Positions 1-45,746 of a DNA stretch of 45,746 nucleotides are shown here, piece by piece; the first letter of the stretch is position 1, and every line of letters begins with the position of its first letter. The notes under the pieces were generated by a model. That model was not told the origin of the DNA, did not search any database, and saw nothing but the letters and a program-made list of their open reading frames with translations. The DNA comes from Akkermansiaceae bacterium (lineage in GTDB: Bacteria; Verrucomicrobiota; Verrucomicrobiia; Verrucomicrobiales; Akkermansiaceae). The translations under genes and the position numbers were made by a program. The DNA is taken from the NCBI GenBank assembly GCA_025354565.1, contig JANXMQ010000253.1, positions 1 to 45,746 of the forward strand. The letters are read 5' to 3'.

Positions 1-398
1 AATCCTCGCTGGCGGCCAATTTGGGTGGCGTTCTTGGCGCTGGCAAAAGTTGTCGTCCCGCCGCTATCCACGATGACGCGCTCTGTTGGGATACCGTTTG
101 CCACAAGGTAATCGCGCATCACGGTCGCCTCGTCATAGCCCTCCTTGCCAGTGCCGCCGCTGGCGATAACCACAGGGAAATAACCGGCTCGATACAGCTC
201 GACCGTCCGATCAAGTCGGGCGCAGAGGCGCGGAGTGGGGGTGCCATCGGGATTGACCTTGCTGCCAAGGACTAAAGCAACATCCGCGCTGCCGAGTTGG
301 TCGCGAAAGCCGGAGCAAACGAGAAGGACGGTGCCGAAAACGACTAGCCCGACAGCCACGCCGACGATGAGCAAGCATCGGCGCAATTGTCGTTTCAT
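1..398 (-). CDS. YdcF/SanA-like (DUF218) envelope protein, partial
   Basis: The reading frame starts at the ATG complementary to 396-398 and runs off the left edge, so only about 132 N-terminal residues are seen. Residues 1-30 (MKRQLRRCLLIVG...) hold a basic start and one hydrophobic segment, so the protein is probably membrane-anchored. The following region has the DUF218 layout: a strand ending VALVLGS, then LCARLDRTVELYRAGY, then VVIASGG, then an EATVMRDYLVANGIP block and VIVDSGG. In this family (SanA, YdcF, ElyC) the domain faces the periplasm and is tied to envelope integrity; the enzymatic reaction is not settled. The start overlaps the stop of the upstream small membrane protein as ATGA, so the two are probably translated together. 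Confidence 0.8.
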   Translation of the reverse strand, partial: MKRQLRRCLLIVGVAVGLVVFGTVLLVCSGFRDQLGSADVALVLGSKVNPDGTPTPRLCARLDRTVELYRAGYFPVVIASGGTGKEGYDEATVMRDYLVANGIPTERVIVDSGGTTTFASAKNATQIGRQRG

Positions 399-643
399 GC
401 AGCGTGGCATTTTTTACCTCCCCAGATCCGTCGGACTCCCGCACCTATCCCGCCCACTAACAGGGCAAGCAATAGACCCACAATCACGCTCTCTCTAACC
501 ATCCACCAAGTCGGCACTTCAAATTTTGGCTCACCAGTCGCCCCGATTCGCGCCCACCGATCATCCACAAGAAAGTGAACCACCCCTGAAGCAATTCCTA
601 CGAACGCCGCAATCGACCATGATGCTCGTGGGTAGGTATTCAT
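395..643 (-). CDS. small membrane protein, unknown function
   Basis: This 82-residue protein has two hydrophobic stretches, about residues 9-26 (SIAAFVGIASGVVHFLV) and 50-70 (SVIVGLLLALLVGGIGAGV), so it is probably a two-helix inner-membrane protein. I recognise no family. Its stop codon overlaps the ATG of the DUF218 gene by four bases (ATGA), which suggests a two-gene operon and a role near that envelope protein. No clear Shine-Dalgarno sequence precedes the ATG. Only the overlap and the coherent membrane topology support it as a real gene. Confidence 0.6.
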   Translation of the reverse strand: MNTYPRASWSIAAFVGIASGVVHFLVDDRWARIGATGEPKFEVPTWWMVRESVIVGLLLALLVGGIGAGVRRIWGGKKCHAA

Positions 644-822
644 TATTTATGCGCAATCTATAGTCCATCCACGGCGGGGAGGAAAGACCGAATTCAAATT
701 GAGACGCTTCCCGCAGTCGTATGAGCGAGTTGTGTGAGTTCAGTATTACATGTTGGCTACCATTTTTTACCAATTCCATTCAATGCACCGTGCGCGTGCG
801 CGATGGATAACCCGGACGCTAA

Positions 823-1170
823 CGTGGGGTCCCTGCTGGCAGACACGCTTTCGCCATGCTTGGCGAATATCTAGTGCGCTCCCGCCCCTTGCTCGCCGAG
901 TCCGCCGATTCGACCGATGCCCTTTTCCTCACCGGATACGGGGGGCTTCGCGCCCGGGTCCGTGGGCCATCTGTTCAAGAAGTGGCTCAGGGCCGCTGGC
1001 ATCAATCGCAGTGGCTGCTGCCACTTCATCCGACACAGTTGCGCGACCTACATGCTCGAAGGCGGCGCAGACCTCTGGGAGATCCAACTCCAACTGGTCA
1101 TTCTAGACTGGACACCACGGCCATTTACCTCCATGTTTTGAATGTTCGCTTGTGTGATGTTCACGCCTGC
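823..1170 (+). pseudogene. decayed tyrosine recombinase (XerC/D-type integrase) C-terminal remnant
   Basis: Three pieces in two frames join into the C-terminal half of a tyrosine recombinase. From about 853 one frame reads MLGEYLVRSRPLL and DALFLTGYGG. From about 945 the next frame reads PGSVGHLFKKWLRAAGI and then CHFIRHSCATYMLEGGADL, the box carrying the catalytic H-x-x-R (HFIR). Near 1100 the original frame returns with GHSRLDTTAIYLHV, which contains the GH box and the catalytic Tyr. At least two compensating frameshifts break it, and in-frame stops at 808-810 and 820-822 close it upstream. The N-terminal DNA-binding part is absent. The remnant marks an old integration event; it cannot be active as it stands. 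Confidence 0.8.
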
Positions 1171-1532
1171 TGCCATCCCCATGGGGAGCATGTCCTCGCC
1201 GCAAGTCCTCCGCAATCTCCTGCGATTGAGGATGCGAACAGTTTCGAATAAAGTTATACTGGAGCCGGTTTAAATTCATTTTTGCGACACATTGGAAATT
1301 AAAACACTACGCCATTTTCATTGACGGTGGTCGCGCAGATCAGGGCCAAGAGCAGTGGAAAATGGTGGCGTTTCATGTGGGATGGCGATGGCTTTAGCGA
1401 TAAATCCTATGTAGGCCAATGCCTTTTTGATCGGCCCAAATTCACTCCAAACCCAATGGCAGCCAATGAACTCAATCTCAAAGGCCGACTGATGTGCCTC
1501 GACTGTCAGGCGCAGGGTGGCATCCTCAAGCC
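1171..1532. other. gene-poor stretch after the integrase remnant
   Basis: I see no convincing full gene here. It contains a 12-bp perfect palindrome, TCCCCATGGGGA, at 1176-1187, and A+T-rich DNA at about 1250-1320. On the minus strand 1376-1299 encodes a 25-residue peptide (MKRHHFPLLLALICATT...) that looks like the signal-peptide start of a secreted protein cut short by a stop. A plus-strand frame at 1321-1548 has a weak TTG start and no recognisable content. The stretch is most likely eroded accessory DNA. Confidence 0.5.
1299..1376 (-). pseudogene. truncated signal-peptide-like ORF
   Basis: The 25-residue frame begins MKRHHFPLLLALICATT and stops after NENGVVF. A basic start followed by a leucine-rich core fits an export signal, but nothing of a mature protein remains. 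It may be the 5' stub of a lost secreted-protein gene, or chance. Confidence 0.25.
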
Positions 1533-3536
1533 ATGCCGAACGCGTTGATCCACGAAACCTCGCCCTACCTGCTGCAACACGCCGAGAATCCGGTGGCTTG
1601 GCAGGCGTGGGGAGAGGCGGCGTTTTCCCGAGCGCGGGCGGAGGACAAACTGGTGTTTCTATCGGTCGGTTACTCGACGTGCCACTGGTGTCATGTGATG
1701 GAGCGGGAGAGTTTTGAAAATGAGCAGGTGGCGGCGGTGATGAACCATCATTTCATCAACGTGAAGGTGGATCGGGAGGAGCGACCGGACATCGATGCGA
1801 CCTACATGGCCTTCGTCCAAGCGACGACCGGGCAGGGGGGGTGGCCGATGAGCGTGTGGCTGACGCCTGAGGGGAAACCGGTGGTGGGGGGCACGTATTT
1901 CCCGCCTGAGGATCGGGGCGGGCGGGCGGGATTTACGCGAGTTTGTCATGAACTCGGGCGGCTGTGGCGGGATGATCGGGCGAAAATGGAGTCGAGCGCA
2001 GAGCGGGTGATGGCGCATTTGCAAGAAGAGGCGGCGGCGACGGCGGTGTTGCGGGGATTGCCGGACGCGCGGGTGTTCGGCGATTTTCTGGATCGCTGCG
2101 AGGCGATGTTTGATGCGGACTGGGGCGGCTTCGGGGGGGCTCCGAAATTTCCTCGACCGGTGATCGTCCGGGCGCTGATGCAGTTGGGCGAGCGCTTCGA
2201 CCCGGCGAGTGAGGAGGGGAAAATGGCGTGGGAAATGAGCGAACGCACGCTGAAGGCGATGGCGGCGGGTGGGATGCACGATCACCTCGGCGGTGGGTTT
2301 CATCGCTACTCGGTGGATCGCTACTGGCATGTGCCGCACTATGAGAAAATGCTCTACGATCAGGCGCAGCTCGCTATGGCTTATCTGGACGGCTGGCAGA
2401 TTTCCAGCGAGGCGATCTTCCGCGAGGTGGCGGAGGGGATTTTCCGTTATCTGCTAGAGACATTGCGCGATTCCGGCGGAGCATTTCATGCAGCGGAGGA
2501 TGCCGATAGCTTGGCAACGGCGGATGCGCTGGAAAAACGCGAGGGTGCGTTCTGGACATGGGAGGCGGGGGAAATTTCCGCGCTGCTAGAGCCACGCGAT
2601 GCGGCGATTTTTTCAGCGGCCTATCAGGTAGAGGCGCTGGGGAACGCGCGGCCTGAGAGTGATCCGCACGGCGAGTTGGTGAATCAGAACACGCTCTTTC
2701 GGGCGATGCGCGATGATGCGTTGGCGGTGATGTTTGATTGCCCGGAAGCGGAGATCCGGGAGCGGCTGGCTGTGGGGCGGGGGATTCTGCTAGATGCGCG
2801 GGGACAACGCCCGCCGCCGCACCGGGATGACAAGATCGTGACGGCTTGGAATGGCCTGGCGAGCGGGGCGCTGGCGCGTGGGGCGCGGGTGTTCGCGCGG
2901 GAGGACCTGGCGGCGGCGGCGAATGAAGCGGCGGCGTTTTTGAAAAGCCAGCTTTGGGACGGGGTAAATCTTTTCCGCACGTATCGCGGTCAGCGTGGGA
3001 AGGTGCGGGCGTTTCCGGCGGATTATGTGTTCCTCATTTTCGGGCTGATCGAACTGCACGCGACATCGCCCGGCGCGGGTTGGCTGGACTGGGCGCATGA
3101 ACTCCAGCAAGCGTTAGATGCCGGATTTTGGGATGCCACGCGGGCGGGATACGTCATGCGCTCGGAGCTGGCGGGCGAGACCCTGATGGTCATCCGCGAG
3201 GACTATGACGGAGCCGAGCCGTCGCCGAATCACCTGGCTGCGGAGAATCTGCTGAAGCTCGCGGCGCTGCTGGATCTACCAGAATACGCAAAACGCGCCG
3301 AGGCCCTGCTGCGGGCCGGATCGCGGGTGCTGGAGACGCAGCCCTTCGCCGCGCCGTTGTTGTTAGCCGCGCTGGATCTCCACGATCGCGGCGTGATGAA
3401 ATTCCAAATGCCTGCGTCTCCGCCAGCCGGGAGCTTGGAAAAACTGCGGACCCGCTATTTCCCGCGAGCGGTTTATGTCCCCGGCGCCGGTGACGAGGTG
3501 ATCCTGTGCGAGGGCGTTACTTGTCGGATTTTCTAA
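1533..3536 (+). CDS. DUF255 thioredoxin-like / glycoside-hydrolase-fold protein (YyaL/SSP411 family)
   Basis: At 667 residues this is normal length for the family. It opens [16 protein letters not shown], a diagnostic start, which is why I chose the ATG at 1533 over the in-frame ATG at 1494. The N-terminal thioredoxin-like domain carries C50-H-W-C53 in [16 protein letters not shown] and continues through [12 protein letters not shown] and [16 protein letters not shown]. The rest is an (alpha/alpha)6-barrel-like region with [29 protein letters not shown] and [14 protein letters not shown]. The family is widespread and sometimes annotated as cellobiose epimerase-like or spermatogenesis-associated protein 20-like; its reaction is not established. 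No signal peptide is evident, so it is probably cytoplasmic. hemL follows 62 bp downstream on the same strand. Confidence 0.9.
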
Positions 3537-3598
3537 ATTTCCCGCAATCCCGCCGCTTCGCGATTGGCCCCCGGCGATTCCTCCTGCATGGTCCGCCC

Positions 3599-4888
3599 AT
3601 GAATCCGCAAGGCCCGCTCTCGCAAAAAATCTTCGCCGTCGCCAAGGAACTTATTCCGGGTGGCGTAAACTCGCCGGTCAGAGCCTTCAGAAATGTGGGT
3701 GGCGAGCCGTTTTTCGTCCGCCGCGCCAAGGGCAGCCGCATCGAGGATATCGACGGCAAGCACTACATCGATTACATCGGCTCATGGGGGCCTAACATTC
3801 TTGGCCACGCTCCCATCGTCATTACCAACACGATCCACGAGGTCGCGAAGGACGGCATCTCCTTCGGCATCCCTAACATGTTTGAGGTTGAAATGGCCCG
3901 CACCATCTGCGACTGGGTGCCGTCGGTGCAAAAAGTCCGGATGTGTAACTCCGGCACCGAGGCCACGATGTCCGCGATCCGTTTGGCCCGGGGTTTCACG
4001 CGACGCGATTCTATCGTGAAATTCGATGGCTGTTACCACGGTCATAGCGACTCGCTGTTAGTAGCCGCCGGCTCCGGAGCCCTAACGCATGGTGAGCCGG
4101 ATTCTGCTGGAGTGCCCAAGGCTTTCGCGGAGAAAACCATCGTCCTGCCCTACAACGATCCCGCCGCGCTTGAGTCCCTTTTTGCCGCGCGGGGTGAGGA
4201 AATTGCCGCCATCATCGTCGAGTCCTATCCAGCCAATGCCGGGCTGGTTTTTCCCAAGCCGGGCTACCTTGAGCTGCTCTCAGCGATCACGAAAAAATAC
4301 GGAGCGCTGCTGATTTTCGACGAGGTGATGACCGGCTTCCGACTCGGTAAAGCGGGCGTGCAGGGACTGGAAAATCTAACGCCCGATCTCAGTTGCTTCG
4401 GCAAGGTCATCGGTGGCGGGTTGCCCGTCGGGGCCTTCGGCGGGCGGGCGGACGTGATGGACATGCTCGCGCCGGTCGGCCCGGTCTATCAGGCTGGCAC
4501 GCTCAGCGGCAATCCGCTGGCGATGGCCGCTGGGCTCGCGCAACTCCGCGAACTCGATCAGCGTTCGGGTTTCGCCCGACTCGACTCGCTTGGGGCGCAC
4601 TTCGAGGCAGGATTGCGAAAACTGTTAGCAGAAAAAGGCGTGCATTACCGTTTCAACCGGGTCGGCTCGATGTTCTGCCTGTTTTTCACCGACCGGGAAA
4701 TCATCAATGTCAGCGACGTGATGAAGCAGGATCTGGAATTCTTCAAAAAATTCTTCTGGGGCTGCCTCGACAAAGGCATTTATCTCGCACCTTCGCCTTA
4801 TGAAACCGGCTTCATTTCCCTCGCTCACACCGAGGCAGATCTGGATGACACGTTGACGGTGTTCGCCGAGGTATTGGGGAAGATTTAG
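3599..4888 (+). CDS. hemL: glutamate-1-semialdehyde 2,1-aminomutase
   Basis: This 429-residue PLP enzyme converts glutamate-1-semialdehyde to 5-aminolevulinate, the committed precursor of heme, in the C5 pathway. The start MNPQGPLSQKIF is followed by the family hallmark PGGVNSPVRAF (20-30). CNSGTEATMSAIRLARG (116-132) binds the cofactor phosphate, YHGHSDSLL lies at 147-155, and the internal aldimine lysine is K269 in CFGKVIGGGLPVGAFGG. LIFDEVMTGFR (238-248) provides the PLP-nitrogen aspartate. All catalytic landmarks are present. It sits in line with the DUF255 gene and the exported thioredoxin, with no other heme gene in view. Confidence 0.95.
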   Translation: MNPQGPLSQKIFAVAKELIPGGVNSPVRAFRNVGGEPFFVRRAKGSRIEDIDGKHYIDYIGSWGPNILGHAPIVITNTIHEVAKDGISFGIPNMFEVEMARTICDWVPSVQKVRMCNSGTEATMSAIRLARGFTRRDSIVKFDGCYHGHSDSLLVAAGSGALTHGEPDSAGVPKAFAEKTIVLPYNDPAALESLFAARGEEIAAIIVESYPANAGLVFPKPGYLELLSAITKKYGALLIFDEVMTGFRLGKAGVQGLENLTPDLSCFGKVIGGGLPVGAFGGRADVMDMLAPVGPVYQAGTLSGNPLAMAAGLAQLRELDQRSGFARLDSLGAHFEAGLRKLLAEKGVHYRFNRVGSMFCLFFTDREIINVSDVMKQDLEFFKKFFWGCLDKGIYLAPSPYETGFISLAHTEADLDDTLTVFAEVLGKI

Positions 4889-4905
4889 GATTCAAAAACC
4901 CAGCG

Positions 4906-4940
4906 TTGACAAGTGGGGGCGAAACTCTTCCTCTAAATAC
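4906..4940 (+). promoter_or_regulatory. candidate promoter of the exported thioredoxin gene
   Basis: A perfect sigma70-type -35 hexamer TTGACA lies at 4906-4911 in the 73-bp gap after hemL. The best A+T-rich -10-like sequence, TAAATA at 4934-4939, is 22 bp away, too far for an ideal spacer, so only the -35 is persuasive. Confidence 0.3.
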
Positions 4941-4961
4941 CGAAATAAAAATCATTCCGTC

Positions 4962-5588
4962 ATGAAAAAGCACGCACTCCTCCTCTCCGCTGTCTCGCTG
5001 ATTTTACCTGCCACTCTCGATGCCAGAACATGGAAGGAAGCTGGCTCGGAGCGGACGGTGGATGGGGATTACGTGCGCACCGATGGCGAGCAAGTCGTCA
5101 TCGTGCAGGCGAGTGGCCACCCGTTGAAGCTGCCGATGGCGAAACTCTCGGACGATGATAAAAAATTTGTCGAGGATCAAGCGGCGGCGAAGACGGCTGC
5201 AGCGAACGCGGATGTTTTCAAGTGGGAAACGGATCTGGAAGTCGCCAAGAAACGGGCGAAGGACGAGAAAAAGAAAATTCTAGCAGATTTCACCGGCTCC
5301 GATTGGTGTGGTTGGTGCATCAAGCTCAAGCAGGAAGTCTTCGATCAACCGGAGTTTCAGGAATATGCGAAGAAGAACCTGATCATGCTGGAACTGGACT
5401 TTCCCCACGAGAAAAAGCTTCCGGCCAAGGAAAAGGAACAGAACGATAAGCTCGCGGAGGAATTCAAAGTGGAAGGTTTTCCCACCGTCCTGCTGATGAA
5501 CTCTATGGGCAAGGAGATCAGCCGCACCGGCTACCAGGAAGGCGGCCCGGCGAATTATGTGGAACACGTGAAAACGCTGCTAAAGTAA
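4962..5588 (+). CDS. exported thioredoxin-fold protein with N-terminal SHD1-like domain
   Basis: This 208-residue protein starts with a signal peptide (MKKHALLLSAVSLILPATLDA, cleavage near residue 21). Residues 22-71 resemble the SLA1-homology domain 1 common in planctomycete and verrucomicrobial secreted proteins (RTWKE..., GDYVRTDGEQVVI, LPMAKLSDDDKKFV). Residues 85-208 are a thioredoxin fold with the active site W115-C-G-W-C119, the cis-proline region EGFPTVLLM and GYQEGGPANYV. WCGWC is typical of the Thioredoxin_7 group. It probably acts on disulfides in the cell envelope; substrates are unknown. No Shine-Dalgarno is obvious before the ATG. Confidence 0.85.
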   Translation: MKKHALLLSAVSLILPATLDARTWKEAGSERTVDGDYVRTDGEQVVIVQASGHPLKLPMAKLSDDDKKFVEDQAAAKTAAANADVFKWETDLEVAKKRAKDEKKKILADFTGSDWCGWCIKLKQEVFDQPEFQEYAKKNLIMLELDFPHEKKLPAKEKEQNDKLAEEFKVEGFPTVLLMNSMGKEISRTGYQEGGPANYVEHVKTLLK

Positions 5589-5795
5589 GCACTTTTCTCG
5601 CCGGGCGGATGAAAGTCCTGCCAACCATTTATCTAAACTGGAATCAGCGCTTGTTAGTCGGGAGCGACCTCAACCACGGTTCTGTCTCGTTCTGGGAAAG
5701 CTGTAGCATGTTTTTCCAAACTCCCACCGCCACTCATCGGGCGATGCACTATTTTTTTCGCTTGGTGGCATTCGTCGCGCTGTAATGATCCCGCC

Positions 5796-7502
5796 ATGAA
5801 ACGCGGTAACGCCATCACCATCTCCATCGCCGTCAGCGTGTTGTTCGCGGTGTTCTTCATCTATCCGGCAGGGACGGTGGTGAAGCAGGCCTTCGAGGGG
5901 ACGCGGGCGGATGGGTCGCATTTCCTCACGCTGGATTTCTTCGCCACGATTTTCCGCAATCCGATCTATCGGGAAGGGCTGTGGAATGCTTTCGCGCTCG
6001 GTCTGTTCAGCACGCTGGCGACGCTGGCGATCGCGTTTCCGCTGGCGCTCGTCGGCCACCGTTATGACTTTTTCGGCAAGCGGGCACTCGGCGTGTTAGT
6101 GCTCGCGCCGATGATTCTGCCGCCCTTCGTCGGCGCGGTCGGCATCAAGCAGATGATGGGGGTGAATGGCGCATTCAACGCTTTTCTCATCGACTCCGGA
6201 GTGATGGCGGCGAGCCATCCGTATGACTGGCTGGCCCATGGGCGCTTCCTCGGCATCGTGGTGATGAACGCGCTCCATCTCTATCCGATTCTCTATATGA
6301 ACATCGCCGCGGCGCTGGCCAATCTCGATCCGGCGATGGAGCAGGCGGCGGAAAATCTCGGCTGCCCGCCGTGGAAGCGGTTTTTCCGGATCACCCTGCC
6401 GCTGGCCATGCCCGGTGTCTTCGCGGGGGCGACCATCGTTTTCATCTGGGCCTTCACCGAGCTTGGCGTACCGCTGGTGTTCGACTTCGCGCGGGTCGCC
6501 CCAGTGCAGATTTTCGACGGAATCAAGGGCTTGGATAAAAACCCGGTACCCTATGCGTTGACCGCCATCCTGTTGATCGTCGCCGCTGGGGTCTTCGCCC
6601 TATCCAAGCTCATCATGGGTCGCTCGCCGCTCGGCACCGCGCCACGGCCCAAGGGTCGGGCGACCTCCCTGCGCGTCGGCGGTTGGCGAGGTGCGGCTTG
6701 TGGCTTGTTATTTCTGGGGATTTTCGCTCTCGCAACGATTCCGCATCTCGGTGTGCTGCTGCTTTCCTGCGCGGGCCGGTGGTATGGCACGGTGATTCCA
6801 GACGAGTTCACGATGCGGCATTACATTGAGGCGCTGGGGAATGGTCTGGTCGTGCCGTCGATCCAGAACAGTCTGTTATACGCCGGGTGCGCCACGTTGG
6901 TGGCGCTGGTCATCGGGTTGTTAGTCGCGTGGGTCGTCGTGCGTTCCAGTTTGAAATTTCGTGGAGTGTTAGATGCGGTGGTGATGCTGCCGCTCGCGGT
7001 GCCGGGACTGGTGATGGCCTTCGGTTATCTCGCGCTTTCACAGGAGGGAAAGCCCTTTCATTTCATGATCGGTGCCGGGGGGAATCCGTTTTTACTGATC
7101 GTCGTGGCCTACGCATTCCGCCGCTTGCCCTACATTGTTAGATCGGGCGTAGCGGGTCTCCAGCAAAGCAATCCCACGCTGGAGGAGGCTGCAAAATCAC
7201 TGGGAGCCACGCCTATCAGGACCCTCCTCCGCGTCGCCATCCCGCTGATTGGAGCAAACCTTGCCGCCGGGGCTATCCTCGCGTTTGCCTTCGCGATGTT
7301 AGAAGTTAGTGACAGCCTGATCCTCGCCCAACAGCAACAACATTACCCGATCACCAAGGCGATTTACACGTTACTCAGTACGCTCGGCAACGGCACCGAA
7401 CTCGCTGCCGCACTTGGCGTCTGGGCGATGGTTTTCCTCTCGGTCGCCATCATGGGAGCTGCGGTCCTCGGCGGTAAACGCGGCGGTTTATTCAAAGTCT
7501 GA
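5796..7502 (+). CDS. two-domain ABC transporter permease, iron(III)/FbpB-like
   Basis: This 568-residue membrane protein is an internal duplication of two permease domains with about 12 helices in total. Each half has the EAA loop that contacts the ATPase: EQAAENLGCPPWKRFFRITLP in the first and EEAAKSLGATPIRTLLRVAIP in the second. The tandem arrangement and the PMILPPFVGAVG and PLAVPGLVMAFGYL segments match the iron(III)/thiamine-type permeases (FbpB, ThiP). No ATPase or periplasmic binding protein is encoded nearby; the next gene is convergent frr. The partners must be elsewhere, so the substrate is uncertain, with ferric iron the best guess. Confidence 0.85.
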   Translation: MKRGNAITISIAVSVLFAVFFIYPAGTVVKQAFEGTRADGSHFLTLDFFATIFRNPIYREGLWNAFALGLFSTLATLAIAFPLALVGHRYDFFGKRALGVLVLAPMILPPFVGAVGIKQMMGVNGAFNAFLIDSGVMAASHPYDWLAHGRFLGIVVMNALHLYPILYMNIAAALANLDPAMEQAAENLGCPPWKRFFRITLPLAMPGVFAGATIVFIWAFTELGVPLVFDFARVAPVQIFDGIKGLDKNPVPYALTAILLIVAAGVFALSKLIMGRSPLGTAPRPKGRATSLRVGGWRGAACGLLFLGIFALATIPHLGVLLLSCAGRWYGTVIPDEFTMRHYIEALGNGLVVPSIQNSLLYAGCATLVALVIGLLVAWVVVRSSLKFRGVLDAVVMLPLAVPGLVMAFGYLALSQEGKPFHFMIGAGGNPFLLIVVAYAFRRLPYIVRSGVAGLQQSNPTLEEAAKSLGATPIRTLLRVAIPLIGANLAAGAILAFAFAMLEVSDSLILAQQQQHYPITKAIYTLLSTLGNGTELAAALGVWAMVFLSVAIMGAAVLGGKRGGLFKV

Positions 7503-7533
7503 GCGTGAGAAACACTTGCTGGCAAATCGCGGA

Positions 7534-8100
7534 TCACACTTTCATCAAGTCCGCTTCTTTCGCCACGGCGTGGTCTTCGATTTTTTTGGAATACTTGTTA
7601 GTCAGTTCCTGAACTTCTTTTTCAAAGTCCTTCTGGCCGTCCTCGGTGATGAAATTTCCGGCCTTCATTTTCTTGGCTGAGTCCATGCCATCCTTGCGGG
7701 CGGCACGCAGGCGGACCTTGGCTTCCTCGGCGAGCTGCTTGATCATTTTCACCATGTCCCGCCGGCGTTCCTCGGAAAGCTCGGGGATGGGGACGCGGAT
7801 CGAGCGGTCGGCAGCGGCGGGATTCAGGCCCAGCTTGCACTCGCGGATGGCACGCTCGATGTCACGGGTGGTCGCCGGATCGAAGGGCTGCACCAGCAGC
7901 ATTCGCGGCTCGGGCGAGTTGATGACGGCCAGGCTCTTGAGCTTGGAAATGGCCCCGTAGGCGTGGACGTGAACATCGAGATTTTCAATCAGCGCGGGGC
8001 TGGCCTTGCCGGTTCTAACACCGGCGAACTCGTGGATGAGGTAATCGACGCATTTGTTCATCGCGTCCTCGACTTCGAAAATGGCTTCTTCGGGGTCCAT
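7534..8100 (-). CDS. frr: ribosome recycling factor
   Basis: This 188-residue protein, with EF-G, splits post-termination ribosomes. The start MDPEEAIFEVEDAMNK was chosen over a longer in-frame extension because it matches the family length (about 185). Diagnostic segments are EFAGVRTGKASPALIENL, AVINSPEPRMLLVQPFD, GLNPAAADRSIRVPIPELSEERR and the C-terminal helix ending AKEADLMKV. It lies 37 bp downstream of pyrH on the same strand, the classical pyrH-frr order. The intervening DNA contains a tandem A+T-rich repeat. Confidence 0.95.
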   Translation of the reverse strand: MDPEEAIFEVEDAMNKCVDYLIHEFAGVRTGKASPALIENLDVHVHAYGAISKLKSLAVINSPEPRMLLVQPFDPATTRDIERAIRECKLGLNPAAADRSIRVPIPELSEERRRDMVKMIKQLAEEAKVRLRAARKDGMDSAKKMKAGNFITEDGQKDFEKEVQELTNKYSKKIEDHAVAKEADLMKV

Positions 8101-8104
8101 GGTG

Positions 8105-8132
8105 GATTTGAAATTTGAGATTTGAAATTTGT
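8105..8132. repeat. 14-bp tandem repeat in the pyrH-frr spacer
   Basis: GATTTGAAATTTGA at 8105-8118 is followed directly by GATTTGAAATTTGT at 8119-8132, a two-copy tandem identical at 13 of 14 positions. It fills nearly the whole 37-bp spacer, leaving little room for an ordinary leader for frr. Similar A+T- or purine-rich micro-repeats occur at 16591-16622, 21511-21540 and near 45534. Confidence 0.85.
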
Positions 8133-8137
8133 AAGGA

Positions 8138-8875
8138 TCACTCGCCGTGGACGAGCGTGCCGATCGGTTGACCGCGCAAGGCGTGGGAGAGATTGCCGTG
8201 AGGGGCGAGGTCGAAAACGATGATTGGCACGTGGTTGTCCATGCACAGGCTGAAGGCGGTGGCATCCATGACGCTGAGGCGCTTGGACAGGCACTCTTGG
8301 AACGTCACGGTTTCATAGCGCTGGGCGTCCGGGTTGATGCGTGGATCGCAGTCATAAACGCCGTCCACTTGGGTGGCCTTGAGAATCACGTCGGCCCCCA
8401 TTTCACTGGCTCGCAAGGCGGCGGTGGTATCGGTGGAGAAAAACGGATTGCCCGTGCCGGCGGCGAAAATGACGACCTTGCCCTCTTCGAGTTGCTTTTC
8501 CGCTTTGCGCCGGATGAAAGTTTCCGCGACGTTTTTCATCTCGATGGCGGACTGGACGACGCAGGTGACGCCATGATGTTCGAGCGCGCCTTCCAAGGCC
8601 AGGGCGTTCATGACGGTGGCTAACATGCCGACGTAATCGGCGGTCGCGCGGTCCATTCCACGAGCCGAGGCGCTCGCTCCGCGCCAGAAATTTCCACCAC
8701 CCACGACGATGCCGAGCTGGAGTCCGCCCTCTACCGCCTCACGGATTTCCAGAGCGATGCGGTCCACGATTTCCGGCGAAATGTTGTCGCGTGAACCCGC
8801 TCCGCGCAGAGCTTCACCGCTGAGTTTGAGAATGGCGCGTTTGAATGGGCGGGGATCTTTGGGGCGATTCGGCAT
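8138..8875 (-). CDS. pyrH: UMP kinase
   Basis: This 245-residue amino-acid-kinase-fold enzyme phosphorylates UMP to UDP. The start [16 protein letters not shown] is used rather than a 43-residue upstream extension of low quality. Motifs are LKLSGEAL near residue 20, [51 protein letters not shown] and [15 protein letters not shown], all standard for PyrH. It is first in the pyrH-frr operon. The preceding genes of the usual cluster (rpsB, tsf) are absent; a toxin-antitoxin pair lies divergently upstream. Confidence 0.95.
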
Positions 8876-8954
8876 GATGAATTGGGTCTGACGGATGAAA
8901 GCGGAATGCGCCCCCGGATGGAAAGGGAAAATGCGGGAATGGTGGGAATGGAAC

Positions 8955-8990
8955 TTGCTGTGTAGGCGATATATCGGTAGATTGCCTACA
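8955..8990 (+). promoter_or_regulatory. candidate promoter and operator of the toxin-antitoxin operon
   Basis: TGTAGGC at 8961-8967 and GCCTACA at 8984-8990 form a perfect 7-bp inverted repeat whose last base is the A of the antitoxin ATG. Inside it, GATATATC (8968-8975) is itself a palindrome. A -35-like TTGCTG (8955-8960) and a -10-like TAGATT (8978-8983) are 17 bp apart and would place transcription start near the ATG. Antitoxins with ribbon-helix-helix folds commonly repress their own promoter through such sites; that use here is inference. Confidence 0.6.
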
Positions 8991-9241
8991 TGAAAGCTTT
9001 GCAATACACGTTGCGTGGTGTTTCTGCGTCGATTGATGACGCAGCTCGTCGCCGGGCCAAGAATGAGGGGAAAAGTCTTAACGCGGTAGCCGTAGAGGCC
9101 CTGGCACGTGGCCTAAATCTGGATGTGAAGATCATTGTGCATGACGATCTCGATGACTTGATCGGTTCTTGGCAAGAAGACCCGGCTTTCGACACCGCGA
9201 TGGCGGATTTTGAACGGATCGATGAGGAGGCTTGGCGTTGA
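8990..9241 (+). CDS. VapB/FitA-like antitoxin
   Basis: This 83-residue protein has an N-terminal ribbon-helix-helix-like segment: strand [10 protein letters not shown], helix [15 protein letters not shown], then [14 protein letters not shown]. An acidic tail ([23 protein letters not shown]...) would wrap around a PIN toxin. It overlaps the downstream toxin start by four bases. The ATG is embedded in an inverted repeat and has no good Shine-Dalgarno, so the transcript may be leaderless. The pairing is clear from context; the exact subfamily is less so. Confidence 0.8.
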
Positions 9242-9621
9242 ACATCGTTCTGGACACCAATGCTTACAGCGATTTCATGCGGGGATACTCCTCGCGGGTG
9301 CAAATCGTTCGTGAGGCGCGGCGGTTGTATCTCCCGCTGGTCGTCCTTGGTGAACTGCGTGCGGGCTTCGCCGCTGGAAATCAGGAATCAAAAAATACAG
9401 CAAACTTGCAACGGTTTCTTAATAGTCCCCGCGTTTTGCTGCTACCGCTAGACGACCAGACTACCCACCACTATGCCCATATTTATCTACAACTACGGAG
9501 TAAAGGAATAGCGATCCCCAACAACGATTTGTGGCTAGCCGCACTGGCAGTCCAACACGGGCTGATTTTATGCACGAGTGATGCTCATTTTGATCAAATT
9601 CCGCAGTTACTCCGGTGCTGA
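9238..9621 (+). CDS. VapC-like PIN-domain ribonuclease toxin
   Basis: This 127-residue PIN protein has the expected acidic residues: D6 in [13 protein letters not shown]39 in VVLGELRAG, D97 in IPNNDLWLAALAVQHG and D115 in LCTSDAHFDQI. PIN toxins of this type cut tRNA or rRNA. I place the start at TTG 9238 because GAGGAGG at 9223-9229 is well spaced and the TTG overlaps the antitoxin TGA as TTGA; a TTG at 9232 is too close to that site. A rare start codon fits low toxin output. The active site looks intact, so the pair is probably functional. Confidence 0.85.
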   Translation: MNIVLDTNAYSDFMRGYSSRVQIVREARRLYLPLVVLGELRAGFAAGNQESKNTANLQRFLNSPRVLLLPLDDQTTHHYAHIYLQLRSKGIAIPNNDLWLAALAVQHGLILCTSDAHFDQIPQLLRC

Positions 9622-9635
9622 AAGTTTGAACTAAA

Positions 9636-10199
9636 TCAATTCGGCGAGGCCTCCCCAGCGATGACAAATTTCGTCCCAAGGTCGCGGAGACTGGCCTTGG
9701 CATCTTCCGCGCCTTCGATGATCACGGTGACTGTTAGTTGTTGCGTTTGCAGGCGTTGGTAATCGTCCAGCGTTTTCCGCAGCGCGACGATGGCGAGTTT
9801 CAAAATCTGGCGGGTCGTTAGATCCACGTCGGCGGGGATTGCAAGTTCGGCGACATTCAGCCGCACGGTCAGGGCTTTGTCGGTCATTTCACCACGGATG
9901 CCGACGTTGCAAAGGACGAGTAAATTGACCTCTTGGACCCGGTAGTTCGGGTTGTTCGTTGGGAACAGGTGCGGGCTGCGGATGGCATCAATCAACGCCT
10001 CGGGGAATGCGCCACTGAGCGCCATCGGGCGAGACATCACGGCGGCTTGCAAAGCCTCCCCAAGCTGACGAATCGCCTCATCGCCATCGGTCCCCTGAAG
10101 GCTGAGCGGCTCGAACACCGGCACCACTTGGATCGTGGTGCCGAACGCGCCAGTCCCTAACAGCCAACCGAGAATGAGGGTGGTCATTGCAATTTTCAT
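9636..10199 (-). CDS. secreted protein of unknown function
   Basis: This 187-residue protein starts MKIAMTTLILGWLLGTGAFG, a signal peptide with likely cleavage near residue 20. The mature part has strand-like and helical segments (IQVVPVFEPLSLQG, EAIRQLGEALQAAVMSR, VNLLVLCNVGIRG, LTVRLNVAELAIPAD, ILKLAIVALRKTLDDYQ, LTVTVIIEGAEDA). I do not recognise the family. Its 5' end is 110 bp from divergent kdsD, so the two may share a regulatory region. The C-terminal repeating-strand pattern suggests a small envelope domain. Confidence 0.65.
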   Translation of the reverse strand: MKIAMTTLILGWLLGTGAFGTTIQVVPVFEPLSLQGTDGDEAIRQLGEALQAAVMSRPMALSGAFPEALIDAIRSPHLFPTNNPNYRVQEVNLLVLCNVGIRGEMTDKALTVRLNVAELAIPADVDLTTRQILKLAIVALRKTLDDYQRLQTQQLTVTVIIEGAEDAKASLRDLGTKFVIAGEASPN

Positions 10200-10309
10200 C
10201 ACCTCAGTCTGGCTGGAACAAGGTGGATTGCGAGGCAAAATCCATTTTCCCAACCCCGCATCTCGCCGCAGCGCTTGCCAAGTCGCGGGATCTCGCTTTG
10301 TTATGGGCC

Positions 10310-11281
10310 ATGGACTACTTGGCGCGTGCCCGCACGGTGATTGGAATCGAAATCGAAGGCCTGCAAAGGATGGCCGCCCGGATGGACATGCGCCTGGTCG
10401 TAGCTGTCAAAATTCTCCAGAACACGTTGGAAACTCGCGGAAAAATCGTCGTCGTCGGCGTCGGGAAATCCGGCAATATCGGCCATAAGATCGCCGCGAC
10501 TCTCAATTCCAGCGGGGCCACCGCCGTGGTCATGGATTCGCAAAACGCGCTCCACGGCGATCTTGGCCTGCTCTCGGATGGCGATGCCGTGCTGGCGTTT
10601 TCCTACTCCGGCGAAACTCGCGAACTGCTCGACCTGCTGCCATTCATCAAGCGCTACGACGTGAAACTCATCGCCCTCACCGGCAGCCAAGGGTCCACGC
10701 TCGCCCACTACAGCGATGTGACGTTGGACACTTCAGTCGAGCGCGAGGCCTGCCCGCTCAATCTCGCGCCCACGTCATCATCCACTGCCATGCTGGTCAT
10801 GGGCGATGTGCTGGCCATGGTGTTGCTAGAATCGCGGGGCTTCACTGAGGCGGATTTCGCCCGCTATCACCCCGGCGGCTCGCTCGGACGGGCGCTGCTC
10901 ACTCGTGTCTCGGACATCATGCGAGCTGATGCGGAACTACCAACGGTCGCCGAGGAGGGCAATGTATTCGCCGCCCTAGACGCCATGAACCGTGCGCGGG
11001 CAGGAGCCTGCCTGATCCTCAAATCCGATGGCAAATTGGCGGGAATTTTCACCCATGGCGACTTCGCCCGCAGTTTCCGCAGTGATCCGTTGTTAGGGGA
11101 AAAACCCGTGGCCCAGCTCATGACCCGCCACCCCGTCACCGTGCAGGCGGACGCCCTTGCCGTGGAAGTGCTCAAGACCATCGGCGAGAACCGGATCGAC
11201 GACATCGTGGTGCTCGATACAGAGGGGAAACCGGTGGGCCTGATCGACACTCAGGATTTGGCGCGTCTGAAGATCGTCTGA
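10310..11281 (+). CDS. kdsD: arabinose-5-phosphate isomerase (KdsD/KpsF)
   Basis: This 323-residue enzyme interconverts D-ribulose-5-phosphate and D-arabinose-5-phosphate, the first step to Kdo for lipopolysaccharide. The sugar-isomerase domain shows GKIVVVGVGKSGNIGHKIA, LNSSGATAVVMDSQNALHGDLG, FSYSGETRELLDLL and REACPLNLAPTSSSTAML, ending FARYHPGGSLGRALL. Two CBS repeats follow (DIMRADAELPTVAEE...GIFTHGDFARSF and LMTRHPVTVQAD...GLIDTQDLARL). All family motifs are present at normal length. The organism therefore probably has a Kdo-containing outer membrane. serS follows 65 bp downstream. Confidence 0.93.
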   Translation: MDYLARARTVIGIEIEGLQRMAARMDMRLVVAVKILQNTLETRGKIVVVGVGKSGNIGHKIAATLNSSGATAVVMDSQNALHGDLGLLSDGDAVLAFSYSGETRELLDLLPFIKRYDVKLIALTGSQGSTLAHYSDVTLDTSVEREACPLNLAPTSSSTAMLVMGDVLAMVLLESRGFTEADFARYHPGGSLGRALLTRVSDIMRADAELPTVAEEGNVFAALDAMNRARAGACLILKSDGKLAGIFTHGDFARSFRSDPLLGEKPVAQLMTRHPVTVQADALAVEVLKTIGENRIDDIVVLDTEGKPVGLIDTQDLARLKIV

Positions 11282-11346
11282 TTTCCCGCATTCCCGGAAA
11301 ATTCACGTTGATTCACCACCCCATCGCCCGTGAGAGTCGCGCCGCC

Positions 11347-12630
11347 ATGCTCGACATCCGCGTCATCCGCGACAACCCCACCGCCGTTCAAGATCGCCTC
11401 AAAACCCGGGGCGGTGATCATTGGAAACTCGTCGCTGAGGTCATCGCCTGCGATGAGTCGCGCCGGGCTGCGGAAACCTCCAAGCAGCAGCTCCAAAATA
11501 CGCGGAAAACCATTTCCAAGCAAATCGGCATGGCCAAGGGCAAGGGCGAGGACACCACCGCCATCGAGGCCGAGGTCCGCGCCATCAACGACCGCATCAC
11601 CGCGCTGGATGCCGAGTGCGAAGCCGCCGCTGCGCGGCAGAATGACCTGCTGCTCAACATCCCCAATCTCCCTCACGACGCCTGTCCCATCGGCTCCGAT
11701 GAGATGGCCAATCCGGTCGTCCGCGAGTGGGGCCCCAAGCCCGACCTAACAGCGCCGAAGGATCATGTCGAGCTCGCCCTCAAACACGGTCTCATCAACT
11801 GGGACGACGGTATCCGCACCGCGGGTTCCGGCTTCGTGGTCTATCGTGGCAAGGGTGCGAAGCTCGAACGTGCGCTCATCAATTTTCTGCTAGATACTCA
11901 AACCGCCAACGGCTACGAGGAAGTGAACGTGCCCCACCTCGTCAAACGCGAGTGCATGGAAGGCACCGGCCAGCTCCCAAAATTCGAGGACGACATGTAT
12001 GGCACCGATGCCGATGAACACGGCATCAACGGCCTTTTCCTCGCCCCCACCGCTGAGGTTCCCGTCACCAACCTCTATCGCGACACCCTTCTAACCGAGG
12101 CTGAACTGCCGGTGAAAATGGTCGCCTACACTCCCTGTTTCCGCCGCGAAGCGGGATCCGCCGGGCGCGATAACAAGGGCATCATCCGCATGCACCAGTT
12201 TGATAAGGTCGAGCTCGTGCAACTCGTCCACCCGGACCACGGCCTTGAGGTCTTGGAAAATCTAACTGCTCACGCCGAGTCCATTTTACAGAAACTCGGC
12301 CTGCACTACCGCACCATCGAGCTATGCACCGGTGATCTAGGCGCGAACTCCGCCAAGACTTATGACATCGAGGTCTGGGCACCCGGTCATGGGAAATATC
12401 TCGAAGTTTCGAGCTGCTCGTGGTTCAGCGATTTCCAAGCCCGCCGCATGAAACTCCGCTTCAAGGACAGCGAGGGTAAAAACCGTTTTCCCCACACCCT
12501 CAACGGCTCCGGGACCGCCCTCCCGCGGCTCTACGTTGCCTTGCTAGAACAATGCCAGCAAGCCGATGGGTCTATTAGAATCCCCGACGCGCTGGTGCCT
12601 TATTTTGGTGCCGCCGCAATCAGCGCGTAG
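11347..12630 (+). CDS. serS: seryl-tRNA synthetase
   Basis: This 427-residue class II synthetase charges tRNA-Ser. I start it at MLDIRVIRDNP because the upstream extension lacks family content. Residues 1-110 form the tRNA-binding coiled coil (SKQQLQNTRKTISKQIG...). The catalytic core has motif 2 in TPCFRREAGSAGRDNKGI and IRMHQFDKVELVQ, the SCSWFSDFQARRMKLRFK region, and motif 3 in TLNGSGTALPRLYVALLEQ. It is complete and ordinary. A hairpin begins one base after the stop. Confidence 0.96.
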   Translation: MLDIRVIRDNPTAVQDRLKTRGGDHWKLVAEVIACDESRRAAETSKQQLQNTRKTISKQIGMAKGKGEDTTAIEAEVRAINDRITALDAECEAAAARQNDLLLNIPNLPHDACPIGSDEMANPVVREWGPKPDLTAPKDHVELALKHGLINWDDGIRTAGSGFVVYRGKGAKLERALINFLLDTQTANGYEEVNVPHLVKRECMEGTGQLPKFEDDMYGTDADEHGINGLFLAPTAEVPVTNLYRDTLLTEAELPVKMVAYTPCFRREAGSAGRDNKGIIRMHQFDKVELVQLVHPDHGLEVLENLTAHAESILQKLGLHYRTIELCTGDLGANSAKTYDIEVWAPGHGKYLEVSSCSWFSDFQARRMKLRFKDSEGKNRFPHTLNGSGTALPRLYVALLEQCQQADGSIRIPDALVPYFGAAAISA

Positions 12631-12649
12631 CGGCGATCACCGGTCGCCG
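12631..12649 (+). terminator. hairpin immediately after serS
   Basis: CGGCGA (12631-12636) and TCGCCG (12644-12649) form a perfect 6-bp stem with a 7-base loop starting one base after the serS stop. No U-tract follows, so it is a weak intrinsic-terminator candidate or a 3'-end stabiliser. Confidence 0.4.
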
Positions 12650-12726
12650 TGAGATCTAAAAATCCGCCCGTCCCGGTATCTATCTGACTTGCATCCTGCC
12701 GGGCGCGGTGATTCGTTGGCGGGAAC

Positions 12727-13359
12727 ATGGCCAGTATCAATCTTCCCGAGCGCTGCGGCGTGATGCTTTTGCCCGACTGCACGCTGTTCCCGCACGGCGG
12801 ACTGCCCTTATACATTTTCGAGCCACGCTACCGCAAGATGTTGGAGGAGGCGCTGGAGGGGGATTGCTTTTTCGCCGTCGCTAGATTGTTAGGTGGCGAA
12901 ACGGATGATCCGGCGCTTTGTGCTGCCCCGGTTGGAACCATCGGCCTGGTGCGGGCGTCGCGGGAGCAGGATGATGGCACCTCGCAATTGCTGATCCACG
13001 GCGTCCTGCGGGTGCGCTTCACGGGGTGGCACGAGGACCGAGATTATCCCTACGCCAGCATCGAGCCAGTGATCTCTATTTTCACCCCGGAGAAACAGGC
13101 TACAGCGGCGATGAAAACCCTGCGCGGCGCGGTGGAGGATGCGGTGCGGCCACTGCCGGAAGAGGTGCAGGCCGGGGTATTCGCGTTGCTCGACCGGGCA
13201 GACGAACCGGGGCTTATGTCCGACATCATCTGCCAGCAATTCATCCACGAAGCGGATCTGCGGCAGGAATTGTTGGAAATGGCCTCGATCGGCGATCGGA
13301 TTCCGGTGATCTGCGAATACCTGAGAACGGCGAGCATCGTGGCCGAGGACGGTGACTAG
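12727..13359 (+). CDS. LON substrate-binding-domain protein (no protease)
   Basis: This 210-residue protein is a stand-alone Lon N-terminal domain: LLPDCTLFPHGGLPLYIFEPRYRKMLEEAL opens the fold, and CAAPVGTIGLVRASREQDDGTSQLLIHGVLRVRF and YPYASIEPVI follow. The C-terminal half is helical (AMKTLRGAVEDAVRPL..., FIHEADLRQELLEMASIGDRIPVI). There is no AAA+ or Ser-Lys protease domain. Such proteins may bind unfolded peptides, but the role is unproven. Its stop codon interlocks with that of the convergent transporter on a shared CTAG. Confidence 0.85.
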   Translation: MASINLPERCGVMLLPDCTLFPHGGLPLYIFEPRYRKMLEEALEGDCFFAVARLLGGETDDPALCAAPVGTIGLVRASREQDDGTSQLLIHGVLRVRFTGWHEDRDYPYASIEPVISIFTPEKQATAAMKTLRGAVEDAVRPLPEEVQAGVFALLDRADEPGLMSDIICQQFIHEADLRQELLEMASIGDRIPVICEYLRTASIVAEDGD

Positions 13360-14642
13360 ACTTTCCGCTTCCAACAGAAATTCGCCCACAGGAAAAGCAG
13401 CGATATCACCACCGCGAAGACCGGCACCTGCCACCGCAGCGCGTGGCGGAGGGCAGTTCCCTCAGGATGATCGACCGTGCTGGCAAGCAAGCGGGAAAAG
13501 CCCAGACTGAACAGCCCGTAGCCGAGGTTGAAGGCAAGCCCCTTGACCGAGAGCACCGTCGCACGGCTGCTAGAATCTGCCTCGCGGTGCAGCGCCCGGC
13601 TAACGGTAAAGCCCAGGAAACCGAGAGTCGCCATCAGGAACATCACCGGCAACAAGCCGAAGATCGGCCAAGTTTGCGAGACCGCCGCCAAGCCGAGCAG
13701 GATGCCCGCCGCGGCGAAGGCCAGATTCGTTAGAGTGCCGAAGCGGGCGTTCATCCGGGTGGCGATGCCGGGCACAAACCAACCTAACAGGCCGATGCTC
13801 GCACCGATGAAACCGAAGCTCCACTCCGGCAGCTCGATCAGGCGATAGTAGCTGCTGTTGATCGTCGCCAGATTCCTAACAATCGAATCCAACGCCAGCC
13901 CGACCAACACGATCACCAACGTGTGCGGGTTGGTGAAAACCCAGCGGCCGGTTTGCAAAGTGAGGCTGAAGGCCTTGCGGAACGAGCCACCCTCACCTTG
14001 GGCGTTTGGATTCGGCGGTTCGACCATTCGTAGTGTTAGAAACAGACAGGTCACGCCTTGACAAAGCACGATGGCGACGGGCAGCCGATGCGCCACCGCG
14101 AGTGGCAGTTGGAAATTTCCCGGCAGCAACTTGTTCATCAAAGATGGATCGTAAAGCAGCCCACCGAGAACCATCGCAATCACAAAGCCCACCGAGCGCC
14201 AGCGCATGGCCGTGGCGAGCGTGCGGTCCCAAGCGTCCACGCGTCCGTCCTCCGGCAGCGAGTCGTAAGCCAGTGCCTCATCCGCACCACTGGCCATCGC
14301 TTCGGACATGCCGGAGAGCATGCGGTTGAGCACACAAATCCCGAAGAGCAGCGCCCCGCCACCCTGCGGGGCGAGCAGCAGACAAAGCATTTCCAAGATC
14401 ATCAGACTCGCAGAAAAAATCAACAAACGCCGCCGCCCCAGTGTGTCGGCCAAGGCACCGGTGGGTACCTCGAAAAGAAAAATCGTCGCCGCCCAGATCA
14501 GGTTGAGCAGGACAAATTGATCCAATGTTAGCCCGAGGTCGATGAACAGAATCGCCAACACCGGGTAATAGGCCCGTGCGTTGTAGAATACCGTGAACAG
14601 AACGAAGCGGCGGAGATTTCCTGAGAGGTCGGGCGCGGTCAT
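13356..14642 (-). CDS. MFS transporter
   Basis: This 428-residue polytopic protein has about 12 predicted helices. The loop after helix 2 reads FEVPTGALADTLGRRRLLIF, the MFS signature GxLaDrxGrrr, and a related segment SIGLLGWFVPGIATRMNARFG follows in the second half. Its substrate cannot be told; the family includes drug and metabolite exporters. I start it at MTAPDLSGNLRRF, the ATG complementary to 14640-14642. It lies downstream of the DEAD-box gene on the same strand, 91 bp away, with an inverted repeat in the gap. Confidence 0.85.
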   Translation of the reverse strand: MTAPDLSGNLRRFVLFTVFYNARAYYPVLAILFIDLGLTLDQFVLLNLIWAATIFLFEVPTGALADTLGRRRLLIFSASLMILEMLCLLLAPQGGGALLFGICVLNRMLSGMSEAMASGADEALAYDSLPEDGRVDAWDRTLATAMRWRSVGFVIAMVLGGLLYDPSLMNKLLPGNFQLPLAVAHRLPVAIVLCQGVTCLFLTLRMVEPPNPNAQGEGGSFRKAFSLTLQTGRWVFTNPHTLVIVLVGLALDSIVRNLATINSSYYRLIELPEWSFGFIGASIGLLGWFVPGIATRMNARFGTLTNLAFAAAGILLGLAAVSQTWPIFGLLPVMFLMATLGFLGFTVSRALHREADSSSRATVLSVKGLAFNLGYGLFSLGFSRLLASTVDHPEGTALRHALRWQVPVFAVVISLLFLWANFCWKRKV

Positions 14643-14660
14643 GGGGCAGGGGTTACCCGA

Positions 14661-14677
14661 ACCGGATCGCATCCGGT
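14661..14677. promoter_or_regulatory. 7-bp inverted repeat upstream of the MFS gene
   Basis: ACCGGAT (14661-14667), CGC, ATCCGGT (14671-14677) is a perfect hairpin or operator-like palindrome 19 bp before the transporter start and 57 bp after the helicase stop. It could end helicase transcription or be a regulator site; there is no U-tract. Confidence 0.4.
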
Positions 14678-14733
14678 AACGAGAGTGAGCAGTCGTGGAA
14701 AAGACTTGCGATCATCTTTACGCCAGAGGTCCT

Positions 14734-16446
14734 CTATTGTGGCCCGCGGTCCACGTCCATGCGGAACGGGCGGCCGCGTAGGCGGGCGGTCTTGGTGCGG
14801 TCGATCACTTGACCGACGAATTGGTCCGGGACATCGACGAGCGAGTGCTTGGGAAACAGCGTGATGCGGCCCAGGCAGCCATCTGGGAGGCCGACTTCGC
14901 GATAGAGCATGCCGACGATTTCCTTGGCCATGACGCCGTGGGTTTTGCCGAGTGATAGAAACAAGCGCGTCATGCCATTTTCCGTGGGGATGATGTCGCG
15001 CGGTCCGTCGTGACGCATGGTGCGCTCCGGGCGCGGGCCACGGTCGTCGCGCTGTGGGCGGTCATCGCGCTGTGGGCGATCATCGCGGCGCGGGGCTTCA
15101 CGGCGTTCCTGACGCACGGGTTCGCGATCCTCTTCGATCGCGGAACCTTCGCGGCCACTGGCTTCGCGAATCATCGTGACGAGGGCGCCGGCAATGTCGG
15201 TCGGCGTGTGGCCTTGCTCTAGCAGGCGGTCGATATTTTCCTGATAGGCATCGAATTTACCAGACTCAAGACGTTCCTTGAGATCGTCGAAAACGAGATC
15301 CGCGCGGCGGCCTTCGACTTGCTCGACGGAGGGAATTTTTTCCCGGCGGACTACCGAGCGGGTGTAGCGCTCGATCGCCTGCATCCGATAGATTTCCCGG
15401 CCATAGACAAAACTAACCGCCCGACCCGAGCGGCCGGCGCGGCCCGTGCGGCCGATGCGGTGCACGTAGTCTTCCGGGTCGGTCGGCAAGTCGTAGTTGA
15501 AAACGATGTCGATCTCATCGATGTCCAATCCGCGCGCTGCGACGTCGGTGGCGACGAGGATTTCCACGGCACCCTCGCGAAAACGCTTGAGCACGCGCTC
15601 GCGCATTTGCTGTGTGATGTCGCCGTGGAGGCGGTCGGCGGCGTAGCCACGGTTGACGAGGTCTTCGGTGCATTCATCGACCGAGCGCTTGGTGTTGCAG
15701 AAAATGATCCCGAGACGTGGCGGGTTCATGTCCAAGATGCGGGAAAGCACCTCGACCTTGGAACGCTGGCGGACTTCGAAATACGATTGATCGACGGTGG
15801 AAACGGTGCGGGCCTTTTGCTGGATCTCGACGATCTGCGGGCTGTTGCCGAATTTCTGAATCAGGCGGGAAACGCCGGGGTTCATCGTCGCTGAGAAAAA
15901 TAGCGTCTGCCGCTCAGCGGGAAGGGCGGCGAGGAGTTCATCCATCTCGTCCTTGAAGCCCATGTCGAGCATGCGGTCCGCCTCGTCGAGGATCGCCATC
16001 TTGATCCGCGAGGCGTCGAAACTGCCACGGCGAAGGTGATCGAGCAAACGTCCGGGCGTGCCGACGACGAGCTGGGCCCCGGAACGCAGTGCCCGGAGTT
16101 GGCGATCCATGGGTGCGCCGCCGTAAACCGGGGTGGCCTGGAGACCGTGCATTTTCGCCCCGAGGCGATGGACCTCCTCACAGACCTGCACCGCGAGTTC
16201 GCGGGTCGGGCAGAGGATGAGCACTTGCGGGTAAAGCTCCTTCACATTGAGTTTCGCAAGGGCCGGCAGTGTGAAAGCGGCGGTTTTCCCCGAGCCGGTG
16301 GCGGACAGACCGACGAGATCCTTGCCTAACAGGGCCGGCGGAATGCTCATCGCTTGGATCGGCGAAGGGCGCTCGTAGCCGAGGGTTTCGATGGCGGCGA
16401 GCAAGGCATCGGGCAACCCGAGTTCGGAAAAAGGAGGCGTATCCAT
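14734..16446 (-). CDS. DEAD-box RNA helicase with DbpA-type RNA-binding tail (DeaD-like)
   Basis: This 570-residue helicase starts [19 protein letters not shown]. It has the Q motif ([12 protein letters not shown]), Walker A SATGSGKT, motif Ia PTRELAVQV, the DEAD box in [15 protein letters not shown] (FFSATMNPG), and motif [18 protein letters not shown]. About residues 455-492 are a charged R/D-rich linker with three RDDRPQ-like repeats. About 496-570 ([20 protein letters not shown]...[10 protein letters not shown]) is a DbpA-type RNA-binding domain, as in CsdA/DeaD and DbpA, which act in ribosome assembly and cold adaptation. A 290-bp gap separates it from divergent sucC. Confidence 0.92.
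15041..15094. repeat. 18-bp tandem repeat coding the helicase linker
   Basis: Three consecutive 18-bp units (15041-15058, 15059-15076, 15077-15094) encode repeated RDDRPQ-type hexapeptides. Units 1 and 2 differ at one base; unit 3 is more diverged. Copy number could vary by slippage without shifting the frame. Confidence 0.85.
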
Positions 16447-16736
16447 AATCAATTTTGAGTCAATATTCCGGACTCGCAGTGCATCTGGCTTGCCGGGCGG
16501 CGAGGCTATGGCGGGTTTTTTGGGGAAAACAAGCACGGATGTGGAAGATTAGGTGTTTGGAATCCCGCGCTGGAAAACCCGGGCTTTCATTTGGATTGGG
16601 GAATTTGTTTTGATTGGGAATGGATATGGGCTTGGAGGGGTTTTAATTTTCCAAGACGATGCCTTGACCCTGCGCGGGTTGGGGGAATAGGGTCCGCCCG
16701 ATTTCCGCGTGTCAGCGCACGATCCCAGACGCCATC
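16447..16736. other. divergent intergenic region between helicase and sucC
   Basis: This 290-bp region must hold two promoters. A TTGACC at 16664-16669 could be a -35 for sucC, with a poor TAGGGT about 18 bp later. At 16591-16622 imperfect repeats of the form TTGGATTGGGGAAT and TTGATTGGGAATGG surround a T-rich stretch. No RNA gene or protein gene is evident. Confidence 0.4.
16591..16622. repeat. imperfect G/T-rich micro-repeat
   Basis: TTGGATTGGGGAAT and TTGATTGGGAATGG are two imperfect copies separated by a few T-rich bases. It has the same style as the intergenic micro-repeats at 8105-8132 and 21511-21540. Confidence 0.5.
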
Positions 16737-17918
16737 ATGAACATTCACGAATACCAGGCCAAAGAGCTTTTCGATCGTTTCCAAGTCCCAAGCCCCGCAG
16801 GTCGGGTGGCCAGCAATCCCGAGGAAGCTGCGGCCGCCGCCCGCGAATTTGCCGGGGCCAAGCTGGTCATCAAGGCTCAGGTTCACGCGGGTGGCCGGGG
16901 TAAAGGTCATTTTAAAAACGGCTTCAAGGGGGGCGTGCATCTCATCGAGTCGCCGGAACAAGCCGCCGAGTTCGCCGGTAAAATGCTCAATGAAACGCTC
17001 GTCACCGTGCAAACCGGCGAGGCGGGAAAACGGGTTAGCAAAGTGATGATCGCCGAGGCCGTGGACATTACTCACGAATACTACCTCGCCATACTGATGG
17101 ACCGCGCCACCTGCCGCCCGGTCATCGTGGTTTCCACTGCGGGCGGCATGAGCATCGAGGACGTGGCACATGACACGCCCGAGAAAATTGTCCGCCAATT
17201 TGTTCATCCATTGTTAGGTCTGCAAGCGTATGAAATCCGCAAACTGACCGCCGCGCTCGGATTGACAGGCGATATCGCCAAGCAGTTTTCCAAGCTCCTC
17301 GCAAACCTCTACAAGCTCTTCATTTCCTGCGATTGTGCGATGGTGGAAATCAACCCGCTCGTTACCACTCCCGATGGCCGGGTGCTCGCGCTCGATGCGA
17401 AGTTCGGCTTCGATGACAACGCGCTTTTCCGCCACCCGGACATCGTCGCCATGCGTGACAAGTCCGAGGAAGATCCCCGCGAAGTCGCCGCCTCTGAGTT
17501 TGATCTCAACTACATCGGACTCGATGGCAATATCGCCTGCCTCGTCAACGGGGCCGGGCTCGCGATGGCCACCATGGACATCATCAAGCACTATGGTGGC
17601 GATCCCGCCAATTTCCTCGACGTCGGCGGTGGTGCCTCCAAAGAGCAGGTGACCGCCGCGTTCAAAATCATCTTGGGTGATTCGAACGTGAAGGGCATCC
17701 TGATCAATATCTTCGGCGGTATCATGGACTGCAACATCATCGCGGAAGGTGTCATCGCCGCTGCCAAGGAAACCGGCCTGCCGATCCCGCTCGTCGTCCG
17801 GCTTGAAGGCAACAACGTGGAAAAAGGCAAGGCCACTCTCGCCGCCTCCGGCCTCAACATCGTCGCTGCGGATGATATGGCGGATGGGGCAAAGAAGATC
17901 GTCGCGGCGGTTTCTTAA
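16737..17918 (+). CDS. sucC: succinyl-CoA synthetase (ADP-forming), beta subunit
   Basis: This 393-residue ATP-grasp subunit, with SucD, makes ATP or GTP from succinyl-CoA in the TCA cycle. The start [15 protein letters not shown] is the family signature. Motifs include [18 protein letters not shown] (nucleotide binding), [20 protein letters not shown], and [33 protein letters not shown] and [16 protein letters not shown] for the subunit interface. It is complete. The usual sucC-sucD adjacency is broken: a 528-bp nucleotidyltransferase gene lies between them. Confidence 0.96.
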
Positions 17919-18024
17919 GTTTTCTTTTTGGGTAACTGATTATTGTTCAGAGCAGGTAAAGTCAACGCCTACATCCGCACCACCCAAGATCCTATATCCA
18001 TTAGATTCCGCATCCGCAGATTAC

Positions 18025-18552
18025 ATGACACAAAGGCAATTCTACGACTGGCAAACACTTGGAGGCGCGAAAGACGTCTCCCGGCTCGTCGCAGCGTTAG
18101 AAGAGCGGGAAATTTCCTGGTGTATGATCGGTGGCCTCGCGGTGAATCATTGGGCACAAGAGCCTATGGCCACCGCTGATGTCGATCTCGTGATCGTGTC
18201 TGAAAAAATCGAAGAAGCGGCAGACACCCTGAAGAGTCTGGGATTTACCGAAAGCCGCTTTAAGTGGTCGATCAATTTCAAAGGTGAATCCAAAGTATCT
18301 ATTCAAATTAGCACTGAAGAAATATATCTGGATTTCCCGGAGCGTTCAATCGGGACCACCGTGCATGGAATCCTGATGCGGGTGGCTAGTTTAGAGGACA
18401 CTCTCAAAGGAAAAATCGCTGCTTACGTGGAACCTGCCCGTCGGCCCAGCAAGCGTCAGAAAGATCTCGCAGATATATCAAGGCTCCTTGAAGCCCATCC
18501 CGGCATCAAGGATCTGATCCCACAACCGATCTACGACAGACTCGAAAAATAA
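18025..18552 (+). CDS. nucleotidyltransferase-fold protein (AbiEii/MNT-like) inserted between sucC and sucD
   Basis: This 175-residue protein has the polymerase-beta nucleotidyltransferase core: CMIGGLAVNHW with G36-G37, followed by TADVDLVIV carrying D52 and D54, and a later acidic strand near EEIYLDFPE. The C-terminal part (MRVASLEDTLKGKIAAYVEPAR...KRQKDLADISRLLEAHP) is like the helical part of AbiEii-type and related stand-alone transferases, some of which are toxins that modify tRNA. No antitoxin or HEPN partner is adjacent. The start at 18025 (MTQRQFYDW) avoids an artificial extension into sucC. Its composition looks less G+C-rich than the flanking genes, suggesting acquisition. Function is not certain. 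Confidence 0.75.
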   Translation: MTQRQFYDWQTLGGAKDVSRLVAALEEREISWCMIGGLAVNHWAQEPMATADVDLVIVSEKIEEAADTLKSLGFTESRFKWSINFKGESKVSIQISTEEIYLDFPERSIGTTVHGILMRVASLEDTLKGKIAAYVEPARRPSKRQKDLADISRLLEAHPGIKDLIPQPIYDRLEK

Positions 18553-18576
18553 TTCATCCAAATTTCCTCACCCATT

Positions 18577-19473
18577 ATGGCCATCCTCATTGACGAAAAT
18601 ACCAAACTCCTTGTCCAAGGCATCACCGGCAGCTTCGGCGCGCGCCACGCTTCTCTATCACTCGCCTACGGCACTAAACTCGTCGCCGGCGTCACTCCGG
18701 GAAAAGGCGGGCAGAAGTTTGAAAATGTCGTGCCGATCTTTGATACTGTCAGTGAAGCAGTCAAAGAAACCGGAGCCACCGCATCCGCCATTTTCGTGCC
18801 ACCGCCATTCGCTGCCGATGCGATTCTCGAAGCCGCCGATGCAGGCGTGGAACTCATCGTCTGCATCACCGAAGGCATTCCCGTCATGGACATGATGCGT
18901 GTCAAGGAAGCGCTCCGTGGTTCCAAGTCCCGCCTTGTGGGTCCTAACTGCCCCGGACTGGTCACTCCGGGTCACGGTGAGAAATCGCACGGCGGTTGCC
19001 GCATCGGCATCGCACCGGGCTACATCCACAAGCGCGGCAACGTCGGCGTGGTTTCCCGTTCCGGCACACTCACTTACGAAGCGGTTTTCCAACTCACCCA
19101 GCTCGGCTATGGCCAGAGCACCTGCGTCGGCATCGGCGGCGATCCGATCAACGGCACGAATCACCTCGAAGTGTTAGAGATGTTCAACAACGACCCGGAA
19201 ACCGAGGCGATCATCATGATTGGTGAAATCGGCGGTAATGCGGAAGTCGATGCCGCACGCTGGGCGAAAGCCAATTGCAAGAAACCCATCGCTGGTTTCA
19301 TCGCCGGAGCCACCGCGCCTCCGGGCCGTCGGATGGGTCACGCCGGTGCCATCGTTGGCGGCGAGGAAGACACCGCTCAGGCGAAAAAGCGCATCCTCGC
19401 AGAGTGCGGCATCGCTGTCGCGGAGACTCCTTCCGATATGGCGAAGACGTTGTTGGAACGCTGGGGGAAGTGA
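18577..19473 (+). CDS. sucD: succinyl-CoA synthetase, alpha subunit
   Basis: This 298-residue subunit binds CoA and carries the phospho-histidine. It starts [21 protein letters not shown], then [32 protein letters not shown] and [36 protein letters not shown]. The active histidine is in [20 protein letters not shown]. It is 24 bp downstream of the inserted transferase gene. The DNA just upstream of the ATG shows no good Shine-Dalgarno, so its expression after the insertion may depend on read-through or a local promoter. Confidence 0.96.
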
Positions 19474-19493
19474 GTTAGTAATTTCCCGCCACA

Positions 19494-20693
19494 GTGACCC
19501 CGACCTCACCATCCCCGCCGGTTCTAACTCCTGATCTTGAGATCAAGGACGCCCAACTGATTTTTAACCGTGTTTGGAGGGGACTGGAAAAAGAACTCGG
19601 CCGTGAGAATTTGCATTTTCCCAAGGAATTAATTCTGTTAGGTGGCGCGCCGGGTTCGGGTAAGGGGACGAACACTGCCTTCATCTGCAAAGTCCGCGGC
19701 ATCACGGCGGCGCCCATCGTCATCAGTGAACTGCTGGACTCCCCGGATGCCCGGCAAATCAAGTCCAGAGGCGGCATGGTCGGCGATGAGGAAGTCCTGC
19801 GCCTGCTGCTTCGCGAGCTACTAAAACCGCAGTTCCGCGACAGCGTGGTGCTCGATGGTTTTCCGCGCACGAAGGTCCAGGTCGAGTGTCTAAAGCTGTT
19901 CTACGACCAGATGATTGTGCTGCGACGCGAGTTTTCAGGCACCGCGCAGGCCCATCACTTCCGGCAGCCTACCGTCCACATCATGGTGCTCTTCGTCGAT
20001 GAGACGGAAAGTATCGCCCGTCAGCTCAAGCGCGGGCAGGAGGCGCTGGCGAGAAATGCCGAGGTCCGCCAATATGGTGTCGGAGCTTTGGTCGAGGAGC
20101 GCAACACCGACTTTGATCCCGATCTCGCACGCAATCGCTACCGGACTTTTAAAGAGAAGACTTACGACGCCCTCGTTTCTCTGAAGGAAATTTTCCACTA
20201 TCATTTCATCAACGCCCAGGCACCGATCGAAATCGTCCAACAGAACATCATCAACGAACTCGCCTATCAGAGTTCTTTGGAGCTGGACCCGCGCACTTAT
20301 GATACTTTGCGTCACATCCCCTTGGCGGATGAGATCGTCCAGAGTGCGCGCCAGGAACTCGTCAACCGCCTCGATAGCTATCAGGTCGAGCACCCGGAGT
20401 TATTACAAACGGTGGTTGATTTTATCCAAGGGAAAATGATGCCCATCATCAAGCGTTACGCGGTGAGCGGACGGGCCATGATCAACACGGAGGACTGCCT
20501 CTTTTGCAATCCGACCGCCATCGCGATCCTGATCGACATTTTTTCCGAGCGGGGATTCCGTGCCAGCGTGGACATCCACGTTCAGGAAATTCCGGAGTGC
20601 TTCGATTTGGTAACCGGAAAAATCAAGACCCGTGACAAGCGCGTTTACCGGATCATGATTCTGTTCGAGGGATCGAAAATCCGCCGTGGTTGA
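19494..20693 (+). CDS. adenylate-kinase-like protein with a long unexplained C-terminal region
   Basis: This 399-residue protein starts at GTG 19494 (MTPTSPSPPVLTP...). Residues about 45-260 form a nucleoside-monophosphate-kinase fold: P-loop GGAPGSGKGT (50-59), GMVGDEEVLRLLLREL, VLDGFPRT (119-126), and a lid-like FVDETESIARQLKRGQE. The last roughly 130 residues (DTLRHIPLADEIVQSARQEL..., FIQGKMMPIIKRYA, MINTEDCLFCNPTAIAILID, RVYRIMILFEGSK) match no domain I recognise. Typical adenylate kinases are about 215 residues. The gene lies 20 bp after sucD, so it may be co-transcribed with succinyl-CoA synthetase. NMP kinase activity is likely; the extension may be regulatory or enzymatic. Confidence 0.7.
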   Translation: MTPTSPSPPVLTPDLEIKDAQLIFNRVWRGLEKELGRENLHFPKELILLGGAPGSGKGTNTAFICKVRGITAAPIVISELLDSPDARQIKSRGGMVGDEEVLRLLLRELLKPQFRDSVVLDGFPRTKVQVECLKLFYDQMIVLRREFSGTAQAHHFRQPTVHIMVLFVDETESIARQLKRGQEALARNAEVRQYGVGALVEERNTDFDPDLARNRYRTFKEKTYDALVSLKEIFHYHFINAQAPIEIVQQNIINELAYQSSLELDPRTYDTLRHIPLADEIVQSARQELVNRLDSYQVEHPELLQTVVDFIQGKMMPIIKRYAVSGRAMINTEDCLFCNPTAIAILIDIFSERGFRASVDIHVQEIPECFDLVTGKIKTRDKRVYRIMILFEGSKIRRG

Positions 20694-20701
20694 TCATACG
20701 T

Positions 20702-20717
20702 GCGGAATAAATTCCGC
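20702..20717 (+). terminator. hairpin after the kinase-like gene
   Basis: GCGGAAT (20702-20708), AA, ATTCCGC (20711-20717) starts 9 bp after the stop. A T-run (TTTTT) occurs only about 13 bp later, so this is a possible but not classical terminator. Confidence 0.45.
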
Positions 20718-20776
20718 GTTCCAGTTGCATGTTTTTCCGTGACCATCGCGCCACCGCCGGGCTATCAGTTGCGGGC

Positions 20777-21499
20777 GTGAAATTTCTCCCCCTGATTTGT
20801 AGTTCGCTGCTGCTTGCTTGTTGCACTCCTTATGTGACCCGCCAGGAAGCGGTGGCCACGGCTTACCGCTATACCCAAGTGACCTGGATGCCCGAGGCAC
20901 GGCACGTCCGCCATGGTCCTGACTCGCAAGGAATCATGGTCCACACGCCGGATCTAACATCAGGAAAATACGGCGACAAACATGGCTGGTGGCAGCCGGG
21001 TAAACTGGCGCAAAGCCTGCCCTATCAGTGGGGCGGCTTCGACACGCCGGAATCGTTTCTGGAAAAAATCGCCGCCGGAAAAAAAGCGGGCGACATCGCG
21101 GATGAGGCGAAGCGCAAACTCGGCGACGCCGGCACCAGCAAGGAGTCCTGCGGCATCGACTGCTCTGGCTTTGTCTCGCGCTGTTGGAATCTAACACGAC
21201 CCTATTCCACCAGCGAACTCCATCGGATTTGCGATCCGCTCGCCTCGTGGGATGAACTGCGACCGGGCGACATTCTCCTCAACGACAAGCACGTTGTATT
21301 GTTCGCGAAATGGAAAGTGCCGGGCAGGGAAATGGACGCCTTCGAGGCCGGGCCGTATCCAGTCTGGCGGGTCAGCGCCTGCGGACTGCGCAAGGATCGG
21401 TTGGAACCGCACGGCTATCACCCTTGGCGCTACCGGGGAATGGTGGAGATTGCCGAGCCGGGAAGCCCGGCGCCCCGGCGGGCTTGGCACGGGTGGTAG
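20777..21499 (+). CDS. NlpC/P60-like lipoprotein, putative peptidoglycan hydrolase
   Basis: From GTG 20777 the protein (240 residues) starts MKFLPLICSSLLLACCTPY, a lipoprotein signal with lipobox L12-L13-A14-C15, which decided the start over ATG 20729. The C-terminal half contains C129 in CGIDCSGFVSRCW and H172 in LRPGDILLNDKHVVLFAKW, the Cys-His arrangement of NlpC/P60 cysteine peptidases. The region between (YQWGGFDTPESFLEKIAAGKKAGDIADEAKRKLGD) is an unusual insert. It probably cuts peptide bonds in peptidoglycan. The catalytic polar third residue is not clear from sequence alone. Confidence 0.75.
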   Translation: MKFLPLICSSLLLACCTPYVTRQEAVATAYRYTQVTWMPEARHVRHGPDSQGIMVHTPDLTSGKYGDKHGWWQPGKLAQSLPYQWGGFDTPESFLEKIAAGKKAGDIADEAKRKLGDAGTSKESCGIDCSGFVSRCWNLTRPYSTSELHRICDPLASWDELRPGDILLNDKHVVLFAKWKVPGREMDAFEAGPYPVWRVSACGLRKDRLEPHGYHPWRYRGMVEIAEPGSPAPRRAWHGW

Positions 21500-21510
21500 C
21501 GGGGGAGGGA

Positions 21511-21540
21511 GAGATAGGGGATTGGAGATAGGAGATAGAT
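21511..21540. repeat. purine-rich micro-repeat between nlpC-like gene and corA
   Basis: GAGATAGG occurs at 21511-21518 and 21525-21532 and a near copy GAGATAGA at 21532-21539, in a strongly purine-biased stretch (21500-21545). It lies between the convergent ends of two genes. Confidence 0.7.
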
Positions 21541-21550
21541 CGAGGGCATT

Positions 21551-22642
21551 TTATAGCCATTTCATTTTGCGGAAAATGATGAGCTGGACCACGGCGATCG
21601 TTGCCATGAGGAGGATGCAATCGACATAACCATGGGGCAGATAGAGCTCCGGCATGTTGAGTGGGAGCTTGTCTCCCGAGGGAGTTTCGGGGGCGAAGTT
21701 CATGCCGTAAACTCCGGCGATGAAAGTGAGCGGGATGAAAATGGAAGTGATGACGGTGAGAACACGCATGACCTCATTGGTCCGCAATCCGACGCTGGAG
21801 TGATAGAGTTCCATCAACCCGGCGGTGATATCCTTATAGCTCTCCACCAGGTCCATGAGTTGCACCGTGTGGTCATAGCAATCGCGCAGGAAAACCTTGG
21901 TCGGAGAAGCGACGAAACCCGAAGCGTCATGCAGCAGCGAATTCACCACGTCCCGCAGCGGCCAGATGTAGCGACGGAGTTGGGTGAGGTTGCGCTTGTA
22001 GTCGTGCAATGTTAGAACCATTTCCCGCGAGGGGCTCTTTAATAATTCAGTCTCCAGATCCTCGATGTCGGAGCCGAGTGCCTCTAACACGGGGTAATAA
22101 TGGTCAATGATAGAATCTAGCAGCGCGTAGGCGAGGTAGTCCGCCTTCGACTTGCGGATCGAACCGCGACCAGAGCGGATGCGGCTGCGGACGGGTTCGA
22201 ACACATCATACTCCGCCTCCTCTTGAATGGTGATGAGAAAATTCCTACCAAGGAACATGCTGACCTGCTCGCCGCAGATCACGGATTTACTATCCTGATA
22301 GACCATCTGCGCGACGATGAAAAGATAGTCAGGGAAAATCTCACACTTCGGGCGTTGGCCAGTGTTCAAAACATCCTCGAGGGCGAGCGGGTGGAGGTCG
22401 AATTTTTCCCCGAGTTTCCTGAAAGTCTCTACGTCGCCCAAGCCGTCGATGTTGATCCAAGTGACTTTCCCGCTGTCGAGCGGGTGCGCGAGTTGATCGA
22501 TGCTGGCGATCTCGCGTTCTCGCAGGTCTTCATGGTTATACTCGATGATCTGGATCTTCGGTGCGACAACTTGCCCATTCACCAGATGCGGGAGGAGTGT
22601 CGCGGGAGCAGAGCCGGGTGAAGAACGACGGGGCTTGAACAT
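21551..22642 (-). CDS. corA: CorA-type magnesium/cobalt channel
   Basis: This 363-residue protein has the CorA layout: a long acidic/helical cytoplasmic domain (VTWINIDGLGDVETFRKLGEKFDLHPLALEDVLN near the N-terminus, and RREDL-type helices before the membrane) and two C-terminal helices. The hallmark Y-G-M-N-F is seen in FIAGVYGMNFAPETP after the first helix (LTVITSIFIPLTFIAGV). The second helix is CILLMATIAVVQLIIF, followed by a basic end RKMKWL. CorA imports magnesium, sometimes cobalt, at the inner membrane. It is 19 bp downstream of mgtE on the same strand, so the two uptake systems are probably one operon. Confidence 0.93.
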   Translation of the reverse strand: MFKPRRSSPGSAPATLLPHLVNGQVVAPKIQIIEYNHEDLREREIASIDQLAHPLDSGKVTWINIDGLGDVETFRKLGEKFDLHPLALEDVLNTGQRPKCEIFPDYLFIVAQMVYQDSKSVICGEQVSMFLGRNFLITIQEEAEYDVFEPVRSRIRSGRGSIRKSKADYLAYALLDSIIDHYYPVLEALGSDIEDLETELLKSPSREMVLTLHDYKRNLTQLRRYIWPLRDVVNSLLHDASGFVASPTKVFLRDCYDHTVQLMDLVESYKDITAGLMELYHSSVGLRTNEVMRVLTVITSIFIPLTFIAGVYGMNFAPETPSGDKLPLNMPELYLPHGYVDCILLMATIAVVQLIIFRKMKWL

Positions 22643-22661
22643 GGGGTGTTAGGAATCGTTT

Positions 22662-24041
22662 CTATAACAAGGTGCCGTGGAGGATGATACCTGCCACCGC
22701 AAAGTAAATGATCAGGCCGGTGACATCGACAAGCGTGGCCACGAAGGGGGCGGAGGAGGTCGCCGGGTCGAGACCGAGACGCTTGAGGAGAAATGGCAGC
22801 ATCGAACCTGATAGTGTGCCCCACAGCACCACACCGATTAGGGAAACTCCGACAGTGATCGCGATGAGCAGCCAGTGCACACCATAGACACTTGAAAAAT
22901 ACGACCAGATCGCAATTCGCAGGATGCCGAGAGTTGCAAGAATCAGGCCGAGGGCGAGGCCTGATAGAATTTCCCGTTTCATCACCCGCCACCAGTCGAT
23001 CAGCCCGACCTCACCGATCGCCATGGCCCGGATGATGAGCGTGGCGGCCTGCGAGCCACTGTTGCCGCCGCTGGATATGATCAGTGGCAGGAACAGCGTT
23101 AATACCACCGCCTTGGCGATCTGATCTTGATAGTAACTAAGCGCCGAGGCGGTTAGCATTTCTCCGAGAAACAACACGACCAGCCAGGTTGCCCGTTTGC
23201 GGATCAATAGGCCCAACGAAATATCCATGTAGGGTTCATCGAGCTGCTCCATGCCCCCGATCTTGTGGATGTCTTCAGTGGCTTCTTCTTCCGCCACGTC
23301 GAAAATATCATCCACCGTAACGATGCCAACGAGACCACCATTGCGGTCGATGACAGGAAGCACCGTGCGGTCGTATTTCCGGAAGGTGGCGACGGCGGTT
23401 TCCTGATCGTCCGTGGCATGGAGGGCGGTAAAAAATCCGTCGCGCAGCTCGCTGACTTTCTTGTCTAACGGACACAACAGGCACTCGCGGATGCGGACAT
23501 CATCTAGCAGCTTGCCATCGCTATCGACCACGTAGAGCACGTTCAGTGTTTCGCTATCCCGCCCGTTGGTGCGGATGTGGTCGAGCACTTGGCTGACCGT
23601 CCATGAGTCGCGGATGACCAAATACTCGGAAGTCATCATCCGGCCGATACTGTCCTCGGGATAATCCAGCAGCTTGAGCGCCACCTGCCGTTCGCCGGGA
23701 GAAAGCGAGTTCACCAAGCGGGCACAGACCTGGGTGGGCAGTTCTTCTAACAGCGCAGTGCGGTCATCCGCGGCCATCGCGTCGAGGATTTTTGCGGCCT
23801 CCTCGTTGCCCATCGCGTGAATCAATTTTTCCTGCGCCTCCAGCGGCAGGTATTCGAACAATTCCGCAGCCTTGTCGGTGGGCAAGAGGCGGAACAACAC
23901 CGCTTGTTCGACCGGGGAAAGTTCCTCCATCATCTCCGCCGAATCCGCTGGCGGGAGATTCGATAACTCGGCCTTGATCCCGGCGAATTTCCGTTCACGA
24001 AGGAGTTGGGCGAGGTCGGGGGCTTGGAGAATTTCGCTCAT
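22662..24041 (-). CDS. mgtE: MgtE-type magnesium transporter
   Basis: At 459 residues it is standard length. The order is: MgtE N superhelical domain (LSPVEQAVLFRLLPTDKAAELFEYLP, EELPTQVCARLVNSLS), two CBS repeats (MMTSEYLVIRDSWTVSQVLDHIR and FFTALHATDDQETAVATFRKYD...GIVTVDDIFDV), a plug helix (EEEATEDIHKIGGMEQLDEPY), then five transmembrane helices with SSGGNSGSQAATLIIRAMAIGE lining the pore. MgtE is a magnesium-gated channel. I start it at MSEILQAPDLAQLLRE rather than 95 residues upstream. It leads an mgtE-corA operon and is divergent from the next gene. Confidence 0.94.
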   Translation of the reverse strand: MSEILQAPDLAQLLRERKFAGIKAELSNLPPADSAEMMEELSPVEQAVLFRLLPTDKAAELFEYLPLEAQEKLIHAMGNEEAAKILDAMAADDRTALLEELPTQVCARLVNSLSPGERQVALKLLDYPEDSIGRMMTSEYLVIRDSWTVSQVLDHIRTNGRDSETLNVLYVVDSDGKLLDDVRIRECLLCPLDKKVSELRDGFFTALHATDDQETAVATFRKYDRTVLPVIDRNGGLVGIVTVDDIFDVAEEEATEDIHKIGGMEQLDEPYMDISLGLLIRKRATWLVVLFLGEMLTASALSYYQDQIAKAVVLTLFLPLIISSGGNSGSQAATLIIRAMAIGEVGLIDWWRVMKREILSGLALGLILATLGILRIAIWSYFSSVYGVHWLLIAITVGVSLIGVVLWGTLSGSMLPFLLKRLGLDPATSSAPFVATLVDVTGLIIYFAVAGIILHGTLL

Positions 24042-24148
24042 GAGAAAATGCGGGCTGCGCGAGTGTCCGGGACAATCCCCGACGCGTCCAGCCTTTGACA
24101 CAGGGAAAATGAAATGCGGCCAGCGCGGTGGGGCGTTTTCGCGCTCTG

Positions 24149-26320
24149 ATGGCCACCACTTTGGGGAAACTCCATATCGCGACTTCCCATTTTTCGCAGG
24201 ATTCCGTAAGCGTCGGAGTGTCCGAAATTTCAAGCCGCCTGATCGAAACCGCCGTCCGACCATTGACGGAAAATGTCGAGCAGCGACTGGTCGGAGCCGC
24301 CTATCTGGAATCGCTGCAAGACTCACGCACCGGCGGCGAAGCGGTATTGATCCAGCGCTGGGACGAGGTGGATGCGGCGACCTTCCGCGTCCGCTGGCGG
24401 CTGATCTTGCTGGCGGTGGTCGTTGTGCTCGCAGGGTGGGTGGGATTTACGGAGTTTGAAAACACGCGGTTTTTGCTCACGGCCCGTCAATTGTGGAACA
24501 TAGGTTATGGTTTTTCCACAGATCAAGCTGAGGAACGGATCGCCCGGAAGCTGACCCCGGCACAACAGCTCCTGGTGTTCGGTGATCTAACCAAATCTGA
24601 CCAGTTAGGACGTAAGGAAGGTCTCTGGCGCAGCGATCCGGAGAACCCCGGCTTCTACATCGAGTATGCTATCGCCTTTGCGAGTGAAACCAGTCACTTG
24701 CCACCGGATTTTCTGGAAACGGCACGGCGCATTGATCCTGAGAATGCCTGGTTCACGTATTTTGCCGCCGCAGTCGAAGCACAAGACTGCGTGGTCAAGA
24801 AGTACCGCAAAGGCACGCGTGTCAGTGGCAAAATGACATACTCCGAGCCCATAGCATGGGAAATCAAGGATCAGGCGCGACTCGACCGGGCGCTAACAAT
24901 CCTGCGTGAGACGAGAAACCAAACCAAGTATGAGACTTATCAATTAGATTTGCTGAAACGGCGCGTGGCCTTGCTACCCCATGGAAATCTTATCGAAAGC
25001 TTGGCTTCATCCACTTGCCTCGGCGAAGTTTCTCGATCACCGGGGATACCTTTACGCCATTTGGTAAATGCAATGGCAGCGAAGGCATGGACCGCCGGAG
25101 AGGAAAAGAATGCCACAGCGCTGCGGAAAATCGTTGCCGACGGAGACAAATTTCTCCGCGCTTCCGCGGCCATTCCACCGCAAGCGATCGTTGAGGAATT
25201 GGTTATTTCATCCAACGCTGTGACCCTTGCACAGAGTTTTGGACCAGCTTTGGAGAACATCGGATTTCCTGACGAAGCCAAGCCATGGCATCAGATCGAA
25301 GAACGGTTGCAAGAATTCAGGGACTCACGCGGGCATCGTGAATTCAAGGTCGATGGCAAGGTGGTGCCGGATCATTTGAAAACCGATCTGCTGAGTAGTG
25401 TGGAATTGCTGGCGAGGCAAACAGCGAAGCCACCCCCGCTAACAGACTCGGATTTGCGGCCGGGACGCATGATCGAGCGCGAGATTTTATCCCGCTTTTG
25501 CTGCTACGCTGCGTGGGTGCTGCTGGCAGTGATGAGCGGGCTAGTCGCGCTGTATCGCTGCCGTCTGACGCGCGTGGTGAGATGCCTGGCGAGGCGGATG
25601 GAATGCCAGTTGGATGCGGTGGATTGGGGGTGGATGGTCGGATTAGGGGTTGTTCTGCCGTTGATCTATGTGCTCGCGGTGGATCGACTGACGCCGTGGG
25701 GCGGAAGGGATTACGGCCTGAAGGGGACGCTGATGTTGCTGCCGATGGCGCAATTTCTCGGACTGCTGGTGCTGTGGTGTTGCGCGCCGCTGCCGGTGAT
25801 TCAGTGGCGTCTGAGGCAACGCCTGGTAATCTTCGGCTACGGCGGTGGCTCGCGCTGGCTGGATGGGCTGGCCATCGTCTGCGCGGCGGCGTTTGTGCCG
25901 GTCAACGGCTGGGCGGCGATGGTGGGCACGATCCCGGCTTTGTGGATTGATAAACTCAACTGGCGGGGCGTCACTATCGATGGCCGCGCTACGAACGAAA
26001 TGCCGCTGTGGCTGGCAGTCGGGCTGTTAGGATTGCCGGTGCTGTGCTTGCTGACTCGGATGGGGATGGCATTATTGAGCGGACATGAACGGCTACTCTA
26101 CCGGGCGAGCACGGCACGCGCGATGATCCCGGTTTTCGCCTCGGCGATGGTGGCAATCCTCGCGGTAACACCGGTGTTCAAGCTGGCCGAGCGACACTGG
26201 TTTGCCCAAGAGCATCTGATGAAAATGGACCCGGCCTATCCGGCGTGGTCGCATTACGAATATCTGATCGCGGTCGAGCTGCACAAGGAATTGGCTGAGG
26301 CGACTGGATATGGGAAGTGA
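24149..26320 (+). CDS. large membrane protein of unknown function, first gene of a seven-gene cluster
   Basis: From MATTLGKLHIATSHF this is 723 residues. Residues 1-83 look cytoplasmic, with a VGVSEISSRLIETAVRPL helix. Residues 85-101 (LILLAVVVVLAGWVGF) form one helix. About 105-455 is a soluble helical region with tetratricopeptide-like spacing (NPGFYIEYAIAFASE, FLETARRIDPENAWFTYFAAAVEA, QARLDRALTILRETR), and several membrane helices follow to the end (YAAWVLLAVMSGLVALY, WMVGLGVVLPLIYVLAV and others). I do not recognise the family. Downstream gene order suggests an envelope or secretion role, but that is weak inference. Confidence 0.75.
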   Translation: MATTLGKLHIATSHFSQDSVSVGVSEISSRLIETAVRPLTENVEQRLVGAAYLESLQDSRTGGEAVLIQRWDEVDAATFRVRWRLILLAVVVVLAGWVGFTEFENTRFLLTARQLWNIGYGFSTDQAEERIARKLTPAQQLLVFGDLTKSDQLGRKEGLWRSDPENPGFYIEYAIAFASETSHLPPDFLETARRIDPENAWFTYFAAAVEAQDCVVKKYRKGTRVSGKMTYSEPIAWEIKDQARLDRALTILRETRNQTKYETYQLDLLKRRVALLPHGNLIESLASSTCLGEVSRSPGIPLRHLVNAMAAKAWTAGEEKNATALRKIVADGDKFLRASAAIPPQAIVEELVISSNAVTLAQSFGPALENIGFPDEAKPWHQIEERLQEFRDSRGHREFKVDGKVVPDHLKTDLLSSVELLARQTAKPPPLTDSDLRPGRMIEREILSRFCCYAAWVLLAVMSGLVALYRCRLTRVVRCLARRMECQLDAVDWGWMVGLGVVLPLIYVLAVDRLTPWGGRDYGLKGTLMLLPMAQFLGLLVLWCCAPLPVIQWRLRQRLVIFGYGGGSRWLDGLAIVCAAAFVPVNGWAAMVGTIPALWIDKLNWRGVTIDGRATNEMPLWLAVGLLGLPVLCLLTRMGMALLSGHERLLYRASTARAMIPVFASAMVAILAVTPVFKLAERHWFAQEHLMKMDPAYPAWSHYEYLIAVELHKELAEATGYGK

Positions 26321-26383
26321 AGAGGGATTTTCCCGCGAATTTTGCGGATTGCCGAACGTGCCCGGCAATGTCAGACTTCGGTC

Positions 26384-27202
26384 GTGAAATTCAGTCGCAC
26401 CTGCCTGCTCGTGGCCTTCTCCGCATTATCGGTTCCGCTCGGGGCCGAGGAACCAAAAGGAGTGATTCCCAAGGACTTGGTCGATGATCCACACGTACGC
26501 GAAGAGTTGGCGGTCAACGAGTTCACCGCGCCCTCGATTTCAAAATTGTTCGACACCTTGCAATTTCTGATGCCGATCGCGGAAGTGCCGCGAAAAATGC
26601 CGGCGCGGATGGCGCAGGATCGGGCGGATCTGGCGATCGAGCTGGGCTTTCTCATCGCCGACGGATTTCTGCTAGTGCAGGCCCAGCAGTTGGATCAGGT
26701 GCCGAATATGGCTAAGGATCTAACTCGCTATGGCAAGGCCCTGGGTGCGGGAGATCGCGTGAACCGCCATGCCGCAGGATTGCTAGATGCGGCGAAGAAG
26801 AATGATGTGGCGCAGTTGAAAAAGGAACTAACCGCCACCCAGCACGATGTGGAGGCGGAATTGGTTTCCCTGCGCGATGCGGATCTGGCGCACCTGATTT
26901 CGCTCGGCGGTTGGATTCGCGCGCTTGAGGTTTCGACCGTGGCGGTGGACAAACAATTTTCCGTGGAGCGCGCCCGCAAGGTCATGCGTGAGGACATCGC
27001 GGACTATTACACCGAGTCGGTCGCCGGGTTGGAACCGAAAATTTCCGAACGCCCGAACTACCTCGCCATGCGTGATCTGTTAGCCGGCCTCCGGATGGAG
27101 ATGGTCTTGAAGGATGGCGAGGATCCGACGGTGCCGATGATGGCGGACCTCCGCAAGCAGGCCGCGAAGTTGGTGGAACTCGCACTTCAGCGTCAACAAT
27201 GA
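26384..27202 (+). CDS. exported alpha-helical protein of unknown function
   Basis: From GTG 26384 the 272-residue protein starts MKFSRTCLLVAFSALSVPLGAEE, a signal peptide, which decided the start. The mature part is almost wholly helical and rich in A/L/D/R: FTAPSISKLFDTLQFL, RADLAIELGFLIADGFLLVQ, MAKDLTRYGKALGAGDRV, LLDAAKKNDVAQLKKELTATQHDVEAEL, and LISLGGWIRALEVSTVAV. I do not recognise the family. It follows the large membrane protein by 63 bp and overlaps the next gene by four bases, so it is part of that cluster and may be a periplasmic partner. Confidence 0.75.
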   Translation: MKFSRTCLLVAFSALSVPLGAEEPKGVIPKDLVDDPHVREELAVNEFTAPSISKLFDTLQFLMPIAEVPRKMPARMAQDRADLAIELGFLIADGFLLVQAQQLDQVPNMAKDLTRYGKALGAGDRVNRHAAGLLDAAKKNDVAQLKKELTATQHDVEAELVSLRDADLAHLISLGGWIRALEVSTVAVDKQFSVERARKVMREDIADYYTESVAGLEPKISERPNYLAMRDLLAGLRMEMVLKDGEDPTVPMMADLRKQAAKLVELALQRQQ

Positions 27203-28053
27203 TCGCCCCTGCAGAATCCCGGATCGCGGTGCTCGGCCTCGGCATCATCGGCTCGCGTGCGGTGGGACGACTGCGCGACGCGGGTTGGCAAGTGAGTTGT
27301 TGGAATCGCACGCCCAAAGGGTTGCCCGGCGTGGCGGAGACGCCCGAGGCCGCCGTTACCGGGGCGGACATCATCTCGATCTATCTGAAAGACGCGGCGG
27401 CAGTTCGGCAAACGGTCGGGCGGATCGAATCGCTGCTCGAACCCGGTCAGATTATCCTCAACCACGCGACCTTGGATCTGGAAACGACGCTCTGGTTGGA
27501 TAAAATCTGCCTCACCCGCGCCTGTCGGTTTCTCGACGTGCCGTTCACCGGCAGCAAGGAGGCGGCAGCCGCTGGGAAATTGCTATATTACATCGGCGGT
27601 GATACTTCGCTGGTTGATGAACTGGGCGATTATCTAGCAGTCACGAGCAAGGGGCAGTTATACTGTGGCGCAATCGGAGCCGCCACGGTGGTCAAACTCG
27701 CCACCAATCTGGTTTCGGCCTGCACGGTGCAGGCGCTGGCGGAAGCGCTCGCCATCGCGGCCAGCCACGGGATTCCTACAGACTGCATGGTCGCCGCGGT
27801 CGCCCAAGGCGCGGGAGCCTCGGTGCTCACTGGGATGAAACTGCCGACGATGGTTGAAGGAAATTTCGAGACCCATTTCTCACTTTCCAACATGCTCAAA
27901 GACAGTCGCTACATGCTGATTCTGGCGGCGGCCGCTGGCTTGGAAACACCCGCGATCACCGCCGTTTCGCAGCGGATGGAAGACCTGAACGCCGCCGGCT
28001 TAGGTGAGCTGGATTACTCAGCGGTGGTGAAACCCTATCTGTTTCCGACGTGA
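27199..28053 (+). CDS. beta-hydroxyacid dehydrogenase-like NAD(P) oxidoreductase
   Basis: This 284-residue protein has an N-terminal Rossmann fold with GLGIIGSR (13-20) and then WNRTPKG, whose Arg suggests NADP preference. FLDVPFTGSKEAAAAGKLLYYIGGD (111-135) is the substrate-loop signature D-x-P-x-x-G. The catalytic lysine is K166 in TVVKLATNLV with N170 nearby. The family covers 3-hydroxyisobutyrate, tartronate-semialdehyde and glyoxylate reductases; the substrate is not readable here. Its ATG overlaps the preceding TGA as ATGA, and its own TGA overlaps the next GTG, giving tight translational coupling on both sides. Confidence 0.88.
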   Translation: MIAPAESRIAVLGLGIIGSRAVGRLRDAGWQVSCWNRTPKGLPGVAETPEAAVTGADIISIYLKDAAAVRQTVGRIESLLEPGQIILNHATLDLETTLWLDKICLTRACRFLDVPFTGSKEAAAAGKLLYYIGGDTSLVDELGDYLAVTSKGQLYCGAIGAATVVKLATNLVSACTVQALAEALAIAASHGIPTDCMVAAVAQGAGASVLTGMKLPTMVEGNFETHFSLSNMLKDSRYMLILAAAAGLETPAITAVSQRMEDLNAAGLGELDYSAVVKPYLFPT

Positions 28054-28883
28054 GCGAAATCCAACGGATCGACCTCGGTAATCCGGCCTTGTTGGAATTT
28101 CGCGGTCCGGATGCAGTCCGCTTTCTCAACGGCCAACTCACCCAGGACGTGCGCCGCGTGGCGGGTGGGAAAATTTCGCTGTCCTCCTGCGTGACGGATG
28201 CGAAAGGGAAATTGCAATTCCGCGTGACGGTTAGTGATTCCGGCGACGGCGCATTGTGGATCTCCTGTCCCACCGATCATGCGGCAGATTTTGAAGCCCG
28301 CCTAACCCGCTATCTCATCGCGGATGACGTGGAAGTCTCCGATCTAACTGGGAGATATGGATTATTCCATTTCACCGGTCCCATGCCGGAAGCACCAGTG
28401 GGAGTGATCGCGCGGGAGTCGAATCGTTATGGGATGGCTGGGACGGATTGGTGGGTTCCTGCTAGATTAACAGTCGAATTTCCCGCTGAAATCCCCGTGC
28501 TGGAAGGTGACGCGCTGGAGGCCCTGCGGATTGCTAACGGAATCCCCGCATGGGGCAGTGAGCTGATCGAGGGTATGCTGCCACCGGAAGCCCTGCTAGA
28601 GGCCACGGATATTTCCTACAACAAGGGCTGCTATGTCGGGCAGGAAGTCATTTCCCGGATCAAATCGGCGGGCAAGGTGAACCGGCGGCTCACGCGCTTC
28701 ATTTTCAACGCGGAAATTCCAGTGGTGCCGGGGCCGCTCGAAAACTCGGCGGGAGTGGTGACCAGCGTTTCCCCAATCGCCAACGAGGGTGTGCGCCATA
28801 CCCTCGGCTATGTGAAACGCGGGGCCGGGGACTTGTTTATCAAGGCGGCGGATGGTGAGGTGTATCCTGTGGGCATCCTCTAA
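28050..28883 (+). CDS. ygfZ: YgfZ-type folate-binding protein (Fe-S cluster assembly)
   Basis: This 277-residue protein begins at a GTG overlapping the upstream stop (GTGA). It has the GcvT-like folate fold and the YgfZ hallmark K-G-C-Y-x-G-Q-E in SYNKGCYVGQEVISRI, whose Cys is essential in E. coli YgfZ. Other landmarks are FLNGQLTQDVRR and ALEALRIANGIPAWGSELIEGMLPPEA. YgfZ supports repair and assembly of certain iron-sulfur proteins, including a tRNA-thiolating enzyme. The tRNA-modification gene tsaD follows 40 bp downstream. Confidence 0.9.
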   Translation: MSEIQRIDLGNPALLEFRGPDAVRFLNGQLTQDVRRVAGGKISLSSCVTDAKGKLQFRVTVSDSGDGALWISCPTDHAADFEARLTRYLIADDVEVSDLTGRYGLFHFTGPMPEAPVGVIARESNRYGMAGTDWWVPARLTVEFPAEIPVLEGDALEALRIANGIPAWGSELIEGMLPPEALLEATDISYNKGCYVGQEVISRIKSAGKVNRRLTRFIFNAEIPVVPGPLENSAGVVTSVSPIANEGVRHTLGYVKRGAGDLFIKAADGEVYPVGIL

Positions 28884-28923
28884 CTACGATTTTTTTATGC
28901 GGGTGTTCGCGCCTGCTTCGGCT

Positions 28924-29943
28924 ATGAACCCGCGCGTGGCACTGCTCCTGGCGATCGAATCTTCCTGCGATGAAACCGCAGTGGCGATCCTGCGTGGCGC
29001 GTCGGGACAGGCGGCGGAGGTGCTCGCCTCGGAAGTTTCCTCACAGATCGCGCTGCACCGTGAACATGGCGGCGTGGTGCCGGAACTCGCTTCGCGCAAT
29101 CACTCGCTGCATTTGCGTGGGCTGGTCGAAAAAGCGCTGCGGGACGCCGGGGTGGAGATGGGGGAAATCGACGCTTTCGCCGCCACGACCGGCCCAGGCC
29201 TGGCGTCCTCGCTGTTGATCGGCAGCACGGCGGCGAAGGGCATGGCCTGCGCGCTCAACCGGCCATTTCTCGGTATCAATCATCTCGAAGGTCATCTGCT
29301 CTCGCCGTTTCTCGACCTAACATCCGTGCCGCCGCATGTCGCGCTGATCGTTTCTGGCGGGCACACGCTGCTGCTGGATGTCGAGGGTCCGGGAGTCTAT
29401 CGGAAACTAGGCAGCACCCGTGATGATGCCGCCGGTGAGGCTTACGACAAAGTGGGGAAAATGTTAGGCCTGCCGTATCCGGGTGGCCCGGAGATTGAAA
29501 AAATCGCCCTGACTGGAAATCCTTTCGCCTATGATTTTCCCCGCTCGATGCTGCACGAACCGCACTTGGATTTCTCGTTCTCGGGCCTGAAAACGGCGGT
29601 GCTCTACACCTTGCAGCGTGAATCGGGCAAATTTTCCGTGGCGGATGTGGCTGCCTCATTTCAGCAGGCGGTGATCGAGATTCTCGTGCGGAAAACCCTA
29701 CGCGCGGCGCAACAAGCGGAGCGCCAGCACATCGCCCTATCCGGCGGAGTCAGTCTGAACCGGGCCTTGCGCACGGCCTTTCACGCCGCCGTTGAAGGCG
29801 AGGGGATGAAGATTTCTGTCGCCCCACCTGAGCTTTGCACGGACAATGCGGCGATGATTGCCTTCGCCGCCCTGCTGCGGCATCTAGCGGGCGAGTGTTC
29901 ACCCTTGGACGGGGACATTCACCCGAATTTGCCGCTGGTCTAA
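28924..29943 (+). CDS. tsaD: tRNA N6-adenosine threonylcarbamoyltransferase
   Basis: This 339-residue ASKHA-fold enzyme transfers threonylcarbamoyl to A37 of ANN-decoding tRNAs (t6A), with TsaB and TsaE. The start MNPRVALLLAIESSCDETAVAIL fits the family; longer in-frame starts add no conserved sequence. The metal-binding H-x-x-x-H is HLEGH in LGINHLEGHLLSPF. LIVSGGHTLLL, LGSTRDDAAGEAYDKVGKMLGLPYPGGP, FSFSGLKTAVLY and IALSGGVSLNRALR complete the domain. It is normal length and intact. Confidence 0.96.
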   Translation: MNPRVALLLAIESSCDETAVAILRGASGQAAEVLASEVSSQIALHREHGGVVPELASRNHSLHLRGLVEKALRDAGVEMGEIDAFAATTGPGLASSLLIGSTAAKGMACALNRPFLGINHLEGHLLSPFLDLTSVPPHVALIVSGGHTLLLDVEGPGVYRKLGSTRDDAAGEAYDKVGKMLGLPYPGGPEIEKIALTGNPFAYDFPRSMLHEPHLDFSFSGLKTAVLYTLQRESGKFSVADVAASFQQAVIEILVRKTLRAAQQAERQHIALSGGVSLNRALRTAFHAAVEGEGMKISVAPPELCTDNAAMIAFAALLRHLAGECSPLDGDIHPNLPLV

Positions 29944-29975
29944 AATTCCCCCATCTGATTGAAAGGAGCATCAAG

Positions 29976-30611
29976 ATGAACTACAAAACCCTGGTTTTTG
30001 ATTTTGACGGCACCATTGCCGATACCCTTGGCGAGACGCGACTGATCTTCAACCGCATCGCCCCGGACTACGGCATTCGTGAGGTGGCCGAGGAGGAACT
30101 AAATCATCTCCGCCACCTGTCGCTCAAGGAATTGCTCGTTCACCTTAATATTCCCAAGCGCCGGGTGCCCGCCCTGATCACCAGAGGCACCGGCATGATG
30201 CGGGGAAATATCACACAACTTCAGTTGATCTCGGGCATGAGCGAGGTGCTGGTCGAGCTGCGCCGCCATTCCCGCAGTTTCGGGATTCTCACGTCCAACG
30301 CCACCGCCAACGTTGATCTTTTCCTGAGAACCCACGGCCTGCGCGAACAGTTCGATTTCATTTCCTCGACCTCCAAACTCACGGGCAAGGCCAAGCACCT
30401 CAAGGCCATCCGCAAGACGTTTTCCCTGCGCCCGGAGGAAATGCTGTATGTCGGCGATGAAATACGCGACGTGAAGGCTTCGCAAAAGGCCGGCATCCCC
30501 ATCGCTGCCGTCACTTGGGGCTTCAATTCCCGCGAGTCGCTCGCCGCCTCCAAACCGAATTATCTCTTCGACCAACCTACCGATTTCCTGCGCCTGCTGA
30601 GCGAGCAATGA
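29976..30611 (+). CDS. HAD-superfamily phosphatase (phosphoglycolate phosphatase-like)
   Basis: This 211-residue protein starts at ATG 29976 with a good site, AAAGGAG, about 9 bp upstream, the clearest in the cluster. Motif I is VFDFDGTIADT with nucleophile D9 and acid D11, motif II is GILTSNA, the motif III lysine is in TGKAKHLKAIRK, and motif IV is VGDEIRDVKASQKAG. The helical cap (EVAEEELNHLRHLSLKELLVHL) fits subfamily I, as in Gph and PpaX. It could act on phosphoglycolate or another small phosphoester. Its stop overlaps the start of the OmpA-like gene as ATGA. Confidence 0.88.
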   Translation: MNYKTLVFDFDGTIADTLGETRLIFNRIAPDYGIREVAEEELNHLRHLSLKELLVHLNIPKRRVPALITRGTGMMRGNITQLQLISGMSEVLVELRRHSRSFGILTSNATANVDLFLRTHGLREQFDFISSTSKLTGKAKHLKAIRKTFSLRPEEMLYVGDEIRDVKASQKAGIPIAAVTWGFNSRESLAASKPNYLFDQPTDFLRLLSEQ

Positions 30612-31837
30612 GCAAGCTCCGGGTTGACAGCGCCGGGCCGGAGTGGGCAACCTCCGGCATGTCGGATGCGCAATCGCCAGAACCTAAACACCCGTCCCCG
30701 GGATCGGACACCCAACAGCTCGCCGCCGGGACGATCGCGAAACCCAACATCCCGCCAGCGGTCGCTCTGGCTTTCGTGATCATTGCTTTGTTAGGCGTGT
30801 TGATTGTAATGGCGTTGAAAATCGGCTCAGCCCCTGCGCCGGACATCGACTCCGATTTGGCGAAGACCAAGGCGGAACTCAGCGCACTCGGCAACGAATA
30901 CAACCGTGAGCGCGTAGCGATGGGGCTGCGACCGCTCGAAGGCAGTTCCGAGCCGATCGAGGACATCGCGGCCCGACTGAAAAAGGATGCGGATTCTTTG
31001 GTCGGTCTGGCAGGTAGCTATCAGAAATTACTTGCGGAAAAAGACGGTGAAGTCTCTGCGAGAAATGCTGAAATTCTACGTTCCGAGCAAATCCGCCAAA
31101 GCCTCGCCTCGGAATGCAAGCGGCTTCAAGACGATCTCCAGCGTGCTTTGGTCAGCGGCTCGGACTCGGACCTGCTCCGGCGCGATCTAGCGGATGCGAA
31201 GGCTCAGCGCGATGCCATTGCCGCAGAGCTAGCCGACGCCAAGGAGAAAATGCGGACTATGACCACGGGGGCCTCCGCCGATGACTATGCGGATCTCAAG
31301 CGCCGCTATGATGAGGCGGTCCGGGCCAAGGATTTCTTCGAGGCCCAGTCGCACGAGTTTAAAGATGCACTATCAAAAGCAAAACTATTCGCAAGTTCGG
31401 AAAACGAGCTGCTGCCCGCTGCCGTCGAGTTATTCCGAAGTCTCCGCGCCTTGGAAAACCGCCCGCACTCGGACATCGCCTCGGAGTATAGCAGCCTCGG
31501 CGTGAAGCTCGGTGCCAACGTGCTACAGACTTTCACCTTTCCCACCGGTTCCAGCACGCTTGCAGCGGAGGATCAGGATAAGATCCGCAATCTCGTCGCG
31601 GACATTCCAGATGGCGATCTCCTGTTAGTCATCGGTTACGCCTCGGAAACGGGAAATGTGGACAACAACCGCACGCTCTCACAGGCCCGCGCCACTGCCG
31701 TCGCCGAGTTGTATTCCAGCGTGAAACATCCGACCCAGCTCGTTCAGGCCGTCTATCTCGGCCAGACCGACCGCTTCAGCAACCACACGCCGGAGCGCAA
31801 TCAACTCGTCGAAATCTGGCGGATTCGGAAAAAATAA
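30608..31837 (+). CDS. inner-membrane coiled-coil protein with OmpA-like C-terminal domain
   Basis: This 409-residue protein has a Pro-rich N-terminus, one helix at about 52-72 (VALAFVIIALLGVLIVMALK), and a long helical/coiled-coil region at about 80-270 (DLAKTKAELSALGNEYNRERV, LRRDLADAKAQRDAIAAELADAKEKM). A C-terminal OmpA/MotB-like domain follows (TFTFPTGSSTLAAEDQDKIRN, VIGYASETGNVDNNRTLSQAR, ATAVAELYSS). These domains bind peptidoglycan; the GYASETG in place of the usual GHTD motif may weaken that. The layout is like TolR/MotB-type or stator-like proteins, but no partner is nearby. It is last in the seven-gene cluster and converges on the polyketide cluster with one base between stops. Confidence 0.82.
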   Translation: MSKLRVDSAGPEWATSGMSDAQSPEPKHPSPGSDTQQLAAGTIAKPNIPPAVALAFVIIALLGVLIVMALKIGSAPAPDIDSDLAKTKAELSALGNEYNRERVAMGLRPLEGSSEPIEDIAARLKKDADSLVGLAGSYQKLLAEKDGEVSARNAEILRSEQIRQSLASECKRLQDDLQRALVSGSDSDLLRRDLADAKAQRDAIAAELADAKEKMRTMTTGASADDYADLKRRYDEAVRAKDFFEAQSHEFKDALSKAKLFASSENELLPAAVELFRSLRALENRPHSDIASEYSSLGVKLGANVLQTFTFPTGSSTLAAEDQDKIRNLVADIPDGDLLLVIGYASETGNVDNNRTLSQARATAVAELYSSVKHPTQLVQAVYLGQTDRFSNHTPERNQLVEIWRIRKK

Positions 31838-31838
31838 T

Positions 31839-32864
31839 TCACCGCCACAACTCGCAGGCATGGGCGGCGAAGCCCGCACCGAAGGCGGTGAGCCACAGTC
31901 GCTGATCGTCAGGCTGGTTTTGCTTCAGCCGCCGCTCCAACGCGAAGAACACCGAGGGACTGCTCATGTTGCCGTGGTCTCGAAGCACCTCGCGGGTCTC
32001 GGTTAGATGAAATGGCAGCACCGCTTCCAACGCCTCCATCACGTCGCGACCACCGGAGTGGGCAAGCACCTGATCCGGATTGTTAGTCCGCTTCGCAAAC
32101 AGGACGGCCACCGCCTCTCCGGCCAGTCCCGGCACGGCGCGGTGGAGTTGGTTTTTCAATTTTCCCGCATCATTGACGAAGCGGATTTTCTCGCGTTCCG
32201 CCGGTCGATGGGTGGTGGTGAAATGGCCGGCCTGCCACTCGCCCGCCTTGCCCTCGCCGGTCCAGATTGCAGCCGCCGCGCCGTCGCCGAACAGGCAGAG
32301 GCTGATGAGGACGCCCGGATCATCATTCGCGAAAAACGCCGCCGAACAGATTTCCACCGCCACCGTCGCCACCACGGCCCCTGGGTTTGCTGCTAGAAAT
32401 CCCTGCGCCGCCCGCAACATCGGGATCGCCGCGCCGCACCCGAGTCCTACCAGATCAGCCAGATAGACATCATCTCGCATTCCGGTTAGTTCGGCGACAT
32501 GACTGGTCACACCGGGGCAGAGATAACCGGTGCAAGTGCAGACGAATAATGCGTCCACGTCAGTTGCTAACAGCCCGGCATTTTTCAAAGCCTCCAACAG
32601 GACCGTGCTGGCAAGTGGTGGGGCCTCGCGTTCGAAATGCTGGTTCAGTTGACCCGCATCGAGGCCGAAAGCTTGGTCGATGGAAGCCACGGCTAGATTC
32701 CGTCGCTCGATACCGGAACTGCCTTGGGTCAGGATTTTCTCCAACATCGCTGCGGATCTGGGCTTCAGATTTTCCATCAGATCGCTGTGCCGCATCGCCT
32801 GCCAACACGATTCCTGCGAGAATGAATTCGGCGGGACAGCCGTGGTGAGGGAGCGGAGAAACAT
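31839..32864 (-). CDS. type III polyketide synthase (chalcone/stilbene synthase family)
   Basis: This 341-residue thiolase-fold enzyme has the catalytic triad: C143 in [11 protein letters not shown]269 in [10 protein letters not shown] and N299 in [24 protein letters not shown] and [11 protein letters not shown] are family segments. Such enzymes extend an acyl-CoA starter with malonyl-CoA to give alkylpyrones or alkylresorcinols. The context (FAD reductase and methyltransferase just upstream, same strand) matches bacterial type III clusters that tailor the product. Starter and product cannot be told from this window. The gene is last in its operon. Confidence 0.93.
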
Positions 32865-32880
32865 GGGTGGGGCAGGGGAT

Positions 32881-33897
32881 CTAACGAATCAGCGACAGCA
32901 TCGGTTGGAAGGGCAGCAAACGCGCAGCGGACAAGCACCGCAACAACGATCCGCTGCCAATTCCTAACAATAATGGATGCAGCGCACCAGCCACCGCCAG
33001 CCTGCGCCGAAATTTTTTCCGCACCGCCGCACGGATGGTATTGGCCGCGCATTGCCAGGATTGCGTTCCTTGCGCATAAGCAATCAAGGGGCCGAGCGCA
33101 CATTCCGCCGCTTGGAATGCCATCGACATGCCATTGCCGGTGAAGGGCGGAATCATGCTTTCCGCATCGCCCAGGGTGAGCAGGCCGGGGAAGGGTGGCT
33201 GTCGGCCGAGTTCGAAACCCGCCACGGCGGAAAACGAACCAGCCCGCCACTCGCTGCCGCGCAAGACATCTGCGATTTCACGGTTCCCACCCGCCTCCAG
33301 ATAGGCGGCTAACAGGTTCGTCCCATCTGCCTTGAGTGCGCGGTCGAGCCGAAACAAGCCGCAAATATTAGTCCAACTGTCCTCTACGCCTGCCAGGCCG
33401 ACGTAGCCGTTGTTACCCCCGTGCATTTCGAGATCGGCGGAATTCACCGGAATTTTCACATGCGCTTTCAGTCCGATCCACGGTCCCTTGCGCGGTCGCC
33501 GACCCGCCGTCCACACGTAGCCATCGCGCAGTTCGGGCAGGGCGCGGTGGCCGGTCCTGACATTTCCGCCGAGCGCCTCGACCTGCTCGCGCAGCCGTTC
33601 GTCCAGCACGTAACGGGAAATTCCTAGCGCCGGATTTTTGAACTCATCACGGTGAACCAGGCGGCCGTTTTCATACCATGCCAGCGAACGATGCCTGTGC
33701 GCGTCATCAAACAAGTCGATTATCCCTAAGCCAGTTAGAGTTTCATTACTCACGCCGGAAATGAACTCGCCGCAGACCCGGTGGCGCGGGTAGGTGCCCG
33801 CTTCGAGCACCGTGACCGGCACTTCATGCCGCCTCAGCGCCGCCGCTAGGGAAAGTCCCGCGAGGCCGCCGCCGACAATTGTGATTTCATGCTTCAA
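32881..33897 (-). CDS. FAD-dependent oxidoreductase, geranylgeranyl-reductase-like
   Basis: I choose the TTG at 33895-33897 because it overlaps the upstream stop as TTGA; the protein (338 residues) then begins [21 protein letters not shown]. An ATG at 33931-33933 is the alternative. Motifs are G9-G-G-L-A-G (FAD), [10 protein letters not shown] after the first strand, and [26 protein letters not shown] near the C-terminus, typical of the geranylgeranyl-reductase/halogenase-like flavoproteins. It sits between the methyltransferase and the type III synthase and probably reduces or hydroxylates the polyketide or its alkyl chain. Confidence 0.88.
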
Positions 33898-34544
33898 TAC
33901 CGCCACGCTACCACGCGCCTTGCCCCGCGCCATGTCGAAGTTTCACGCACCTGCCAATGCCCGCCATCCAGCCCGAGAAATTGCCCGATCTCACCCGCCG
34001 CGAAGCCCGCGCGGATGCTCACATGCAGGTCATGCCGCGTCACCCGGTTGATGCAGGGATGCATCAGCCCGCCGAGGAAATGCGGCAGTTGGCAGCGGTC
34101 GGGTTCGTTGATGATGAGGGCGGCGAAATTCTGCATCCAACGCCCTAACGCTAACAGCGAGTCGCCTTCGAAATGGTGCAGAAACAAGTTCGCCACCAGT
34201 ACGCCACCCGTCTCCGGCGTTGGCATGGTGAAAATGTCACCGCGCTGCCATTTCACCCGCGCCGCCAGATTTTCCGGACGTGGTGCAAGATCATAAGCCG
34301 TCACCTCCGCCTGCGGAAATTGCCGGGCCAGTTTGTTAGTGAGCATCCCGTCCCCCGCACCAATCTCCACGATGCCGTGCGCCGTTAGATGAGAATGCCG
34401 CCATACTGCGGCCGCGACCCAGCGCTCGTTGCCCATCAGGAAATTGATCCGCCGCAAGTCCCGCCGACTGCGCTGCGCCTCCGGATCACCCGGTGCAAGA
34501 TGGTCCAACAGTTCGGGGATGACGATGCGTTGGCTCACTGGCAT
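33894..34544 (-). CDS. SAM-dependent methyltransferase of the type III polyketide cluster
   Basis: This 216-residue class I methyltransferase starts MPVSQRIVIPELLDHLAPG. The SAM-binding GIVEIGAGDGMLTNKLA lies near residue 60, VTAYDLAPRPENLA follows, then VKWQRGDIFTMP and LVANLFLHHFEGDSLLALG. It is first of the three cluster genes and probably methylates the product or an intermediate. The stop overlaps the next gene start by four bases. A second, unrelated methyltransferase starts divergently 104 bp away. Confidence 0.88.
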   Translation of the reverse strand: MPVSQRIVIPELLDHLAPGDPEAQRSRRDLRRINFLMGNERWVAAAVWRHSHLTAHGIVEIGAGDGMLTNKLARQFPQAEVTAYDLAPRPENLAARVKWQRGDIFTMPTPETGGVLVANLFLHHFEGDSLLALGRWMQNFAALIINEPDRCQLPHFLGGLMHPCINRVTRHDLHVSIRAGFAAGEIGQFLGLDGGHWQVRETSTWRGARRVVAWRY

Positions 34545-34648
34545 GCAGGCTAATCGCGAGGCCGGTTCTCACAAAGCGGAAAAGTTTCAGCACATTGGCA
34601 CCAAGCTCGCGACTTGCCGAACGGCCCCCTCCCGACCTACCGTCAGCC

Positions 34649-35488
34649 ATGCCGCCGCCCCGCCGCCCATTCAAGAACCCATCCGGTCGGCCACCCGGAC
34701 CGCCCGCTGGGAAATCGTCGCCACCCAAGGACCGCGGCTGGGACCCCGTGGCGGCGTGGTATGACAAGCTCGTCGGCGAATCCGGTTCGGACTATCACCA
34801 GCACGTCATCCTGCCTGCCGCACTGCGGATGCTCGATCCCCAGCTCGGCGAATCCATCATCGACCTCTGCTGCGGCCAAGGCGTTTTGATCAAACCGCTA
34901 CTTGCTGCGAAAATCGGCAAATTCACCGGCGTCGATGCCAGCCCGCAGCTCATCGAGTCTGCGAAAACTCGCAACGCGGCGGACCCGCGGGTTGCTCTGA
35001 TCGTCGCCGATGCCTGCCAGCCCGGACGCTGGGCGGATGCTTCACACGATGCCGCCACCTGCATCATGGCCGTGCACGACGTGCCAGACATCGCCGCCTT
35101 GTTTGCCAACCTCGCCCGCGCCCTCAAGCCCGAAGGCCGCGCGGTGATGGTCTTCATGCACCCGTGTTTCCGTATTCCGCGCAAGACTCACTGGGGCTGG
35201 GATGCGGACCAGAAAATCCAATACCGCCGCTTGGACAGCTATGCCACGCCGGTTGAAATTCCGATCACCACCCATCCGGGAAAAGGCAGTGGTGAGCAAA
35301 CTCATTTTCATCATCGCCCCTTGGCGGATTTGCTAACAGCGCTCGGTCAGAGCGGGTTGGCGGTGATCGCCTGCGAGGAGCTTTACAGCCACCGTCGCTC
35401 ACAAGCGACCGGCCCGTTCAGCAAAGCCGAGCACGCCGCAGCGGGCGAGTTCCCGCTCTTCATCGCGCTCAAGGCGGTGAAGCGGTGA
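34649..35488 (+). CDS. SAM-dependent methyltransferase
   Basis: From MPPPRRPFKNPSGRPPG the protein is 279 residues, with a Pro/Lys-rich, probably disordered tail of about 30 residues. The SAM site is IIDLCCGQGVLIKPL (70-84), followed by FTGVDASPQLIESAK, VADACQPGRW and a motif-IV-like AATCIMAVHDVPDI. The second half (VMVFMHPCFRIPRKTHWGWDADQKIQYRRLDSYA) suggests a small-molecule or lipid substrate. It may serve the divergent polyketide cluster, but it stands alone on its strand; that link is only positional. Confidence 0.82.
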   Translation: MPPPRRPFKNPSGRPPGPPAGKSSPPKDRGWDPVAAWYDKLVGESGSDYHQHVILPAALRMLDPQLGESIIDLCCGQGVLIKPLLAAKIGKFTGVDASPQLIESAKTRNAADPRVALIVADACQPGRWADASHDAATCIMAVHDVPDIAALFANLARALKPEGRAVMVFMHPCFRIPRKTHWGWDADQKIQYRRLDSYATPVEIPITTHPGKGSGEQTHFHHRPLADLLTALGQSGLAVIACEELYSHRRSQATGPFSKAEHAAAGEFPLFIALKAVKR

Positions 35489-35795
35489 ACCTCCTGAATA
35501 ACTTAAAAGAAAAAGTATATCTAACTGGGATGACGGGCGCAGCGGACATGGACTAACTCGTGTCGTGTAAAATTCAATGTAACAGACAGCGTGTGCGGAC
35601 GTGGTTGCGGCCATCCGTCAATCGAAGCTTTACGGACCACTACCCATCCGAATCGTAAGTAATCAATTCATGGATACGCCTGGCCTTATGCCGCCGGTAG
35701 TTGTCTTGCATGGGTGCAATAACAGCGATCCACAATGCCACGCGATTGCGTAATATCGCTGAGACCGGAATTCTGGCAGTCTCTGACCGTCAGCA

Positions 35796-35806
35796 AGCAA
35801 TTTGCT
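35796..35806. promoter_or_regulatory. AGCAA-T-TTGCT palindrome, candidate MarR operator
   Basis: Perfect 5-bp arms around one base, 47 bp before the marR ATG. MarR proteins usually bind imperfect palindromes of 16-20 bp and often repress their own gene; this short element is a candidate half of such a site. Confidence 0.4.
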
Positions 35807-35811
35807 AACCT

Positions 35812-35829
35812 CTCCACAACCCCGTGGAG
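35812..35829 (+). promoter_or_regulatory. hairpin in the marR leader
   Basis: CTCCAC (35812-35817), AACCCC, GTGGAG (35824-35829) is a perfect 6-bp stem with a 6-base loop, 23 bp before the ATG. It would be in the 5' leader if transcription starts upstream. Confidence 0.45.
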
Positions 35830-35852
35830 GGTTTCCCCCCCAACATCCCCCC

Positions 35853-36314
35853 ATGAAACTAATCGTATCAAGCACCCAGAGTGCTTCCGTCAAGGCTGAT
35901 GCCAGCCGTCTCGCAGACTTCGTCCTGTTCACCCAGCGCGGCTGCATCCTGAACCTCTCGAAAGAGTTGATTCGAGGCAACCTGTCGTATCCCCAATTCT
36001 TCCTGCTGACCTATCTTTCCAGCGAAGAATATTTAACCATGACGGACATCGCCGCAAAGATGGGTCACTCCACCGCAGCCGCCACAGGCTTGGTGGATCG
36101 CATCGAGAAGCTGGGCTACGTGGAACGCGTCCATGCTACGGAAGACCGCCGGAAGATCATGGTGCGCATCACGGCGAAAGGTGTGGAATTTGTCTCCCAC
36201 ATGCGGAAAGAAATCGCGACCGATCTGGCAGGCATCCTTGCGTCGATGGACGAGGAAGCGGCGGAAACCGTTGAGCACACGAAACGTGCGATTTCTTCAC
36301 GCGCGATGGCGTGA
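35853..36314 (+). CDS. MarR-family transcriptional regulator
   Basis: This 153-residue winged-helix protein begins MKLIVSSTQSASVKADA. The DNA-binding core reads SYPQFFLLTYLSSEEYLTMTDIAAKMGHSTAAATGLVDRIEKLGYVERV, then the wing HATEDRRKIMVRITAKG, and a C-terminal dimer helix. MarR dimers typically repress efflux or catabolic genes, released by phenolic ligands. The flanking genes are not obvious targets; the polyketide operon upstream and the fusion protein downstream are the nearest. Palindromes lie just upstream of the start. Confidence 0.92.
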   Translation: MKLIVSSTQSASVKADASRLADFVLFTQRGCILNLSKELIRGNLSYPQFFLLTYLSSEEYLTMTDIAAKMGHSTAAATGLVDRIEKLGYVERVHATEDRRKIMVRITAKGVEFVSHMRKEIATDLAGILASMDEEAAETVEHTKRAISSRAMA

Positions 36315-36568
36315 TTTGACGGATTGACAAACTCGTCGAAAGGAGTCGTCCCGACTCACGAGCATTGCCGGCCTGCTTCGGTCCGTAGGCTTTTCCGAGC
36401 CGCATGATAGACCGACAGGCTATTTGCTATGATGATGAGATAACCTAATGCAAACTCTACTTCGGCTTTGCTGCTTCTCCGCTCATCTTGAGATACGCAC
36501 TTAATTTGGCTGAGAGGTCTTTATTTGGACCTGAAAAATAGTTGTTGAAGAAGTAATATTTCGTTCAC
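36315..36568. other. intergenic region between convergent marR and fusion gene
   Basis: These 254 bp hold no gene that I can support. A compound hairpin lies at 36332-36362. The remainder is A+T-rich with short repeats of the form TGATGATGAGATAA near 36430, and nothing else recognisable. Confidence 0.45.
36332..36362 (+). terminator. compound hairpin after marR
   Basis: GAGTCG (36343-36348), TCC, CGACTC (36352-36357) forms a perfect inner stem. CTCGT (36332-36336) and ACGAG (36358-36362) extend it outside a small asymmetric bulge. No T-run follows, so it may be a Rho-type or stabilising 3' structure for marR. Confidence 0.4.
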
Positions 36569-39235
36569 TCACGGGCTATCCGTGCTGGGTTCTTTATCGA
36601 GCCAATGACTGAGGAACTTTTTCCACTCATGCTTCCATTTTTCCTCATCATCATTGGCCCGTGCGATCCAGCCGCGGTGGAAGGCGGAGCCAGCGAGGGG
36701 GAGTTTTTTACTGGCGGGGCTGCGGAAAACTAACAGAGCGTCTTGATCGGGCGGGGTGCGGGCTTGGAGTTTGTCCACGAGGTCTGAGAAGCGGGTTTCG
36801 AGAAACTGCGGTCGGTCCGCACCTGCGGGTTGGTGGAGAGAGCGCGGGGTTCCGAATTCAATGACGGGCCTGTCATCGGTGTTGATTGGAAATTTCTCGA
36901 ACAAATCGGCGGCACGGGTGAGATTGCCGCCATAGAAAAGCAGGACGGTCTCGGCGTTGATGGGCAGCATGAGTTCCTGCATGTCGAGGTAGGTGGCACC
37001 TTTGACGGCGACTTGCTTGTCGCGGGTGGCATCGATGTTAGAAGCGGGTAACGGGGTGAGATCGGCATGGCCGACGAGGGCCGCGATTTCCGCCCCGGCC
37101 TGGAAGTTTCCGCGCCACAGGCTGACCTGCGGAAATACGGAAATCATGGTGCGGGCGATGATGCTGAATTCGCGCTCGGACATTTGGTAGAGCGGCAGCC
37201 ATTGGACGAAGACGCCGCCCGGCTTGAGGCGCTCGCGGACGATCTGGAAATGTTCGCGGCTGTAGAGATTGCCGGTGCCCCGGCGGTAGGGCAGGAAGAG
37301 ATCGGCGTTGATCATCGAGTAGCGTTCGCTGTTAGCTAGCAGGTGGTTGCGTCCGTCGCCGATGATGACTTTCGCTCGCGGGTCGTGGAAGAGGCCGTTG
37401 GTGGGATCGGAGCCGCCCGCCTTGCCGGTGAAGTATTTTTTCGATGCGGCGACGACGTTGGGCGAGAGCTCGCTGGCGACCACCTTGGTGACGTTCTTGA
37501 AATCCTCACGGTTCAGGGCCTCGCCGGCGGTGATGCCCGTTCCCATGCCGAGGAAAAACACACTATCGGTGGCGGGGAAGGCGAATAGGGGAATCCTCGC
37601 TTGGAAAATCTGCGGGGCGTAAGCCTCCGTGGAGCCGAGGCTGTAGTTCGAGTTGATCTTGAGGCTGAGGCTTTCGCGGGGATTGCGGACCACGCTGACG
37701 GTGCAATCGCTGCCTTCCCATTTCTCCACCAAGGATTCGGGTTCGCCCGTGGATCCGGCGCTTGCCGGGTCGGGAGGCGTAGAGGGGTCGAGGCCGGTGA
37801 AGAGCAGCAACAGCATGACGCCTGCCGCGATTCTAGCAGGATAGGTGCCCTTATTTCCGCCAGCGGGCGTCAGGATTGCGGCGATCAGATAGATGGCTGA
37901 AACGAGCTGAATCGTGCGCCAGATGCCGAACCACTCCAGGAGCAGGAAACCTGCAGCCAGCGAGCCGAGGATGGCACCGAGCGTGTTGATGGCGGAGAGC
38001 GCACCGATGCTTTTCCCGGCATGGGTGGCGAACCTTTCCTCGCCCTTCATGGGGAAGGGAAACACTGCCCCAAGCGGCAGGCAGGCCGGGGCGATGGCCG
38101 CGAATCCGGTGCCGAAGAGCCGGATAGCGTAGTCGGTGAATGTGAAATCGGTGCTCAGCATCCGCATGTCGCGAGTGAGAGCCATGGAAATCAGCGGAGT
38201 CATGGCCAAGGCGGCGCCGCCGAGTGCAAGCAGCCAGATGAGCACCCGGGGAGCTGGCATCCCGCTGCGGGCAAGGCGCGAGGCGAGCCAAGCGCCGAGT
38301 GAAAGGCAGACAAGGACAACGATGAGGACCGTGGCGAAACTGTAAACGGAGTTCTCATGGACTTGGGCCAGCAGCCGTGTCCAAACCACTTCCAGAGCCA
38401 ACAGATTGAACCCGGAAACGAAGGCAAAGGTCGCGATGAGAGGCCGCGGTATGGGTGACTTAGAATCTGACTTACGCGGAATTTTTGCTCGTTCTACTTC
38501 CAGGGAATTCTCCACGGCATTCTGGAAACGGTTTTGCCGTGACAGGTGAAATGCCAGCAGGGCGGCGGCCACGGAGACCGACATGGCCACCATACAAGTC
38601 ATGTGGAGACCCAAGAACCAGATCAACACGAAGGCCGTGGCGAATGCTCCGCAAGCGGCACCCAGCGTGTTCACCGCATACATCCGCGCCGTGGTGGTGC
38701 CGAACGCATCCCTCGTGCGGATCACGGCCTCTCCCAGCGAGGGCAGCGTCCCGCCCATGAAAAACGCGGCGGGAAAAACCATCAGCAGCGTCCAGACCGT
38801 CTTGAATGTCGTGAGGGCAAGCTCTTTGCCGTCGAGCAATGGATAGACACGCGAGACGATGAGGGGAGCAGTTAGAAGGATGATCCCCGCCACGGCGATC
38901 CCCAGTTCGAGACACGCGTAGGTGCGCAGGGGGGCGGAATGTTTCCGACAGCGCCCGCCCCAATACCAAGCACCCAAGGTCAGCCCGCCGAAAAACACCG
39001 CGAGTGTTAGGGCTGCGGCGTGCGAGGTGTTTCCTAACAGGATACTGGTTTGGCGCATCCAGAGGATCTGGTAGATCAGGCAGGCAAAGCCCGAGAGACC
39101 GGCCATCAGCCAGAACATCGGGCCGGGAGACGCAGGGGCATCCTGTCGGTTAGGCTCTGGCATTTTCGCCGGAGTCGCCACATCGTCCTTACTGGGCTTG
39201 GGGATCGATTTCCTGGAAGGACGTTTGTGCTTCAT
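36569..39235 (-). CDS. polytopic membrane protein fused to a spermidine-synthase-like domain
   Basis: This 888-residue protein has a Lys/Pro-rich start, then about 12 or more helices in two MFS-like blocks (FWLMAGLSGFACLIYQILWMR..., and GFNLLALEVVWTRLL...), each followed by an FPAAFFMGGTLPSLGEA or PLGAVFPFPMKGEE loop. The C-terminal third is a spermidine-synthase fold: FFLGMGTGITAGEAL, VVASELSPNVVAASKKYF, DPRAKVIIGDGRNHLL, YSMINADLFLPYRRGTGNLYSREHF. The usual G-G-G-D-G is GMGTG here and the second Asp of the D-x-x-D-P loop is missing, so polyamine synthesis is doubtful. Such fusions are found in several phyla; their role is unknown. Confidence 0.85.
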   Translation of the reverse strand: MKHKRPSRKSIPKPSKDDVATPAKMPEPNRQDAPASPGPMFWLMAGLSGFACLIYQILWMRQTSILLGNTSHAAALTLAVFFGGLTLGAWYWGGRCRKHSAPLRTYACLELGIAVAGIILLTAPLIVSRVYPLLDGKELALTTFKTVWTLLMVFPAAFFMGGTLPSLGEAVIRTRDAFGTTTARMYAVNTLGAACGAFATAFVLIWFLGLHMTCMVAMSVSVAAALLAFHLSRQNRFQNAVENSLEVERAKIPRKSDSKSPIPRPLIATFAFVSGFNLLALEVVWTRLLAQVHENSVYSFATVLIVVLVCLSLGAWLASRLARSGMPAPRVLIWLLALGGAALAMTPLISMALTRDMRMLSTDFTFTDYAIRLFGTGFAAIAPACLPLGAVFPFPMKGEERFATHAGKSIGALSAINTLGAILGSLAAGFLLLEWFGIWRTIQLVSAIYLIAAILTPAGGNKGTYPARIAAGVMLLLLFTGLDPSTPPDPASAGSTGEPESLVEKWEGSDCTVSVVRNPRESLSLKINSNYSLGSTEAYAPQIFQARIPLFAFPATDSVFFLGMGTGITAGEALNREDFKNVTKVVASELSPNVVAASKKYFTGKAGGSDPTNGLFHDPRAKVIIGDGRNHLLANSERYSMINADLFLPYRRGTGNLYSREHFQIVRERLKPGGVFVQWLPLYQMSEREFSIIARTMISVFPQVSLWRGNFQAGAEIAALVGHADLTPLPASNIDATRDKQVAVKGATYLDMQELMLPINAETVLLFYGGNLTRAADLFEKFPINTDDRPVIEFGTPRSLHQPAGADRPQFLETRFSDLVDKLQARTPPDQDALLVFRSPASKKLPLAGSAFHRGWIARANDDEEKWKHEWKKFLSHWLDKEPSTDSP

Positions 39236-39276
39236 AGGGAATACTCAGCGTTGGCCGTATTCGAATTTCACCTAAC

Positions 39277-39296
39277 ACCATGGTCCGATCCATGGT
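39277..39296. terminator. hairpin between the PDZ-protein gene and the fusion gene
   Basis: ACCATGG (39277-39283), TCCGAT, CCATGGT (39290-39296) is a perfect 7-bp inverted repeat starting inside the PDZ-gene stop codon on the minus strand. It occupies a third of the 60-bp gap and could limit read-through or stabilise the upstream message. Confidence 0.45.
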
Positions 39297-42049
39297 CAGT
39301 TTTCCCTCACATAAACATGATATCCGCAATGCCAGTCCTTGGGAACCGCGGCGGTGGCATCCTCCTCGGTGGTTGGGACGGCGTTGAATCCGCCGCGTTC
39401 GACGATAAGGAAATCAATGCCACCGACTTTTCTAACTTCCATTTTCAGTGCTTGGTCATCGTTGATACCGATGAGCATGTCGCCAGACCAGAAATAGCCG
39501 CTGAATAATCTCGATTTCGCGACCTTGCCGCCATCGAGAATCTGGATCACATCTTTGGGTTTATCAATTTTGATTGGAGTGGCACCATTCGTGCCTTTGA
39601 TGAACGCAGCGATGCGGGTGTCGATTTCCGAGGGCTTCTCTGGCTGTGGGTAAACTGCCCATGCCCAGGTCCCGACGACGGACGGGTTGGGGGTGAATTT
39701 CCCGTTGTAGGAATACATCTCGGAATCCTTGCCGCTGATGTAGGAGGCCAGCGTGGTTTTGGGCATTTGTCGCACGAATTCCTCTCCGCCCGGGGTTTCC
39801 CGTAGGATGTCGCCGATACGGGTGCGGACGACTTTCGCACCGCCGCCCATGACGGCACCGGTGTTAGGTTCCTTCATTACGTTTGGCATGGCTTGGAAAG
39901 TTCCCTTCAGCAAGGTGGACGCAAAAGCCTTCACTTCAGGATTGGCCGTCTTCATCGCATCGGCGATGGCTTTCGAACTCCGGTTAGAAGCGGAGTCCAC
40001 GCGAAAAGAGGCGGATTTTTTCACGATCGCTGGGAGCACCTTTTTGTATTGCGCGGGATCGGTCGCGATTTTGGCGAGGGTGCATACTGCGGCGGTTTGC
40101 AGCCAGATGCATTTGTAATCGAGGAACTGCAGCAGGCGGTCGCGGTGCTTGGCGATCACGTCAGGGTTGGCACGGCTCAGGGCGTCGATGGCATGAAGCG
40201 CGACCCACCACGATTCATCGGGGTTATCGATCATCCTGCCTGCTAGATCGTACATTTCCGGTGTCACCTTGTCAGATGAGATGGGGCTTCCCTTGAACAT
40301 GCCTGTTAGAGCAAGCAGCCCGGCCTGGCGGAGTCGTGCGTCTTCGGACTTGAGGAGTGGCACAATCAGCCCCACCTTGCCGCGTTTGACCACCTGATCC
40401 ATCGCCGAGCTGCGCAGGTCATACTCAGGGTGCGAGATGTATTTGATCAGAGTTTCATCCTTCAGATTCGGATCGTTGAGTTTCGCGAAGACAGCCGACG
40501 AGGAATCCGTTTCGACCGCTTCATTTTTGAGATTCTCCGTGGTGAGAGAGCCACCGGGGATGGGATCGGTGGATTGGAAGATATCGTCAGCAGCATTTCC
40601 CCACGGGCGTGGGATCGGCATGCTCTTGGCCCATTTGCTGCGGGGCGCACCGAAGAGTTGAAGTTGCTTGCGGGGATAGGTGTAGGTCAGGGCGAAAAAG
40701 GTGCCCCAATCCATGTTGTCCTCGCTCGCTGAGCGGTCGTAACGGTCGTCCATGCCCCCGATGCCGATGCTGCCGTCGAAGCGGCGAGAAAGGTCCATCA
40801 CCCAGCGCCGGGTATCGAGGAACGAGCGGTAAGCGGTGGGGCGTTTTTCGCGCATCTGACTGATGGCGGCATGGTGCCAAATTTCCCCCATGCCGCCGCC
40901 GGTGTGGGCAGCGTGGAACCAGTTAGTGGCGTAAAACGCTTTCGTGGCGGAATTGTCACGAGCATGGGCATAGACGGATTTCTCGCCCTCTGGGTCAATC
41001 ATCGCCGCCGCCCCTAGGCCGAAGGCAAGGCTGCTGGTCTTGCCGTTATCGCGGAAACCACCTTCGGGCAAATTGGTGCCGTAGGCGACGTTGCCGTGCC
41101 CGGCGAAGCGGTAGAACTGCGAGAAGGTCTCATCGAACATGTATTTGTCCACCTCCACACCGCACAGTTTCGCCATCAGGAGGAAGCTCATGCAGTTCAC
41201 ACCAGAGGCATGGACTTGGCCGGTGCCTACGGAATAGGTGAAGGCTGCTGGGGCACCACGACCACTCCAACCGCCGTCGAACATGTTCACCCTCAGTTCC
41301 TCAGTCATCTGCTTGATCACCGGCAGCACGCTCGGATCGCCGGTGCGTAGATAATATTCGCAAAGCCCCGGGCCTTTGTAGCCTTTTTCCCAATTCATCC
41401 CGCCGATGGTTTTGATGTCCTTCATCCAGCGCTTCACGACATCGAGATCTTTTTCCTCGCCGGTGGAGAGGAGGAACATCACCGATCCCCACTTGGGCTG
41501 CGCATCTTTCGCGAGCAGGTCGGCGAGGCTCCTAACAATTTTGTCGGATTTCGGGCAATTCACCGGCCATGTCTTGCTGTAAGCGCCCATGACCGGGATG
41601 TTGACCGTGACGTCACCGGCACCTTGGATTTTCAGGACGATTTTCCCATCCTTGGCCTCGGCCTCGGTGACGATGTCGCCGAGGATGATACGCGGATCCA
41701 CTTCCTTGAGCGTCTTGCCGTTGATGCTTTCGATGATCTGGCCTTTCTGCAACTTGCCGGTCGCTTCGGCGGGAGAGCCTTTCTCTACATTGTTGAGCTG
41801 CATGGTCATACCGGGCCGGATCAGATTGATGCCGATCCCGACGGGTCCTAAGTTTCTAACCAGCCATAGTTTCTTGTCGGTGACATCCGGGAAGGGGTTA
41901 AAGGTCGGGGTGGTGGTGGGGGTGTAATAAGCTGGCCCGCTGGCTGCGGCGGCGTTCTTTTTCTGCGCCCAAGCGTTGGGCGCGAGCATCAGCAGGATCG
42001 CGGCGGAGTGGGTGACGGCCTGCGAAAAGTTAAATTTGCCCTGTTTCAT
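39296..42049 (-). CDS. large secreted PDZ-domain protein, DUF6288-like
   Basis: From MKQGKFNFSQAVTHSAAILL (signal peptide ending near NAWAQ) the protein is 917 residues. A PDZ-like domain at about 60-160 includes GPVGIGINLIRPGMTMQLNNVEKGSPAEATGKLQKGQIIESINGK. A long helical toroid-like region follows, rich in G, H and W (MFDGGWSGRGAPAAFTYSVGTGQVHASG, TNWFHAAHTGGGMGEIWHHAAIS), then HEAT-like helices at about 570-740. The C-terminal part is beta-rich. I assign it, without certainty, to DUF6288 of Verrucomicrobia and Planctomycetes. It is exported, probably envelope-associated. Two hairpins lie in its leader. Confidence 0.7.
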   Translation of the reverse strand: MKQGKFNFSQAVTHSAAILLMLAPNAWAQKKNAAAASGPAYYTPTTTPTFNPFPDVTDKKLWLVRNLGPVGIGINLIRPGMTMQLNNVEKGSPAEATGKLQKGQIIESINGKTLKEVDPRIILGDIVTEAEAKDGKIVLKIQGAGDVTVNIPVMGAYSKTWPVNCPKSDKIVRSLADLLAKDAQPKWGSVMFLLSTGEEKDLDVVKRWMKDIKTIGGMNWEKGYKGPGLCEYYLRTGDPSVLPVIKQMTEELRVNMFDGGWSGRGAPAAFTYSVGTGQVHASGVNCMSFLLMAKLCGVEVDKYMFDETFSQFYRFAGHGNVAYGTNLPEGGFRDNGKTSSLAFGLGAAAMIDPEGEKSVYAHARDNSATKAFYATNWFHAAHTGGGMGEIWHHAAISQMREKRPTAYRSFLDTRRWVMDLSRRFDGSIGIGGMDDRYDRSASEDNMDWGTFFALTYTYPRKQLQLFGAPRSKWAKSMPIPRPWGNAADDIFQSTDPIPGGSLTTENLKNEAVETDSSSAVFAKLNDPNLKDETLIKYISHPEYDLRSSAMDQVVKRGKVGLIVPLLKSEDARLRQAGLLALTGMFKGSPISSDKVTPEMYDLAGRMIDNPDESWWVALHAIDALSRANPDVIAKHRDRLLQFLDYKCIWLQTAAVCTLAKIATDPAQYKKVLPAIVKKSASFRVDSASNRSSKAIADAMKTANPEVKAFASTLLKGTFQAMPNVMKEPNTGAVMGGGAKVVRTRIGDILRETPGGEEFVRQMPKTTLASYISGKDSEMYSYNGKFTPNPSVVGTWAWAVYPQPEKPSEIDTRIAAFIKGTNGATPIKIDKPKDVIQILDGGKVAKSRLFSGYFWSGDMLIGINDDQALKMEVRKVGGIDFLIVERGGFNAVPTTEEDATAAVPKDWHCGYHVYVREN

Positions 42050-42076
42050 GTCGTGGCTTTGTTGAGTTGCGGTTTT

Positions 42077-42094
42077 GTTTGCTCCAGAGCAAAC
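42077..42094. promoter_or_regulatory. leader hairpin 1 of the PDZ-protein gene
   Basis: GTTTGCTC, CA, GAGCAAAC is a perfect 8-bp inverted repeat 27 bp before the start on the minus strand. It is either an RNA hairpin or an operator. Confidence 0.5.
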
Positions 42095-42097
42095 AGC

Positions 42098-42121
42098 GTT
42101 CATGGCCGTTCTGGCATGAAC
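42098..42121. promoter_or_regulatory. leader hairpin 2 of the PDZ-protein gene
   Basis: GTTCATG (42098-42104) and CATGAAC (42115-42121) are perfect 7-bp arms, extended by CC/GG after a one-base bulge. It is only 3 bp beyond hairpin 1, making a tandem pair. Confidence 0.5.
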
Positions 42122-42253
42122 CTCTTTCCCGGGTGCGCGGAAACTAGCAACAGCGGCTGGCAAGGGAAGGATAAAGGCGTTCTCAACAAAGACGCCAGCC
42201 CGACGCCAAACGCATCGCCAGCACCGCCGACCGGCCACACTTCCTCGCCGCCT

Positions 42254-43495
42254 TCAGGTGGCCATGGCCAGCCCGGCGATCCGCCCGCCGGTCCATGCCG
42301 CTTGGAAATTAAAGCCGCCGGTGATGCCATCGATATCGAGGCATTCCCCAGCGAAGTACAAACCGGGGACGATGCGGCTTTCCATGCTGCGGCAGTCGAT
42401 CTCATCGAGGCGGACGCCGCCGCAGGTGACGAACTCGTCCTTGTTGGTGGTCTTGCCGTTGACGTGGAATCGGCAGTCGGTGAGCTGGAGGATGAGAGCG
42501 GTTTGCTTGTCCTTCGGAAGCTGGGACCATTGGGTGTCCGGCGGAATCTCGGAGCTTTCCAGAAGCCGCTCCCAGAGTCGGCGCGGGATGCCGGCGGGGA
42601 CTTTGTTTTTAACCAGAGATTTGCCGGATTCCGCACGCTGGGTAGCGAAATTTTCCCGCACTTGTTCGGCTGTCGTTTTCCCGAGCCAGTTGATCGATAT
42701 TTCCACCCGATAGTCCTGCTCCGCAAAGCGCCGTGCTTCCCATGCCGATAGACGCAGAATCGCCGGGCCGCTCAGACCGCGGTGGGTGATGAGCACCGGG
42801 CCGGTCTGCACCGGGCTTTTCGGGAGGGTTTTCACACAGACGTCCTGCACCGCAAGGCCAGCGAGTCCATCGAGGCGTTTGTCAGGAATGTTGAATGCGA
42901 AAAGTGAGGGAACGAGCGGCGCGATCATGTGGCCGAGCGATTCGATGGCGCTGGTGAGAGGTGAAGCCTTGAGTGAGCCCGAGGTGATGCAGACCTTGTC
43001 CGCCCGGATGATTCCACCGTCGCTGAGAAGGACAGAAAAGGAGCCATCGGGATCGGCGCGCAGTTCTTTCACCGCCGTGCCCGTCGTCAATCTCACCTTG
43101 GCATCGCGGGCGGCTTTCAGGAAACAATCAATGATCGTCTGCGAGCTGTCGGTGACGGGAAACATCCTGCCATCGGCTTCGGATTTCAACTCCACGCCGC
43201 GCTCCTCGAACCACGCCACGGTGTCTCGCGGCTGCCAACGGTGGAAGGCCGCGCGTAGTTCGCGTGAGCCGCGCGGGTAGTTTTTCGCCAGCAGGGCGGG
43301 ATCGAAACAAGCATGAGTCACGTTGCAGCGGCCGCCACCGGAAATCTTCACCTTGGCGAGGAAAGTATTGCCCTTTTCAAGCACCGTGACCTCGGCGCAG
43401 GGATCGGCCTCAGCGACCGTGATCGCCGCGAAAAATCCCGCCGCGCCCCCGCCGATCACGACGATTTTCCGGGTGGCTGGGGAAGACGGAGGCAT
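42254..43495 (-). CDS. NAD(P)/FAD-dependent oxidoreductase, BaiN/HI0933 (YhiN) family
   Basis: This 413-residue flavoprotein starts MPPSSPATRKIVVIGGGAAG with the dinucleotide-binding G-G-G-A-A-G, then VTVLEKGNTFLAKVKISGGGRCN, the family signature (K-x-x-x-S-G-G-G-R-C-N). Later segments are VCITSGSLKASPL, LITHRGLSGPAILRLS, FVTCGGVRLDEID and GLYFAGECLDIDGITGGFNFQAAWTGGRIAG. Members are flavoproteins of mostly unknown reaction; BaiN acts in bile-acid 7-dehydroxylation, but that is not implied here. The gene is separate from the PDZ-protein gene by 204 bp. Confidence 0.9.
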   Translation of the reverse strand: MPPSSPATRKIVVIGGGAAGFFAAITVAEADPCAEVTVLEKGNTFLAKVKISGGGRCNVTHACFDPALLAKNYPRGSRELRAAFHRWQPRDTVAWFEERGVELKSEADGRMFPVTDSSQTIIDCFLKAARDAKVRLTTGTAVKELRADPDGSFSVLLSDGGIIRADKVCITSGSLKASPLTSAIESLGHMIAPLVPSLFAFNIPDKRLDGLAGLAVQDVCVKTLPKSPVQTGPVLITHRGLSGPAILRLSAWEARRFAEQDYRVEISINWLGKTTAEQVRENFATQRAESGKSLVKNKVPAGIPRRLWERLLESSEIPPDTQWSQLPKDKQTALILQLTDCRFHVNGKTTNKDEFVTCGGVRLDEIDCRSMESRIVPGLYFAGECLDIDGITGGFNFQAAWTGGRIAGLAMAT

Positions 43496-43813
43496 CTGTT
43501 TGAAATCCTACGAGGGAGACCCTTCAGAGGCCAGACAAGGTTTTGAATCGCCTCCGCAACGGTCTGACGTGAGACGCGCCAGCCACCATGGTAGCAGGGA
43601 ATCCACAAATCTTCATGCGCGGCAGGATAAACCTTGCCATCCCCCGGATTCCCGCTATTGCCTCGCCGCGCACGCTGTTTTCGGCGTCGATGGAGTCAGC
43701 TAATTGGCTCCACCCTTTTCCGGTCTTCATCGATGAGAGATTGTTTGAGGTTACTCCAACCGCTCATCGACACCGCCTGCCGCCCATCCGGGATGAGGCA
43801 GGCAACAAGACAC
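43496..43813. other. divergent region between the flavoprotein and rhlE genes
   Basis: These 318 bp hold no gene I can support. Short frames here (for example 43588-43833) have no family resemblance. The notable element is the hairpin at 43775-43803 just upstream of the helicase start. Confidence 0.45.
43775..43803 (+). promoter_or_regulatory. strong leader hairpin next to the rhlE start
   Basis: GCCTGCC (43775-43781) pairs with GGCAGGC (43797-43803); inside, CATCC (43785-43789) can pair with GGATG (43791-43795). The stem ends 10 bp before the ATG and contains GGATGAGG, the only Shine-Dalgarno-like purine tract there, so it could hide the ribosome site. Confidence 0.6.
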
Positions 43814-45166
43814 ATGACCCCGACCGCATTTGAAGCGCTGCCCTTGGCCGCGCCCCTCCACCGTGTTCTGCGCGAGCTGAACTATCACACCCCATCGCCC
43901 GTCCAAGCACAGGCCATTCCCTTGCTGCTAGCTGGCCGCGACCTTCTCGGTTGCGCCCAGACTGGCACTGGGAAAACCGCTGGATTCGCCCTGCCGATCC
44001 TCCACGCACTGCACGAAAATCCCCGCCAGATCCGGCCGAAAACCTGCCGCACTCTGGTCCTCACGCCCACCCGCGAACTGGCCGGACAGGTCGGCAAAAG
44101 CTTCAGCACTTACGGCGCACACATCCGTTTCAAGCAAACACTCATCTACGGCGGCGTCGGCCAGAATCCCCAGGTTTCCGCCATGCGCGGTGGCGTGGAT
44201 GTACTGGTGGCCACTCCCGGACGCCTGCTCGACCTGATCGAACAACGCGCCGTGGATCTTTCCGCCGTGGAGTTTTTCGTGCTCGATGAAGTGGACCGGA
44301 TGCTCGACATGGGCTTCCTCCGCGACGTGAAACGCATCGTCGCGCTGCTGCCGACGAATCGCCAATCGCTGTTCTTCTCCGCCACCCTCGCGCCAAACAT
44401 CGTCGAGCTGGCGCAAACCATTTTGCGCAACCCCGCCCGCGTTTCCATCACCCCGGAAGTCACCACCGCCGAGCGCATCAACCAACAGGTCTGCTTCGTC
44501 GATCGTGAAAACAAAAAGCCCTTGCTCGAACTCCTCCTCGCCGATCAAGCGAAGGCCGAGGTCGGGAAACTCACCATCGTCTTCAGCCGCACCAAGCACG
44601 GTGCGAACAAGCTCGCAAAAAGTCTCTGCGCCGCCGGTTTCCCCGCCGATGCCATCCACGGCAACAAGTCCCAAGCCCAGCGGGAGAAGGCGCTCGAAAA
44701 ATTCAAAAAAGGCCTCACCCCGGTCCTCGTCGCCACCGACGTCGCTGCCCGTGGGGTCGATGTGAAGGACGTGGGCTTGGTCGTGAATTACGACCTCCCG
44801 AACGAGCCGGAAGCCTACGTCCACCGCATCGGCCGGACGGCCCGCGCCGGGGCAGAAGGCCGGGCCGTATCATTCTGCGCGGAAGACGAGCGCGAGTTCC
44901 TGCGGGAAATTGAAAAAGTCATCAAAATGCCCGTGCCCCGCTGGGACGACCACGCCTGGCACGACGAGGCGCTGGCCGACCGTCACCTCCGCTTGCGCAG
45001 CGGCGGCGGCATGGTCCAAGGCGGCGGCAATCGCGGCGGCGGTCGCCAAGGTGGCGGCGGTGGAAATCGCAGCAAACAAGGTGGCGGCGGCAATGGCGGC
45101 GCAGGTCGGGATTACAGCAACGCCTCGCGTCGCAACAACCGCCGCGGCCCAGCGACGGTGCGGTGA
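43814..45166 (+). CDS. rhlE: DEAD-box RNA helicase, RhlE-like, with Gly-rich tail
   Basis: This 450-residue helicase starts MTPTAFEALPLAAPLHRVL. It has the Q motif (YHTPSPVQAQAIPLLL), Walker A AQTGTGKT, PTRELAGQV, motif II written DEVD in [16 protein letters not shown] (FFSATLAPN), and motif VI HRIGRTARAGAEGRAV. The last 60 or so residues are glycine-rich with R, N and Q (GGGMVQGGGNRGGGRQ...), a likely RNA-contacting disordered tail. RhlE acts in ribosome assembly and RNA decay. The DEVD variant keeps both acidic residues of motif II, so ATPase activity is expected. Confidence 0.93.
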   Translation: MTPTAFEALPLAAPLHRVLRELNYHTPSPVQAQAIPLLLAGRDLLGCAQTGTGKTAGFALPILHALHENPRQIRPKTCRTLVLTPTRELAGQVGKSFSTYGAHIRFKQTLIYGGVGQNPQVSAMRGGVDVLVATPGRLLDLIEQRAVDLSAVEFFVLDEVDRMLDMGFLRDVKRIVALLPTNRQSLFFSATLAPNIVELAQTILRNPARVSITPEVTTAERINQQVCFVDRENKKPLLELLLADQAKAEVGKLTIVFSRTKHGANKLAKSLCAAGFPADAIHGNKSQAQREKALEKFKKGLTPVLVATDVAARGVDVKDVGLVVNYDLPNEPEAYVHRIGRTARAGAEGRAVSFCAEDEREFLREIEKVIKMPVPRWDDHAWHDEALADRHLRLRSGGGMVQGGGNRGGGRQGGGGGNRSKQGGGGNGGAGRDYSNASRRNNRRGPATVR

Positions 45167-45204
45167 TGGGGTATTTGATGCCATGAGGGGAAGTAGCATG
45201 GACC

Positions 45205-45312
45205 ATGGTTGATCTCCTCGCCGGGGAGGACGAGGCGGTATTTGGCGGCGAAGAGTGGCTGGCTCCCGCTGGGCACGGAGTAGCGGACGAAGGCGTCGTC
45301 ATTACCGGTGGA
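45205..45312 (-). pseudogene. possible C-terminal fragment of a DUF1016/YhcG PDDEXK nuclease
   Basis: One minus-strand frame reads NDDAFVRYSVPSGSQPLF and continues AAKYRLVLPGEEI. The pattern of a strand, then LFA(A/S)(K/R)Y, then a VLP-x-EE turn is the usual end of DUF1016 nucleases. Nothing upstream in this frame looks like the rest of that protein, so only a remnant would survive. The match is from memory of the family pattern and is short. Confidence 0.35.
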
Positions 45313-45533
45313 AAAAGGTTCCGACGAGGGTGTCGGATGAGCGCGACGTGCGCTAACGGACATCACCGGGCCGGGCAGCGTCCCACCTGCGAGGGGCGGA
45401 TGGCTCGGGCCGCCATTCCTTGCGCCTGATCCTTCGATCAATACACTTCCCAATACACCCAGACAAAAAGAAGCGTTCAGGTGACGGACAGGTGCATCCC
45501 CGCCTCTTCCCTCCGATGTTCGGAGATTAGAGT

Positions 45534-45549
45534 TCGATGTTCGATGTTC
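45534..45549. repeat. TTCGATG micro-repeat
   Basis: TTCGATG occurs twice in direct tandem followed by a partial third (TTC), next to GATGTTCGGAGATTAGAG. It is the fourth intergenic micro-repeat of this general style. Confidence 0.6.
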
Positions 45550-45621
45550 ACCGCCCCGCCTCGAGCCTCCGCCACTAGACCCGCACGCGTCGCCCAAAAT
45601 CACCGCTCGAAATCGTTACTC

Positions 45622-45645
45622 CCCGGCAAATTCATCCTTGCCGGG
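45622..45645. repeat. 8-bp inverted repeat (hairpin A)
   Basis: CCCGGCAA (45622-45629) and TTGCCGGG (45638-45645) are perfect arms with an 8-base loop. It is not adjacent to any gene I can support. Confidence 0.7.
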
Positions 45646-45701
45646 AAACGCCGAGTCACGCAGTTTCCACCTATGAGTCAGCGAAAATCAGTTTGCTATG
45701 C

Positions 45702-45729
45702 GACGAGTCGTAAAACATCACGACTCGTC
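45702..45729. repeat. 10-bp inverted repeat (hairpin B)
   Basis: GACGAGTCGT (45702-45711) and ACGACTCGTC (45720-45729) are perfect arms with an 8-base loop, 56 bp after hairpin A and with the same loop size. It lies 17 bp from the window end. Confidence 0.75.
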
Positions 45730-45746
45730 ATCGAATAACATGTTAG

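Follow-up and report, generated by a model that had tools for sequence, protein, structure and literature searches.

A two-domain adenylate-kinase-like protein of Verrucomicrobiota and its distribution relative to canonical adenylate kinase

Adenylate kinase (Adk) is nearly universal and generally indispensable in bacteria, and to our knowledge its replacement by a differently built enzyme has rarely been noted. The stretch of DNA analysed here (the window, 45,746 nucleotides from an Akkermansiaceae bacterium) encodes a 399-residue protein in which adenylate kinase motifs are followed by a C-terminal part without assignment. This raises the questions of whether such a protein works as an adenylate kinase, whether it can stand in for the canonical enzyme and what its C-terminal part contributes. 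No description of the family appears among the matches listed in the open PMC literature (titles and abstract openings, outside subscription papers and preprints), and the words 'adk' and 'adenylate' do not occur in the main text of the Verrucomicrobium spinosum essential genome study (PMC12283558).

Architecture of the protein and its C-terminal domain

The reading frame is intact, with no internal stops, and is separated by 20 bp from the end of sucD at 19473, as the first-pass annotation stated. The P-loop and DGFPRT motifs (residues 51-59 and 121-126) recorded there are present, and the adenylate kinase type proposed from them is supported by the NMP-kinase fold, the P-loop and a Pfam ADK match. 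The features, from alignments and structural models, are as follows.

19494-20693, + strand: two-domain adenylate-kinase-like protein, 399 residues, GTG start (frame reading, family alignments)
19530-19598, + strand: N-terminal helix, residues 13-35, with conserved K18, D19, I23, F24 and W28 (alignment, model)
19614-20267, + strand: NMP-kinase fold, residues ~41-258 (Pfam ADK 51-139; model against PDB)
19644-19670, + strand: P-loop GAPGSGKGT, residues 51-59; K57 (66/66) is Lys13 of E. coli Adk
19719-19739, + strand: altered AMP-binding helix IVISELL, residues 75-81, S78 and L81 invariant (profile alignment)
19854-19880, + strand: DGFPRTKVQ, residues 121-129; D121, R125 (Arg88) and Q129 (Gln92) invariant (alignment)
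20019-20138, + strand: LID region, residues 176-215; R176, R180, R203, D206 and R215 invariant (alignment)
20265-20288, + strand: linker YQSSLELD, residues 258-265; Y258, Q259, L262, E263 and L264 invariant (alignment, model)
20289-20690, + strand: C-terminal domain, residues 266-399, two long helices followed by beta-alpha-beta-beta (model, alignment)

The C-terminal part had been described as 130 residues that could not be assigned. It is indeed a real domain without an assignment, but since the kinase fold extends to about residue 258, its length is about 140 residues. That it is coding is confirmed by 26 relatives at 50-86% identity that align across it, and a wider set of 65 relatives (45-82% identity) does the same. 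Conservation reaches the C-terminal end, R397 being kept in 65 of 66 homologues. As relatives align end to end and are conserved to the last residues, this part is not a chance reading frame. The family alignment comprises 66 full-length homologues, 45-82% identical to the window protein, and holds 46 invariant columns spread across both halves; the two-domain family is conserved.

The full-length model has a pLDDT of 85.3 and a pTM of 0.64, the low pTM meaning that the relative placing of the kinase half and the C-terminal domain is not fixed. The linker is partly of low confidence in the model despite its invariant residues. Modelled alone, the C-terminal domain is confident (pLDDT 91.5, pTM 0.76) and consists of two long helices followed by a strand, a helix and a long two-stranded hairpin. 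Its residues R286, L289, R292, G326, D348, R353 and G354 are invariant, and Q287 and D360 are found in 65/66 homologues.

Profile searches restricted to this part gave no significant assignment in any sequence library used. Pfam returned scattered weak matches for the C-terminal domains of the 66 members (among the best 25 of 26 families the best-shared, DUF7557, matched 9/66, with a best E of 0.006). NCBIfam had no match to the window member and only scattered weak matches to other members, PHROGs nothing under 0.05, PADLOC nothing and PDB sequences a best E of 0.92. Nor did residues 260-399 clearly match a known adenylate kinase subfamily extension in NCBIfam, Pfam or PDB sequences. The long adenylate kinase model PRK13808 (NF010381, 335 profile positions) is likewise longer than the usual one, but its positions 3-98 match residues 46-135 only and nothing in the C-terminal domain. 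The domain is thus without a sequence-level relative in the libraries used.

The kinase half and its AMP site

The kinase half combines a conserved catalytic layout with an altered acceptor site. Residues K57, D121, G122, P124, R125, Q129, R176, R180, R203, D206 and R215 are invariant in 66/66 homologues. Profile alignment, which reaches residue 224 of the window protein, identifies R125, R176, R180, R203, R215 and Q129 as the counterparts of Arg88, Arg119, Arg123, Arg156, Arg167 and Gln92 of E. coli Adk. According to the excerpted text of PMC3369945, Arg88 and Gln92 bind AMP, Gln92 helping to tell AMP from GMP, and Arg123, Arg156 and Arg167 hold the phosphates of ATP; Lys13 is the invariant lysine (PMC3369945 and PMC4325324, both in excerpt).

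Alignment with 15 canonical verrucomicrobial adenylate kinases by hhalign (probability 98, E 2e-14) pairs the canonical ISTGDILR with IVISELLD. Counterparts of Thr31 and Arg36 in the E. coli STGxxLR helix are missing from this profile alignment; at position 82, aligned to Arg36, Arg occurs in 1/66 and Lys in 12/66 homologues. AMP binding must therefore differ from that of the canonical enzyme. With the catalytic residues kept and Thr31 and Arg36 lost, the layout for phosphoryl transfer appears retained and the AMP pocket partly rebuilt.

Relative to canonical bacterial Adk (TIGR01351, PF00406), the protein shares the NMP-kinase fold, the P-loop, DGFPR and the counterparts of Gln92, Lys13 and Arg88/119/123/156/167. 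It differs in its altered and shortened AMP-binding helix lacking Arg36 and in two additions, the C-terminal domain of ~140 residues and an N-terminal helix that precedes the P-loop strand and is present also in short forms of the kinase lacking that domain. The PF00406 match, over the cut-off at E 7e-9, covers residues 51-139 only. None of the NCBIfam adk models passes its cut-off (best 48.1 bits against 187) or extends past residue 256, and the PDB sequence matches (best 60 of 98) lie in the kinase half. Strictly, the protein belongs to the NMP-kinase superfamily, and the lost Arg36 and the failed curated adk cut-offs set it apart from adenylate kinases proper; in its working it would resemble adenylate kinase.

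The full model matches NMP kinases in the PDB across residues 41-261. The top structural neighbour is human UMP/CMP kinase (1tev; Z 17.2, rmsd 2.4, 179 residues aligned, model range 44-259). The UMP/CMP kinases, which include the Dictyostelium enzyme 1uke (Z ~17), are tied with the adenylate kinases (Z ~16-17). UMP/CMP kinases have Asn at the base-reading position, whereas the two-domain family has Gln in 66/66, and a separate cytidylate kinase gene is present.

Distribution and history

The first-pass annotation did not mention that this gene is the sole ADK-family gene in its own genome and in many of its relatives. As to DISPLACEMENT of canonical ADK, PF00406 finds one place in the window's genome, the 399-residue gene; against a sole-kinase reading, the assembly is a draft at 95.4% completeness, whose missing part could hold a canonical adk.

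We searched 387 genomes of the phylum with the family profile and with PF00406, giving 79 carriers of the kinase and 308 non-carriers. A clean gap separates strong from weak PF00406 matches. Of the 79 carriers, 53 lack a strong match (best E 8e-13 or weaker) and 26 have one (E 3e-20 or better), whereas 300 of the 308 non-carriers have a strong match (E 2e-21 or better), seven of the remaining eight having none and one a match at E 5e-5. Fisher's test on this contrast gives p 1e-36, a value that ignores the shared ancestry of the genomes. The 53 carriers span 10 taxonomic families (f1, f7, f9, f13, f14, f15, f16, f17, f24 and f37); 41 of them have a single PF00406 match and 12 a second, weak one, with some first-look candidates left unscored in 9 of the 53. 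The two-domain kinase and canonical Adk are thus complementary in distribution.

Full PF00406 scoring was applied to 25 chosen genomes. In nine (G000, G076, G179, G276, G185, G229, G165, G159, G182) the lone match lies inside the two-domain gene, and three of these (G076, G179, G276) are single-contig genomes. In three more (G232, G206, G355) the lone match is a short form of the kinase. The window's genus is mixed: five of its 21 carriers (G000, G019, G023, G029, G035) depend on the two-domain kinase alone, and in the other 16 it is accompanied by a strong canonical or short ADK, which 16/16 non-carriers also have. This and the 26 of 79 carriers with another ADK gene mean that the two-domain kinase is not always the sole enzyme. 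The window's bacterium and many of its relatives appear to have no adenylate kinase other than this one, whose gene seems to displace the canonical one.

Two side observations concern other ADK genes. One genome of the same genus, with canonical ADK genes, holds broken remnants of the two-domain kinase gene (G013:C15:28768-28965). Tandem strong PF00406 matches within single frames (G068:C22:169188-170480, G334:C68:19405-20706, G048:C201:5857-6912, G026:C259:32661-33716) are apparently double-domain adenylate kinases.

Among the 12 carriers with a second weak PF00406 match, nine were fully scored and eight read. All eight, Opitutaceae-like (L238, L239, L240, L241, L243, L245, L246, L248), hold an Adk relic, a conserved frame of 154-185 residues that lacks the P-loop and the Asp and Arg of DGFPR and keeps an EHVS..LIRQEISRRTPLG-like stretch similar to the helix that binds AMP in canonical Adk. 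In Candidatus Synoicihabitans a PF00406 match covers the same range of the profile. Displacement would leave relics of this sort, though they might have a function of their own.

The C-terminal domain profile (threshold E 0.01, with no more than 10 first-look candidates scored in each genome) matched 76 of the 387 genomes, once per genome and in every case at the 3' end of the kinase gene. They include all 79 carriers except G206, G232 and G355, whose kinase genes end just after the last kinase helix. Two more such short forms come from named Puniceicoccales bins (L086, L087); the short forms at L192, L193, L194, L086 and L087 belong to small-genome Puniceicoccales-like bacteria and stop at the last kinase helix. 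The first-pass annotation suggested that the extension may sense a metabolite or carry a second activity. A small-genome lineage that keeps the kinase half without the domain points more to an accessory role than to an indispensable second activity.

In a quick kinase-domain tree the family, short forms included, stands apart from canonical Adk with full support, on a long branch from verrucomicrobial Adk and with long branches flagged. The short forms branch close to the base, next to full-length members of their own taxonomic family, a placement that involves long flagged branches and a long outgroup branch. Three copies from the window's genus (G018, G019, G026) group with Opitutaceae-like copies (99% support) and not with the window's own, which suggests transfer. 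MAGs labelled Planctomycetota also carry the two-domain kinase; among eight tested, it is the only PF00406 match in G442 and G444, and the other six have another. Viral contigs were considered as a further source of copies, but their 28 loci match residues 45-257 only, at 24-36% identity, and were read as phage kinases.

The gene's position after sucD had been taken as a functional link. This is not supported: of 116 loci examined (113 with at least 700 nt upstream, some genomes contributing two loci), the window's own is the only one where sucD adjoins the gene, and coupling to sucD was rejected as a family trait. An LpxK-like gene lies upstream in 13 of 55 loci (12 on the same strand, one on the opposite), and 10 of the 55 have an aminopeptidase-like gene downstream, both named from motifs; this neighbourhood recurs in one part of the family and is absent in other loci. 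The listing of neighbour clusters includes antisense shadow frames, and counts were taken for baits only. In the window, a 175-residue AbiEii/DUF2204-type nucleotidyltransferase gene (18025-18552, + strand) lies between sucC and sucD and splits this usual pair.

Proposed function and alternatives

We propose that the protein is probably a diverged adenylate kinase (ATP + AMP -> 2 ADP) able to replace the canonical enzyme, as it would have done in the window's genome. The evidence for replacement can be summarised as (i) the lone PF00406 matches, from whose sole-copy genomes we infer AMP kinase activity, and the contrast between carriers and non-carriers; (ii) the invariant catalytic residues; (iii) the relics in 8/8 genomes; (iv) two genomes, G232 and G355, that lack PPK2. 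By the layout of sequence and model, the N-terminal ~258 residues would bind ATP through the P-loop and the LID arginines, with AMP probably held against Arg125 and Gln129. The kinase half would be predicted to close, and presumably to catalyse, as adenylate kinase does.

The kinase half might instead phosphorylate another acceptor (another NMP, a modified nucleotide or a non-nucleotide), AMP being handled by PPK2 or an undetected kinase where canonical Adk is lacking. Some PPK2 classes phosphorylate AMP, and PPK2, present in 13 of the 15 genomes tested, might provide a route from AMP to ADP; this counts against replacement of Adk. The replaced Arg36 and Thr31 positions, the tie between UMP/CMP and adenylate kinases as structural matches and the second ADK in 26/79 carriers also favour another acceptor. 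We nevertheless regard this as unlikely. The two genomes in which PPK2 was not found, G232 and G355, have no other PF00406 gene either, only the short form of the kinase. Cytidylate kinase is present in 14/14 genomes tested and guanylate kinase in 12/12, leaving AMP kinase as the gap to fill. For PF13207 the best match is the two-domain gene in nine of ten genomes that lack canonical Adk; in the tenth, G165, a 310-residue frame matches more strongly. Finally, Gln129, equivalent to the adenine-reading Gln92 (PMC3369945, in excerpt), is invariant in 66/66.

For the C-terminal domain we infer an accessory, probably regulatory role, as a domain tied to this one kinase. The invariant linker and invariant charged residues suggest contact with the kinase or a small ligand, by which it may tune activity or location. 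A nucleic-acid-binding module of R3H or Alba type, bringing the kinase to RNA or DNA, is improbable. The fold search did yield a weak resemblance of this kind: the domain resembles these folds in its beta-alpha-beta-beta order and preceding helix, and its best neighbours are R3H 1whr (Z 6.2, rmsd 3.6, 91 residues aligned, 9% identity), R3H 1ug8 (Z 4.8) and numerous Alba-like chains (Z about 4 to 4.8). Foldseek matches include Alba (2h9u at E 0.013), SpoVS and Rpp20/25, and residues 354-399, the beta3-beta4 stretch, are basic (mean pI 9.9). However, all these Z values fall below the trust level of 8 and, per the tool, may reflect only a common arrangement (equally, absence of a fold from the VIA list is not evidence of difference). 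Foldseek gives no PDB match under E 0.001, there is no sequence-family match, and the domain as a whole is slightly acidic (mean net charge -1.6). The R3H signature is a conserved Arg-x3-His; across the 66 homologues no conserved His follows a conserved Arg by four residues, the only conserved His being 284 (57/66) and 322 (61/66). Below E 0.001, BFVD returned two viral proteins, neither of them characterised and both with a TM-score of at most 0.57, which were not counted as relatives. A domain that drives only oligomerisation or stability, ligand-free, is rather doubtful. It would accord with the helix-rich linker, with attachment to the kinase in every genome searched and with absence from a small-genome lineage, but the residues fixed in 66/66 (E263, R286, R292, D348, R353) or 65/66 (Q287, D360) are judged too many for a simple dimer face.

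Beyond an accessory domain on a diverged adenylate kinase, a wider reading is possible but tentative: a non-canonical adenylate kinase, its AMP site reworked and its C-terminal control domain new to description, would have taken the place of Adk in many Verrucomicrobiota lineages, in part through horizontal transfer, with a catalytically dead relic left in some, and the domain would sense a nucleotide or nucleic acid, putting the energy-charge enzyme under a control not known elsewhere.

If the two-domain protein is indeed the adenylate kinase of these bacteria, pipelines that seek canonical Adk will call carrier genomes Adk-negative. What Arg36 does in AMP binding could then be studied in a naturally occurring enzyme that functions without this residue, and the one lineage naturally devoid of the C-terminal domain would offer a ready comparison for its function.
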